Assembly (NCBI RefSeq): GCF_003934285.1
Contig: NZ_RQWJ01000005.1
Coordinates: 1 to 64,000 of the forward strand
Direction of reading: 5' to 3'
Source of the DNA: Brevundimonas fluminis
GTDB taxonomy: Bacteria > Pseudomonadota > Alphaproteobacteria > Caulobacterales > Caulobacteraceae
Length of the DNA stretch: 64,000 bases
Both the position numbers and the translations under genes were made by a program. The notes beneath the pieces are model-generated. The model did no database searches. It saw nothing but the letters and a program-made list of their open reading frames with translations, and was not told where the DNA came from. Shown one piece after another: positions 1 to 64,000 of the stretch; position 1 is the stretch's first letter; every line of letters begins with the position of its first letter.

Positions 1-105
<105 letters not shown>

Positions 106-148
106 TCAGTCCCCGAACCGGGGTTCCTGTCTGGTTGGGGGTGTGGGT

Positions 149-2230
149 TTAGGCGGAGTGCTTCTTGATCACTTCGTCGGCGACGTGTTGCGGCACCGGG
201 TCGTAGTGGTCGTACTGCATGGTGAACTGGGCGCGGCCCTGCGACATCCCGCGAAGGGTGTTCACGTAGCCGAACATGTTGGCCAGCGGCACGAAGGCGT
301 TCACGACGGTGGCGTTGCCGCGCATGTCCTGACCCTGGATCATGCCGCGACGGCCGTTCAGGTCGCCGATGACCGAGCCCAGATACTCTTCCGGGGTCAC
401 CACCTCGACGGCCATGATCGGCTCGAGCAGCTTCGGCGCGCCCTGGGTGCGCAGTTCCTTGAAGGCGGCGCGCGAGGCGATCTCGAAGGCCAGCACCGAG
501 GAGTCGACGTCGTGGAAGGCGCCGTCGATCAGGGTCGCCTTGAAGTCGATCAGCGGGAAGCCGGCCAGCAGGCCGTTGTCCTTGGCCGACTCCAGACCCT
601 TCTGCACGCCCGGGATGTATTCCTTGGGCACCGCGCCGCCGACGATGGCGGACTCGAAGACGAAGCCCGAGCCCGGCTCGCCCGGCTCGAACACCAGCTT
701 GACGCGGGCGAACTGGCCCGTGCCGCCGGTCTGCTTCTTGTGGGTGTAGTCGATCTCGGCCTTGCGGCCCAGGCTCTCGCGATACGCCACCTGCGGCGCG
801 CCGATGTTGGCCTCGACCTTGTAGGTGCGCTTCAGGATGTCGATCTTGATGTCCAGGTGCAGCTCGCCCATGCCCTTCAGGATCGTCTGGCCCGACTCAT
901 GGTCGGTCGAGACGGTGAAGGACGGGTCCTCCGAGGCCAGCTTGGCCAGGGCGACGCCCAGCTTCTCCTGGTCGGCCTTGGACTTGGGCTCCACGGCGAT
1001 CTCGATCACGGGGGCCGGGAACTCCATGCGCTCCAGGATGACCGGCGACTTGACCGGGTCGCACAGGGTGTCGCCCGTGCGGGTGTCCTTCAGGCCGGCC
1101 AGGGCGACGATGTCGCCGGCATAGGCTTCCTTGATGTCCTCGCGGTTGTTCGAGTGCATCAGCAGCATGCGGCCGACGCGCTCCTTGCGGTCGCGGGTCG
1201 AGTTCAGCAGGCCCATGCCCGTTTCCATCTTGCCCGAGTACAGGCGGCAGAAGGTCAGCGAGCCGACGAAGGGGTCGTCCATGATCTTGAAGGCCAGGAC
1301 CGACAGGGGCTCGTCGTCCGACGCCCTGCGGGTGACGGGCTCCTCGGTCTTGTAGTCGATGCCCTGGGTCGCCGGGATGTCGATCGGCGACGGCAGGTAG
1401 TCGACGACGGCGTCCAGCAGGGTCTGCACGCCCTTGTTCTTGAAGGCCGAGCCGCACAGGATCGGATAGAAGGCGCCGGTCAGCACCGCCTTGCGGATGC
1501 ACTTCTTGATCGTCTCTTCCGACGGCTCCAGGCCGTCCAGGTAGGCTTCCATCGCCTCGTCGTCGAGCTCGACGGCGTTGTCGATCAGGTACTGGCGGGC
1601 GGCGGCGGCCTTCTCGACCATGTCGGCCGGGATCGGCACGTCCTTGTAGGAGGCGCCCAGGCCGTCGTTGTCCCAGACCACGCCGGTCATGCGGACCAGG
1701 TCGACCAGACCCGACAGGTTGGACTCCGAACCGATCGGCAGCTGGATCGGCACGGCCTTGGCGCCCAGACGGTCGCGGATGGACTCGACCGACTTGTCGA
1801 AGTCGGCGCCGATCTTGTCCATTTTGTTGACGAAGACGATGCGCGGCACGCGGTACTTGTCGGCCTGGCGCCAGACGGTCTCGGTCTGGGGTTCCACGCC
1901 GGCGTTCCCGTCCAGCACGGTCACGGCGCCGTCCAGCACACGCAGCGAGCGCTCGACCTCGATCGTGAAGTCCACGTGGCCGGGGGTGTCGATGATGTTC
2001 AGGCGCTTCTCGCGCCAGAAGGCGGTCGTCGCGGCCGAGGTGATGGTGATGCCGCGTTCCTGCTCCTGGTCCATCCAGTCCATGGTGGCGGCGCCGTCGT
2101 GGACTTCGCCGATCTTGTGGGACTTGCCGGTGTAATACAGGATCCGCTCGGTCGTCGTCGTCTTGCCCGCGTCGATGTGGGCCATGATGCCGAAGTTGCG
2201 GTAGTCTTCGATTTTATGCGTGCGGGGCAT
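149..2230 (-). CDS. fusA: Elongation factor G
   Basis: EF-G is the GTPase that drives ribosomal translocation and, with RRF, ribosome recycling. The protein has 693 residues, the usual bacterial length. The P-loop [11 protein letters not shown] is at residues 17-27, DTPGH near 87 and NKMD near 140, followed by the domain II-V architecture. The N-terminus ([20 protein letters not shown]) matches the family start, so the ATG at 2230 is secure. It lies between rpsG (135-base gap) and tuf in the str operon. A long open frame on the opposite strand is a high-GC shadow. Confidence 0.98.
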
Positions 2231-2365
2231 TGGGGAGCGTGCCTTGCGGTCGATGCGGACCGGCGGAGTGCGCGGCCCTTGGAATGGGGTCTGGTCGGAG
2301 CGCGGGCGGTCTAGCCCAATCCCGCGGGGCCCGCCAGTGCGGCGAGCCCCGGCGGGCGGAAGCCC

Positions 2366-2839
2366 TTACCAGCGGTAGTGCGAGAAGGCCCGGTTGGCTT
2401 CGGCCATCTTGTGGGTGTCTTCCCGCTTCTTGACGGCGGTGCCGCGGTTGTTGGCGGCGTCCAGAAGCTCGGCGGCCAGCTTTTCCGTCATGGTGTTCTC
2501 GCCGCGCTTGCGGGCGGCGTTGACCAGCCAGCGGATGGCCAGGGCGCGACGACGGTCCGGACGGACCTCGACCGGCACCTGATAGGTGGCGCCGCCGACG
2601 CGACGCGAGCGGACCTCGACCGACGGGGCGACGTTGTCCAGCGCCGAGTGGAAGGTGGCGACCGGCTCCTGGTCCTTCTTCTTCTCGGCCAGGATGTCGA
2701 AGGCGCCGTAGACGATGTTCTCGGCGACGGCCTTCTTGCCCTCGTACATGACGTAATTCATGAACTTGGTGACGATCAGGTCGCCGAACTTGGGATCCGG
2801 CAGGACTTCACGCTTCTGGGCGCGGTGACGACGGGACAT
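2366..2839 (-). CDS. rpsG: 30S ribosomal protein S7
   Basis: Primary 16S rRNA-binding protein of the small-subunit head. It has 157 residues, starting [20 protein letters not shown] as in other S7 proteins, with the conserved core around [15 protein letters not shown] and [21 protein letters not shown] ribosome binding site precedes the ATG. It follows rpsL by 39 bases and precedes fusA by 135 bases. In E. coli S7 is the autogenous repressor of this operon; no such site can be proved here by eye. Confidence 0.98.
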
Positions 2840-2878
2840 GGATCAATCCTCTTGAATCTGTAGGGCGCGCAGGGCGGA

Positions 2879-3250
2879 TTACTTCGGACGCTTGGCGCCG
2901 TAGTGCGAACGGCGCTGCTTGCGGTCCTTGACGCCTTGCGTGTCCAGCACGCCGCGCAGGATGTGGTAGCGGACGCCCGGAAGGTCCTTCACGCGGCCGC
3001 CGCGGATCAGGACCACCGAGTGTTCCTGCAGGTTGTGGCCTTCGCCGGGGATGTAGCACACGGCCTCGATGCCCGAGGTCAGGCGCACCTTGGCGACCTT
3101 ACGCAGAGCCGAGTTCGGCTTCTTCGGGGTCGTGGTGTAGACGCGGGTGCAGACGCCGCGGCGCTGCGGGCAGCCCTTCAGGGCCGGCACCTTGTTGCGG
3201 GCGACTTTCGGCTGGCGGGGCTTGCGCATCAGCTGGTTGATCGTGGGCAT
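2879..3250 (-). CDS. rpsL: 30S ribosomal protein S12
   Basis: Decoding-centre protein of the small subunit, 123 residues from the ATG at 3250 ([20 protein letters not shown]). An upstream in-frame extension to 3415 is rejected because S12 begins MPTINQ. Lys43 and Lys88, the classical streptomycin-resistance positions, are both lysine, so the allele looks streptomycin-sensitive. Asp89, the usual methylthiolation site, is present. It is the first gene of the str operon here. Its promoter must lie between 3251 and about 3370, downstream of a hairpin that appears to end the preceding transcription unit. Confidence 0.98.
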
Positions 3251-3370
3251 TCGAACTCGTCTCTCTTCTTCAATCGATGGAGGCGTGTGCCTTTCGGCCG
3301 GAGCGCCTCGACGCCTTCTTTTCGGACGGACCTGACGGACCGCCCCCGGGTGATTTCGAGCCGTCACGAC

Positions 3371-3408
3371 AAACGCAAAAGCCGGAACGCGCGCTGAGGA
3401 CGTTCCGG
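3371..3408 (-). terminator. Candidate terminator upstream of rpsL
   Basis: Read on the minus strand, arms CCGGAACG and CGTTCCGG (3401-3408 and 3382-3389) are followed by CTTTTGCGTTTG. The hairpin lies about 95 bases beyond the stop of the minus-strand lipoprotein gene and about 120 bases before rpsL, so it probably ends the former and insulates the str operon. The U-tract is interrupted, so termination strength is uncertain. Confidence 0.4.
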
Positions 3409-3501
3409 CGGGCACAGCCCGTAGAGTGAATTGTCACGATCGGAGCGGACGCGGACGCCCTCTCGAAGGTGGGCGGCTTCTACGCGCGCGGGGCCGCCGG
3501 G

Positions 3502-3828
3502 TCAAGGGCGGGGGCCGGAAGCCTGTGGAGGTCCGGCGGGCGCGAAGCGGATGGTGAATTCGACCCGGGTTTCAGGGGTCCAGATCTCGTTGCCGCCTTC
3601 GACGTTCAGGTCGTGGCGCCCTTCCGCCCCGTGTTTGGCGTGAAGGCCATAGCCGAATCCGGCGGGCTCCTCGCGCACCACACGGCAGTCCCGGGCGATG
3701 CCCTGGGGCGTGGCCCCGCAGTTGAGGACGACGATGGCGCGCGCCGGGCCGAGCTCGGTCTCCATGGTCGGCGCGCAACCGGCCAGGATCGCCGCGACGC
3801 CGAATGTCGGGAGAAGCCTGTTCGGCAT
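3502..3828 (-). CDS. Small lipoprotein with degenerate TonB C-terminal-like domain
   Basis: 108 residues. The N-terminus has a lipoprotein-type signal (MPNRLLPTFGVAAILAGCAP, lipobox LAGC with Cys18). The mature part, especially LNCGATPQGIARDCRVVREE then PAGFGYGL and a final VEFTIRF strand, resembles the TonB C-terminal fold pattern (two cysteines, GxGF-like turn). There is no Pro-rich spacer and no transmembrane anchor. An AGGAG site precedes the ATG. It diverges from the efflux operon beginning at 3916. Function is unknown; the TonB_C relationship is an inference from the pattern. Confidence 0.7.
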   Translation of the reverse strand: MPNRLLPTFGVAAILAGCAPTMETELGPARAIVVLNCGATPQGIARDCRVVREEPAGFGYGLHAKHGAEGRHDLNVEGGNEIWTPETRVEFTIRFAPAGPPQASGPRP

Positions 3829-3915
3829 GGGGTTGCTCCTGCGACGGAAAGCGCTCCTTCAAGCGTTAGCACATGACCGGGCTCGCGCCCTCCAGCCAGT
3901 GAAGATCCGTCGCCC

Positions 3916-5495
3916 ATGACCGCCACGCCGCTCGCCGCCCCCAAGACGACGAAGCCCCGGTTCCGCCGGCCGCGGCGCGGTCTGCTGTTCGGGATCGGCG
4001 CCGTGCTGCTGGCGGCGCTGGGGATCTGGTTCTTCTTCCTGCGCGGGGACGGAAACGCCGAGCCCTATCGCACCGAGGCCGTGAGGCGCGGAGAGATCAC
4101 GCGGTCGGTGTCGGCGTCCGGGACGCTGGAGGCGCTGGTCACCGTCGAGGTCGGCTCCCAGATCTCCGGCCAGGTGACGCAGGTCATGGTCGACTACAAC
4201 GACCGCGTCCGGCGTGGTCAGGTCATGGCCGTTCTGGATCCCCAGAACCAGCGCAGCGCCGTGGAGCAGTCGCAGGCCCAGATCGCCTCGGCCCAGGCCG
4301 GCGTCGCGCAGGCCCAGGCGCAGGTCGCCCTGGCCCAGGCCGAGTACGACCGGCAGAAGTATCTGTTCGACCGCCAGATCATCGCCCAGGCGGCGCTGGA
4401 CACGGCGGAGGCGTCGCTGCGCACCGCCCGCGCCAACGTCGCCAGCGCGCAGGCGCAGGTGCGGCAGGCGCAGGCGTCGCTGCGCTCCAACCAGGCCACC
4501 CTGGGCCGGACCACCATCACCGCCCCCATCGACGGCATCGTCATCGACCGCCAGATCGAGCCCGGCCAGACCGTGGCTTCGGGCCTGAACGTCGCCGTGC
4601 TCTTCACCCTGGCGCAGGATCTTGGCCGGGTGCAGGCGCTGGTGAACGTCGACGAGGCCGACATCGGACAGGTGCGCGTCGGCCAGCCGGTGCGGTTCAC
4701 GGTCGACGCCTTCGCCGACGACAACTTCACGGGCGAGGTCACCCAGATCCGTGTCCTGCCGACGACGGAGTCCAACGTCGTGGCCTATACGGTCGTGGTC
4801 GAGGCAGACAATCCCGGCGAACGGCTGCTGCCCGGAATGACGGCGAACGCCGAGATCGTTCTGGAGGAGAAGCGCGGCGTGCTGCGCGTGCCCAACTCGG
4901 CCCTGCGGTTCACGCCGGCGGACGTCGAGACGCCGCAGCAGGGGGGCCGCGGCGGTGGGAACTCGCCGTTCGGCCCGGGCGCCGGCGGCGGACAGCAGCG
5001 TCGGGCGGGCGGCGCGCCCGGCCGCGGCAACATGGCGGCGGCCGTCATCGAGGAGCTGGGCCTCGACGCCGCGCAGAGAGCCCGGGTGCAGCCGATCCTC
5101 GACCGCGCCCAGCAGGAGGCGCGGGCGGCGCGGGGTGCGGGCGGCGGCCAGCAGGGCGGCCAGCGGCGACGCGGCATGAACCCGGCGGCGGCCGCCGCCT
5201 TCAACAAGGCCTTCGACGAGATCAAGCCCCTGCTGCGGCCGGACCAGCAGGTGAAGCTGGAGGCCCTGCGCGGCCGGTTCGCCGGCGGCGGCGGACGCGG
5301 CACGGTCTGGGTCCTGCGCGGCGGCAAGCCCGTGCAGGTCTCCATCCGGACCGGCGCCACCGACGGCAGCTACACCGAGGTTCTGGGCGGCGAGCTGAAG
5401 GAAGGCGATCAGGTCATCACCGGCGGCGGTCCGCGCCGCACCGACGAACGCGCCCAGCAGCAGGCCCGGCGCATGACGGGCGGCGGGTTCGGCGG

Positions 5496-5499
<4 letters not shown>
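3916..5499 (+). CDS. HlyD/MacA-family periplasmic adaptor subunit with Gly/Gln-rich insertion
   Basis: Membrane-fusion protein linking an inner-membrane ABC exporter to an outer-membrane channel. It has 527 residues: a cytoplasmic basic tail, one membrane segment (about 22-42), a lipoyl/barrel half-motif (ISGQVTQVMVDYNDRVRRGQ), a long alpha-hairpin rich in AQAQ heptads (about 95-190), the second lipoyl half (ITAPIDGIVIDRQIEPGQTV) and a beta-barrel. MacA-like proteins are usually about 370-420 residues. The excess is an insertion at about 338-458, rich in Gly, Gln and Arg, containing two helices that look like LTxxQ/CpxP-type segments. Its stop overlaps the ATPase start by four bases (ATGA). 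Confidence 0.9.
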
Positions 5500-6156
<657 letters not shown>

Positions 6157-6176
<20 letters not shown>

Positions 6177-7464
6177 GACCTCGACCAAGGGCCAGACCCT
6201 GCACTTCTCCACCGGCGGCATGAGTTCGCTGGAACTGGTGCGTTTCGCCGTCGGAGCCATCATGGCCCATCCGATGCGGTCGGCCCTGACGTCGCTGGGC
6301 GTGGTCATCGGCGTCGCGGCGGTGATCATGATGACCTCCATCGGCGTGGGGGCCCAGCAGCGGGTCGAGCAGGCCCTGTCGAGCCTGGGCACGAACATGC
6401 TGGTGGTGAGGCCCGGCGCGCCCCGGAGCGGGGGCGGCGGCGGCTTCGTGCGCGGCGCGGGCGGATCAGGAGCCAGCCTGACCGTCGACGACGCCGAGGC
6501 GATGCGCACCCTCGACGGCGTGGCCGCGATCTCGCCGGCCATCAACGGCGGCGCCCAGCTGGTCTACGAGGGCGCCAACTGGTCCAGCCGGATCGAGGGG
6601 GTGACGCCCGACTATCTGGTCGCTCGCGATCTCGAGATCGCCTCCGGCCAGATGTTCGACGAGGCGGCGGCCGAGAGCGGGCGCAAGGTCGCGGTGCTGG
6701 GCCAGACCGTGGTCACCGAGCTGTTCGGCGAGGGGGTCGACCCGGTGGGACAGCGCATTCGCGTGGGGCCCATCCCGTTCCAGGTGATCGGCGTGCTGGC
6801 CCCCAAGGGTCAGTCGGGCTTCCAGGACCAGGACGACATCGTCGTCATCCCGCTGGACGCCGCGCGCAGCCGCGTGATCGGCCGCGGTCCGGGCGCGCGC
6901 GGGAACAGCGTGAACCAGGTGTACGTGAAGGCGGTCGACGAGGACGCCCTGTTCCAGCTTGAGCAGGACGTGGCCGAACTTCTGCGGCAGCGGCACAGGA
7001 TCCAGCCGGGCCAGGACGACGACTTCAACGTCCAGAACCTGACCTCCGTGCAGGAGGCGGCCCAGAGCTCGACCCAGACGTTCACGATCCTGCTGGCGGC
7101 GGTGGCCGGCGTGTCGCTGATCGTCGGCGGGGTCGGCATCATGAACATCATGCTGGTCTCGGTGACCGAGCGGACGCGCGAAATCGGCCTGCGCATGGCC
7201 ATCGGGGCCCGGCGCTCGGACGTCCTCACCCAGTTCGCGCTGGAATCCGTGGCCCTGTCGCTGCTGGGCGGGCTGATCGGGCTGACCATCGGCGTGGGGG
7301 GCGCCTTGCTGATGTCGACGCTGGGGGATTGGCCGTCGGTGATCCCGGCGTGGGCGGCGCCGCTGGCCATCGGCTTCTCAAGCTTCGTCGGCGTGGTCTT
7401 CGGGGCCTACCCGGCGTGGCGCGCGGCGCAGCTGGATCCGATCGAGGCGCTGCGGCGGGAATAG
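6157..7464 (+). CDS. MacB-type ABC transporter permease (FtsX-like)
   Basis: Inner-membrane permease of the MacAB-like exporter, 435 residues. The first membrane helix is at about 28-60 (MRSALTSLGVVIGVAAVIMM). A large periplasmic MacB_PCD-type domain contains the usual VVRPGAPRSGGGGGF Gly-rich stretch. Three C-terminal helices begin with the family motif GGVGIMNIMLVSVTERTREI and IGARRSDVL. The start at 6157 overlaps the ATPase gene; an ATG three codons later is possible. The substrate is unknown: macrolides, peptides and lipoproteins are all handled by relatives. No outer-membrane TolC partner is encoded alongside. Confidence 0.92.
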
Positions 7465-7533
7465 CCGCGAAGGGGCCGCATCTTCGCCATGCTTGACCGA
7501 TGTCCTCGCCCCATCGGGGTCGAGCGGGGGCGG

Positions 7534-8298
7534 ATGGCGACGGGCAAGACAGGGACGCGGTGGCGGACGCCGGCGATCCTCATCGGATCGGCCGCCGCGC
7601 ATGCCGTGGTCCTGGGCGTTCTGGGCCTTCGCGCCGTGCAGATGGACGCCTGGACCGGGCCGGAGCGTCCGGTCGTCCTCATCCAGATCGAACCCCGCCC
7701 GCTGCTGCGCGGCGAACGCCCGCGCGAACCCGTCCTCGCCGCGCCGCAGGAGACCGAAACCGCCGCCGAGCGGCGCGCGTCGACGGAGTCTGCCTCCAGC
7801 CCGGTCCGGCGCGAGGACGAGGAAGACGTGCCCGGCGCTCCCGTCCCGCGCACGCCGGCGGCCGGGGCACCCGGCCCTTCTGCGGCGGAGCAGGGCATCG
7901 ACGACGCCTGGCGAGTTCCCGGCGCGCCGACGGGCCGCCAGGTCGGCCGCAGCCTGCGCGGGAGCATGATCGGCTGCGACGTGATGAACGGCCGTCTGTC
8001 CGCCGGCGAACAGGCGCAGTGCGACGAGTCCTTCAACCGCGCGGCGGGCGCCGCCCCGCCGATAGGCGGCAGCGGCGACGCCGGGCGCGACGCCCGTTTC
8101 GCGGCCCAGGGGGCGCGCGAGATCGAAGCCTATGAAGGGCGTCGGCGTCCGTTGGCGGGTGGAACCGGTCTGGGCGAGCACGGCGACTGTCCCGGCTCCA
8201 ACTTCGGCACGGGCTGCCCGGGCCGGCATCTGGATCGGGGCTGGCGGCGCGACAACAACGACGTGATGACCGGGGCTCAAGGCGGCAAGGCGCGCTGA
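7534..8298 (+). CDS. Hypothetical membrane-anchored protein with TonB-like N-terminus
   Basis: 254 residues from the ATG at 7534 (MATGKTGTRWRTPAILIGSA), preceded by GAGCGGGGGCGG. An in-frame ATG at 7489 would add 15 residues before the membrane segment. One transmembrane helix near the N-terminus (AAHAVVLGVLGLRAV) is followed by VVLIQIEPRPLL, as in TonB-type anchors, then a low-complexity Pro/Arg/Glu linker and a C-terminal region with several cysteines (MIGCDVMNGRLSAGEQAQC; DCPGSNFGTGCPG). I do not recognise the C-terminal region and it is not a TonB_C domain. It follows the permease by 69 bases and may belong to the efflux operon. Confidence 0.65.
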   Translation: MATGKTGTRWRTPAILIGSAAAHAVVLGVLGLRAVQMDAWTGPERPVVLIQIEPRPLLRGERPREPVLAAPQETETAAERRASTESASSPVRREDEEDVPGAPVPRTPAAGAPGPSAAEQGIDDAWRVPGAPTGRQVGRSLRGSMIGCDVMNGRLSAGEQAQCDESFNRAAGAAPPIGGSGDAGRDARFAAQGAREIEAYEGRRRPLAGGTGLGEHGDCPGSNFGTGCPGRHLDRGWRRDNNDVMTGAQGGKAR

Positions 8299-8305
8299 GA
8301 CGACG

Positions 8306-8333
8306 AAAAAGGGCGGCCCCGAAGGACCGCCCC
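8306..8333 (-). terminator. Intrinsic terminator of rpoC
   Basis: On the minus strand a GC-rich hairpin (arms GGGGCGGTCC and GGCCGCCC with a TTCG-type loop, 8311-8333) is followed by TTTTT (8306-8310), 26 bases past the rpoC stop. It lies between convergent genes and may also slow transcription from the plus strand. Confidence 0.8.
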
Positions 8334-8358
8334 GTTCCGTTAGTCGTCACGCGGGGGC

Positions 8359-12555
<4,197 letters not shown>

Positions 12556-12620
12556 CTTGGTTCCTTGCTGCGGGATGACCCGCGAAAATCGATGAGGAGT
12601 GGGGTTCAGGGAGCGGACCG

Positions 12621-12645
12621 CCCTCCCCCGCCGTGCGGGAGAGGG
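12621..12645. repeat. Palindromic GC repeat in the rpoB-rpoC gap
   Basis: Arms CCCTC(C)CCCGC and GCGGG(A)GAGGG around CGT form a stable hairpin in the 103-base gap between rpoB and rpoC. It resembles the dispersed intergenic palindromes of alphaproteobacteria. It has no U-tract, so it more probably affects mRNA processing or is a mobile repeat remnant than a terminator. Confidence 0.5.
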
Positions 12646-12658
12646 CTCAGGTTCCGGA

Positions 12659-16774
<4,116 letters not shown>

Positions 16775-16860
16775 TCTGTTTTCCCAATCGGCCCCGGGCA
16801 GGGCCTTTTCAATGCGGCGGCCCCGGCCCGCCGAACGGCGACCCGGGACTTCGGTGTTTC

Positions 16861-16896
16861 GGCGTCCACCCTCGGTCCGTTCGGGACCTGGACGCC
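16861..16896 (-). promoter_or_regulatory. Nested hairpin in the rpoB leader
   Basis: Outer arms GGCGTCCA (16861-16868) and TGGACGCC (16889-16896) enclose inner arms GGTCC and GGACC. The structure lies about 90 bases upstream of the rpoB start inside its probable leader. It could be an attenuator or an mRNA-stability element. There is no U-tract on the minus strand directly after it. Confidence 0.35.
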
Positions 16897-17061
16897 TGAA
16901 ATGTCGGGCTCCCTTGGGGAGGAGCGCGCCTTCGCACCGGTCTGAGGGCGACGAACCGGGCCTCGGCGCTTTCGCGCGGACTCGTGGAGGAGTGCGGGAA
17001 GGCGCTGATATACTCGCTTTTCGGACGAAATGAAGGCCCTGCGAAAAAAAGTGGCGCGGCC

Positions 17062-17088
17062 TGTCGAAACGGCGGTCTGTGGCGCGTC
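17062..17088 (+). promoter_or_regulatory. Putative ECF42-dependent promoter
   Basis: TGTCGA (17062-17067) and CGTC (17085-17088) are separated by exactly 17 bases, about 55 bases upstream of the YCII gene. The ECF42 motif reported from Streptomyces, as I recall it, is TGTCGA in the -35 and CG(A/T)C in the -10 region. The placement predicts autoregulation of the operon. Confidence 0.55.
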
Positions 17089-17142
17089 TCTCGGATGTCG
17101 TTCAGGATCGGACAGGCCGGTCCGCGATGGGGAGTTGAGACC

Positions 17143-17508
17143 ATGCAGTACGCGCTATTGATTCACGAGAACGAGGCCGAATCCTATCCCGCCGGCGAGG
17201 CCGATCAGGCGTGGCTGGACATCCTGTCGGCGCACACGGCCTTCGGCGGGCAGATGGCCCGCGCCGGGGTCATGCGCGGCGGGGCCGGGCTGAAGTCGGT
17301 CGCCACCGCCACCACCGTCCGCGTCACGCCGGAAGGCCGAACCGTGCACGACGGCCCGTTCGCCGAGACCCGCGAGCAACTGGGCGGCCTCTACATGATC
17401 GAAGTCGACGATCTGGACGCCGCCATCGAGTGGGCGAGGAAGTTGCCGATCGCCCGCAACGGCTCGATCGAGATCCGGCCCATGTTGCCGGCGCCCGAGG
17501 GCCTTTGA
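17143..17508 (+). CDS. YCII/DGPF-domain protein, partner of the ECF42 sigma factor
   Basis: 121 residues. MQYALLIHENEAE begins a YCII-related ferredoxin-like fold, and HDGPFAETREQLGGLYMIE contains the DGPF motif that names the family. GGAG precedes the ATG at 17143. Genes of this family typically sit directly before ECF42 sigma factors. The stop codon overlaps the sigma factor's TTG start. The protein is presumed cytoplasmic. Whether it binds the sigma factor or is an enzyme of small-molecule metabolism is unresolved in the family. Confidence 0.88.
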   Translation: MQYALLIHENEAESYPAGEADQAWLDILSAHTAFGGQMARAGVMRGGAGLKSVATATTVRVTPEGRTVHDGPFAETREQLGGLYMIEVDDLDAAIEWARKLPIARNGSIEIRPMLPAPEGL

Positions 17509-18731
17509 GCGCACTCGACCGGGCCTTTCGGGAGGCGGGCGGCCGGGTCGTGTCGGCCCTGGCCGCCGGCTTCCGCGACCTTGATCTGGCCGAGGAGGCG
17601 TTTGCCGAGGCCTGTGCCCGGGCGGCTTCGACATGGGGCGACCGTCCGCCCCTCGACCCGGCCGCCTGGCTGTACTCCGTCGCGCGGCGGGTGGCGCTCG
17701 ACCGCCTCCGGCACAAGGCGACCGCCGGCGCCCATCGCCCCGATGAGCCCGAGCCCGAGCCGACGCCCGAGGACCACATCATGCGGATGGACCCGCCAAT
17801 TCCTGACGAGCGGCTGCGGCTGATCTTCGTCTGCTGCCACCCGGCGATCGCACCGGACGCGCGGGCGGCGCTGACGCTGAAGACCGTCTGCGGCCTGACC
17901 ACGGCCGAGCTCGCGCAGGCCTATCTCCTGCCCGAGCCGACGCTGGCCCAGCGTCTGGTTCGGGCCAAGCGCAAGATCGCGGAGGCCGGCGTGCCGTTCG
18001 AGGTGCCGGGCCCGGAGCGTTGGGGAGAGCGGCTGGACGCCGTCCTGTCCACGCTGGAAGTCGCCTATGCCCAGGCCCACGCGGACGCGGCGCTGGCCGG
18101 GCCGCATGCCGGGTTTGGCCGGGAGATGCTGTCGCTGGCGGCCCTGCTGGCGCGGCTGACGCCGGACGAACCCGAGGTGCTGGCGCTGGCCGCCTCCCTG
18201 CATCTGACCGAGGCCCGGCGCGGAGCCCGGCTGGACGCCGAGGGGGCCATGGTCCCCTTGAGCGAGCAGGATGTGCGGGACTGGGACGCGGCGCTGTGCG
18301 ACGCGGGGGAGCGGCTTCTGGCGAGGTCCGCGGCTCTCTCACGCGGCGCCCGCCACGCGCCGGGGCCAAGGGCGATCCAGTCCGCCATTCATGCGGCGCA
18401 TGCGTCCCGACGGCGATCCGGCGTTACGCCCTGGCCCGACGTGCTGGCGCTCTACGACGCCCTGCTGGTCGTCCGGAACGACCCGGTCGTCCGCGCGAAC
18501 CGTGCCGTCGCCCTGGCCCAAGCGTTCTGCCCCGCCGCCGCCTTGGCCGAGATCGATGGGCTCGGGGCCGTCGGCTGGCTGCCGTGGCACGCGGCACGCG
18601 CCGACATGCTCGCCCGGCTGGGTCGGCATGCGGAAGCGGTCGCGGAGTATGACGCGGCTCTGGCCCTGTCGCCGAAGCCCGCCGAAGCCCTGTTCCTGAA
18701 GCGGCGGCGCGCTGCTAGCGTGGCCGCATGA
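17505..18731 (+). CDS. ECF42-type RNA polymerase sigma factor with C-terminal helical extension
   Basis: 408 residues starting at TTG 17505, which overlaps the YCII stop (TTGA). This start gives SALDRAFREAGGRVVSALAA as in relatives; a longer in-frame extension over the YCII gene is rejected. Region 2 is in the first 75 residues (DLDLAEEAFAEAC; PAAWLYSVARRVALDRLR). Region 4 is near 115-155 (KTVCGLTTAELAQAYLLPEP). A long alpha-helical TPR-like C-terminal domain then replaces a classic anti-sigma factor (ANRAVALAQ, LGRHAEAVAEYDAALAL). The length matches ECF42. It overlaps the FKBP gene by ATGA. Confidence 0.9.
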   Translation: MSALDRAFREAGGRVVSALAAGFRDLDLAEEAFAEACARAASTWGDRPPLDPAAWLYSVARRVALDRLRHKATAGAHRPDEPEPEPTPEDHIMRMDPPIPDERLRLIFVCCHPAIAPDARAALTLKTVCGLTTAELAQAYLLPEPTLAQRLVRAKRKIAEAGVPFEVPGPERWGERLDAVLSTLEVAYAQAHADAALAGPHAGFGREMLSLAALLARLTPDEPEVLALAASLHLTEARRGARLDAEGAMVPLSEQDVRDWDAALCDAGERLLARSAALSRGARHAPGPRAIQSAIHAAHASRRRSGVTPWPDVLALYDALLVVRNDPVVRANRAVALAQAFCPAAALAEIDGLGAVGWLPWHAARADMLARLGRHAEAVAEYDAALALSPKPAEALFLKRRRAASVAA

Positions 18732-19228
18732 TCCGTGCCCTTGCTCCTTTCGCCGCCGCCCTGACCCTCGCCGCCTGCGCCACCGCGCCCGTGCCGGCCG
18801 CTCCCCTGCCCGCGCCGACCCAGGCCGAATGGGAGGCCAATCAGGCCGAATGGCTGGCGTTCAACGCGAAGCAGCCGGGATGGAACGTGACCGAGAGCGG
18901 CCTGCAGTGGCGGCGCGTGGGCCGGGCCAACCCGTCGGGCGACCAGCCCCGGCCCGAGGACACGGTGAAGGTCCATTACCGCGGCGTGTTCACCGGCGGG
19001 CAGGAGTTCGACAGTTCCTACGCCCGCAACGAGCCGACCGAGTTTCCGCTGAATCGCGTCATCAAGGGCTGGACCGAGGGCGTCGGCATGATGCGGGAGG
19101 GAGAGACGTTCGAGTTTCTGATCCCCGGGTCGCTGGCCTACGGCGATCGCTGGGTCGGCGGTGAAATCCCTCCGAACTCGGCACTCCGGTTCACCGTGGA
19201 GCTTCTGGAAGTGAAGCGCGCCGACTAG
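18728..19228 (+). CDS. FKBP-type peptidyl-prolyl isomerase lipoprotein
   Basis: 166 residues. The signal peptide ends in the lipobox LAAC (Cys about 17), so it is an envelope lipoprotein. The FKBP domain occupies the C-terminal 100 residues: VKVHYRGVFTGGQEFDSSY, GWTEGVGMMREGETFEFLIP and IPPNSALRFTVELLEV. It catalyses prolyl cis-trans isomerisation of exported proteins. The ATGA overlap with the sigma gene suggests it is co-transcribed and may belong to the ECF42 response. Its end overlaps the convergent J-domain gene by four bases. Confidence 0.9.
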   Translation: MIRALAPFAAALTLAACATAPVPAAPLPAPTQAEWEANQAEWLAFNAKQPGWNVTESGLQWRRVGRANPSGDQPRPEDTVKVHYRGVFTGGQEFDSSYARNEPTEFPLNRVIKGWTEGVGMMREGETFEFLIPGSLAYGDRWVGGEIPPNSALRFTVELLEVKRAD

Positions 19229-19644
19229 CGCTTCAACAGATGGTCGCGCGCGGCGTTCAGTCGGGCGGCCAGACCTTCCGTGCCGCCTTGGTCCGGATGG
19301 GCTCGCGCCATCAGTCGGCGCCAGGCGGCGTTGATCTGGTCCGGCGTCGCGCCCGCCGGCACCCCCAGAAGCGAACGCGCTTCGGCGTCGTCCATGCCCA
19401 CCCGGCGCCCCGGCAGCTCCCGCCTGCGCGAGGCGAAGGTCAGCCACAGGCCTCCGACCGCCAACGCCGAGGCCGTGATCCACGATCCGCGGGCGCCGGC
19501 CACAGCCGCGCCGCCCAGCATGGCCGCCGCCAGCAGGGTCGCCGCCACCCGCCACTGCCCCCGGCCCGCGCGCTCCGTCTGGCGGCCAAGCCTGACTAGA
19601 GCCCACAACGCGATCGCCGCCAGCAGGAGGACGATCAGGGTCAT
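19225..19644 (-). CDS. Membrane-anchored J-domain (DnaJ-like) protein
   Basis: 139 residues: two or three hydrophobic segments in the first 70 residues, then a C-terminal J-domain (LLGVPAGATPDQINAAWRRL, HPD in ARAHPDQGG, ending LNAARDHLLKR). This TIM14/DjlC-like layout would present the J-domain in the cytoplasm to recruit DnaK to the membrane. It lies seven bases after mipZ and is probably co-transcribed with it. Confidence 0.85.
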   Translation of the reverse strand: MTLIVLLLAAIALWALVRLGRQTERAGRGQWRVAATLLAAAMLGGAAVAGARGSWITASALAVGGLWLTFASRRRELPGRRVGMDDAEARSLLGVPAGATPDQINAAWRRLMARAHPDQGGTEGLAARLNAARDHLLKR

Positions 19645-19651
19645 CGGCGGC

Positions 19652-20473
19652 TCAGGCCGCCTCGTCCGGCACGGTCTCCGCGCCCAGATCCAGCGCCAGC
19701 ATCAGGCTGCGCAGTTCCTGCCGCGCCGCCACGTGGGCCAGCGACACGGCGACGGGGCGCACCTCCGGCGAAAGGTCCGCCACCGTCAGGCCGAACGGGA
19801 AGAGCTCCCGGTAGATGACCCGGTCGCGCAGGCCCGGCCCGACCCGGAATCCGACCCGGCGCGCGAGGGCGGCGATGCGCTCGTCAAGGCGCTGGCGGTT
19901 GCGGGCGGCGGCCACGGCCAACCTGTTGGACAGCACGATCCAGTCGATCGGTCGCCCCCCCGCGACGGCGCGGCGCTTGCGCGCCTCCCAGACGGTTTCG
20001 GCGTACATCGACGGCCGCTTCACCTCCAGCGTCACGGGATCGACCGTGCCCAGCATGTCGAAGTCGACGAAGCTGTCGTTCATCGGCGTGACGATCTGAT
20101 CGGCCGCGGCGTGGGCCGCGCGAGTGATGGGCGTGTCGCCGCCGGGCGTGTCGATGCAGACGAACTCGCCCTGACGCCGCGCTTCCTCCAGCGCCTGTTC
20201 GAAGGTCGCCAGCTGGGTCGTCTCGTCGGCCCTGGCCAGGGCGACGCCGTCGCCCATATCGGGCGCGGAGGGCAGCGGCAGGGTCACGCCGTTCGCCTGC
20301 GCCCACGCGGCGCGGTTCTCGAAGAAGCGGCCGAGAGAGCGCTGGCGCAGGTCGAGATCCAGGACCGCCACCCGCTTGCCGGCGTCCAGCAGGGCGCAGG
20401 CGACGTGGATGGCGAGGGTGGACTTGCCCGCCCCACCCTTCTCATTGCCGAAGACGATCACATGGGCGGACAT
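19652..20473 (-). CDS. mipZ: Cell division site-positioning ATPase MipZ
   Basis: ParA/MinD-superfamily ATPase that forms bipolar gradients from ParB-bound origins and inhibits FtsZ, so that division occurs at mid-cell in Caulobacterales. 273 residues. It has the deviant Walker A NEKGGAGKSTLAIH at 10-23, then LDLDLRQRSLGRFFENR, IDTPGGDTPITRAAH and TPMNDSFVDFDMLGTVDPVT, plus the signature C-terminal VGPGLRDRVIYRELFPFGLT. These blocks match Caulobacter MipZ closely. It is strong evidence for the taxonomic placement. Confidence 0.96.
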   Translation of the reverse strand: MSAHVIVFGNEKGGAGKSTLAIHVACALLDAGKRVAVLDLDLRQRSLGRFFENRAAWAQANGVTLPLPSAPDMGDGVALARADETTQLATFEQALEEARRQGEFVCIDTPGGDTPITRAAHAAADQIVTPMNDSFVDFDMLGTVDPVTLEVKRPSMYAETVWEARKRRAVAGGRPIDWIVLSNRLAVAAARNRQRLDERIAALARRVGFRVGPGLRDRVIYRELFPFGLTVADLSPEVRPVAVSLAHVAARQELRSLMLALDLGAETVPDEAA

Positions 20474-20531
20474 GCCGCGAACCCCCGAACGCGTGACTGG
20501 TCGCGGGGAGTGGCCGGAATTGAGGGCGACT

Positions 20532-21128
20532 TCAAGCCCCGCGAGCGCACCAGGGGCCGTCGACGCGCGCGGCGGCGCAGACGGCCGCCGCGGCGTCGGC
20601 GGGCGCGGCGACCTTCAGGCGCACCAGATCACGACCGTCGACCGTGACCGGCTCGAAGCGGGGGCTCAGCCCGGACAGGGCGTCGTGGGCGCTGAACTTC
20701 GACCAGGCGGCCTCGGCGCCCTCACGGCTGGAGAACGCGCCCAGCTGGATCAGGCGCGTGCCGCGCGACCGGGCCGGCATGACGGCGGGGCGCAGTCCGG
20801 CGGCCTGGCGCTTGACCTCCTCGACCGCGGCCCCGGCCACCACCGGGGCGGCGGCCTTGACCATCGCCGGCGCCAGACCGTCGCGGGCGTCCCAGAGGTC
20901 GTGCGGGTCCATGACCTGCACCGTCAGGGGCCGGGCGCGGCGAAGTCCGATGTCGGCGGCGGTCCGTGGGGCCTCGCGGCCCGGCCGCTCCATCGACACG
21001 GGGACGTCGGACACCATGCGGGCCAGATTTTCGAAGCGCGCGGGATCGGCCTCGACCACGCCGCAGGCCGACAGCGTCGTTGCGGCGGCGGCGACCAGCA
21101 CTGGACGGAACAGGATGCGCAGGACCAT
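20532..21128 (-). CDS. SPOR-domain lipoprotein
   Basis: 198 residues. Lipobox LSAC (TTLSACGVVEADPA) marks an envelope lipoprotein. The last 80 residues form a SPOR-type fold (TRLIQLGAFSSREGAEAAWS, then FEPVTVDGRDLVRLKV), which in relatives binds denuded septal peptidoglycan. The middle region has no recognised domain. It sits upstream of mipZ on the same strand (58-base gap), which fits a cell-division or envelope neighbourhood. Confidence 0.85.
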   Translation of the reverse strand: MVLRILFRPVLVAAAATTLSACGVVEADPARFENLARMVSDVPVSMERPGREAPRTAADIGLRRARPLTVQVMDPHDLWDARDGLAPAMVKAAAPVVAGAAVEEVKRQAAGLRPAVMPARSRGTRLIQLGAFSSREGAEAAWSKFSAHDALSGLSPRFEPVTVDGRDLVRLKVAAPADAAAAVCAAARVDGPWCARGA

Positions 21129-21202
21129 AAGCCGACTCTAAACGCCGGTCTTTGAAGCCCGGTTCACGAACAGGCTTAAGCGTCGGAGTTAACGCGGAAA
21201 CC

Positions 21203-22066
21203 ATGATCGTTTCGGATGCGCCCCTGCCCCTCGTGGGCTCGATCGCCGAGCTGCGCGCGACGATCGGCGGCTGGAGGGCGCAGGGCCGCACCGTCGCCTT
21301 CGTGCCGACCATGGGCGCCCTGCACGAAGGGCACCTCGACCTGGTGCGCGAGGCCGGACGACGCGCCGATCAGGTGGTGGCCAGCGTCTTCGTCAATCCG
21401 ACCCAGTTCGCCGCGCACGAGGATCTGGGGCGCTACCCGAGGCAGGAGGCGGAGGACGCCCGGCTGCTGGCCGGCGCGGGGTGTCATCTGATGTACGCGC
21501 CGACCGTCGCGGAGATGTACCCCGACGGCGCCACGACGACGGTTTCGGTGGGCGGCCCGGCCGAGGATCTGGAGGGCGCCTTCCGGCCGCGGATGTTCGG
21601 CGGGGTCGCCCTGGTGGTCGCCAAGCTGTTCAACCAGGTCCGGCCCGACGTCGCGGTCTTCGGCGAGAAGGACTGGCAGCAGCTGGCCGTGATCCGCCGC
21701 ATGGTGCGCGACCTGGATTTCCCGGTGGAGATCGTCGGCGTGGCGACGGCGCGGGACGGCCACGGCCTGGCCCTGTCCAGCCGCAACGCCTACCTCGACG
21801 ACGGCCAGCTGGCCGTGGCGCGCGGGCTGAACGGCGTGCTGGCCGAGGCGGCGGCGAAGGCGCGCGCCGCCGCGCCGCTCGCCGCGGTCGAGCGCGAGGC
21901 GCACGCGGCCTTGCTGCGGTTCGGATTCGACCGCGTCGACTACGTCGCCGTCCGGCAGGCGGAGACGCTGGCGGCGTTCCGCTCCGGCGTCGTCGAAGGC
22001 CCGGCGCGGGTGCTGGCCGCCGCCTGGATCGGCACGACGCGGCTGATCGACAACCTCCCGGTCTAG
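21203..22066 (+). CDS. panC: Pantoate-beta-alanine ligase (pantothenate synthetase)
   Basis: Condenses pantoate with beta-alanine using ATP, the last step of pantothenate synthesis. 287 residues from the ATG at 21203; an in-frame upstream ATG at 21152 would add residues unlike the family. It has the ATP motif VPTMGALHEGHLDLVREA, the VFVNPTQF block, FGEKDWQQL and the KMSKS-like LSSRNAYL. It diverges from the SPOR lipoprotein gene and its end overlaps the convergent chorismate mutase gene by four bases. Confidence 0.96.
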   Translation: MIVSDAPLPLVGSIAELRATIGGWRAQGRTVAFVPTMGALHEGHLDLVREAGRRADQVVASVFVNPTQFAAHEDLGRYPRQEAEDARLLAGAGCHLMYAPTVAEMYPDGATTTVSVGGPAEDLEGAFRPRMFGGVALVVAKLFNQVRPDVAVFGEKDWQQLAVIRRMVRDLDFPVEIVGVATARDGHGLALSSRNAYLDDGQLAVARGLNGVLAEAAAKARAAAPLAAVEREAHAALLRFGFDRVDYVAVRQAETLAAFRSGVVEGPARVLAAAWIGTTRLIDNLPV

Positions 22067-22803
22067 TCCAGCGTGCCCACCAGACCGTCGATGCGCTCCA
22101 TCGGCACGGCGGCGTCGACCAGCGACAGGGTCCAGCCGCGGTGGGTGGCCAGGCCCCAGCGGCCGGCGCCCGGGCCGAAATCGGCGCCGCCGCTGGAGAC
22201 GGTGACGCGCCGACCCGGCGCCAGCGAGGCCGGGTCGATGCGGCCGACGGCGAGCGCGCGGGGCGCCGAACGGCCGCAGCCGTCGAAGACGCGCAGATCC
22301 GACCAGTCCGAGCGCAGGCCGAGCCACCAGGGGTGGTCGGCCTGGAGCGCCAGCACGGCCACGCCCTTCCCTTCCGCGGCGAAGGCAAGGGCGGCTTCCG
22401 CGTCGGGACTTTCGATCAGGGTCGCCGCCTGGCCGAAGCGGCGGCGGGCGGCGTCGACGGCGCGGCCGGAGCCGTCGGGCGCCCAGACACGGACCTGGGT
22501 CTCGGTCTGACGGGCGAGGCCCCAGCCGACGATTTCCCGCCACAGGCCTTCGACCGCGCGGACCTGATCGGGACGGGCGCCGGCGGTCATGCGGGCGAGG
22601 ACGGCGGCCTCGCGGTCGGGGCGGAGCGGCAGGTGCGCGCCGGACGGGGCGTCCTTGGCGCGGCCGACCCGGTCGGCGAGGGCCAGGCGGCGCTGGAAGA
22701 GGGCCAGCATCTGATCGTCCAGCAGGTCGATCTCGTGGCGCAGGGCGCCGAGGGTCATCTCGTCGGCGGACTGCGGGCGGGGGGATGCGAGGGAAAGGGT
22801 CAC
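22063..22803 (-). CDS. AroQ-type chorismate mutase with unusual C-terminal domain
   Basis: Rearranges chorismate to prephenate. 246 residues from GTG at 22803; an ATG at 22758 (MTLGALRHEIDLLDDQ) is a reasonable alternative, since neither start has a strong ribosome binding site. The AroQ domain is at about 16-100 (LRHEIDLLDDQMLALFQRRL, RVGRAK, RPDREAAVL). The C-terminal 140 residues (VRVWAPDG, ESPDAEAALAFAAEGKGVAV, VTVSSGGADF) are not a standard partner and may be a degenerate prephenate-dehydratase-like or binding domain. A candidate attenuator precedes it. It lies downstream of the DAHP synthase and prephenate dehydratase genes on the same strand. Confidence 0.88.
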   Translation of the reverse strand: MTLSLASPRPQSADEMTLGALRHEIDLLDDQMLALFQRRLALADRVGRAKDAPSGAHLPLRPDREAAVLARMTAGARPDQVRAVEGLWREIVGWGLARQTETQVRVWAPDGSGRAVDAARRRFGQAATLIESPDAEAALAFAAEGKGVAVLALQADHPWWLGLRSDWSDLRVFDGCGRSAPRALAVGRIDPASLAPGRRVTVSSGGADFGPGAGRWGLATHRGWTLSLVDAAVPMERIDGLVGTLD

Positions 22804-22838
22804 GGTTTCGGCTTTCGATGAGGAGGGAGGGCACCTCG

Positions 22839-22901
22839 CCGCTTCGTCAGAAGCGGTCGCCGGCGAGACGTGCGGGTCAGACCCGCGCCTCAGCCGGCGC
22901 G
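22839..22901 (-). promoter_or_regulatory. Candidate aromatic amino acid attenuator (three hairpins)
   Basis: On the minus strand after the leader ORF are arms CGCGCC/GGCGCG spanning the leader stop (22884-22901), GCGGGT/ACCCGC (22872-22886) and CCGCTTC/GAAGCGG (22839-22856). The first two share bases and exclude each other, the geometry expected for attenuation. The last hairpin has no U-tract, so it may not be a classic terminator. Confidence 0.4.
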
Positions 22902-22985
22902 TCGAAAGCCGTAGGCGTAGAAGGTCGCGGCCGCGGCGAAGGCGCGGGCGACGGCAGGCTTGGCGATGGCGGAAACGCCGACCAT
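22890..22985 (-). CDS. Putative aromatic leader peptide upstream of chorismate mutase
   Basis: 31-residue ORF starting MVGVSAIAKPAVARAF and ending TFYAYGFRRAG. Five of twelve codons from 16 to 27 are Phe or Tyr (TTC, TTC, TAC, TAC, TTT), including a TTT codon, rare in a genome this GC-rich. There is no ribosome binding site, but a promoter-like pair ends about five bases before the ATG, so it would be read from a leaderless mRNA. Followed by alternative hairpins, it fits a ribosome-stalling leader controlling chorismate mutase. It is an inference; no homologue was checked. Confidence 0.5.
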   Translation of the reverse strand: MVGVSAIAKPAVARAFAAAATFYAYGFRRAG

Positions 22986-22990
22986 GCGGG

Positions 22991-23020
22991 AATGAGGCCC
23001 GGTCTTCAGGCCCGCGTCAA
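22991..23020 (-). promoter_or_regulatory. Putative promoter of the leader peptide/chorismate mutase unit
   Basis: TTGACG (23020-23015), overlapping the stop codon of the prephenate dehydratase gene, an 18-base spacer and CTCATT (22996-22991). The -35 agrees with the Caulobacter housekeeping TTGAC-type box; the -10 is weak. Predicted transcription would begin at about the A of the leader ATG. Confidence 0.4.
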
Positions 23021-23601
23021 GCCGGCTCGCGGCACAGAAGCACGAAGCGGGTGCGGTTTTCGGCCATTTCCTGCATGTCGTTGCGCAGAATCTTCAGCCC
23101 GTAGATCTCGGCGGCGGGCGGCGGCGCGAGGGCGGCGCGACTGCGGTCCCCGGCGTCGGCCACCGCGCGGGCCGCGCCCGCGGTGTCGAAGGCCTCGACC
23201 TGGGTCAGTTTCAGGGCCGCGATCTGCGGCTGGCACTGGGCCAGGGCGACCGGGTGGCTCTCGACCGTCTTGACGTCCGAAAGGCGCGCGCCGTCGACGG
23301 CCATCAGGGCCAGCCGGATCGGCCGCCACACTTCGGTGATCCGGTGCAGGCCCGAGGCCTCGACCAGGGTGGCGGCGGGCTCGACCCGCCCGACGATGGC
23401 GTTTTCGACAGGGATCAGCGCGCAGTCGCAGTCGCCGGAGCCCACGGCGTCCAGCGCCTGCTGGAAGGTCTCGAAGCCCACGGCCTGGTCCCACGGCCGC
23501 AGGGCGGCGCAGGCCTCGTGGCTGAAGGCGCCGGGCGCGCCCTGGAAGGCCACGCGCCCGGGACGGTCCGCCCCGCCGCCGATCGAGCCGCGGCCGACCA
23601 T
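23017..23601 (-). CDS. pheA: Prephenate dehydratase, catalytic domain only
   Basis: Converts prephenate to phenylpyruvate in phenylalanine synthesis. 194 residues: RVAFQGAPGAFSHEACAAL at the start, LIPVENAIVGRV, KTVESHPVALAQCQ, and the C-terminal IYGLKILRNDMQEMAENRTR with the family TRF motif. Typical stand-alone PheA proteins run to about 280 residues with a C-terminal ACT domain for Phe feedback. Here the protein stops right after the catalytic domain, so allosteric control by that route is absent. It starts two bases past the DAHP synthase stop. Confidence 0.9.
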   Translation of the reverse strand: MVGRGSIGGGADRPGRVAFQGAPGAFSHEACAALRPWDQAVGFETFQQALDAVGSGDCDCALIPVENAIVGRVEPAATLVEASGLHRITEVWRPIRLALMAVDGARLSDVKTVESHPVALAQCQPQIAALKLTQVEAFDTAGAARAVADAGDRSRAALAPPPAAEIYGLKILRNDMQEMAENRTRFVLLCREPA

Positions 23602-23602
23602 G

Positions 23603-24970
23603 TCAGGCCGCCTCGGCGTCGGCGCGTCGGCCGGACTTCAGCCGCTCGGCCACCAGGAAGGCCAGCTCCAGCGCCTGGTCGGCGTTCAGGCGCGGGTCGC
23701 AGTGGGTATGGTAGCGGCTGGACAGGTCGTCCTCGGTCAGGGCCTGGGCCCCGCCCAGACACTCGGTCACGTTCTGGCCGGTCATCTCCAGATGCACGCC
23801 GCCGGGGTGCACGCCCTCGGCCTCGGCCACGTCCACGAAGGTGCGGACCTCCGACAGGATGCGTTCGAAGGGACGGGTCTTGTAGCCGTTGCCGGCCTTC
23901 AGCGTGTTGCCGTGCATCGGGTCGATCGACCACACCACGCGCTTGCCGGCCGCCTTCACCGCCTTCATCAGCCGCGGCAGCCGGTCGCCGACCTTTTCCG
24001 CGCCGAAGCGGCCGATCAGGGTCAGGCGGCCGGGCACGTCGTCCGGGTTCAGCACGTCGATCAGCGGCAGCAGGTCGTCCGGCTCCATCGTCGGCCCGCA
24101 CTTCAGGCCGATGGGGTTCCTGATCCCCCGGGCGAACTCGACGTGGGCGCCGTCCAGCCGGCGGGTGCGCTCGCCGATCCAGAGCATGTGGGCCGAGGTG
24201 TCGAACCATTCGCCCGTGGCGCCGTCCTGACGCGTCAGGGCGCTTTCGAGATTGAGCAGCAGGGCCTCGTGGCTGGTGAATATCTCGACCTGGCTGAGCT
24301 CGGGATGGGTCTGCGGCGTGATGCCGACGGCTTCCATGAAGGCGAGGGCCTCGGCGATCTTGTCGGCCAGTTCCCGGTAGCGTGCGCCGGGACCGGCGTC
24401 GGCGAAGCCCAGCGTCCAGCGATGCACGTTGTACAGGTCGGCGTAGCCGCCGCCGGCGAAAGCGCGCAGCAGGTTCAGGGTCGACGCCGACTGGTGATAG
24501 GCCTTCAGGAGGCGCTGCGGGTCCGGGACGCGTTCGTCCGGCGTGAAGCCCATGCCGTTGACGATGTCGCCGCGGTAGCTGGGCAGGGTGACGTCGCCGA
24601 TCGTCTCCAGCGGCGAGGAACGCGGCTTGGCGAACTGGCCGGCGATGCGGCCGACCTTCACCACCGGCTTGCGGCCCGCGAAGGTCAGGACGACGGCCAT
24701 CTGCAGGATCAGGCGGAAGGTGTCGCGGATGTTGTCGGTCGAGAACTCCTTGAAGCTCTCGGCGCAGTCGCCGCCCTGCAGCAGGAAGGCCTCGCCCGCC
24801 TCGACCTGGGCCAGGCGCTCGCGCAGGCGGCGGGCCTCGCCGGCGAAGACCAGCGGCGGCAGCGCCTTCAGCTCGTCCTCGACGGCCGACAGGGCGCCCG
24901 CGTCGGGCCAGTCCGTCGGCATCTGGCTGACGGGTTTGTGTCTCCAGCTCTCGGGCGTCCAGCGGCTCAT
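23603..24970 (-). CDS. Class II 3-deoxy-D-arabino-heptulosonate 7-phosphate synthase
   Basis: First step of the shikimate pathway: condensation of phosphoenolpyruvate with erythrose 4-phosphate. 455 residues from the ATG at 24970 ([18 protein letters not shown]); a longer upstream frame is rejected. Plant-type (class II) motifs are present: [68 protein letters not shown] and [10 protein letters not shown]. It heads the cluster with prephenate dehydratase and chorismate mutase. In other class II enzymes chorismate mutase binds DAHP synthase, so the neighbourhood may reflect a complex. Confidence 0.96.
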
Positions 24971-25047
24971 GCCGCCAAGATAGGCTGGAGACGTGGGCGG
25001 AACAATGAACGACGGGCGCGGTATTTGCGCCCGTCGTTCCGGAGGCG

Positions 25048-25551
25048 TCAGCCGACGCGGGCGGCCGCGGCGGTCAGGGCGTCGACGTCGGACAGCATCA
25101 GCACCTCGTCGCCCTGGATCATCACGCCGGGCGTGGTGGTGAAGGCGGCCGGGGCGCGGTCCAGCGCCTTGAGCGCGGCGGCGACGCCCTCGCCGAAGGC
25201 GAAGATCGGGATGCCCGCGGCGTGGGCCCGGCCCACCATGTCGCGCAGCACGTCCAGATCCGCCTCGGGCGCGCCCGCCGGCACCACCAGCGCCTTCAGC
25301 GAGCCGTCCGAGAGATGCTCGACCGTCGCCGTGGGCATCACCATCACGCCGCCGTCCGAGATCGGGCCGTCGGACATGGCCATGGGGGCGAGGGACAGGC
25401 CTTGGGCGCGCAGGGCGCCTTCGGCCTCGCCCATGTGGCCGAAGCTCATGGACCGGCGCATGGCCAGGCCGATGCGGGCGCGGACCGGCGCGGGGCGCCA
25501 GGCCTGACGGCCGTAGGGGCGGGCGGACGAGACTTTGCGTTGGGCGTGCAA
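25048..25551 (-). CDS. DJ-1/PfpI-like protein lacking the catalytic cysteine
   Basis: 167 residues from TTG at 25551, chosen because AAGGAG lies five bases upstream; an ATG 30 codons later is possible. The second half has the order of a class I glutamine amidotransferase-like (DJ-1/PfpI) domain: [35 protein letters not shown], then [18 protein letters not shown]. Where active members have Cys in an A-x-C-H-G elbow, this protein reads AFGEG, so the nucleophile is missing. It is probably non-catalytic. It follows a stretch without genes and precedes the DAHP synthase gene. Confidence 0.6.
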
Positions 25552-26390
25552 GACGGCTCCTTCTGGGGTTCACGATGCGCCGAGAGTCGATCGACCGGCC
25601 GCGCGGACGCGCGGTCGGGGAAAGAGATCGAGAGTTCGGATGAGGGGGAGATGGGGACGGAGGGGCGGAATTTCAAATCGGGGCGGGCGTGCGGAAGCGC
25701 CCTGCGGCGATGCACGCAAGGTGGAAAGGGCGGGCGGAGCGCCGGGCGCGGTGCCCGGATGCAGATGTGATTTACCGTTTCGGCTTCGCGACGACGCTCC
25801 GCGCGGCTCGTCTGATCGAAAGCTGTCCGAGGTGGCCTTCACCACCGCACAGGGCCGCTGACTTGGCGACTAACGGACGCGCCTTCGGCGGGCGGGCGGG
25901 AGACTTGCGAACCCCGGCCCCGGACGCGCGCCTTCCCGTGACGCGCCATGACTTCCCTGTTGCCCTAACGCTCGCGTCGCGGACGCTCGCTGCTTGAGGG
26001 CAGGATCGCTCGCGAAACGCGCGCTCCGGCCGGGGAAGCCGGCCGGTCGGGAACATGTGAGTTCCCGACGCGGCCCCCGCTCAAACCGCTTCCGCCGCGA
26101 CAAGCTCGCAAGGCCTTGCGCCCTTCCCCTGCGACGGAACCCGCGCATGCTGCCGCAGACCCGAACCGGGGCCGGAAAGTCGGGGCTGGAAATGTGCAGA
26201 GCATTGAAGGTGCGTGGAAAGTCGGGAGAAGTCGTCAGGACTTCATGGACCGTGCCGACGCAGCCGACCGACGCCGTCGCCGTCGGTACGAGCGACCGCG
26301 AACTTCATCCGCCGCCTTGCTCAAGCGAAACGGGTCGTGACAGATCCGACAAGCGTGGCCATTCTCGCCGGCACAGCCAGGGAGGTTTTC
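25552..26390. other. Structured intergenic region without a convincing gene (839 bp)
   Basis: Open frames here have no family-like sequence and no ribosome binding sites. The stretch contains adjacent strong hairpins: CCGGCC/GGCCGG (26026-26046) and TCGGGAAC/GTTCCCGA (26047-26068). It also holds two copies of GGAAAGTCGGG (26174-26184 and 26217-26227) and a GGTGGCCTTCACCACC stem near 25832. No tRNA, tmRNA, SRP or RNase P signature was found. It may hold an unidentified structured RNA. Confidence 0.4.
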
Positions 26391-26873
26391 ATGCGTCGTC
26401 TGATCGTCGGTCTGTCCTTCATCGCTCTCGCCCCGGCGGCGCTGGCCGCGTGCGGCCAGCCTGCTGCCGAGACCAAGACCGAGGCCGCCGCGCCCGCGGA
26501 AACCGCAGGTGAAGTTGCGTCGCCCGCCTCGCCCGGTCCGGTCGAAGCTCCGGCGAAGGCCGACCCCGCGCCGGCGGCCACGGCCGGCCCGCGTCAGGTT
26601 CGCTGCGTCATCACCGCCAGCCCCGAAAACTACGAAGGGCCATGCTTGTTCACGCCCGACCAGAACGGCAGCTTCGCCGTCGCGCCGCCAGGCGGTCGCG
26701 AATGGCTGGGCGGCGAGATCGGGCAGGTCGCCGTCTTCGTGCTGGAGCCCGGCGTCGCCGACGTGCGCGGCCTGACCAAGGACGGGATCAACTCGCGGTG
26801 GGGACGGGCCCAGCGCTCGACCAGCGACCCGGCCTGCTGGGACGGCTCGGACTTCCGGATCTGCGCCTACTGA
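26391..26873 (+). CDS. Putative lipoprotein of unknown function
   Basis: 160 residues from the ATG at 26391, with GGAGG six bases upstream. The signal peptide ends with ALAACGQP (lipobox LAAC). A low-complexity Ala/Pro/Glu spacer (about 22-65) is followed by a compact domain with four cysteines (RCVITASPENYEGPCLFTPD, PACWDGSDFRICAY) and GREWLGGEIGQVAVFVLEPG. I do not recognise the family. Longer upstream in-frame extensions are rejected, as they lack a signal peptide at the start. Confidence 0.85.
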   Translation: MRRLIVGLSFIALAPAALAACGQPAAETKTEAAAPAETAGEVASPASPGPVEAPAKADPAPAATAGPRQVRCVITASPENYEGPCLFTPDQNGSFAVAPPGGREWLGGEIGQVAVFVLEPGVADVRGLTKDGINSRWGRAQRSTSDPACWDGSDFRICAY

Positions 26874-26886
26874 GGCGGCCGCGACC

Positions 26887-27162
26887 TCAGCGGCGCAGCA
26901 TCATCCCGATGATCACGCCGATCCCCAGCGCCGTGAAGGCCGAGCGCAGCGGGTCCTCGACCACCGCCTGACGCGCGGCGATCGCGCGCTGGCGGGCCTG
27001 CTCGCGCGCGGCGGACAGGTCGCCCTTCACCGTCTCGCGCAGCGAGGGGCGCTGAGGCGCGGCCGGGTCCTGCCGCAGCCCGTCGTCCACCGTGCCGTAC
27101 TGACCCTCGCCGGCGGGGATCAGGGTGGTGTCGGTCTCGTCGAAACGGGTCGCGTCGGTCAT
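26887..27162 (-). CDS. Small C-tail-anchored protein, YqjD/ElaB-like
   Basis: 91 residues. A polar N-terminal half leads to an amphipathic helix (LRETVKGDLSAAREQARQRA) and a C-terminal membrane segment ending FTALGIGVIIGMMLRR. This matches the DUF883 (YqjD/ElaB) layout, whose members sit in the inner membrane and can bind ribosomes. The assignment rests on layout rather than motif identity. Confidence 0.65.
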   Translation of the reverse strand: MTDATRFDETDTTLIPAGEGQYGTVDDGLRQDPAAPQRPSLRETVKGDLSAAREQARQRAIAARQAVVEDPLRSAFTALGIGVIIGMMLRR

Positions 27163-27238
27163 GGGGAGGTCTCCTGCGAGGGGCTGGGGGTCGCAGGAGA
27201 CAATGAGGCGGAGGCCACGGGGTTCCCCGGTCGTTTGT

Positions 27239-27390
27239 CCTTCTCCCCTCGGGGGAGAAGGTGGCCTCGCGGAGCGAGGTCGGATGAGGGGTCGCGCCGG
27301 TGACCGCCGTATCGATTGGCTCGGCCGACGCCTGAGTGACCCCTCATCCGTCAGGCTTCGCCTGACACCTTCTCCCGCAAGGGGAGAAGG
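27239..27390. repeat. Composite inverted repeat element (MITE/REP-like)
   Basis: The left arm (27239-27292) begins CCTTCTCCCC and ends GGATGAGGGGT. The right arm (27339-27390) begins ACCCCTCATCC and ends GGGGAGAAGG. The arms are near-perfect reverse complements, and each carries its own small hairpins (CCTCGCGGAGCGAGG on the left, TCAGGCTTCGCCTGA on the right). This is the form of the dispersed intergenic repeats of alphaproteobacteria. It abuts the broken phosphatase gene by one base. Confidence 0.8.
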
Positions 27391-27391
27391 A

Positions 27392-27727
27392 TCACCTGAG
27401 CCGCGGCCCCACCTTCTTCTCCAGCAGGGCCACCAGCTCGGGCTGCATGAAGGCGTAGTCGTCGGGGACGCCCAGCACGATCACGCGGGCGCGCTTCAGG
27501 TGCGGGCGGAAGCGGCGCTGGACCCCGGATCAGGTCCGGGGCTTGCGCGCCGCCTCCATCACGAAGATCAGGTCGGCCCACTCGATCATCTCGGGATCGA
27601 CCGGCACGTCGGCGTCGGGCGCCAGGCCGGCGGACGCCGTCTCCACCCCCGGCCCGTCCGCGAAGACCCGCTCCGCCGTGGGCGAGCGGAAGCGGTTGCG
27701 GGCGCAGAGGAAGAGGAGGTTGGTCAG
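27392..27727 (-). pseudogene. Broken low-molecular-weight tyrosine-phosphatase-like gene
   Basis: Read on the minus strand, this frame gives LTNLLFLCARNRFRSPTAER, EMIEWADLIFVMEAAR, then an in-frame TGA, then RRFRPHLKRARVIVLGVPDD and YAFMQPELVALLEKKV. The two halves together match the roughly 107-residue protein-tyrosine-phosphatase-like family (CxxNxxRSPT loop). A 22-base palindrome (27521-27542) sits exactly at the break and supplies the TGA; the frame is otherwise kept. The usual ATG before TNLLF is CTG here. The gene would follow pccB directly. It is inactive unless stop read-through occurs. Confidence 0.75.
27521..27542. repeat. Short palindromic repeat disrupting the phosphatase gene
   Basis: GACCCCGGATC AGGTCCGGGGC: arms CCCCGGA and TCCGGGG around TCAGG. 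This resembles a very common dispersed palindrome of alphaproteobacteria. On the minus strand it places TGA (27532-27530) in the reading frame. Confidence 0.65.
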
Positions 27728-27731
27728 ACGG

Positions 27732-29264
<1,533 letters not shown>

Positions 29265-29317
29265 GAAGAGACTCCCTTGCGGCCCGACTTAACCCGTCAG
29301 TCGCGGGGGGAGAAGGG

Positions 29318-30616
29318 TCAGCTCTTCTGCGCGCGCAGCTCCGCCCAGCGCTCCAACCGCTCGCGCACCTTCGCCTCGTGGCCCTCGCCGGGCGGGTCGT
29401 AGAAGGTTCGGCGGTCCATGCCTTCAGGGAAGTAGTTCGCGCCGGAGAAGCCGTCCTCGGCGTCCGGGTCGTACTGGTAGCCCTTGCCGTAGCCCAGCTC
29501 CTTGAGAAGCTTCGTCGGGGCGTTGCGGATGTTGGCGGGCGGCATCAGGGAGCCGGTCTCGTGCGCGGCCTTCTTCGCCGCGCCGTACGCCTTGTAGACC
29601 GCCACCGACTTGGGCGCGGTGGCGAGGTGGACGACGGCCTGGGCCAGGGCCAGTTCGCCCTCCGGCGAACCGAGGAAGTCGTAAGTGTCCTTCGCCGCAT
29701 TGGCGACCAGCAGGCTGAGCGGGTCGGCCTGGCCGACGTCCTCGACCGCCATGCGGACGATGCGGCGCGCCAGATACAGCGGATCCTCGCCGCCGTTGAG
29801 CATGCGCGCGAGCCAGTACAGGGCCGCGTCAGGGTCGGACCCCCGCACGGATTTATGAAGCGCGGATATGAGGTTGTAGTGCTCTTCTCGACTTTTGTCG
29901 TAGGCGGGTGCGCGGCGTTGCAGCGTCCCGGCCAGAGCCTGCACGTCCAGCGGTTCGGTCGCCGGCAGGGCAAACAGCACCTCGGCCATGGTCAGCAGAT
30001 AGCGGCCGTCGCCGTCGGCCAACGCCAGCAGGGCCTGACGGGCTTCCGGCGTCAGCGGCAGGGCGCGGGCCTCGGCCGCCTCGGCGCGAGTCAACAGTTG
30101 ATCCAGCGCCGGATCGTCCAGTCTTTTCAGTACATAGACCTGGCTGCGCGACAGCAGAGCGCCGTTCAGCTCGAACGACGGGTTCTCGGTCGTGGCGCCG
30201 ACCAGGGTGACGATCCCCTCCTCGACGTACGGCAGGAAGCCGTCCTGCTGGGCGCGATTGAAGCGGTGGATTTCGTCGACGAACAGCAGGGTGGACTGGC
30301 CCGCGGCCCGACGGCCGCGCGCGGTCTCGAACGCCTTGCGCAGGTCCGCGACACCGGAGAAGACGGCGCTCAGCGACTGGAACTGGTAGCCCGCGGCCTG
30401 GGCCAGCAGGCGGGCGATGGTGGTCTTGCCGGTGCCGGGCGGCCCCCACAGGATCATCGAGCCCAGCCGGCCCGCCTCGACCATCCGCCGGATCGGGCCA
30501 CCCGGGCCCAGCAGATGATCCTGACCCACCACCTCGTCGAGGCTGCGCGGGCGCAGGCGCTCGGCCAGGGGGGCGTCGGGCGGGTGGACGCCGGAAGCTT
30601 CGAAAAGGTCGGACAT
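29318..30616 (-). CDS. rarA: Replication-associated recombination protein A (MgsA family)
   Basis: AAA+ ATPase related to the clamp-loader core, acting at stalled replication forks. 432 residues: RPRSLDEVVGQDHLLGPGGP, Walker A LWGPPGTGKTTIARLL, Walker B LLFVDEIHRFNRAQQD, sensor 1 VGATTENPSFELN, and the C-terminal tetramerisation region with HYNLISALHKSVRGSDPDAA and MPPANIRNAPTKLLKELGYG. Length and blocks match the family. It is divergent from the VOC gene with a 53-base gap. Confidence 0.95.
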   Translation of the reverse strand: MSDLFEASGVHPPDAPLAERLRPRSLDEVVGQDHLLGPGGPIRRMVEAGRLGSMILWGPPGTGKTTIARLLAQAAGYQFQSLSAVFSGVADLRKAFETARGRRAAGQSTLLFVDEIHRFNRAQQDGFLPYVEEGIVTLVGATTENPSFELNGALLSRSQVYVLKRLDDPALDQLLTRAEAAEARALPLTPEARQALLALADGDGRYLLTMAEVLFALPATEPLDVQALAGTLQRRAPAYDKSREEHYNLISALHKSVRGSDPDAALYWLARMLNGGEDPLYLARRIVRMAVEDVGQADPLSLLVANAAKDTYDFLGSPEGELALAQAVVHLATAPKSVAVYKAYGAAKKAAHETGSLMPPANIRNAPTKLLKELGYGKGYQYDPDAEDGFSGANYFPEGMDRRTFYDPPGEGHEAKVRERLERWAELRAQKS

Positions 30617-30669
30617 GCCGCACAGATAGGCTCTAGGCCCCCGTCCGGCGAGGCCCCATATTGGCCGCC

Positions 30670-31092
30670 ATGACCGATCCGAACCTGCTCCGGCCCGGCG
30701 GCGTGACGCCGTATCTGACCATCCCCTCGCGCGGCGGGCAGGCGGCGGTGGAGTTCTATCGCGCCGCCTTCGGGGCCGAGGAGCAGTTCCGCAACGTGGC
30801 CGACGACGGCGAGCGGCTGATGCACAGCCGGCTGGTGATCAACGGCGGCGTGGTGATGCTGTCGGACGAGTTTCCCGAATACGGGCAGACGCCCGACGTC
30901 GAGCCGCAGGGCGTCACCCTGCACCTTCAGGTCGACGACGCCGACTTCTGGTGGGAACGGGCGATGAAGGCCGGCTGCGTGCCCGTGACGCCGCTGGCGG
31001 ACCAGTTCTGGGGCGATCGTTACGGCCGCCTGACCGACCCGTTCGGCCATTGCTGGTCGATCGGGGCGCCGATCCTGCGGGGCGGCGGCTGA
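30670..31092 (+). CDS. VOC-superfamily (PhnB-like glyoxalase fold) protein
   Basis: 140 residues from the ATG at 30670; a TTG nine bases earlier is possible. The sequence has the PhnB-type pattern: VTPYLTIPSRGGQAAVEFYR, AFGAEEQFRN, LMHSRLVINGGVVMLSDEFP, VTLHLQVDDADFWWERAMKA and ITDPFGH-like LTDPFGHCWSIG. Members bind metals or small molecules, and their substrates are mostly unknown. A perfect 11-bp GC hairpin overlaps the stop codon. Confidence 0.88.
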   Translation: MTDPNLLRPGGVTPYLTIPSRGGQAAVEFYRAAFGAEEQFRNVADDGERLMHSRLVINGGVVMLSDEFPEYGQTPDVEPQGVTLHLQVDDADFWWERAMKAGCVPVTPLADQFWGDRYGRLTDPFGHCWSIGAPILRGGG

Positions 31093-31115
31093 GGCGGAGC
31101 CCGAGGCTCCGCCTC
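31091..31115. terminator. Hairpin between convergent genes
   Basis: GAGGCGGAGCC (31091-31101), CGA loop, GGCTCCGCCTC (31105-31115): a perfect 11-bp stem between the convergent VOC and I78-type genes. There is no U-tract on either side, so intrinsic termination is unproven; it could act as an mRNA 3-prime stabiliser for both. Confidence 0.45.
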
Positions 31116-31124
31116 GCGATCAGG

Positions 31125-31406
31125 TCAGCCGCAGTCCACCGACTGGATGATCCCCGTCGCCTCGTCGAAGCGGACGTTCAGGCGATCCGGCCGATAGTCC
31201 TTCGTCGTCGGGCAGGTGGTGCAGACGATCCGGACCGGCTTGTCCGCCGGGAAGGTGACGGCGCCGACGTGGGTTCCGATCAGCGATTTCGCATCCTCGG
31301 CGTCGCACTGATGCGGGCTGGGCGTGCCGGCGTCCGGCATGGGGGCGCAGGCGGCCGCGACGGCGCCGGTCAGTCCGGCGAGGGTGATGAGCGCGAGCGT
31401 CTTCAT
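31125..31406 (-). CDS. I78-type peptidase inhibitor lipoprotein, copy 1
   Basis: 93 residues. Signal peptide with lipobox VAAAC (MKTLALITLAGLTGAVAAAC). The mature domain has the I78 pattern: HQCDAEDAKSLIGTHVG, then RIVCTTCPTTKDYRPDRLNV and a terminal IIQSVDCG. The RLNV and final CG are characteristic. It also carries a CTTC motif not typical of textbook I78 proteins. Its start overlaps the stop of copy 2 (ATGA). It is presumed to inhibit serine proteases in the envelope, by analogy with Aspergillus elastase inhibitor. Confidence 0.82.
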   Translation of the reverse strand: MKTLALITLAGLTGAVAAACAPMPDAGTPSPHQCDAEDAKSLIGTHVGAVTFPADKPVRIVCTTCPTTKDYRPDRLNVRFDEATGIIQSVDCG

Positions 31407-31687
31407 CCGCAGTTCACCGACTTCACGACGTTGGTGCGGGTGTCGAAGACCACGTTCACGCGGCTGGCGTTGTAGTCCATCGTCACGGCGCAGGTGTCGC
31501 ACACCACGCGACGGACCTCGCCGGGCGCGGCGGCGGGCAGTTCGGAATGCTGGCGGCCGATGTAGGGGCGGTACTTCGCCGCCGGGCACTGCTCGGCGCC
31601 GCCGGCCGGCGGCTCCATGCCGTCGACGGGCGCGCAGGCGGCCAGGGCCAGCAAGCCCAGGGGGGCCAGAAAGGCGAGGCGGATCAT
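31403..31687 (-). CDS. I78-type peptidase inhibitor lipoprotein, copy 2
   Basis: 94 residues. Signal peptide and lipobox LAAC (MIRLAFLAPLGLLALAAC). The mature domain contains EQCPAAKYRPYIGRQHSELP, RRVVCDTCAVTMDYNASRVN and the end VVKSVNCG. Like its neighbours it has a CxTC motif (CDTC). Divergence from copies 1 and 3 outside the core cysteines and RxNV block indicates old duplications. It is the middle gene of the tandem, 30 bases after copy 3. Confidence 0.82.
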   Translation of the reverse strand: MIRLAFLAPLGLLALAACAPVDGMEPPAGGAEQCPAAKYRPYIGRQHSELPAAAPGEVRRVVCDTCAVTMDYNASRVNVVFDTRTNVVKSVNCG

Positions 31688-31717
31688 GGGAGTGTCCTTC
31701 TTGAGGTTGGCCGCGGC

Positions 31718-32086
31718 TCAGCCGCAGCGGACGGTTTCGACCTTGTTGGTCTCCTGGTCGAAGAAGATGTTCAGCCGGGTCGGCGACCAGTCCTCGGTCA
31801 CCGCGCAGGTCGTGCAGGTGACGCGGCGGGCATAGGGGTTCACCGGCACCGGAATCTCGCTGCGGTCCTTGCCGATCAGCCACTGCAGCTCATGCGCGCC
31901 GCACTGGTCGCGCCCCGCGCCGGGGATCTCCGCGGCCGAGGCCGGCGTCAGGTCGTCGACGGGAATGGCCGAGGCGACCACCGCGGGCTCGACTTCGCCG
32001 TCCCGGGCGGGCGGGGTCGAGGCGTCGCCGCCGGAGGCGCAGGCGGACGCCGCCAGCGCCAGCGCGATCAGGCCGCCTTTTGCCAG
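31718..32086 (-). CDS. I78-type peptidase inhibitor lipoprotein, copy 3 (probable CTG start)
   Basis: 122 residues if translation begins at CTG 32086. No ATG, GTG or TTG fits: the frame upstream reads through holC in the wrong phase. CTG is preceded by GGAGG at four bases and gives MAKGGLIALALAASACASGG, a proper lipoprotein signal. The mature domain has a low-complexity spacer, then DQCGAHELQWLIGKDRSEIP, RRVTCTTCAVTEDWSPTRLN and VETVRCG at the end. It overlaps the holC 3-prime end by 19 bases, so translational coupling may help initiation. Confidence 0.72.
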   Translation of the reverse strand: MAKGGLIALALAASACASGGDASTPPARDGEVEPAVVASAIPVDDLTPASAAEIPGAGRDQCGAHELQWLIGKDRSEIPVPVNPYARRVTCTTCAVTEDWSPTRLNIFFDQETNKVETVRCG

Positions 32087-32526
32087 GCGCCCTCCGGAGA
32101 CTGCTTCCAGTAGGCCAGGGCGGCCCCCTGCCCCTTCAGCGCCTTCCAGCGATCGCGCTCCGCCTGCACCGCCAGATCGTCGCGCCCGTCGAACAGGATG
32201 AAGCATCTTTCGTACCCTTCCGTGCGGCCAAGCTCTGCGCCGTCCAGGATGAACAGCGCCTGAGCGCCGTTCAGGTTCTCTCCCGATTGCGACAGAAGGA
32301 TGGGCTGCCGCTCTGCATGCGGTTTGTCGGCCCGGCCGTGGGCCAGAAAACCGTCGTCGCGATAGGTCCAAAGATCACGGTCGACCGTGTCGAGGCGGTC
32401 AGGCGAGCCGACGCGCACCAGCGCCTTCCACCCCCGCTCGCGCGTCTTCTCCAGCAGCCCGGGCAGCACCTGCTCCAGGCTGGATCGCTCGAGGTGGTAG
32501 AACCAGATTTCGGGGGCGCTCGTCAC
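32068..32526 (-). CDS. holC: DNA polymerase III subunit chi
   Basis: Clamp-loader accessory subunit that links the replisome to SSB. 152 residues: EIWFYHLERSSLEQVLPGLL at the start, GWKALVRVGSPDRLDTVDRD, LWTYRDDGFLAHGRADKP and QPILLSQSGENLNGAQALFI match the HolC pattern. It is the first gene of a four-gene minus-strand unit with the three I78-type lipoproteins, which look functionally unrelated. Confidence 0.9.
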   Translation of the reverse strand: MTSAPEIWFYHLERSSLEQVLPGLLEKTRERGWKALVRVGSPDRLDTVDRDLWTYRDDGFLAHGRADKPHAERQPILLSQSGENLNGAQALFILDGAELGRTEGYERCFILFDGRDDLAVQAERDRWKALKGQGAALAYWKQSPEGAWQKAA

Positions 32527-32611
32527 GGACGCATGGTGGCCGAGCGGAGGCGGGATAACAACCGGTCCGGCTCAGCTTGCATGCGGAGGAGTTAGAACAT
32601 ATCCAGAACAG

Positions 32612-33853
32612 ATGGCCCGTCTGGATTTGCGCAAGAAGCTGGAAATATTGGCGGATGCGGCGAAGTACGACGCATCCTGCGCCTCATCCGGGTCGAGCAA
32701 GCGGAACTCCGTCGGCGGCAAGGGCGTGGGGTCCACCGAGGGGATGGGCATCTGTCACGCCTACACGCCGGACGGGCGGTGCGTGTCGCTGCTGAAGATC
32801 CTGCTCACGAACTTCTGCATCTTCGACTGCGCCTACTGCATCAATCGCACCAGCTCGAACGTGCCGCGGGCGCGGTTCAGCGTGCAGGAGGTCGTGGACC
32901 TGACGCTGAACTTTTATCGCCGGAACTACATCGAGGGCCTGTTCCTCTCGTCCGGCATCGTGAAGTCGTCGAACCACACGATGGAGGAGATGGTGCGCGT
33001 GGCGCGGTCGCTGCGCGAAGATCACGACTTTCGCGGCTACATCCACCTGAAGCTGATCCCCGAGGCCGATCCGGCGCTGGTCGAACAGGCCGGGCTTTAC
33101 GCCGACCGGCTGTCGGCCAACGTCGAACTGCCGCGCGACGAGGCGCTGGAGCGGCTGGCGCCGCAGAAGGATGCGGGCGTCATCAAGCAGGCCATGGGCC
33201 GCGTGCGGCTGAAGGTCGAGGAGGCCAAGGGCGGCAGGAAGGATCGCGCCAGGCCGCCGCGTTTCGCGCCCGCCGGCCAGTCGACCCAGCTGATCATCGG
33301 CGCGGACGGCGCGCCCGACGCGGAGATCCTCGACCGGTCCGCGTCGCTGTACGGCGGCTACGGCCTGCGCCGCGTCTACTATTCCGCCTTCAGCCCCATT
33401 CCGGATTCCTCGTCCGCCCTGCCCCCGTCGAAGCCGCCGCTGATGCGGGAGCATCGGCTGTACCAGGCCGACTGGCTGATGCGGTTCTACGGCTTCTCCG
33501 CGCCGGAGATCGCCTCGGCGTCGCCCGACGGCATGCTGGACCTCGCGGTCGATCCCAAGCTGGCCTGGGCGCTGGCCAACCGGGACAGGTTCCCCGTCGA
33601 CGCGAATGTGGCCGACCGCGAGATGCTGCTGCGCGTGCCGGGCCTGGGCGTGAAGTCGGTCAACCGGATGATCTCGGTGCGCCGTCACCGGACCCTGCGG
33701 CTGGAGGACGTGCAGCGGCTGACGCGCGGCATCGACAAGGTGCGCCCCTTCATCACGACGCTGGACTGGACGCCCGGCGGCCTGACCGACGCGATCGACC
33801 TGAAGGCGCGCCTGGCGCCCGCCCGCGCGCCGGAGCAGCTGAGCCTGTTCTGA
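32612..33853 (+). CDS. Radical SAM protein linked to UdgX (putative DNA repair/modification)
   Basis: 413 residues. The iron-sulfur motif CIFDCAYC (CxxxCxxC, about residues 70-77) follows a conserved N-terminal block (KYDASCASSGSSKRNS; STEGMGICHAYTPDGRC). The radical SAM barrel continues with NVELPRDEALERLAPQKD. A C-terminal helix-hairpin-helix-like DNA-binding part (LLRVPGLGVKSVNRMISVRR) follows. The family (named in TIGRFAM as rSAM linked to UDG) always accompanies a UDG-family gene. The last six residues, EQLSLF, match the beta-clamp binding motif. The stop overlaps the next ATG by one base (TGATG). Confidence 0.92.
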   Translation: MARLDLRKKLEILADAAKYDASCASSGSSKRNSVGGKGVGSTEGMGICHAYTPDGRCVSLLKILLTNFCIFDCAYCINRTSSNVPRARFSVQEVVDLTLNFYRRNYIEGLFLSSGIVKSSNHTMEEMVRVARSLREDHDFRGYIHLKLIPEADPALVEQAGLYADRLSANVELPRDEALERLAPQKDAGVIKQAMGRVRLKVEEAKGGRKDRARPPRFAPAGQSTQLIIGADGAPDAEILDRSASLYGGYGLRRVYYSAFSPIPDSSSALPPSKPPLMREHRLYQADWLMRFYGFSAPEIASASPDGMLDLAVDPKLAWALANRDRFPVDANVADREMLLRVPGLGVKSVNRMISVRRHRTLRLEDVQRLTRGIDKVRPFITTLDWTPGGLTDAIDLKARLAPARAPEQLSLF

Positions 33854-35397
33854 TGCGGACGGTGAGCCTGACCTCGGAGACGGACCTCGCCGGCTGGCGC
33901 GAGGCGGCGCGCGGACTGCTGCTGGCGGGGGTCGAGCCGCAAGGCGTTCGGTTCCGGGTGGGCGGGCAAGGCGGGCTGTTCGACGCCCTTCCGCCCGCTC
34001 ATCCCGGCGAAAGCCGGGACCCAGTTCTTTCGGAGGAATCCGGTGGCGGGGATTGGCGGTCGAGCGAAGCGCCCGGCGCCGGCGCGGCCAAAACACTGGG
34101 TCCCGGCGTTCGCCGGGATGAGCGGATGGAGAAGGTCATCACCGTGCCCCGCGCCTTCCCCGACCTCGCCGCCGAGGTGGCGCTGCATCGCTCCGAAGAC
34201 CGGTTCGATCTGCTCTATCGCCTGCTGTGGCGGGTGCAGGGCGAGCGCGACTTGCTGAAGGTGGTGTCCGACCGCGACGTGGCGGACGCGATGGAGCGGG
34301 CGAAGAACGTCAGCCGGGCCAGCCACAAGATGAAGGCCTTCGTCCGTTTCCGGCAGACGCAGGACGACGCCGGCGACCGCTGGATCGCCTGGTTCGAACC
34401 TGCGCATCGGGTGCTGGAGAAGACCGCGCCCTTCTTCCAGCGGCGCTTCACCACCCTGCGCTGGACCATCCTGACGCCCGACGGCACGGCCGATTGGAAC
34501 GGCGAGGCCCTGTCTTTCGGCCCGCCCGCCACGCGCGACATGGCCCCGCAGGAGGACGAGGTCGAGGAGTTCTGGAAGACCTACTACGCCTCCACCTTCA
34601 ACCCGGCGCGGCTGAAGACGAGGACCATGCAGGGCGAGATGCCCAAACGGTACTGGGCCAATCTGCCGGAGGCGTCGCTCATCCCGGAACTGGTGGCGCG
34701 GGCGGAGGTTCGGGAAAGGGAGATGGTCGCCGCCCCCGCCACGCCCGCCAATCCCAGGCTGATCCGCGCCGTCGCGCCGGTGGTGGAGCGCGCCGCGCAA
34801 GACGCGCCGCCGCCCGAGACGCTGGAGGCGCTGGAGCGGGCGGTCCAGGGCTGCCGCCGCTGCCCCCTGTGGCGCGATGCGACGCAGGGTGTGTGCGGGC
34901 GCGGACCGGCCCGGGCCGACTTGATGATCGTCGGCGAGCAGCCGGGCGATCAGGAGGATCTGGCCGGCGAGCCCTTCGTCGGTCCGGCCGGTCAGGTGCT
35001 GAACGCCGCCATGTCCGAGGCGGAGGTCGACCGAAGCCACGCCTTCGTCACCAATGCGGTGAAGCACTTCAAGCACGAGCCGCGCGGCAAGCGCCGCATC
35101 CACCAGACGCCGACCACGAGCGAGATCACCGCCTGCCGCTGGTGGCTGGACGCCGAGCGGGCGATCGTGAAGCCGAAGCTGATCGTCACCCTGGGCGCCA
35201 CCGCCGCCTTTGGCGTGCTGGGCCGCAAGGTGGCGGTGACGAAGGAGCGCGGCCGGCCGATCGCGCTGGAGGACGGCTCGACCGCGCTGCTGACCGTCCA
35301 CCCCAGCTATCTGCTGCGCATCCCCGACAAGGCCGCCGCGGCGGCGGAACGGGCTCGGTTCGTGGAGGATCTGCGCGCGGCGCGGGAGTTGCTGTGA
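33853..35397 (+). CDS. udgX: DUF4130-UdgX fusion: uracil-DNA binding/crosslinking protein
   Basis: 514 residues. The N-terminal half is the DUF4130/probable DNA metabolism domain (RFDLLYRLLWRVQGERDLLK, SHKMKAFVRFRQ, WFEPAHRVLEKTAPFFQRRF, KTYYASTFNPARLKTRTMQG). The C-terminal 230 residues are a UdgX-type uracil-DNA glycosylase: four-cysteine-type CRRCPLWRDATQGVCGRG, GEQPGDQEDLAGEPFVGPAG and, crucially, the KRRIH loop (GKRRIHQTP) whose His forms a covalent bond with uracil-site DNA in Mycobacterium UdgX. Between about residues 48 and 91 the protein is encoded by an inserted palindromic repeat. It is translationally coupled to the radical SAM gene. Confidence 0.92.
   Translation: MRTVSLTSETDLAGWREAARGLLLAGVEPQGVRFRVGGQGGLFDALPPAHPGESRDPVLSEESGGGDWRSSEAPGAGAAKTLGPGVRRDERMEKVITVPRAFPDLAAEVALHRSEDRFDLLYRLLWRVQGERDLLKVVSDRDVADAMERAKNVSRASHKMKAFVRFRQTQDDAGDRWIAWFEPAHRVLEKTAPFFQRRFTTLRWTILTPDGTADWNGEALSFGPPATRDMAPQEDEVEEFWKTYYASTFNPARLKTRTMQGEMPKRYWANLPEASLIPELVARAEVREREMVAAPATPANPRLIRAVAPVVERAAQDAPPPETLEALERAVQGCRRCPLWRDATQGVCGRGPARADLMIVGEQPGDQEDLAGEPFVGPAGQVLNAAMSEAEVDRSHAFVTNAVKHFKHEPRGKRRIHQTPTTSEITACRWWLDAERAIVKPKLIVTLGATAAFGVLGRKVAVTKERGRPIALEDGSTALLTVHPSYLLRIPDKAAAAAERARFVEDLRAARELL
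33995..34125. repeat. MITE-like palindromic element inserted in-frame in the udgX fusion gene
   Basis: Terminal inverted repeats: left (33995-34032) begins CCGCTCATCCCGGCGAAAG, right (34088-34125) ends CGCCGGGATGAGCGG. They match over about 38 bases with a few mismatches. It encodes HPGESRDPV on one side and LGPGVRRDE on the other, translations familiar from this dispersed proteobacterial repeat family. The reading frame stays open across it. Confidence 0.85.
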
Positions 35398-35401
35398 GGG
35401 C

Positions 35402-36883
35402 TCAGCGCGGGACGCGGACGAACTCGAAACCGTCGTAGGTCAGTCGGTCCGGGCCGTCGAAGACGATCACCTGACCCTGCAGGGGGATCAGTTCGACGCG
35501 CAGGCTGTCCGGCTGGGTGAAGGCTTCGGCCTCGGCCGACAGCACGCCGATGCGCACGCTCACCGCTCCGTCGCGCACCGCGATCTCCATCCGCCCCAGG
35601 TCCGGATTGTCGTAGACGCCGGCCAGGTCCTCGAGCGGGCGGCTCGTCAGCCACGGACGGCCGCGGCGGGCCTCGAAGTCGGCGGCGATGCGGGGGCGCA
35701 GGCCCTCGATCCGCGTCGCCAGGGCGTCGACCTGGGCGTCGTAGGTCTCGTCGACGTCGGGCACGTCGCGCCAGAGGTCGTAAAGATAGTTGGCCAGCAG
35801 ATCGGCGAAGCCGCCGGCCACGGCATCCTCGTTGATCAGCACGACCACGCCGATGCCTCGTTCGGGCATGAAGGAGACGTGGGCCCGCGAGCCGCCGAAA
35901 TTGCCGAAGTGGTGAAGCAGCAGGTCGTCGCCGAAGCGGCCCACGCGCCAGCCCAGCGCATAGCCCTCACGCACGTAGGGGCCGAAGGTCTCCGCCTGCT
36001 CCACCAGAATGACGTGGGTCGAGGCGATCAGTCCCTCCGGGAAGACGCGTCGCCCATCCAGCAGACCGTCGGTCAGCTGCACTTCCAGAAAGGCGGCCAT
36101 GTCGCGCGCCGAGGACGTCAGGCCGCCGGCGGAATGCAGGGTGGCGTCGGTCTTCTGCAGCGGCGCGGGCACGGGACCGCCGGGCAGGTGACCGAGATGG
36201 CCGACGGCTCCGGCAGGATCGACGCGGGCCGAGGTCGCCGTCATGCCGAGCGGGGTCAGCACCTCCCGGGCCACGAGGTCGCGCCAGTCCAGGCCGCGCT
36301 CCGCCTCCAGCAGGCCGGTGGCGAGATTGTAGCCCACGTTGGAATAGCGGAACCGGCCGGGCGGCGTTTCGGGATCCCATCGGGTGACGCCCAGCAGGCG
36401 GAGACGCGTCGCGGCGTCGTGCTCGCCGGTGTAGGCCAACCGGAAGGTCAGCGGGCCGTTCTCGACCCCGGCCCGATGCGCCAGCAGGTCGCGCAGGCTG
36501 GTCGTGGCGGCGATCCCGGCGGGGAGCGGCCCCCCGGCCCATGACGCGACCGGGGCGTCCAGATCCAGCTCGCCGCGCCCGGCCATCGCCGCCAGCGCCA
36601 GGGCCGTGACCGGCTTGGTGGCCGAGGCGACGTAGAAGCGCGTGTCGGCGTCGACCGGCGCGCCGGTGCGGACGTCGGCGACGCCCCGGCCGGTCAGCAG
36701 CACCACCTCGTCGCCCACGACCACGCCCACGGCCACGCCCGGCACGACGCCCAGCCGGTCCAGACTGCGCGCGATGAAGGCTCCGGCTCGGGCGGCGCGG
36801 GGGTCACTCTCCTGAGCGGCGGTCAGGCCGGGGGCGAACAGGACGGCGACGGCGAGAACGAAGTCGGTCAGGCGAGCGGGCAT
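35402..36883 (-). CDS. Secreted serine hydrolase of the beta-lactamase class C family
   Basis: 493 residues from the ATG at 36883 (GGAG upstream), with a Sec signal (MPARLTDFVLAVAVLFAPGL ending TAAQ). The catalytic SxxK is SATK in FYVASATKPVTALAL, the YxN element is YSN in FRYSNVGYN, and the third motif is HFGNFGG in LLHHFGNFGGSRAH. A C-terminal 130-residue lipocalin-like region (LAGVYDNPDLGRMEIAVRDG) is typical of the esterase/peptidase branch rather than AmpC. It is likely a D-amino-acid peptidase or esterase; resistance function is unproven. It is preceded by the AraC gene (65 bases). Confidence 0.9.
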   Translation of the reverse strand: MPARLTDFVLAVAVLFAPGLTAAQESDPRAARAGAFIARSLDRLGVVPGVAVGVVVGDEVVLLTGRGVADVRTGAPVDADTRFYVASATKPVTALALAAMAGRGELDLDAPVASWAGGPLPAGIAATTSLRDLLAHRAGVENGPLTFRLAYTGEHDAATRLRLLGVTRWDPETPPGRFRYSNVGYNLATGLLEAERGLDWRDLVAREVLTPLGMTATSARVDPAGAVGHLGHLPGGPVPAPLQKTDATLHSAGGLTSSARDMAAFLEVQLTDGLLDGRRVFPEGLIASTHVILVEQAETFGPYVREGYALGWRVGRFGDDLLLHHFGNFGGSRAHVSFMPERGIGVVVLINEDAVAGGFADLLANYLYDLWRDVPDVDETYDAQVDALATRIEGLRPRIAADFEARRGRPWLTSRPLEDLAGVYDNPDLGRMEIAVRDGAVSVRIGVLSAEAEAFTQPDSLRVELIPLQGQVIVFDGPDRLTYDGFEFVRVPR

Positions 36884-36948
36884 GGGAGACTCCGGATTGG
36901 CGTCGGCGCCCCTTCTGCGCGGGCCGCGCCCGCAGGTCTTGAACGAAA

Positions 36949-37641
36949 TCAACCCGGCCGGAACAGGCGGCGCAGCGCGGCCGGCGACCAGCCGGCCGCC
37001 GCCCCGACGCGACGGGTCATGTGCGCCTGATCGCTGTAGCCGTGGGCGGCCGCCACCTCGGCCAGCGGCAGGTCGGTGCGGATCAGGTCGCCGAGGGCGA
37101 CCGCGAGTCGACGATGGTCCCGAAGGCGGCCCGGCGTGGCGCCGAACTCGCGACGGAAGGCGCGCGCGAGGCCGGCCGGATGGGCGCCGACGCGCCGCGC
37201 CAGCGCGGCGCCGTCGGCCGGCGACGCCAGAAGGTGGGCGCGGGCCGCCCGAACCCAGGCCGGGGGCATGCGTGGCGCCTTCGAAACCACGGGGCCCGTC
37301 GGCGAGGGATCGTGCGTCCGGCGCAGTTCGCCCACCTCGTCCCGCGAGCAGGCCCGGACGCCGTAGCCCGGCCCGAACCCGCCGCTCCGGTTCCACGAGA
37401 GGACCAGCGCGCCGGCCGGGCCGAAGACGTTCTCGTGCTCGAACCCGGCCGGCTTCACGCTGAGGGTCGGGCCGGACGCCTCGATGCGGCCGGCCGCGCT
37501 GTCCTCGGCGTAGTCCCCGGCGATCATCCACGAGGTCTGAAGGCCCGCATGGCGATGCGCGCGGCAGGTCTCGCCCGGCTCATAGTGGCTGAGGACCAGG
37601 CGGTCGGCCCCGGTCGTCCGAAGCGTGATCGTGATCGGCAT
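36949..37641 (-). CDS. AraC-family transcriptional regulator
   Basis: 230 residues. The N-terminal cupin-like sensor (GETCRAHRHAGLQTSWMIAG) is followed by a C-terminal double helix-turn-helix (ALARRVGAHPAGLARAFRRE, LPLAEVAAAHGYSDQAHMTR). It is short compared with 280-300-residue AraC proteins, with a small sensor. The adjacent downstream serine hydrolase is the obvious candidate target; no operator can be identified by eye. Confidence 0.88.
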   Translation of the reverse strand: MPITITLRTTGADRLVLSHYEPGETCRAHRHAGLQTSWMIAGDYAEDSAAGRIEASGPTLSVKPAGFEHENVFGPAGALVLSWNRSGGFGPGYGVRACSRDEVGELRRTHDPSPTGPVVSKAPRMPPAWVRAARAHLLASPADGAALARRVGAHPAGLARAFRREFGATPGRLRDHRRLAVALGDLIRTDLPLAEVAAAHGYSDQAHMTRRVGAAAGWSPAALRRLFRPG

Positions 37642-37787
37642 GCGCGGTCCCTTCCGGGGAAGAGGCCGCGGACGCCGCCGATGGATGCACCCCGCCCCCT
37701 GCCCGCCTCATTTGCCCTTCTGGGCCCCAGTCGCTACATCCCGCGCCGACCTCCCCACACTCCAGACGACAGGGCGCGACGCTCCCC

Positions 37788-39455
37788 ATGGCGCAGCAAT
37801 ACATTTTCCAGATGCAGGGCCTGACCAAGGCCTATCCCGGCGGCAAGAAGGTCTTCGAGAACATCTGGCTGAGCTTCTACAACGACGCCAAGATCGGCGT
37901 CGTCGGCGTCAACGGCTCGGGCAAGTCGACGCTGCTGAAGATCATGGCCGGGCTGGACACGGAGTTCCAGGGCGAGGCCAGGGCCGCCGACGGCGTGAAG
38001 CGCGGCTATCTGGAACAGGAGCCGCAGCTGGATCCGGCCCTGAACGTCCGCGAGAACGTCGAGGCCTGGTGCGAGGAGAAGCAGTGGGTCAACCGCTTCA
38101 ACGCCATCGCCGCGGAGATGGCCGAGAACTACTCCGACGAGCTGATGGAGGAGATGACCGCCCTCCAGGAGAAGATCGACGCCGGAGACGTCTGGGACAT
38201 CGACAGCCGCATCGAGATGGCGATGGACGCCCTGCGCTGCCCGCCGGACGACTGGGCGGTGATCAACCTGTCCGGCGGCGAGAAGCGCCGCGTGGCGCTG
38301 GCCCGCCTGCTGCTGTCCAAGCCCGACATGCTGCTGATGGACGAACCGACCAACCACCTGGACGCCGAGTCGGTGGCCTGGCTGCAGCACCATCTGGAGA
38401 ACTTCCCCGGCTGCGTCATCCTGGTGACCCACGACCGCTACTTCCTGGACCAGGTCACGAAGTGGACGCTGGAGCTGGACCGCGGCAAGGGCCATCCGCA
38501 CGAGGGCAACTATTCCAGCTGGCTGGAAGCCAAGCAGAAGCGCGTGGTGCAGGAGCAGTCGGAGAGCGAGGCCCGCCAGCGCGCCCTGACCCGCGAACTG
38601 GAATGGGTGCGCTCCGGCGCCAAGGCCCGTCAGGCCAAGTCCAAGGCCCGTCTGGCCGCCTATGAGCGCATGGTCGCCGAGCAGGAGAACTCGGCCAAGG
38701 CCCAGACCCACGCCGTCATCCAGATCCCGCCCGGCCCGCGTCTGGGCAACGTGGTGCTGGAGGTCGAGGGGCTGGAGAAGTCCTACGGCGACAAGCTGCT
38801 GTTCAAGGACCTGACCTTCAAGCTGCCCCCCAACGGCATCGTCGGCGTGATCGGCCCGAACGGCGCCGGCAAGTCGACCCTGTTCCGCATGATCACCGGT
38901 CAGGAACAGCCCGACGCCGGCAAGATCCGCGTCGGCGAGACGGTCAAGCTGGCCTACGTCGACCAGTCGCGCGACGACCTGAAGCCGGACGACACCATCT
39001 GGCAGGCCATCTCGGGCGGCACCGACGTGATGATGGTCGGCAAGCGCGAGATCAACACCCGCGCCTACGTCGGCAGCTTCAACTTCAAGGGCGGCGACCA
39101 GCAGAAGAAGGTCGGCCTGCTGTCGGGCGGCGAGCGCAACCGCGTGCACCTGGCCAAGACCCTGGCGACGGGCGGCAATCTGATCCTGCTGGACGAACCG
39201 ACCAACGACCTCGACATCGAGACCCTGCAGAACCTCGAGGAGGCGCTGGAGGAGTTCGCCGGCTGCGCCGTGGTGATCAGCCACGACCGCTGGTTCCTGG
39301 ACCGCCTTGCCACCCACATCCTCGCCTTCGAGGGCGACAGCCACGTGGAGTGGTTCGAGGGCAACTTCGAGGCGTATGAGGAAGACAAGAAGCGCCGCCT
39401 CGGCGCCGACAGCCTGATCCCCCACCGCATCAAGTTCCAGAAGTTCGGGCGGTAA
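37788..39455 (+). CDS. ettA: Energy-dependent translational throttle protein EttA (ABC-F ATPase)
   Basis: Soluble ABC-F protein that binds the ribosomal E site and gates the first elongation step according to energy state. 555 residues, the family length. Two ABC cassettes: Walker A GVNGSGKSTLL and GPNGAGKSTLF; signatures LSGGEKRRVAL and LSGGERNRVHL; Walker B LLMDEPTNHLD and LLDEPTNDLD. The linker between them carries the charged P-site tRNA-interaction motif (RELEWVRSGAKARQAKSKAR). The N-terminus MAQQYIFQMQGLTKAYPGGK is the EttA start. It is convergent with phaC. Confidence 0.96.
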   Translation: MAQQYIFQMQGLTKAYPGGKKVFENIWLSFYNDAKIGVVGVNGSGKSTLLKIMAGLDTEFQGEARAADGVKRGYLEQEPQLDPALNVRENVEAWCEEKQWVNRFNAIAAEMAENYSDELMEEMTALQEKIDAGDVWDIDSRIEMAMDALRCPPDDWAVINLSGGEKRRVALARLLLSKPDMLLMDEPTNHLDAESVAWLQHHLENFPGCVILVTHDRYFLDQVTKWTLELDRGKGHPHEGNYSSWLEAKQKRVVQEQSESEARQRALTRELEWVRSGAKARQAKSKARLAAYERMVAEQENSAKAQTHAVIQIPPGPRLGNVVLEVEGLEKSYGDKLLFKDLTFKLPPNGIVGVIGPNGAGKSTLFRMITGQEQPDAGKIRVGETVKLAYVDQSRDDLKPDDTIWQAISGGTDVMMVGKREINTRAYVGSFNFKGGDQQKKVGLLSGGERNRVHLAKTLATGGNLILLDEPTNDLDIETLQNLEEALEEFAGCAVVISHDRWFLDRLATHILAFEGDSHVEWFEGNFEAYEEDKKRRLGADSLIPHRIKFQKFGR

Positions 39456-39466
39456 CAATCAGATCT

Positions 39467-39505
39467 AAAAACGAAAAGGGGTGGCAGGATCACCTGCCGC
39501 CCCTT
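39467..39505 (-). terminator. Intrinsic terminator of phaC
   Basis: Minus-strand hairpin with arms AAGGGGCGGCAGG and CCTGCCACCCCTT (39476-39505, G-T pair allowed), followed by TTCGTTTTTAG. It lies nine bases beyond the phaC stop. The same stem follows ettA on the plus strand but without a U-tract there. Confidence 0.8.
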
Positions 39506-39513
39506 GTCGTCGG

Positions 39514-41307
39514 TCAGTGCCTCACCCGGACGTAGTCGCCGGGGGCGGCGGTCAGGGCCTTCAGCTTGCCCGCGCCGGGCTTGCGCGGCTTGACCTTGTC
39601 GTCGGCCGCCAGTTCGGCCAGCCAGCCCTGCCATTCAGGCCACCAGGAGCCTTCCTTCTTCGCGGCCCCGGCCAGCCAGGCCTCGGGATCGGCGGGGGCG
39701 TCGGCGTTGGTCCAGTAGCCGTGCTTGCCGGCGGCCGGCGGGTTGATCATGCCGGCGTTGTGGCCCGAGCCGCCCATCAGGAAGCGCGTCGGACCGCCGA
39801 AATGCGTGCGCTGGGCATAGGTCGACCTCCACGCCGAGACGTGGTCGTCCTTGAGCGCGATCAGCATGACCGGCGTGGTGATCTTCGACAGGTCCAGCGC
39901 CACGCCGTCGATCGTCACGCCGCCCGCGTCCTTCAGCCGGTTGCCGGCCAGGATCTCGCGGCCGTACTCCTTGAGGAACCGCGCGGGGATGCGCGCGCCG
40001 TCGTCGAACCACCACAGGAGGTCCGAGGCGCGGGCCTCGTCGCCCAGCAGGTAGTGGGTCACCACCGACGACCAGATCAGGTCGTTGGCGCGGACCGTGG
40101 CGAACAGTTTCGTCAGGTCGTGCGCCTCGACGTAGCCCTTGCGGTCCAGATAGCGGTCGAAGGCGTCCAGATCGCCCTTGCCGGTGAAGACCGACCATTC
40201 GCCCATGTCGCCGAAATCGACCAGGGCGGCGATCAGGGTGGCCGACGCCACGCGGTCGCCCTGCCCGGTCTGGACCAGATACGCCAGCGTCATGGCCGAC
40301 AGGGTGCCGCCCAAGCAGTAGGAGACCAGGTCGACGTCGGCCTCGCCGGTCGCCGTCCGCACCGCGTCCATGGCGGCGACGACGCCGTCCTTCACATAGG
40401 CGGTCAGGCCCTTGTCGGCCATCGCCTCGTCGGGATTTGCCCACGACACCACGAAGACGGTGTGGCCCTGATCCACCAGCCATTTCAGATAGCTGGCCTT
40501 GGGCGTCAGGTCGAAGAGGTAGTATTTATTGACCAGCGGCGGCACGAACAGCAGGGGACGGCGGAAGACCTTTTCGGTCGTCGGCGCGTACTGGATCAGC
40601 TCCAGCAGTTCGTTGCGGAACACCACGGCGCCGGGGGTGGCGGCGATGTTCCTGCCGAGTTCGAAGTCGTTCGGCGCGCGGCGCGCGATCAGACCGTCCC
40701 CGCGGGCCACGTCGTCCAGCAGATTGGTCAGGCCGGTGAGCAGGCTGAGGCCGCCGCTCTCCACCGTGCGGCGCGCGACCTGCGGATTGGTGTGCGCGAA
40801 GTTGGCCGGCGACAGGGCGTTCATCAGCTGTCTGCCGGCGAAGTCGACCTGGGCGCGCGTGGCGTCGTCCACCGGCGCGGCGGCGACGAATTCCTGCATC
40901 CGCTTCGCCGACAGGAGATAGGCCTGCTTCAGCCAGTCGTAGACGGGCTCCTCGGTCCAGGCGGGATCCGAGAAGCGGCGATCGCCGCGCTCGGGCGCCG
41001 CGACGGGCTCGGGGCTGCCGCCCATGATCCGCTCGCCGAAGCCGCGCCACAGCGCCGTCCAGTCCTGCCAGCCCTGCATCTGCGCCTGCATCAGGGCCGC
41101 CGGACTGGTCATCACCGCCGTGTTGAAGTCCCACCACGCCCGCGCGACCGTGGTGGGGTCATAGGGCAGCGGCTCGGCGGACAGCGCCTTCCGCGTCGTC
41201 GCCTGCACCGCGGCGGCGGCGCTGAACATCAGCCCGGTCAGGGCCTCGGCCACGACCTCGGGATCGGGCGGGATCATCAGCGGCGGTTCGCGACGCGCGT
41301 CGGTCAA
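39514..41307 (-). CDS. phaC: Polyhydroxyalkanoate synthase, class I-like
   Basis: Polymerises hydroxyacyl-CoA into polyester storage granules. 597 residues from TTG 41307, supported by GGAGG seven bases upstream; an ATG ten codons later lacks such a site. The lipase-like box is SYCLGG (catalytic Cys) in DLVSYCLGGTLSAMTLAYL. The Asp and His of the triad are in LKDDHVSAWRS and GGSGHNAGMIN. PPLVNKYYLFDLTPKASYLK and the PhaC N-terminal domain (YLLSAKRMQEFV) are present. The start lies two bases past the stop of a small upstream gene. Confidence 0.94.
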   Translation of the reverse strand: MTDARREPPLMIPPDPEVVAEALTGLMFSAAAAVQATTRKALSAEPLPYDPTTVARAWWDFNTAVMTSPAALMQAQMQGWQDWTALWRGFGERIMGGSPEPVAAPERGDRRFSDPAWTEEPVYDWLKQAYLLSAKRMQEFVAAAPVDDATRAQVDFAGRQLMNALSPANFAHTNPQVARRTVESGGLSLLTGLTNLLDDVARGDGLIARRAPNDFELGRNIAATPGAVVFRNELLELIQYAPTTEKVFRRPLLFVPPLVNKYYLFDLTPKASYLKWLVDQGHTVFVVSWANPDEAMADKGLTAYVKDGVVAAMDAVRTATGEADVDLVSYCLGGTLSAMTLAYLVQTGQGDRVASATLIAALVDFGDMGEWSVFTGKGDLDAFDRYLDRKGYVEAHDLTKLFATVRANDLIWSSVVTHYLLGDEARASDLLWWFDDGARIPARFLKEYGREILAGNRLKDAGGVTIDGVALDLSKITTPVMLIALKDDHVSAWRSTYAQRTHFGGPTRFLMGGSGHNAGMINPPAAGKHGYWTNADAPADPEAWLAGAAKKEGSWWPEWQGWLAELAADDKVKPRKPGAGKLKALTAAPGDYVRVRH

Positions 41308-41309
41308 GA

Positions 41310-41477
41310 TCAGGCCTCCGGGGCGGTCAGGACGTCGACGGCGTCGCCGTCCTGCGGCGCCACGAACAGGAACGCCAGCGCCCGGTCGGGGTTCGCCGCG
41401 GTCCAGAGGGGGCAAAGGGCCGGCGTCGCCTGTACCTGAGCGGCGTCGGGGCGGAAGTCGGCGGCGTCGAAGGCCAT
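41310..41477 (-). CDS. Small hypothetical protein upstream of phaC
   Basis: 55 residues (MAFDAADFRPDAAQVQATPA, then LCPLWTAANPDRALAFLFVA). No signal peptide or membrane segment. The longer frame up to 41579 would run through the divergent promoter region and is less likely. The stop is two bases from the phaC TTG start, so the two are translationally linked. Function is unknown; a role with polyester synthesis is only suggested by position. Confidence 0.6.
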   Translation of the reverse strand: MAFDAADFRPDAAQVQATPALCPLWTAANPDRALAFLFVAPQDGDAVDVLTAPEA

Positions 41478-41517
41478 GGCGGCGATCCCGGTTGGGTGAA
41501 CTCTGTTGGCCAAGCTT

Positions 41518-41554
41518 ATGTCATGGCTTTTTCGCCAAGACGATGCCATGATAT
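41518..41554. promoter_or_regulatory. Inverted repeat in the divergent phaC/LysR promoter region
   Basis: ATGTCATGGC (41518-41527) and GCCATGATAT (41545-41554) are reverse complements at nine of ten positions, with a 17-base spacer. It lies between the divergent small gene-phaC unit and the LysR gene, and could be a second regulator site. Confidence 0.35.
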
Positions 41555-41564
41555 GCGCTTTCAT

Positions 41565-41580
41565 TGTGCATTTTTGCACA
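41565..41580. promoter_or_regulatory. Putative LysR-type operator
   Basis: TGTGCA-TTTT-TGCACA, a perfect inverted repeat nine bases before the LysR-family start codon. LysR proteins normally bind such interrupted dyads next to their own divergent promoter, suggesting autoregulation and control of the phaC side. Confidence 0.5.
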
Positions 41581-41588
41581 GGCTAGGC

Positions 41589-42533
41589 ATGAGCGACGAC
41601 TTCAACTGGAATGACCTGCGCGCCTTTCTGGCGGTGGCCCGAACGGGGCGGCTGACGGCGGCGGCGGCGCGGTTGGGCGCGGACCACACCACGGTGGCCC
41701 GGCGCATCGCGGCGCTGGAGGCTGCGCTGGGGGCGCGCCTGTTCGACCGCAGCCCACAGGGTTACGCCCTCACCGCCCACGGCGAGGCCCTTCTGCCGCA
41801 CGCCGAGAAGATCGAGAGCCTGACCCTGCGCGCCGCCGGTCAGGTGGGCGAGGCGGATCAGGCCCTGACCGGCGCCGTCCGCATCGGCGCGCCGGAGGGG
41901 TTCGGCAGCTATTTCCTCGCCCCGCTGATGGTGAAGCTGGCCGAGCGCCATCCCCAGCTGGAGATCCAGCTGGTCGCCATCCCGGGCGTGGTCAGCCTGT
42001 CCAAGCGCGAAGCCGACATCGCCGTGACCCTCAGCCCGCCGCGCGAGGGGCGGCTGGTGTCGCGCAAGCTGACCGACTACGGCCTGGGTCTGTATGCGGC
42101 GCCGGTCTATCTGGACGCCCGGCCCCCGATCCTGACCCGGGCCGCCATGGCCGGCCACCGCTTCGTCGGCTACATCGGCGACCTGCTGTACGCGCCGGAG
42201 CTGGACTACATGCAGGCGCCCGACGTGGACATCCACGTGGCGCTGCAGAGCTCCAACCTGATCGCCCAGCTGCAGGCCGCGTTGGCCGGTGCGGGCCTGT
42301 GCGTCCTGCCCGACTTCATCGCCCGGCGGGAGGCCGGCCTGCGGCGCGTGCTGCCGCACGACGTCGGTCTGGAGCGCAGCCTGTGGCTCGTGGTTCACGC
42401 CGACCTCAAGGCCCTGGCCCGCATCCGGGCCGTGATGTCGATCATCGTCGAGGCCGTGCGGGCGGACAGGTCCAGCTTCCTTTCGCCCGCGACGCCCGCT
42501 TCCCCGCGCGCCCGCGCAGGTCCGCAACCTTGA
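41589..42533 (+). CDS. LysR-family transcriptional regulator
   Basis: 314 residues from the ATG at 41589. N-terminal winged helix-turn-helix (DFNWNDLRAFLAVARTGRLT, AAARLGADHTTVARRIAALE, GARLFDRSPQGYALT), then a periplasmic-binding-protein-like effector domain (VRIGAPEGFGSYFLAPLMVK). The N-terminal DHTTVARRI pattern is the subgroup frequent in alphaproteobacteria. A proline-rich tail closes it. It is divergent from phaC and followed by the unrecognised 453-aa gene on the same strand. Confidence 0.92.
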   Translation: MSDDFNWNDLRAFLAVARTGRLTAAAARLGADHTTVARRIAALEAALGARLFDRSPQGYALTAHGEALLPHAEKIESLTLRAAGQVGEADQALTGAVRIGAPEGFGSYFLAPLMVKLAERHPQLEIQLVAIPGVVSLSKREADIAVTLSPPREGRLVSRKLTDYGLGLYAAPVYLDARPPILTRAAMAGHRFVGYIGDLLYAPELDYMQAPDVDIHVALQSSNLIAQLQAALAGAGLCVLPDFIARREAGLRRVLPHDVGLERSLWLVVHADLKALARIRAVMSIIVEAVRADRSSFLSPATPASPRARAGPQP

Positions 42534-42633
42534 CGGTGAAGATCATCCGCCCGACGCTTCCCCCGCCCGTCCGACGGAGGCCCCGCTGACCGCGCCCCAG
42601 ACGCCCAGCCTGAACCTGAGCTCCGGAGAGCCG

Positions 42634-43995
42634 GTGAAGGTCGCCGCCGCGCGCCTGATGCGTCTGGCCGCCGAGGTCATGCCGCAACGGCGCGTGGGCT
42701 TCATCCGCAACGCAGGACGCAATCTGCCGACGACGCGCGCCAGCCTCGCCGCGCTGGCGCCTCTGGTGGAGGCGGATCCGCGCCAGCCCGTGCCCGAGGC
42801 GTTGCTGGAGTCGGTGAACCACAATCCTTACGGCGGCGCTTCCGTCGGTGACGGGGTCAGCCCATCGGTCGGCCGCTTGGGAGCAGACCTGCTCAAGGAG
42901 GCCGGCTGGGCCCTGGAAACCGATCCGGACCTGAGCCGGGGTGCCGACCTGTATCTCCTGGCGGGCGACCTGCTTCTGGCGGCGCCGGAGGCGAAGCTGG
43001 ACGCCGAACTCGTCGCCCTGTGGCCCTATCTGGAACGGACCATCCGCTTCGACTTCCCGCCCGGCGCGCCCGCGGCGCCCGACGAGGCGTCGGCGGCCCT
43101 GCTGAAGGACGCGGGCTTCATGGCGCTGCTGGACCGCGTCGCCGCCATGGGCCTGCGGGATCCCGGCGGCCGGGAGTGGGATCGCGCGCATCTGGCCCGG
43201 CTTCTGGCCCCGATCTGGCTCGCCCGATCGCCGGCGGCGCATGAGCCGCTGTCCGAAAATCAGACCGAGCGCCTGATGCACGCCGCGGCCGCCCCGCGCA
43301 TGGACTGGGCCCTGCCGACCCTGATCCCGGGCGAGTGGACCGACCTGTCGCCGGCCGACGCCGCCGTGGTTTTGACCTTGGTCGGCGAGGCGGAGCGGCT
43401 GGGCGAGAAGCGCTGGCCGCTCACCCTTGAACACGCCTGCGACCGGGTGCGCAGCCGCTCGCTGGCCTGCTACGGCGGCGCCCTGCTGTTCGAGCTTCAG
43501 GGCTATGGATCCGGCGGCGAGCCGGGCCTGATGTCGGTGCTGATGGCCGGCGACCGGATCTTCGTGGCCGAGGGCACGTCCGCGCCCCTGCATCACGCCA
43601 CCGATGCGGTGGGGCTGCGTCTGGACACGCCGGACGCGCGTCGGGATTTCCTCGTTCTGTTCGCCGGGTGGGTCAGCAGCGGCGAAGGCCGGTTTCACGT
43701 CATCGCGACGGAGCGGGATCTGGCCCCCCGGTTCACGGGCTCGCCGGAGCAGTGGGACGCCGTGACTCCCCTCATCGCCCCGCTGGAGGATCTGGGCCGG
43801 GGCGAGGACGGGCGCTGGGGTTTCGACGCCACCGTCCTTTACGGCGACGCCCTGTTCCGCGCCCGGTTCAGGCTGAACGAGATCGGTCAGGTCGTCATGA
43901 CCGACGAGGAGATGCTGGCGCATGGCCTCCCGGTGAACGTCGAGGTGCGCGACGGGCCGCTGGTGCATCTGAGGACGGGACGGGAGGACGCATGA
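42634..43995 (+). CDS. Unrecognised 453-aa protein coupled to a TraG-like ATPase
   Basis: 453 residues from GTG 42634 (GGAG five bases upstream). An in-frame CTG at 42586, five bases after GGAGG, would add 16 residues. No signal peptide or membrane helix is evident, so it is probably cytoplasmic. Visible blocks: RVGFIRNAGRNLPTTRASLA, ESVNHNPYGGASVGDGVSPS, LLFELQGYGSGGEPGLMSVL and a C-terminal strand-rich domain (WGFDATVLYGDALFRARFRL). I recognise no family. The stop overlaps the next ATG by four bases, so the ATPase is its obvious partner. Confidence 0.8.
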   Translation: MKVAAARLMRLAAEVMPQRRVGFIRNAGRNLPTTRASLAALAPLVEADPRQPVPEALLESVNHNPYGGASVGDGVSPSVGRLGADLLKEAGWALETDPDLSRGADLYLLAGDLLLAAPEAKLDAELVALWPYLERTIRFDFPPGAPAAPDEASAALLKDAGFMALLDRVAAMGLRDPGGREWDRAHLARLLAPIWLARSPAAHEPLSENQTERLMHAAAAPRMDWALPTLIPGEWTDLSPADAAVVLTLVGEAERLGEKRWPLTLEHACDRVRSRSLACYGGALLFELQGYGSGGEPGLMSVLMAGDRIFVAEGTSAPLHHATDAVGLRLDTPDARRDFLVLFAGWVSSGEGRFHVIATERDLAPRFTGSPEQWDAVTPLIAPLEDLGRGEDGRWGFDATVLYGDALFRARFRLNEIGQVVMTDEEMLAHGLPVNVEVRDGPLVHLRTGREDA

Positions 43996-45515
43996 CCGTG
44001 GAACTGGTGCCGGCCACCAACGAGCTGACCCTGCCCGAGACCATCGACAGGCCCGGCATGATCGTGGCGTGGTCATTGGAAGAGGAGCACGGCCGGATTC
44101 CCCCCGGCTTCACCATCGGCGACCGCGACAAGCGGTCGGACGGACTGCTGGACCCCATACTGATGGAGCGTGAGGGGCACCTGATGACCATCGCGCCGAC
44201 CGGCGCGGGCAAGGGCACGGGCTGCATCGTTCCGGCCCTGCTGCGCTTCGACGGGCCGGTCATCGTCATCGACCCCAAGGGTGAGAACGCCCTGATCACC
44301 GCCCGCCGCCGCCGGGAGATGGGCCAGCAGGTCGCCGTCATCGATCCGATGGGCGTGACCGGGCTGCCGTCGGCGGCGCTCAACCCGCTGGACGTGCTGG
44401 ACGCGGACTCCCCGACCTTCGTCGACGACGCCATGGCCATCGTTTCGGCCATGACGCAGGACGACCTGAGCGTCGGCACCAACGACGGCCGCTACTGGGC
44501 CGAACGCGGGGCGACTTTCGTCCTGGGGATCATCCTTCACGTCGTCGCGGACCTGCCGCCGGCGCGGCGGCATCTCGAGACGGTCCGAGATCTGGTGAAC
44601 CAGGCGGTCGGCGAGCTGGCCACATACACCGCCGTGGCCGAGCGTCACCCGGCCGCCGACCTTTCGGGAACCGTCCTGTCCGCGCTGGAATCCTCGCGTG
44701 ACCCGGAGGCGCGCCGCATCGGCCAGATGCTGCGCATAGGGGCCCTGACCACCATCGGCGGCATCCTGTCCTTCTCCCAGAGCATCGTCGATCTGGTGCG
44801 GGGCGGCGCGATCGCGCCGACGATCCGCGATACCAGCTTCGACCTGGGCGCCGTGACCCGCGGCGAGCCACTGTCGATCTATCTGGTGCTGCCGCCGCAC
44901 ATGCTGTCCAGCCATGGACGGCTGCTGCGGCTGTGGGTCCACACCCTGATGACGCGCATCACGGTCCGGAACGGTCGACCCGAGAAGTCGACCCTGTTCA
45001 TCCTCGACGAGGCGGCCCAGCTGGGAACCTTCGACGCCCTGCGCAGCGCCGTGACCCTGTTGCGCGGCTATGGGCTGCAGACCTGGAGCTTCTGGCAGGA
45101 CGCCTCGCAGCTGCAGCGCCTCTATCCGCACGACTGGGAGACGATGATCAACAACTGCCGCGCGGTGCAGTGCTTCGGCGCCAACACCATGCTGGCGGCG
45201 CGGACCATGGCGAGCCTGGTCGGCTACCACAAACCCGACCAGTTGCTCGAACTGGACGACGACGAGATGCTGCTGCAAATCTCGGGCGATCTGCCCGTGC
45301 TGGCGCGCCTGCCGAACTATCGCGCCGACCCGGTGTTCAAGGGGATGTTCGACGACAATCCCTTCCATGACGCCACCCGCCCGGTCGAGCGCCCGAAGGT
45401 GAAGGTCAGCCGCGTCTTCCAGCGGAGCAGCAGACCGGCGCCCGAGCCGGCTCCCGCGGAGACCCGGGACGAAGTGCTGAAGCGGCTGAGGGCCGCGCAG
45501 AGCGAGGGCAAGTGA
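43992..45515 (+). CDS. Orphan TraG/VirD4-family ATPase without membrane anchor
   Basis: 507 residues. T4SS coupling-protein core: GHLMTIAPTGAGKGTGCIVP (Walker A, about 68-76), VIVIDPKGENALITARRRR, SAALNPLDVLDADSPT, Walker B STLFILDEAAQLGTFDALRS, LLRGYGLQTWSFWQDASQLQ and NNCRAVQCFGANTMLAARTM. True VirD4/TraG proteins carry two N-terminal membrane helices; this one begins directly with a soluble segment. No relaxase, VirB or mating-pair gene is nearby. The ATGA overlap upstream and GTGA overlap downstream place it in a chromosomal operon with an unknown protein and a dehydrogenase. Confidence 0.88.
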   Translation: MTVELVPATNELTLPETIDRPGMIVAWSLEEEHGRIPPGFTIGDRDKRSDGLLDPILMEREGHLMTIAPTGAGKGTGCIVPALLRFDGPVIVIDPKGENALITARRRREMGQQVAVIDPMGVTGLPSAALNPLDVLDADSPTFVDDAMAIVSAMTQDDLSVGTNDGRYWAERGATFVLGIILHVVADLPPARRHLETVRDLVNQAVGELATYTAVAERHPAADLSGTVLSALESSRDPEARRIGQMLRIGALTTIGGILSFSQSIVDLVRGGAIAPTIRDTSFDLGAVTRGEPLSIYLVLPPHMLSSHGRLLRLWVHTLMTRITVRNGRPEKSTLFILDEAAQLGTFDALRSAVTLLRGYGLQTWSFWQDASQLQRLYPHDWETMINNCRAVQCFGANTMLAARTMASLVGYHKPDQLLELDDDEMLLQISGDLPVLARLPNYRADPVFKGMFDDNPFHDATRPVERPKVKVSRVFQRSSRPAPEPAPAETRDEVLKRLRAAQSEGK

Positions 45516-46438
45516 GCGACCGTCCCGCCGTCCTGATCGTCCAGCCCCATCTGGGGCCGATCGCGCCCTTTCTGGAGGGAAGCTACGACGTTCATCGCCT
45601 GTGGGAGGGACCTCCGGTCGAGGCGGAGGCCCTGATCGAGGCGATCGTGGTCGCGGGCGAGTTTCCGCTCGATCCCGCATTGATGGACCGCCTGCCGAAG
45701 CTGAGGCACGTCGCCTGTTTCACCGCCGGCTACGACGGCATCGATCCGGCCTGGTGCCGGGCGCGGGGGCTGGAGGTGACCCACGCGCCGGGAGTGAATC
45801 ACGAGGACGTGGCGGACCACGCCATCGGGCTGATCCTGGCGGCGCACCGCAAGATCGCCTCGGGCGACGCCGACGTCCGCGCCGGGCGCTGGACGCCGCG
45901 GTCGAAGACCATCACGCGCTCCCTGGGCGGGCTGGGGCTGGGGATCGTGGGTCTGGGGGCGATCGGCGCGGCGGTGGCCCGACGCGGCGAGGCGATGCGG
46001 ATGATTCCCTCATGGTGGGGGCCACGGGCCAAGGACGCGCCGTGGCCGCGCGCCGGGAGCCTGATCGATCTGGCGAAGGCCAGCGACGTGCTGGTCGTCG
46101 CCTGCCGGGCCGACGAGAGCAATCGCGGGCTGATCTCGGCCGAGGTCATGCGGGCGCTGGGACCCGACGGCCTGCTGGTCAACGTCTCGCGCGGTCAGGT
46201 CGTGGACGAGGACGCCCTGATCGAGGCGCTGAAGTCGGGACGGCTGGGCGCCGCGGCGCTGGACGTGTTCGAAACCGAGCCGACCGACGCGGCGCGCTGG
46301 GCCGACGTGCCGAACACGGTGCTGACGCCGCACACGGGCGGAGCGACGACGCAGGCGGTGCAGGGCATGCTGGGCCTGCTGCTGCAGAACCTCGACGCCG
46401 TGCTGAACGGCCGGCCGCCGGTGACGCCCGCGCCCTAG
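45512..46438 (+). CDS. D-isomer-specific 2-hydroxyacid dehydrogenase
   Basis: 308 residues from GTG 45512, overlapping the ATPase stop (GTGA). NAD-binding Rossmann motif GLGLGIVGLGAIGAAVARRG at about 140-158; conserved LVNVSRGQVVDEDALIEALK and LDVFETEP; catalytic Arg in VVACRADESN, Glu in FETEP and His in TPHTGGAT. It reduces a 2-keto acid or oxidises the D-hydroxy acid; the exact substrate is unknown. Its end overlaps the convergent EF-hand gene by four bases. Confidence 0.92.
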   Translation: MSDRPAVLIVQPHLGPIAPFLEGSYDVHRLWEGPPVEAEALIEAIVVAGEFPLDPALMDRLPKLRHVACFTAGYDGIDPAWCRARGLEVTHAPGVNHEDVADHAIGLILAAHRKIASGDADVRAGRWTPRSKTITRSLGGLGLGIVGLGAIGAAVARRGEAMRMIPSWWGPRAKDAPWPRAGSLIDLAKASDVLVVACRADESNRGLISAEVMRALGPDGLLVNVSRGQVVDEDALIEALKSGRLGAAALDVFETEPTDAARWADVPNTVLTPHTGGATTQAVQGMLGLLLQNLDAVLNGRPPVTPAP

Positions 46439-46962
46439 CGCTGGGGCCGCTCGTCCTCGGTGACGCGGCCGTCGCCGTTCTGGTCCAGCCGGTCGAACAT
46501 GGCGGCGGCGGCGGCTCGCGCCTCGGCCTCGGTCACCCTGCCGTCGCCGTTCGCGTCCGAGCGGCCCATGCGCCGTCCGCCGCGACCGGAGGCCTCCATT
46601 TCCGAGGCGTCTACGACCCCGTCGCCGTTCGCGTCGGCGCGGCGGAACCGCTCCAGCGAACGGTCCTGAAAGCCGGACAGCGTCAGGCCGCCCTTGGGCA
46701 TCTCGCCCCATGGCCCGCCCACGGGGCGATCGGGGTCGGCCGGTGCGCCCTCGCGGACCGGGGGCGGATCCTGCGACGCGGCGGCTCCGGCGCCGCCCGA
46801 CGCCGTCGAGGAGTCTCGAGGCTGAGCGTCGGCGGATCCCGCCGAGGCCGGGATCGTGGCGTCGATCAAGGCGTCGTCGGGCTCGGACGCGCCGCCGGCG
46901 GGAGCGGGCGAACAGGCCGCGAGGCCCAGGGCGGCGGCAGAAATGACGAGGGGCAGGCGCAT
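46435..46962 (-). CDS. EF-hand lipoprotein
   Basis: 175 residues. Signal peptide with lipobox LAAC (MRLPLVISAAALGLAACSPA). A disordered Ala/Asp/Pro spacer runs to about 95, then three EF-hand loops: DANGDGVVDASE, DANGDGRVTEAE and DQNGDGRVTEDE, each with the Asp-x-Asn-x-Asp-Gly pattern for calcium. It is probably an envelope calcium-binding lipoprotein of unknown partner. Confidence 0.88.
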   Translation of the reverse strand: MRLPLVISAAALGLAACSPAPAGGASEPDDALIDATIPASAGSADAQPRDSSTASGGAGAAASQDPPPVREGAPADPDRPVGGPWGEMPKGGLTLSGFQDRSLERFRRADANGDGVVDASEMEASGRGGRRMGRSDANGDGRVTEAEARAAAAAMFDRLDQNGDGRVTEDERPQR

Positions 46963-47044
46963 GGGAGGGCTCCGATCAGTCTCTGGCCTGAAACGCGCCG
47001 AAGCCGCGGAATCCTTCGCCGACCCATGATTTTGCTTGCATAAT

Positions 47045-47066
47045 CATATAAGGATATCTTTATATG
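47045..47066 (+). promoter_or_regulatory. Palindromic SahR-type operator upstream of the methionine-cycle operon
   Basis: A 22-base AT-rich palindrome with outer arms CATATAA and TTATATG around GGATATCT (20 of 22 positions symmetric), ending five bases before the sahR ATG. It stands out in a GC-rich genome. It has the form of ArsR/SahR operators and its position predicts repression of the operon by SahR. Confidence 0.7.
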
Positions 47067-47071
47067 ATGCC

Positions 47072-48034
47072 ATGACCTACCGGGCGGATCATCTCGTGGA
47101 GGCGCTGCGCGGGGCGGGTGAACCGACGCGCCTGCGCATCCTCGCCCTGCTGGCGACCGAGGAACTGTCCGTCATGGAGCTGTCCGGCGTGCTGGAACAG
47201 AGCCAGCCGCGGGTCAGCCGCCATCTGAAGCTTCTGACGGACGCCGGACTGATCGAACGCTTCCCCGACGGCGCGCGGGTCTTCTACCGGCTGTCCTCCG
47301 ATCTGTCGGCGCGCCATCTGATCGAAGCCATTCTGGATCTGCTGGACGACTGCGACGGCGAGGCCGACCAGCGCCGTCTGGACGCCGTGCGCCGCGAGCG
47401 CGAGGCGGACGCCGAGGCGTATTTCGACCAGATCGCCCCCAGCTGGGACCGGATTCGCTCGCATCACGTCCGCGAAAGCGCGGTCGAAGAGGCGATCCTG
47501 GCCGCCGCCGGAGACGGCCCGTTCGATCGCATGGTGGACCTCGGCACCGGCTCCGGGCGCATGCTGACCCTGCTGGGGCGGAAGGCGAGGACCGCGATCG
47601 GCCTGGATCTCAGCCAGAACATGCTGAACATCGCCCGCGCCAATGTGGCCAGGGCCGGCATCGACAAGGTCGAGCTGCGGCACGGCGACGTCTTCGCCAC
47701 GCGCCTGCCGGACATGACGGCCGACCTCGTGGTGGTGCATCAGGTGCTGCACTACCTGACCGATCCGGCCGCGGCCGTCGCGGAGGCGGCCCGGCTGGTG
47801 CGACCGGGCGGCCGCCTGCTGATCGTCGACTTCGCCCCCCACGCGCTGGAGCAGATGCGCGAAGAGCACCAGCATCGCCGGCTCGGCTTCGACGACGCCG
47901 AGATGCGGCGCTGGCTGGCCGCGGGCGGCCTGGAGGCCGCGCCCGCGACCGTCCTGCCGCCCGACCGCGAGGGGCTGACCGTCTGCATCTGGACCGGCCG
48001 CCGGGCCGCCCTGAAGGAAGTGAAGGCCGCATGA
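47072..48034 (+). CDS. sahR: ArsR-family regulator fused to SAM-dependent methyltransferase domain (SahR-like)
   Basis: 320 residues from the ATG at 47072; a TTG at 47036 would place the operator inside the gene and is rejected. The ArsR winged helix occupies residues 1-90 ([59 protein letters not shown]). A methyltransferase fold occupies about 125-310 ([35 protein letters not shown]). In Proteobacteria the SahR family senses S-adenosylhomocysteine and controls the methionine/SAH cycle. Leading an operon with metF and metH supports that role. Confidence 0.88.
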
Positions 48035-48984
48035 GCGCCGAACCCCTGAGCCTGTCGCAGGCCCGCGCCCTGCTCCTGTCGCCGCTGGGCCCGGTGGCGC
48101 GCGCCGGCCGCGACGCCAGCCGGCCGCGCGTCTCCTTCGAATTCTTCCCGCCCAAGACCGACGAGGCCGAGGCCAATCTGTGGAGGGCCATCTCGCGTCT
48201 GGCCCCGCTGAAGCCGGAGTTCGTGTCCGTCACCTACGGCGCCGGCGGCTCGACCCGCGAGCGCACGCACCGCACCGTCACCCGCATCCTGGCCGAGACC
48301 GGGCTGAAGCCCGCCGCCCACCTGACCTGCGTCGAGGCCAGCCGGGGCGAGATCGACGAGGTCATCGCCGAATACAAGGCCGCGGGCGTGCGCCACATCG
48401 TGGCGCTGCGCGGCGATCCGCCGGGGACCGCCGGCATCGGCGGCGCCTATGTTCCGCGCGCCGACGGCTACGCCAACGCCACCGAACTGGCCGCCGCGAT
48501 CAGCCGCGTGGGCGGGTTCGAGATCACCGTCGGCGCCTATCCGGAGAAGCACCCGGAGAGCCCGTCGATCGAGCACGACGTCGAGGTGCTGAAGGCCAAG
48601 GTCGACGCCGGGGCGACGCGCGCGATCAGCCAGTTCTTCTTCGACATGGACGCCTTCCTGCGCTTCCGCGACCGCGTGAGGGCCGCGGGCGTCGAAATCC
48701 CCCTGATCCCCGGCATCATGCCGGTGTCGAACTTCACCGGCCTGAAGCGCATGAGCGCGGCGTGCGGCGCTTCGGTGCCCGACTGGCTGGCGGCGCATTT
48801 CGACGGGCTGGACGACGATCCGGAGACCCGCAAGCTGCTGGCCGCCTCGGTCGCCGCCGAGACCTGCGCCCGGCTGCAGGAGGAAGGCTTTCAGGACTTC
48901 CACTTCTACACCCTGAACCGCGCCGACCTGGTCTACGCCATCTGCCGCGTGCTGGGCGTGCGCGAAGACAAGGCCGCCGCATGA
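48031..48984 (+). CDS. metF: 5,10-methylenetetrahydrofolate reductase
   Basis: Makes 5-methyltetrahydrofolate, the methyl donor for MetH, using FAD. 317 residues: [80 protein letters not shown] and [17 protein letters not shown]. Starts with an ATGA overlap on sahR and ends with another on the metH N-half. The about 20-residue N-terminal extension before SRPRVSFEF is longer than in E. coli MetF. Confidence 0.95.
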
Positions 48985-50045
48985 CCCGCGCCGAACGCAT
49001 CAAGGCCCTGAAGGCCGCCGCGCGCGAGCGCATCCTGGTGCTGGACGGCAGCTGGGGCGTGATGATCCAGCGGCGTCAGCTGTCGGAGGCGGACTTCCGT
49101 GGCGAACGCTTCGCCCGTCACAACCATCCGCAGCAGGGCAACAACGACCTGCTGATCCTGACGCGTCCGGACGTGATAGCCGACCTGCACGACCAGTATT
49201 ACGCCGCCGGCGCGGACATTTCGGAGACCAACACCTTCTCCTCGACGCGGATCGGCCAGGCCGACTACGGGTTGGAAGACGCCGTCTACGACCTGAACTT
49301 CGAGGGCGCCCGCATCGCCCGCGAGACGGCGGACCGCTGGACGGAGAAGGAGCCGCACAAGCCGCGCTTCGTCGCCGGCTCGATCGGCCCAACGAACCGG
49401 ACCCTGTCGCTGAGCCCCGACGTGAACGACCCCGGCTACCGCGCCGTGACCTATGACGAGGTCTACGACGGCTACAAGGAACAGGCCCGCGCCCTGCACG
49501 ACGGCGGCGTCGACCTGTTCCTGGTGGAGACCATCTTCGACACGCTGAACGCCAAGGCGGCGATCAAGGCGATCCTGGATCTGCAGGACGAGGGGTATGA
49601 GCCCCTGCCCCTGTGGATCTCGGGCACCATCACCGACCGCTCGGGCCGCACCCTGTCGGGCCAGACGGCCGAAGCGTTCTGGAACTCCGTCCGCCATGCC
49701 CGACCGTTCGCCGTCGGCTTCAACTGCGCCCTGGGCGCCGACCTGATGCGGCCCTACGTCGCCGAGCTGTCGCGGCTGGCCGACACCCTGGTGGCCGCCT
49801 TCCCCAACGCGGGCCTGCCCAACGCCATGGGCCAGTATGACGAACAGCCGCACGAAACCGCCCACTTCATCGAGGAGTGGGCGAAGTCGGGTCTCGTCAA
49901 CATCGTCGGCGGCTGCTGCGGCACGACGCCGGACCACATCGCCTGCGTCGCCGGGCAGGTGACGGGCGTGGCGCCGCGCGCGATCCCCGACCGGCCCGTG
50001 GCCATGCGGCTGTCGGGGCTGGAACCGTTCGAGCTGGTGGCATGA
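48981..50045 (+). CDS. metH: Methionine synthase, homocysteine-binding half
   Basis: 354 residues from the ATG at 48981 overlapping metF. Homocysteine S-methyltransferase barrel: [60 protein letters not shown] and [17 protein letters not shown]. The zinc ligands are the Cys of GFNCALG and the Cys pair of [12 protein letters not shown]. In E. coli this is the first module of one 1227-residue MetH; here it is a separate polypeptide that must work with the C-half encoded at 50734. A methyltransferase gene lies between the two. Confidence 0.94.
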
Positions 50046-50733
50046 CCAAACCCGCCTTCAACTTCGCCGATCCCGACTTCGTCGCCAAATACGTCGAGAA
50101 GGGCCCGCGCGCCTTCATGCCCGGACAGCCCGGTGTGCTGCAGATGGCCGGCATACTGCTGGCCGAGCGCGTGCCGGACGACGGCCATGTGCTGGTCGTC
50201 GGTGCCGGCGGCGGGTTGGACACCCAGGCTCTGGCCAAGGCGGGGCCCCGCTGGCGCTTCACCGGCGTCGATCCTGCCGGGGAGATGCTGAACCTTGCCC
50301 GTCATATCCTTGGCGAAGAAGCCATGCGGCGCGTCGACCTGATCGAGGGCGGCGTCGAGGCCGCGCCGGAGGGACCGTTCGACGGCGCGACCATGATCCT
50401 CGTGCTGGGCATCATTCCGGACGACGGGTCCAAGCTGACGACCCTGCGGAATATCCACCGGCGGCTGAAACCGGGGGCTCCCTTCGTTCTGGTTGACCGC
50501 TGCGACAGCGCCGACAACCCGCACTTCGACCGCAATATGGACCGCTATGTCGCCTTCGCGTCGGCCAATGGCGTCGATCCCGAGACGCTGACCAGTGCGC
50601 GAGGCAGCCATCGCGGCAATCCCGGCCTCGCCACCGCCGCCCGCGACGAGGCCCTGCTGGCCGAGGCCGGGTTCGGTGACATCGAGTCGTTCTACCACGC
50701 CATGAACTGGCACGGCTGGGTGGCCTACGCCTG

Positions 50734-50734
<1 letters not shown>
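50042..50734 (+). CDS. Class I SAM-dependent methyltransferase between the metH halves
   Basis: 230 residues. SAM-binding motif I is [20 protein letters not shown], with [19 protein letters not shown] as motif II and [18 protein letters not shown] next. The N-terminus ([20 protein letters not shown]) resembles small-molecule methyltransferases. It overlaps both metH genes (ATGA at its start, TGATG at its end). Its substrate is unknown; its place in the operon suggests that SAH it generates, or SAM it uses, ties it to the methionine cycle. Confidence 0.88.
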
Positions 50735-53400
<2,666 letters not shown>

Positions 53401-53403
53401 CGC

Positions 53404-53958
53404 CTACTCCAGCCCCACGTCCTTCAGGCTGGGCGGCGCGTCCGTGATGCCCAGGGAGATGCGCCGCGCCGCATGCTCGCATCGGCCGGGCAGGCCGAAG
53501 AACAGGCCGAAGGTCTCGTTGCGCAGGGCCTGATCGCCCGCCAGCACCGGGGCCCACATCCGGCGCGCGCCCTCGGCCGCGGCCTCGGCCTCGGCGAGGG
53601 CCCCGGGCGACTGGAAGGCGCGCCCCGCCTCCAGCGCGGCTCGGAACTTCGTCGCCTCCACGCGGCCCAGATCGATCAGGCGCAGATCCAGTTCGTCCGC
53701 CGTGCCCAGGCTTTCGCCCGTGGCCACGTGCCCGGAGACGAGGGCCTCGCACCACGCCACCAGGGAGTAGTCCGCCTCGGGGGCGCCCGGCGGCAGCGGC
53801 GTGGCATAGGCCAGCGCCTCCAGCGTGCGGCGTGACCGCTCCGCGTCTTCACCCGTGAACTGCGTGCCGCCGGTGCGGATGACCTCGTCCTGCGCGGCGG
53901 CGGGGGCCGCGGCGGTCATCACGGTCAGGGACGTCAGGGCGGCGAGAAGGAGGCGCAT
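53404..53958 (-). CDS. Exported protein of unknown function
   Basis: 184 residues with a Sec signal peptide (MRLLLAALTSLTVMTAAAPA, cleavage after AAAQ). The mature part is helical and Ala-rich, with two cysteines (LVAWCEALVSGHVATGE; GLPGRCEHAARRI). I do not recognise the family. It lies downstream of the TonB receptor gene on the same strand, but a strong terminator separates them. Confidence 0.75.
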   Translation of the reverse strand: MRLLLAALTSLTVMTAAAPAAAQDEVIRTGGTQFTGEDAERSRRTLEALAYATPLPPGAPEADYSLVAWCEALVSGHVATGESLGTADELDLRLIDLGRVEATKFRAALEAGRAFQSPGALAEAEAAAEGARRMWAPVLAGDQALRNETFGLFFGLPGRCEHAARRISLGITDAPPSLKDVGLE

Positions 53959-54012
53959 GGGAACTCCGGAAGGTCGTCGTCCGGATACGGCGCCCCGCCG
54001 CCTCCGGGCAAG

Positions 54013-54043
54013 AAAAAGGCGGCGGGTCCGAAGACCCGCCGCC
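54013..54043 (-). terminator. Intrinsic terminator of the TonB-dependent receptor gene
   Basis: Minus-strand arms GGCGGCGGGTC and GACCCGCCGCC around TTCG (54018-54043), then TTTTTCTTG (54017 downward), 25 bases past the receptor stop codon. A textbook rho-independent terminator. Confidence 0.88.
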
Positions 54044-54067
54044 CCATCTCTCTGCGTCGTCGGCCGC

Positions 54068-57000
54068 CTAGAAGCGGTAGGCGACGCTCAGACGGACCGA
54101 ACGCGGCGCCTGATAGGCGGTCACGCGACCGTAGTTCGGATCCGGATCGGCCGGGCTGGTCCGATCGCCGAACTCGTTGAAGTCCTGCTCCGAGTCGAAG
54201 TTGAAGACGTTGAACACGTCGGCGCGGAGCACCAGCGAGTCGCCCGGGATCGTGAAGACCTGCGCCAGATCGTAGGCGAAGGTCATGTCCAGGTTCGTCA
54301 GCCAGTCACCCTCGAACTGCGAGCCGCGCGGCGTGGCCACGCCGCCGCAGAACCACGACGCCGCGCCGTACAGCGAGGCGAAGAAGTCCGTCGGGTGCAC
54401 GCCCTGACAGCCGAACTGACGCGGCGACTGGATGATCAGGTTGGCGCCGACGTTGAACGCCGGGGTCACCTGCCAGTTGCCGAATGCCTTGAACGTGTGT
54501 TCGCGGTGGTTCGGCAGCTTGCCGAAGGAGTTGTCCGTCAGGCCGGGCTGGTCGAAGTCCTGCGACAGACCGGGGTCGGTCTGGCCGTTGTCGGACTTCA
54601 GCGCGCCCTCGTAGTTGCCTTCCGAATCCGACCAGACGTAGCTGAAGCGGCCCGCCCAGACGCCGTCGAAGGGCTTCTCCATCGAGATCTCGAGGGCCTT
54701 GTAGGTCCGCGAGGGGGTCGGATAGTTCAGCTGGTCGGCCGTCAGGGTGATCTCACGATCGCTGGTGACGCGGCCGCCCGTGGCGCGGCTCAGGTCGGCG
54801 CCCGACAGGGTGATGACCATGTCCTCGCCCGGGTTGGTCAGCACGTACTGGTGGAAGCCGTACCACACCGAGTAGCACTCGGCGTAGGTCAGGTTGTCCG
54901 GGTTCGGGTTCGAGCAGTAGTCCAGCACCGCGGCGTCGATGGCGACGTCGTCGATGGCGGTGCCCAGGTCACGATAGGTGGCCTTGATCCCGAAGGTCCA
55001 GTCGTCGAACACCCGGGTTTCGTAACCCAGGATGAACTCGTCGACGTACATCGGGTCGATTTCCTTGTCGACCTGCGTCGAGATCGGACGAACCTCGCCG
55101 GAAGCGAAGTTGCCGCCGCTGACGAAGGTGCCGAGGATCGGCTCGCCCGTCGTGTCGTGGATGCCGTCGGCGTTGGCGTCGTTCGGGCCGCCGGTGCGAT
55201 TCAGGGTCCAGACGTCCTGGATGAAGAACTCGGCGCCGGCCAGACGCTGGTTGGTGTTCACGGCCACCGGCAGGAAGTAGCGACCGAAGAAGCCGAACAG
55301 CTTGGAGTCGCCGTCGCCGAAGACGTCGTAGGTGGCGCCGAGGCGCGGAGCCCACTGGTTCTGCAGATCGACGAAGGCGACGCCGGCGATGTTCTCGTTC
55401 TCGAAGCCTTCGTTGCGCAGGCCGAGGTTCAGGGTCAGGCGGTCGGTGACCTCCCAGCTGTCCTGGATGTAGTAGGCGTTCTGCGTCGAGGTCCAGGCGC
55501 CGTCGTTGTCGTAGGCCCGGATGCGGACGCGCGTCGGCAGACCGGCGCCGTCGTAGTTCTGGTAGCGGTACCAGATGCCGCCGGTGCGGTCGCCCGTGCA
55601 GTTCACGGCCACCGAGATCGGGCCGCCCGGACGGCAGTAGTTGTAGCCCGTGCCCGAATAGTCGAGCGACTGCGAGGCTTCCAGCTTCTCCTGGTCGATG
55701 CCGAGGCGGAAGTGGTGCGAACCGAAGAAGTCGGCGTAGATGTCGACGTCGGCGCGCAGGACCTCACGACGGTCCGAGTTGTTGGACGGCTGGCCGATCA
55801 GCCAGCAGCCCAGACGCGGACGGGCCGGGTTCAGGTCGGTGATCAGGGCGCAGGAATCGCCGGGCGACGAGTTCTGCTCGTCGTACTCGTTGACGCCGTA
55901 CGAGATCGAGGTCGTCAGCCAGTCGGTCCAGATGCCGGTGTAGCGGCCGATCCAGTTCTCGCCGCCGAAGCGGAACACCGACTCGCCCTGGGTGGTGACC
56001 AGCTGGCCCGTGGCCGGGTCGAACGTCGTGGTCTCGCTGGTCTGCTCCTGCTCGTCCTTGAAGTAGGTGAACTCCAGGCGGTGGTCGTCGGTCAGCAGGA
56101 AGTCGACCTTGGCGCCGTAGAACGGATCGTCCGTCATGACGCGCGTGCCGGTGCCGTTCACCGTGCCGTTGAAGAACTCACGGTCGCGGATGTTGTACAG
56201 ACCGAAGATGAACAGGCGGTCGCGGATGATCGGGCCGCCGAAGTCGAAGATCAGGTCCGACGACTCGGTTTCGTCGTACTGGTTCAGGGCCAGATAGGTG
56301 TCCGGCGAGTTCTCCTGCAGGCTGTTCGGCTCCCAATAGGCGGTGATGCCGAACTCCCACTCGTTGCCGCCCGACTTGGTCGTGCCGTTCAGCACGCCGC
56401 CGGTGCCGCGGCCGAATTCCGAGGAGTAGCCGCCGGTCTTGGTTTCAAGCGTCTGGTAGAACTCGAACGGAACGATCGACGAGCCGGTGAAGTCACGGAA
56501 TTTCGTGATGTTCAGGCCGTTGACGAAGTAGGTGTTCTCACCGGCCGAGGCGCCGCCGATGGTCGGGATGCCGCCGAAGGCGTTGTCCGACGCGGTCACG
56601 CCCGGGGCCAGCAGGGCCACGGCGTTGCCGCTGCGGGCGATCGGCACGTTGCGCGACAGCTCCTCGACGTTGACGGTCAGACCCGTGGTCGTGGCGTCGA
56701 ACTCCGACACGGCCTGACGCACGCCGACGACGACGATGTCGTCCACGGCGGTGGCGCCCGAGGTGTCCACGCCGCCGACGCGGCCGACGGTGAAGACCAG
56801 CGAGGTGGTGCCGCCGGCGCCCACCGAGATGGTTTCCGTCAGGGTTTCATTGCCCGACGAGGTGACGGTCGCAACGTACTGGCCCTGCGGCAGGGCCACA
56901 GCGCGGAACGAACCGTCGGCGCCCGTGGTGTAGGTGCGGGTGAAGCCCTGCGACACCGACTGCAGCGTCACGGTCGCGCCCGAAACCCGCGCGCCGGTCT

Positions 57001-57166
57001 GGGTTTCGACGGTGCCGGCCACGGCGCCCTGGACCAGGTTCTGGGCGGCCGCCTGGGTCGGGGCCAGCAGCACGGCGGCGGCCGGAACGGCGACGAGCGC
57101 CATCAGCGACGCGGAGCCGATCATCGTCGAGTGCAGCAAACGCTGCCGAATGGTGTGAGTCTTCAA
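54068..57166 (-). CDS. TonB-dependent outer-membrane receptor with carboxypeptidase-regulatory-like N-domain
   Basis: 1032 residues from TTG 57166, seven bases after AGGAGG; the longer frame to 57268 is rejected. The signal peptide (MALVAVPAAAVLLAPTQAAA) is followed by a CarboxypepD_reg-like domain (VAGTVETQTGARVSGATVTL, about 45-125). Then come a TonB box-like DDIVVVG, the plug (GGIPTIGGASAGENTYFVNG) and a large 22-strand-type barrel ending YQAPRSVRLSVAYRF with the terminal Phe. This Oar-like class takes up large substrates such as oligosaccharides or peptides; the substrate is not evident. Palindromes lie in the promoter region. Confidence 0.93.
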   Translation of the reverse strand: MKTHTIRQRLLHSTMIGSASLMALVAVPAAAVLLAPTQAAAQNLVQGAVAGTVETQTGARVSGATVTLQSVSQGFTRTYTTGADGSFRAVALPQGQYVATVTSSGNETLTETISVGAGGTTSLVFTVGRVGGVDTSGATAVDDIVVVGVRQAVSEFDATTTGLTVNVEELSRNVPIARSGNAVALLAPGVTASDNAFGGIPTIGGASAGENTYFVNGLNITKFRDFTGSSIVPFEFYQTLETKTGGYSSEFGRGTGGVLNGTTKSGGNEWEFGITAYWEPNSLQENSPDTYLALNQYDETESSDLIFDFGGPIIRDRLFIFGLYNIRDREFFNGTVNGTGTRVMTDDPFYGAKVDFLLTDDHRLEFTYFKDEQEQTSETTTFDPATGQLVTTQGESVFRFGGENWIGRYTGIWTDWLTTSISYGVNEYDEQNSSPGDSCALITDLNPARPRLGCWLIGQPSNNSDRREVLRADVDIYADFFGSHHFRLGIDQEKLEASQSLDYSGTGYNYCRPGGPISVAVNCTGDRTGGIWYRYQNYDGAGLPTRVRIRAYDNDGAWTSTQNAYYIQDSWEVTDRLTLNLGLRNEGFENENIAGVAFVDLQNQWAPRLGATYDVFGDGDSKLFGFFGRYFLPVAVNTNQRLAGAEFFIQDVWTLNRTGGPNDANADGIHDTTGEPILGTFVSGGNFASGEVRPISTQVDKEIDPMYVDEFILGYETRVFDDWTFGIKATYRDLGTAIDDVAIDAAVLDYCSNPNPDNLTYAECYSVWYGFHQYVLTNPGEDMVITLSGADLSRATGGRVTSDREITLTADQLNYPTPSRTYKALEISMEKPFDGVWAGRFSYVWSDSEGNYEGALKSDNGQTDPGLSQDFDQPGLTDNSFGKLPNHREHTFKAFGNWQVTPAFNVGANLIIQSPRQFGCQGVHPTDFFASLYGAASWFCGGVATPRGSQFEGDWLTNLDMTFAYDLAQVFTIPGDSLVLRADVFNVFNFDSEQDFNEFGDRTSPADPDPNYGRVTAYQAPRSVRLSVAYRF

Positions 57167-57498
57167 GAGACGTCCTCCTAGGGCCGATGCGAAGCTTCCC
57201 GTTTCCGGGCCCCTCGTCGCACCGACGTTGAGCATCCGCGAGCCCCAATGCACGCAGATTGCCTCCAACCTAGCCGAACGACGGGCGCCGGGTCACCACA
57301 ATTACGGCTCCGTAATCCAATCGTCGCGACAATGTCGCAATCGGGCCACACCACCGCAAGGCGCTGATTTGGCGCGAAAAAACTTGGTTTCCGCGAGGTT
57401 TCCTCAGCGACCGGCGGTCGCCGCGCGCCCCTGGGCCGCCGTCCTCGCGGCACAATTCGCCGGCGGAGCGAGACGGCGGGAAGCGCGGAGATTCGGCC
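57167..57498. other. Upstream region of the TonB receptor gene (332 bp)
   Basis: No credible gene on either strand. It holds the receptor ribosome binding site, two adjacent palindromes at 57301-57338 and an A-rich run (57375-57385). The length suggests a long regulated leader or a remote operator. Confidence 0.5.
57301..57338. promoter_or_regulatory. Two palindromes in the TonB receptor promoter region
   Basis: ATTACGG-CT-CCGTAAT (57301-57316) and GCGACA-A-TGTCGC (57326-57338), both perfect dyads and nine bases apart, about 135-170 bases upstream of the receptor start. They could be operators for a repressor of the receptor gene. No regulator gene is adjacent. Confidence 0.5.
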
Positions 57499-57654
57499 TC
57501 AGCGGATAATGGCGACGCGAGCCGCATAGGGCGCCGGTTCGGGCGTGCAGGAAGCCGCCGCGAGCTGCGCCGCCATGATACAGAGAAACGCGGCGGCCAC
57601 GGTCAGGAGCCGATTTGACACAGAAAGGGCGGCGGCGACGGCCATGACGAGCAT
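57499..57654 (-). CDS. Possible small hydrophobic protein
   Basis: 51 codons: MLVMAVAAALSVSNRLLTVA followed by a membrane-type stretch (AAFLCIMAAQLAAASC) and a short polar tail (TPEPAPYAARVAIIR). AGGA precedes the ATG. It would be a small exported or membrane protein upstream of the TonB receptor gene on the same strand. Composition alone supports it, so it may be a chance frame. Confidence 0.35.
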   Translation of the reverse strand: MLVMAVAAALSVSNRLLTVAAAFLCIMAAQLAAASCTPEPAPYAARVAIIR

Positions 57655-57708
57655 CCTGAAGGGCGTTTACGCCTCGTTAAGGCAAGCCCCGGGCCAGGGG
57701 CGCGGCGC

Positions 57709-58608
57709 ATGATCCCCTTCGTGCGCGACTTCGACCCACGCCCCGGCGAGGAAGTCCGCCTGACGCCGCGGGCGTCCCGCGTGACCGCGGGCAATCCCGG
57801 CCCCTTCACCTTCACCGGCACGAACAGCTTCATCGTCGGCGGACCCGGCCCGGGCGCCGGCGTGGCCGTGATCGACCCGGGGCCGGACGACCCGCGTCAC
57901 CTGCAGGCCCTGCTGGAGGCGCTGGACGGCCGTCGCGTCGTCGCCGTGCTGCTGACCCACACCCACCGCGACCACGCGCCCCTCGCCCACCCCCTCGCGG
58001 ACGCCGTCGGCGCCCCCGTGCTGGCGGCCCCGTCGCCTGCACGGGAGACCCACGCCTCGACCCCGGACGAAGAGGAGACGGCCGGCGTCAGGCCCGATCG
58101 CGTCCTGTGCGACGGCGATCTGGTCGAGGGCGACGGCTGGACCCTCCGCACGCTGGCGACGCCCGGCCATGCGTCCAATCACCTGTGCTTCGAGATGATC
58201 GAGGAGAACGCCCTGTTCAGCGGCGACCACGTCATGGGCTGGTCGACCACCGTCGTCGCGCCGCCGGACGGCGACATGACGGCCTACATGACGAGTCTGG
58301 ACAAGGTGATCGGCCGCCGGTTCGGGCGCCTGTTCCCGGCGCACGGCGGGCAGATCGACGACCCGGCGCCCTTCCTGGCCGCCTATCGCGATCACCGGCT
58401 GGCGCGGGACGCCCAGATCCTGGCCCGGCTGGACGCCGGCGACCGGACGATCGCGGAGATGGTCCCGGTCCTCTACGCGGACGTCGACCGGCGCCTGTGG
58501 CCGGCCGCGTCGCTTTCGGTGTGGGCGCATCTGATCGCGCTGGAGCGCGCCGGCCGCGTCACGGCCCGACCGGCGCCGTCGCCGGACGCGCTCTACGCCC
58601 CCGCCTGA
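57709..58608 (+). CDS. Metallo-beta-lactamase-fold hydrolase (LACTB2-like)
   Basis: 299 residues. Metal motif LLTHTHRDHAPL (HxHxDH), further ligands His in TLATPGHASNHLCF and Asp in FSGDHVMGWS, and a final His in LFPAHGGQI. The C-terminal 80 residues form a winged-helix-like segment (TIAEMVPVLYADVDRRLWPA, SLSVWAHLIALERAGRV) as in LACTB2, a group that includes RNases and thioesterases. The first ATG gives MIPFVRDFDPRPGEEVRLTP. The gene end overlaps the convergent DUF1499-like gene by 16 bases. Confidence 0.9.
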   Translation: MIPFVRDFDPRPGEEVRLTPRASRVTAGNPGPFTFTGTNSFIVGGPGPGAGVAVIDPGPDDPRHLQALLEALDGRRVVAVLLTHTHRDHAPLAHPLADAVGAPVLAAPSPARETHASTPDEEETAGVRPDRVLCDGDLVEGDGWTLRTLATPGHASNHLCFEMIEENALFSGDHVMGWSTTVVAPPDGDMTAYMTSLDKVIGRRFGRLFPAHGGQIDDPAPFLAAYRDHRLARDAQILARLDAGDRTIAEMVPVLYADVDRRLWPAASLSVWAHLIALERAGRVTARPAPSPDALYAPA

Positions 58609-59300
58609 GCCGCGATGGCCCGGGCCAGGGCGGAGGCGAGACGGCAGGTCTCGCCCGCCTGCGCCACGTCCGACCGCGCCGTCACGCGCACGTCGGTGCG
58701 CCCCGGCCGGATGCGCACCACGGCGTCGTGCGCGAGGCCGAACCAGAAACCCCGGCGCTCTCCCTCGGCCCGGAACGCCGCCGAGCCGATGACGGTGAAG
58801 CCCGCGGCCTCCAGCGCCGCGGCGGCGCGTTCCGGGGCCAGCTGACTGGGAGTCGGGACCGCCCCGAGGCAGGCTTGCGGCCCGGCCGGAGACACGGCGC
58901 GCACGGCGCCAGCCGCGGCACGGCGCTGACCCAGCATCCGCGAGAACCCCGGAGGGTCGTCCGGATCGCTGGTCACGTCCCAGGGCGAGGGCGTCTGGTA
59001 GGTCTGCCAGCGCAGACCCAGGGACGCCGCCGTGCCGCCGGCCGCGAGCACGGCGACCGCCGCGGCCAGCCCCACCGTCCTCGGGCGGCGCATCGACCAG
59101 ACGGCGAGGGCGATCGCGCAGGCCACGCCGACGAGCGTGAGCGCCGGGGCGACCGCGAAGGTCAGCGTGCGCAGGCCGAATTCGGGCGTCCATAGCCCGG
59201 CCCGCGATCCCAGGGCCGCGACGAAGACCGTCGCCCCTCCGGCCAGCGCCCCGGCGACCAGCCAGGACGCCTGCGTCAGGTCGGAGCCCTTGCGCGCCAT
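58593..59300 (-). CDS. DUF1499-like membrane protein
   Basis: 235 residues: three hydrophobic segments in the first 110 residues, then a soluble domain beginning SPWDVTSDPDDPPGFSRML, the pattern of DUF1499, and ending in a helix (RLASALARAIAAQAGA). Function is unknown. It starts four bases after the acyl-CoA ligase gene and is probably co-transcribed with it. Confidence 0.75.
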   Translation of the reverse strand: MARKGSDLTQASWLVAGALAGGATVFVAALGSRAGLWTPEFGLRTLTFAVAPALTLVGVACAIALAVWSMRRPRTVGLAAAVAVLAAGGTAASLGLRWQTYQTPSPWDVTSDPDDPPGFSRMLGQRRAAAGAVRAVSPAGPQACLGAVPTPSQLAPERAAAALEAAGFTVIGSAAFRAEGERRGFWFGLAHDAVVRIRPGRTDVRVTARSDVAQAGETCRLASALARAIAAQAGA

Positions 59301-59304
59301 CGGA

Positions 59305-60939
<1,635 letters not shown>

Positions 60940-61068
60940 CGTCGATCCCCATCGTTTGCCGTCTGATCGCGGCGTGGCGGGCACGCTATCGGCGCGGCGG
61001 GGCCAGCGCAACGTGACGCAAGGTCATCCATCGGTCGGCAACGGAGCGGAAACCGTGCCCTGCGCACC

Positions 61069-61467
61069 ATGGTCCGCATGACCTCGGACGCTCTGCGACA
61101 TCCCGCCGCCCGTGCCCTGACGTTGCTGCCGCTGCCCGGGCTGCTGATCGGCGCCGGCGTCGTCTTCATCGCGGGCGTGATGCCGACGATCGTCACTTTC
61201 GGCATCGTCTGGATGGTCATCTTCTGCGCCGCGCCCCTGGCGCTGCTGGTCCAGATGGCCGGAGCCGGCGCCGCCTCGGCCTATTTCGGCTTCGGCGCGC
61301 TTCTGCTGCTGCACCTCGTGGTCTTCCACGCGCCCCTGGTCGGAGGACTCGTCGCCCGGAACCGGTCTCTGACGGGGATGGGCCTGAACACGGCGGTGGT
61401 CGGCTGGTCGCCGCTGCTGGGCGGCTGGATCGCGCTGCAGCGTCTGGGCGACGCCTGGCCGGGCTAG
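61069..61467 (+). CDS. Small integral membrane protein
   Basis: 132 residues from ATG 61069; an ATG three codons on is equally possible. Three or four hydrophobic helices (LTLLPLPGLLIGAGVVFIAG, IVTFGIVWMVIFCAAPLALL, YFGFGALLLLHLVVFHAPLV) and a final amphipathic stretch. I recognise no family. It is divergent from the acyl-CoA ligase gene and 31 bases upstream of the uridine kinase gene. Confidence 0.7.
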   Translation: MVRMTSDALRHPAARALTLLPLPGLLIGAGVVFIAGVMPTIVTFGIVWMVIFCAAPLALLVQMAGAGAASAYFGFGALLLLHLVVFHAPLVGGLVARNRSLTGMGLNTAVVGWSPLLGGWIALQRLGDAWPG

Positions 61468-61498
61468 TCCGGGCGGGCGCGTCGACCTAGAAGGCCTC

Positions 61499-62158
61499 AT
61501 GACCCTGCTGATCGCGATCACCGGCGGCTCCGGATCGGGCAAGACGACCCTGGCCGAGGCGCTGGTCGCGGCCATGCGGCCCGGCGCCGCCGTGCTGCTG
61601 AGCGAGGACGACTGGTACGTCGACGCCGCCGCCCTGCCCGGCTTCGATCCAGCTGCGTTCGACTTCGACCATCTGGACGCCCGCGACCACGCCCTGATGA
61701 CCGCCCAGCTGGCCGAGCTGAAGGCCGGGCGGGCGGTCGAGGCGCCCGTCTATTCGATGGAGACCCACGGCCGGGAAGCCTTCACCCGCCGGGTTGAACC
61801 GGCCGAGGCGATCGTGGTCGAGGGCGTGCACGTGCTGAGCACGCCGGAGCTCGCGGCTCTGTACGACGTGAAGGTGTTCGTCGACACGCCGGCCGACATC
61901 CGCTTCATCCGCCGCCTGCTCCGCGACCAGATCGAGCGGAAGCGGACGGCGGACTCGGTGGTGAGCCAGTATCTGAAGACCGTGCGGCCGGGCCACGAGC
62001 GCTTCACCGAGCCGGCGCGCGCGGCTGCGGACTTCGTCGTCGCCGACTCGACGGCGGCCGTCCGGCTGGTCGATTCCGAGGCGGTGCTGCGGCTGGCCGC
62101 GCCGCTGATGGTGCATCCGCTGATCCGCCCCCTTCTCGCGGAACCGGCGGCGCCGTAA
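61499..62158 (+). CDS. udk: Uridine kinase family protein
   Basis: 219 residues. P-loop ITGGSGSGKTTLAEAL at about 7-22, LLSEDDWYVDAAALPGFDPA (family Y/D region), FDFDHLDARDHALMTAQLAE, VYSMETHGREAF and EAIVVEGVHVL. A lid Arg region RFIRRLLRDQIERKRTADSV follows. It phosphorylates uridine/cytidine, or a related alcohol, with ATP. The order of motifs is that of Udk, but the sequence is diverged enough that another substrate is possible. Confidence 0.8.
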   Translation: MTLLIAITGGSGSGKTTLAEALVAAMRPGAAVLLSEDDWYVDAAALPGFDPAAFDFDHLDARDHALMTAQLAELKAGRAVEAPVYSMETHGREAFTRRVEPAEAIVVEGVHVLSTPELAALYDVKVFVDTPADIRFIRRLLRDQIERKRTADSVVSQYLKTVRPGHERFTEPARAAADFVVADSTAAVRLVDSEAVLRLAAPLMVHPLIRPLLAEPAAP

Positions 62159-62220
62159 CGTCGTTCGGCACGACTCGCCCCGCGCCTTGGGGCGATCTGC
62201 GAACAACGGCGATAGACTGC

Positions 62221-62847
62221 ATGCACGGCCCCTCCTCCGGCGCGGAACCGGATCCCCGACGCGAAGCCATCCTGCGGCATGCGCGACGTCGCTTCACCGC
62301 CGATGGCTTCGCCGGCACGAAGATGGAGGCGGTGGCACGCGAGGCCGGGGTCTCCACCGCCACCCTCTACGCCCAGTTCGCCGGCAAGTCGGACCTCTTC
62401 TCGGCCGTCATCGACGACGCGGCGGAGGAGTTCACCGTCCAGATGAAGCGGGTGTTCGAGCGCGACGGCTCGGCGCGCGACCGTCTGATCGAATTCGCCG
62501 CGGGCTACGCCCGCTTCATGGCCGATCCCTTCGTCCGCTCGGTGTTCCGCCTGGTGATGGCCGAACGGCCGCGGTTCCGCGACGTGGCGGTGAAATTCTT
62601 CGAGAAGGGCAAGAGCGATTTCGGCGCCTACGTCATCCAGGTCATCCAGGACATGTGCGTGCGCGGGGAACTGCGGGTCGAGCATCCGTCGTGGGCCGCG
62701 GGCCAGCTGTTCGGCATGATCGAGCACCCGGTCTTCTTCATGCCGCTGGTCACGGGCGACGAGGTCATGCCGGTGCGCGCCTGCGACCAGATCGCCGCCG
62801 ACGCGGTCGAGACCTTCCTGGCCCGCTACGGAGTCGTGCGCCGCTGA
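62221..62847 (+). CDS. TetR/AcrR-family transcriptional regulator
   Basis: 208 residues. The N-terminal helix-turn-helix spans about 13-58 (RREAILRHARRRFTADGFAG, KMEAVAREAGVSTATLYAQF, GKSDLFSAVID). The ligand domain ends in YGVVRR and resembles the AefR-like C-terminal group (FRLVMAERPRFRDVAVKFFE). No efflux pump is adjacent, so its target is unclear. It is convergent with pdxH. Confidence 0.92.
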   Translation: MHGPSSGAEPDPRREAILRHARRRFTADGFAGTKMEAVAREAGVSTATLYAQFAGKSDLFSAVIDDAAEEFTVQMKRVFERDGSARDRLIEFAAGYARFMADPFVRSVFRLVMAERPRFRDVAVKFFEKGKSDFGAYVIQVIQDMCVRGELRVEHPSWAAGQLFGMIEHPVFFMPLVTGDEVMPVRACDQIAADAVETFLARYGVVRR

Positions 62848-62851
62848 CCTC

Positions 62852-63526
62852 TCAGGGCTGGAGCCGCGTCTTCGTCCAGCCCTCACCGGCGTGGTCGAAC
62901 CGCAGCCGGTCGTGCAGGCGGAACGGCCGGTCGCGCCAGAACTCCACGGCCCGCGGGACCACGCGCCAGCCGGTCCAGTGCGGCGGCCGCGTCACCTCCC
63001 CCTCGCCGAAGCGCGCCGTCTCTCGCACCACGGCATCTTCCAGATCGGCCCGGGCCGCCAGCGGCCGCGACTGCTCCGACGCCCAGGCCCCGATCCGGCT
63101 TTCCCGCGCGCGGCTGGCGAAATAGGCGTCGGCCTCGGCCGCCGTGACCGGCTCGACGGCGCCGCGCACCCGGACCTGACGCCGCAGGGTCTTCCAGTGG
63201 AACAGCAGGGCCGCCCGCGGCTGCCCGGCCAGTTGGCCGCCCTTTGCGCTTTCGGCGTTGGAGTAGAAGGTGAACCCCCGGTCGTCGACGTCCTTGAGCA
63301 GAACCATCCGGGCGTCGGGCATGCCCTCCGCGTCGACGGTGGACAGACACATGGCGTTGGCGTCGTTCGGCTCGTGCCGCAGCGCCTCGGCCAGCCAGTC
63401 GACGAACAGGCCGATGGGCTCCGGACGGTCGAAGATCGTCTCGTCCCCGTTGGCGGCCAGGGCGGCGGCATAGTCGCGCGCGTACTCCTCACGCGACGGA
63501 CTGGGCGGGATCACGGGGGCGGTCAT
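62852..63526 (-). CDS. pdxH: Pyridoxamine 5'-phosphate oxidase
   Basis: Flavoenzyme that oxidises pyridoxine or pyridoxamine phosphate to pyridoxal phosphate. 224 residues from the ATG at 63526. Conserved blocks: [100 protein letters not shown] and the C-terminal RLHDRLRF. A longer frame upstream is rejected. Divergent from the J-like gene. Confidence 0.95.
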
Positions 63527-63611
63527 GCGTCTGCGATAGCGCGCGGCGGGAAGCGGCGGAAGTGCGGCACGGTTAACCCGGCATTGACCCTGATCGGGGC
63601 CTTTGTCAGGG

Positions 63612-64000
63612 ATGCGTGGGGAAGCCGCACCTCTGACCGTCGCCGAGGCCCGGGCCGTCCTGGGGCTGGAGGGGCCCGCGCACGGGCCGGCGCTGACGGC
63701 CGCCTTCCGCCGCGCGGTCAAGGCGGCGCGGCCGGACCTGCCCGGCGGCGACGAATGGACCTTTCGCCGCGTCATCGCCGCCCACGACCTGCTGAAGCGG
63801 CTGGACGCTCCGCTGGCCCTGCCCTCGCCCGCCGTGCGTCAGCCGGCGCCCCCGACGCTGGCGATCTCGCCGCTGGAGGCCCTGTCCGGCGGCGTGGCCA
63901 CGGTCCGCACGGGCGGCAGGCGCCTGCGTGCCGCCTACGGCCCGGGACTGCGCACCGGCGATCGGCTGCGGCTGAAGGGCGCGGGACGTGACGGCACGGA
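63612..64000 (+). CDS. J-domain-like/CbpA-type protein, N-terminal fragment
   Basis: The frame opens with ATG 63612 ([20 protein letters not shown]) and is still open at the right edge, about 129 codons in. The first 65 residues look like a degenerate J-domain ([35 protein letters not shown]), but the HPD that stimulates DnaK is replaced by RPD. After a Pro-rich linker, [39 protein letters not shown] resembles the DnaJ/CbpA C-terminal peptide-binding domain. Its job is unknown and it may not work with DnaK. Confidence 0.7.

What the first reader, a model, noticed from the sequence alone, without database searches (positions are those of the whole stretch)
42586..45515. Orphan soluble TraG/VirD4-family ATPase coupled to an unrecognised 453-aa protein
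The ATPase has all core motifs of T4SS coupling proteins (APTGAGKGTG, FILDEAAQLG) but no N-terminal membrane helices. There is no relaxase, VirB or pilus gene nearby. It is co-translated with an unknown cytoplasmic protein (ATGA) and a 2-hydroxyacid dehydrogenase (GTGA). A stable chromosomal, soluble coupling ATPase with a dedicated partner could be a DNA-pumping, defence or protein-loading system not tied to conjugation.
Basis: partly seen in the sequence, partly recalled or inferred. Interest (0 to 1): 0.68.

Follow-up and report, generated by a model that had tools for sequence, protein, structure and literature searches.

The report
Soluble conjugation-type ATPase with new partner
A motor protein related to those that push DNA out of bacteria during mating has lost its membrane anchor, travels as a small two-gene cassette with a partner carrying an undescribed protein domain, and in some other bacteria sits beside immune-receptor-like proteins that carry the same domain, which points to a self-protection module rather than a mating machine.

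Summary
In detail: a 507-aa TrwB/VirD4-fold ATPase without membrane helix overlaps by 4 bp a partner with no Pfam, NCBIfam or PADLOC match. The link to the 2-hydroxyacid dehydrogenase is accidental: a relative has lysR and the dehydrogenase 39 bp apart, so the pair is a ~3-kb insertion. The own genome shows no VirB4 and no MobA/MobL relaxase. A scan of one genome per species (84,980 species; best 80 of 443 matches kept) gave 78 loci. In 46 the partner's C-terminal domain (here PCD, new) lies directly upstream of the ATPase or is fused to it. In seven loci a second PCD sits in another large protein (an eighth large protein holds its locus's only PCD), and likewise in two Sinorhizobium meliloti plasmids; four of these proteins are Pfam-confirmed nSTAND1-ankyrin (NLR-like) receptors ending in PCD. 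S. meliloti adds a patatin phospholipase; NYN and CHAT genes occur in other variants. Best reading: a soluble translocase-adaptor module of bacterial conflict (immune-type) systems; function untested. The window holds the minimal two-gene form. PCD also occurs alone, often beside housekeeping-like genes, so PCD by itself does not mean defence.

The parts
42586..43995 (+). Partner protein (469 aa from CTG 42586, or 453 aa from GTG 42634): helical N-terminal part plus C-terminal PCD domain
   Evidence: no family match; model mean pLDDT 78.3
43261..43953 (+). PCD domain (new; partner residues 210-440 of the 453-aa form; the ~165-aa HMM core lies at 43444-43944)
   Evidence: alignment of 33 sequences; HMM hit residues 271-437, E 6.7e-53, with a profile that includes this sequence; model blocks of pLDDT 91-97 over most of 211-440, with a dip to 65-79 at 251-270
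43992..45515 (+). Soluble VirD4/TrwB-like ATPase, 507 aa
   Evidence: PF02534; model pLDDT 92.8; TrwB-deltaN70 Z 27.1 over 372 residues
43992..43995 (+). ATGA overlap of partner stop and ATPase start (translational coupling, inferred)
   Evidence: a 4-bp overlap in 14 of 30 relatives whose two genes could both be called
44193..44222 (+). Walker A, APTGAGKGTG
   Evidence: G71, G73, K74, G75 invariant in the 42 aligned sequences
44997..45026 (+). Walker B, FILDEAAQLG
   Evidence: D339 and E340 invariant in the 42 aligned sequences
42534..45511 (+). Inserted segment, 2978 bp between the lysR stop and the dehydrogenase start; in relative G143 the same interval is 39 bp
   Evidence: no target-site duplication seen (longest shared word 8 bp)
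45512..46438 (+). D-2-hydroxyacid dehydrogenase: NOT part of the module (native neighbour, overlaps by GTGA)
   Evidence: present in 15 of 15 genomes of the genus searched, own included; directly after lysR in G143

Best explanation
The pair is the minimal form of a mobile conflict (immune-type) module built around a domesticated conjugation coupling ATPase. Shown: the ATPase has the TrwB/Cagbeta fold (predicted model), intact ATP-binding motifs and no membrane domain, and belongs to a clade of mostly soluble ATPases; its partner carries a new domain (PCD) that is upstream of or fused to the ATPase in several phyla; in some loci a second PCD sits in another large protein of the same locus, at the C-terminus of NLR-like nSTAND1-ankyrin proteins in four Pfam-checked cases. 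Inferred: the ATPase forms a cytosolic hexamer that grips and pumps DNA (or a protein substrate) of an invader; PCD shows no conserved catalytic set and acts as an adaptor docked on the ATPase, perhaps on its all-alpha domain as CagZ is on Cagbeta, holding it inactive or reporting its state; where a PCD-bearing STAND receptor is present, ATPase engagement is passed on through PCD to the receptor and then to a phospholipase, RNase or protease that kills or stops the cell. In the window, where no receptor or effector is next door, the fast-evolving helical N-terminal half of the partner, or a gene elsewhere, must supply that step.
For: Pair unity: 4 of 149 family genomes, always both, 4-bp overlap, different sites; 46 of 78 loci with PCD adjacent (39) or fused (8, one of them both); in the ATPase tree 33 of the 34 rows of the PCD-bearing branch (support 89/71, not decisive) have PCD, and the exception, L052, starts 90 bp from its contig end. 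Conflict context: nSTAND1-ankyrin-PCD proteins (L056, L061, L076; S. meliloti L200); of 12 strong nSTAND1 genes (E<1e-20) in 46 whole genomes, 6 lie inside the ATPase loci, about 0.05 expected by my arithmetic; patatins matching PADLOC phospholipase effector models (9.5e-40 and 4.1e-39); an NYN-domain gene overlapping the ATPase in L081; a CHAT-AAA-PCD cluster in G052. The ATPase fold also matches the DndH C-domain (Z 23.4) and HerA of antiphage complexes (Z about 17-18). The partner diverges much faster (37, 30, 26% identity) than the ATPase (69, 69, 56%).
Against: No experiment. By eye the window locus has no effector, receptor or known defence gene beside it, and neither protein is called by PADLOC beyond weak mad8 (5.4e-8) and DpdF (0.05) hits of the ATPase. 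32 of 78 loci have no adjacent or fused PCD. Strong nSTAND1 genes are at the locus in only 6 of 46 genomes, two of them near-identical Halomonas, and the E<1e-20 cut was set after seeing the list. Patatin proximity alone is not significant (2 of 140 matches inside loci, about 0.6 expected). PCD is found in at least 25 of 385 Alphaproteobacteria, in all but 3 of them without a listed ATPase of this family, often beside housekeeping-like genes (names by eye), so PCD may be a general adaptor. 27 of 46 carriers have a VirB4 somewhere, so use of a distant secretion system is not excluded.
Confidence: 0.55

Rival explanations
1. A coupling protein without a membrane domain that serves conjugation or mobilisation in trans (the recognised 'T4CP lacking TMD' subfamily; TraJ of pIP501 is one), perhaps with a separate membrane partner.
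For: Fold is TrwB/Cagbeta; best sequence profiles are coupling proteins; outgroup ATPases sit with MobA/MobL-like relaxases; such T4CPs exist (PMC7434980, passages); 27 of 46 carriers have a VirB4.
Against: No VirB4 and no MobA/MobL in the own genome; 19 of 46 carriers have no VirB4 hit; 1 of 78 loci has a MobA/MobL-like relaxase; the partner looks soluble (best 19-residue hydropathy 1.11; 4 of 33 relatives reach 1.70-1.81, so not all are clear); PCD is shared with STAND receptors.
Confidence: 0.15
2. A physiological module (protein remodelling or quality control) with PCD as a general ATPase adaptor, later recruited by conflict genes.
For: PCD stands alone beside housekeeping-like genes in many Alphaproteobacteria and lies near a DnaK-like gene in L177 and L181 (names by eye); it also lies next to an AAA ATPase in G052.
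Against: The pair is patchy (4 of 149 in the family), inserted and has a fast-evolving partner; ATPase-paired PCDs are largely apart from the single ones in the tree, although the deep branches are weak.
Confidence: 0.2
3. Loader or chaperone system for a toxin or effector: the ATPase unfolds or exports a protein that the partner recruits (like DotL with IcmS/IcmW).
For: Cagbeta and the Legionella coupling complex are among the best fold matches; T4CPs act with adaptor subunits (PMC12857230, passages).
Against: No VirB4 inside the loci of the 46 genomes searched; I noticed no recurrent substrate gene by eye, which was not tested systematically; no membrane anchor.
Confidence: 0.1

Closest known systems
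HerA/FtsK 'capture' counter-invader systems, including DndFGH (PMC10853773, PMC12839542; passages seen)
   Same: A DNA-pumping ATPase of the FtsK-HerA-VirD4 superfamily in a mobile conflict operon; [quoted passage not shown] the DndH C-domain matches the model at Z 23.4
   Different: Here the ATPase is of the VirD4/TraG branch (PF02534), with PCD as partner; the words VirD4 and TraG were counted 0 times in both main texts
SIR2-HerA and DUF4297-HerA antiphage complexes
   Same: Soluble translocase paired with one partner gene; fold match Z about 17-18
   Different: The partner here is a PCD protein without a recognisable catalytic set, not SIR2 or a nuclease
VirD4/TraG/TrwB type IV coupling proteins
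   Same: Fold over 372 residues, Walker motifs, PF02534
   Different: No membrane domain, no VirB4 or MobA/MobL in the genome, separate clade
Cagbeta-CagZ (Helicobacter pylori; PMC9886983, passages)
   Same: Coupling ATPase controlled by a dedicated small partner
   Different: CagZ traps a T4SS ATPase as a monomer; resemblance of PCD to CagZ was not specifically tested
Bacterial NLR-like STAND systems
   Same: nSTAND1-ankyrin and STAND-TPR proteins in relatives' loci
   Different: Some share a PCD domain with a coupling-type ATPase; no paper listed by the searches made describes this

Membership tests
VirD4/TraG type IV coupling proteins | PF02534 nucleotide-binding domain with Walker A and B | tested here: met
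   E 3.3e-42; key motif residues invariant in 42 aligned sequences
VirD4/TraG type IV coupling proteins | TrwB-like fold with all-alpha domain | tested here: met
   Model pLDDT 92.8; TrwB-deltaN70 Z 27.1, rmsd 4.6, 372 aligned; mostly helical stretch at residues 132-290
VirD4/TraG type IV coupling proteins | N-terminal transmembrane domain (absent only in a recognised subfamily) | tested here: not met
   Hydropathy 0.35 before Walker A
VirD4/TraG type IV coupling proteins | Linkage to relaxase or secretion channel | tested here: not met
   0 VirB4 and 0 MobA/MobL in own genome; 1 of 78 relatives' loci has a MobA/MobL-like relaxase. Other relaxase and channel families not searched
VirD4/TraG type IV coupling proteins | Recruits substrates to a T4SS | not testable with these tools
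   needs experiment
HerA/FtsK capture systems | Superfamily translocase in a mobile cassette | tested here: met
   Fold matches DndH-C and HerA; insertion against an empty site
HerA/FtsK capture systems | Linked nuclease or known effector | tested here: inconclusive
   None seen next to the window pair (by eye); NYN, patatin, CHAT or STAND genes in some relatives
STAND/NLR immune systems | STAND NTPase in the operon | tested here: inconclusive
   None seen beside the window pair (by eye); strong nSTAND1 at the locus in 6 of 46 carrier genomes
Any PADLOC defence system (2023) | Component models match the pair | tested here: not met
   Partner no hit; ATPase only mad8 (5.4e-8) and DpdF (0.05)

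The most novel reading that the evidence does not exclude
A new class of bacterial immunity: a coupling ATPase domesticated from mobile elements works as a cytosolic sensor or trap for incoming DNA (conjugative strand, relaxosome or phage genome), and its PCD partner passes the engaged state on to NLR-like receptors that carry the same PCD domain, which fire phospholipase, RNase or protease effectors; the Brevundimonas-type cassette is its smallest form.
Probability: 0.3. Interest if true: 0.9.

Novelty: new variant of a known kind. Interest (0 to 1): 0.68.

Why it matters
It marks out a family of soluble conjugation-type motors found from Proteobacteria to Spirochaetes, and a domain without a Pfam or NCBIfam model that links such motors, by adjacency or fusion, and NLR-like receptors, by fusion. 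If the reading holds, cells have turned the parasite's own DNA pump into a detector, and the shared PCD domain gives a direct, testable link between DNA-handling motors and STAND receptors. Such ATPases are annotated today as 'type IV secretory system conjugative DNA transfer family protein', which hides them.

Tried and rejected
Rejected: the dehydrogenase as partner. Rejected: N-terminal hits of the partner in G005, G018, G023, G056, G064 (E 7e-5 to 8e-4) as relatives: the matched stretch of L027-L029 lies in genes I read as uroporphyrinogen decarboxylase (name by eye), so taken as chance. Rejected as closest kin: the 31-38% ATPases of the family in L030-L038 and L040, which sit with MobA/MobL-like genes, five of them checked and with hydrophobic N-termini. 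Fold of PCD: no Foldseek match below E 1e-3 in PDB or viral models; VIA best Z 4.1, with cystatin/NTF2-like proteins such as latexin, YpmB and the VirB8-like OrfG around Z 3-4: too weak to name a fold, and the whole 453-aa model was searched, not the domain alone. Phages: no partner match. Patatin enrichment: not significant alone. Junction repeats: none beyond 8 bp. Literature searches that listed nothing direct; the library lacks most subscription papers and preprints.

Limits: genes in loci were called by my own codon-usage script. It called no ATPase in L046, L062, L067, L071, L079, L089, L110, L115 and L117 and misread partners in some others (for example L041, L063, L064), so PCD counts use six-frame ORFs. 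In one search it showed no PCD gene in 3 of 18 PCD loci (L171, L172, L175). The PCD profile was iterated on these loci; the S. meliloti loci were not in it and still match (1.4e-45 and 8.1e-36). The genome scan kept the best 80 of 443 matches. The class-wide counts are lower bounds, as only the top few candidates per genome were scored. VirB4, MobA/MobL, nSTAND1 and patatin were searched in 46 genomes (43 of the 78 loci given as handles, two of them in one genome, plus G000, G022, G102, G049), not in all carriers. Names of neighbours without a Pfam call are by eye. The ATPase tree left out nine loci by choice (L043, L044, L045, L048, L059, L063, L064, L077, L091) and the nine without gene call. 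'Soluble' rests on hydropathy: L043, L075 and L109 reach 1.8-1.9 in the N-terminal stretch and are less clear than the rest.
Full report
WHAT IS THERE. Window 42586-45515 holds two genes on the + strand. The second (43992-45515, 507 aa) has the conjugation coupling-protein domain PF02534 (E 3.3e-42), TraG-D_C and TrwB_AAD_bind matches, and is the only such protein found in its 2.64-Mb genome. It begins about where the soluble part of TrwB begins: the model (pLDDT 92.8) aligns with TrwB-deltaN70 at Z 27.1 over 372 residues and with Cagbeta at Z 25.3 over 391. There is no hydrophobic helix before Walker A. The first gene codes for a partner of 453 or 469 aa without match in Pfam, NCBIfam or PADLOC and without a convincing one in PDB sequences. 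The stretch upstream of the GTG at 42634 aligns with the relative in L022 and by eye with L043 and L050, which with a GGAG six bases before CTG 42586 suggests a CTG start; this is inference.

THE PAIR IS AN INSERTION. The dehydrogenase is present in 15 of 15 genomes of the genus tested, own included. Its surroundings vary: an arsR-like gene lies within 1.5 kb in 14 of the 15, ABC-F is found just before it in 6, and lysR in one, G143; none of the 14 relatives shows the pair there. In G143 phaC, lysR and the dehydrogenase follow one another as in the window, with 39 bp between the lysR stop and the dehydrogenase start; in the window this interval is 2978 bp. The pair therefore landed between lysR and the dehydrogenase and replaced the latter's leader up to its start codon, which explains the GTGA overlap. 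No target repeat was seen; G+C is 70.3% against 68.7 and 71.3% in the flanks. Among 149 genomes of the family, ATPases of at least 58% identity occur in 4 (own included), and the partner lies beside each of them with a 4-bp overlap, among other neighbours. The partner diverges much faster (37, 30 and 26% identity) than the ATPase (69, 69 and 56%).

A MOSTLY SOLUBLE FAMILY. A scan of one genome for each of 84,980 species with the ATPase alignment gave 443 relatives, of which the best 80 (78 loci) were kept, from Pseudomonadota, Gemmatimonadota, Verrucomicrobiota, Spirochaetota, Planctomycetota, Chloroflexota and Bacteroidota. In a tree of 69 ATPases, 62 form one group (support 100/99) apart from six coupling proteins of integrated elements, five of them with hydrophobic N-termini, and L116, the one locus of 78 with a MobA/MobL-like relaxase. 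Of the 62, those in the L075 and L109 loci have N-terminal hydropathy of 1.8-1.9 and are unclear. VirB4 was not hit in 19 of 46 carrier genomes, the window's included, and no VirB4 hit falls in a locus of these genomes. MobA/MobL hits (14 of 46 genomes) were treated likewise; coincidences in L067 and L047 (the ATPase lies there) are not relaxases.

THE PARTNER DOMAIN, PCD. The conserved part of the partner is its C-terminal domain. An alignment of 33 sequences shows scattered conserved positions (W235, R273, L277, Y339, F354, G418, M422) and no set of polar residues that looks catalytic, so PCD is probably a binding domain. In six-frame ORFs of the 78 loci, PCD lies directly upstream of the ATPase in 39, is fused to its C-terminus in 8 (one locus has both; 46 in all), and 32 have neither. 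Where both genes could be called, they overlap in 18 of 30 cases, by exactly 4 bp in 14. In the ATPase tree the PCD-bearing ones fall in one branch: 33 of its 34 rows have PCD and the remaining one, L052, begins 90 bp from its contig end; the branch support is 89/71, that of a 29-row part of it 100/97. Nine PCD proteins had no Pfam match and nine no NCBIfam match at E<=0.1 (eight proteins are in both sets).

SHARED WITH IMMUNE-RECEPTOR-LIKE PROTEINS. In nine loci a PCD is present elsewhere in the locus: in large proteins of L056, L057, L061, L065, L068, L076, L077 and L113, and in a separate small gene in L074. In all but L113 this is a second PCD besides the one next to the ATPase. Pfam identifies three of the large proteins as nSTAND1 NTPases with ankyrin repeats (L056, L061, L076); L077 has nSTAND1 by the genome search and is a near-copy of L076; L057 has a P-loop and repeats by eye without Pfam match; L065 has PCD inside a protein with C-terminal hydrophobic helices by eye. 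A separate collection gave the same picture: in two S. meliloti plasmids the order is a giant protein with C-terminal PCD (residues 1478-1644, E 8.1e-36; 1412-1578, E 3.5e-34), patatin or its unannotated counterpart, PCD (E 1.4e-45), ATPase; Pfam, run on the first plasmid only, shows nSTAND1 and ankyrin repeats in the giant. In a tree of 74 PCDs the ATPase-paired and the receptor-fused copies are mostly in different parts, with weak deep branches. A whole-genome count in 46 carriers supports the link: 12 nSTAND1 matches had E<1e-20, and 6 of them lie inside the 17-kb ATPase loci (L056, L061, L066, L074, L076, L077), about 0.05 expected (my arithmetic; the threshold was set after seeing the list, and L076 and L077 are near-identical Halomonas).

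OTHER VARIANTS. Patatin phospholipases in L066 and L074 match PADLOC phospholipase effector models at 9.5e-40 and 4.1e-39; genome-wide, though, patatin proximity is not significant by itself (2 of 140 matches; a motif search found no other clear patatin in the 78 loci). L066 also has a TrkA_N-RyR protein and an nSTAND1-ankyrin protein, in which no PCD was found. In Erythrobacteraceae (L080-L083) the ATPase has no PCD and overlaps a small gene by 4 bp that in L081 is an NYN-domain gene (the only one of the four tested), followed by a giant protein. In Henriciella (L086) a 1398-aa protein with a weak AAA_16 match follows the ATPase. In G052 a PCD protein sits near an AAA ATPase and a CHAT-domain protein, and no ATPase of this family was listed for that genome.

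AGAINST A SIMPLE STORY. PCD was found in 25 of 385 Alphaproteobacteria and ATPases close to this family (E<=1e-70) in 13 of 385, with only 3 genomes in both lists (lower bounds, since few candidates per genome were scored), and one of these three has its ATPase beside a MobA/MobL-like gene (L184). The single PCDs seen, in 15 of 18 loci read, mostly stand beside genes that look like housekeeping ones, twice near a DnaK-like gene; exceptions are L167, where a 1412-aa protein overlaps it, and L173 with three PCD genes (names by eye). PCD is thus wider than the module and cannot be called a defence domain as such. The window locus has no receptor or effector gene next to it (by eye).

HOW IT MAY WORK. 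Shown: predicted fold, motifs, solubility by hydropathy, pairing, fusion, sharing of PCD with STAND receptors. Inferred: hexameric translocation of DNA, regulation through PCD, signalling to receptor and effector. Cagbeta is held as a monomer by CagZ bound to its all-alpha domain (PMC9886983, passages), a precedent for control by a partner; HerA/FtsK ATPases have been proposed to intercept invader DNA (PMC10853773 and PMC12839542, passages), a precedent for the role. T4CPs without membrane domain are a recognised subfamily that can still work in conjugation (PMC7434980, passages), hence the main rival.

NOVELTY. Searches for VirD4/TraG/coupling proteins with STAND, patatin, ankyrin, anti-phage, conflict or capture terms listed no paper that by title or abstract describes this family; VirD4 and TraG were counted 0 times in PMC8195603 and PMC12839542 and, in PMC10853773. 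I therefore rate it a new variant of a known kind (superfamily-ATPase conflict modules) with a new domain; whether it is a class of its own depends on function.

Noticed in passing
L024 (G052) 2872-9824: A PCD-like protein next to an AAA ATPase and a 1370-aa CHAT-domain protein, with a GNAT-like gene upstream (by eye): a possible protease-based conflict cluster without the VirD4-like ATPase.
   Followed up: partly
L177 4173-8053, L181 4538-7823: Single PCD gene near a DnaK-like gene of about 845 aa (name by eye) in two alphaproteobacterial genomes.
   Followed up: no
L173 (G290) 7795-10886: Three PCD genes close together, with one 337-aa gene among them.
   Followed up: no
L167 7751-13041: A 351-aa PCD protein overlapping by 4 bp a 1412-aa protein with only a very weak nSTAND match (E 0.06), no VirD4-like ATPase seen.
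   Followed up: partly
L080-L083: Erythrobacteraceae variant: ATPase overlapping a small gene by 4 bp (NYN domain in L081) and followed by a 1309-1973-aa protein, no PCD.
   Followed up: partly
L087, L092, L102: Gammaproteobacterial variant with a different two-gene set (mostly 245-280 aa each, by eye) near the ATPase; L092 and L097 carry two such ATPases.
   Followed up: no
L039 (G047) 8729-10117: A lone 462-aa soluble ATPase of the same superfamily next to purA (name by eye), without partner.
   Followed up: no
L201 9124-10498: In S. meliloti CP050559.1 the ATPase is annotated as two overlapping genes, so this copy may be broken or misread.
   Followed up: no
window 42586: Probable CTG start codon of the partner gene (GGAG six bases upstream; upstream segment aligns with relatives).
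   Followed up: partly
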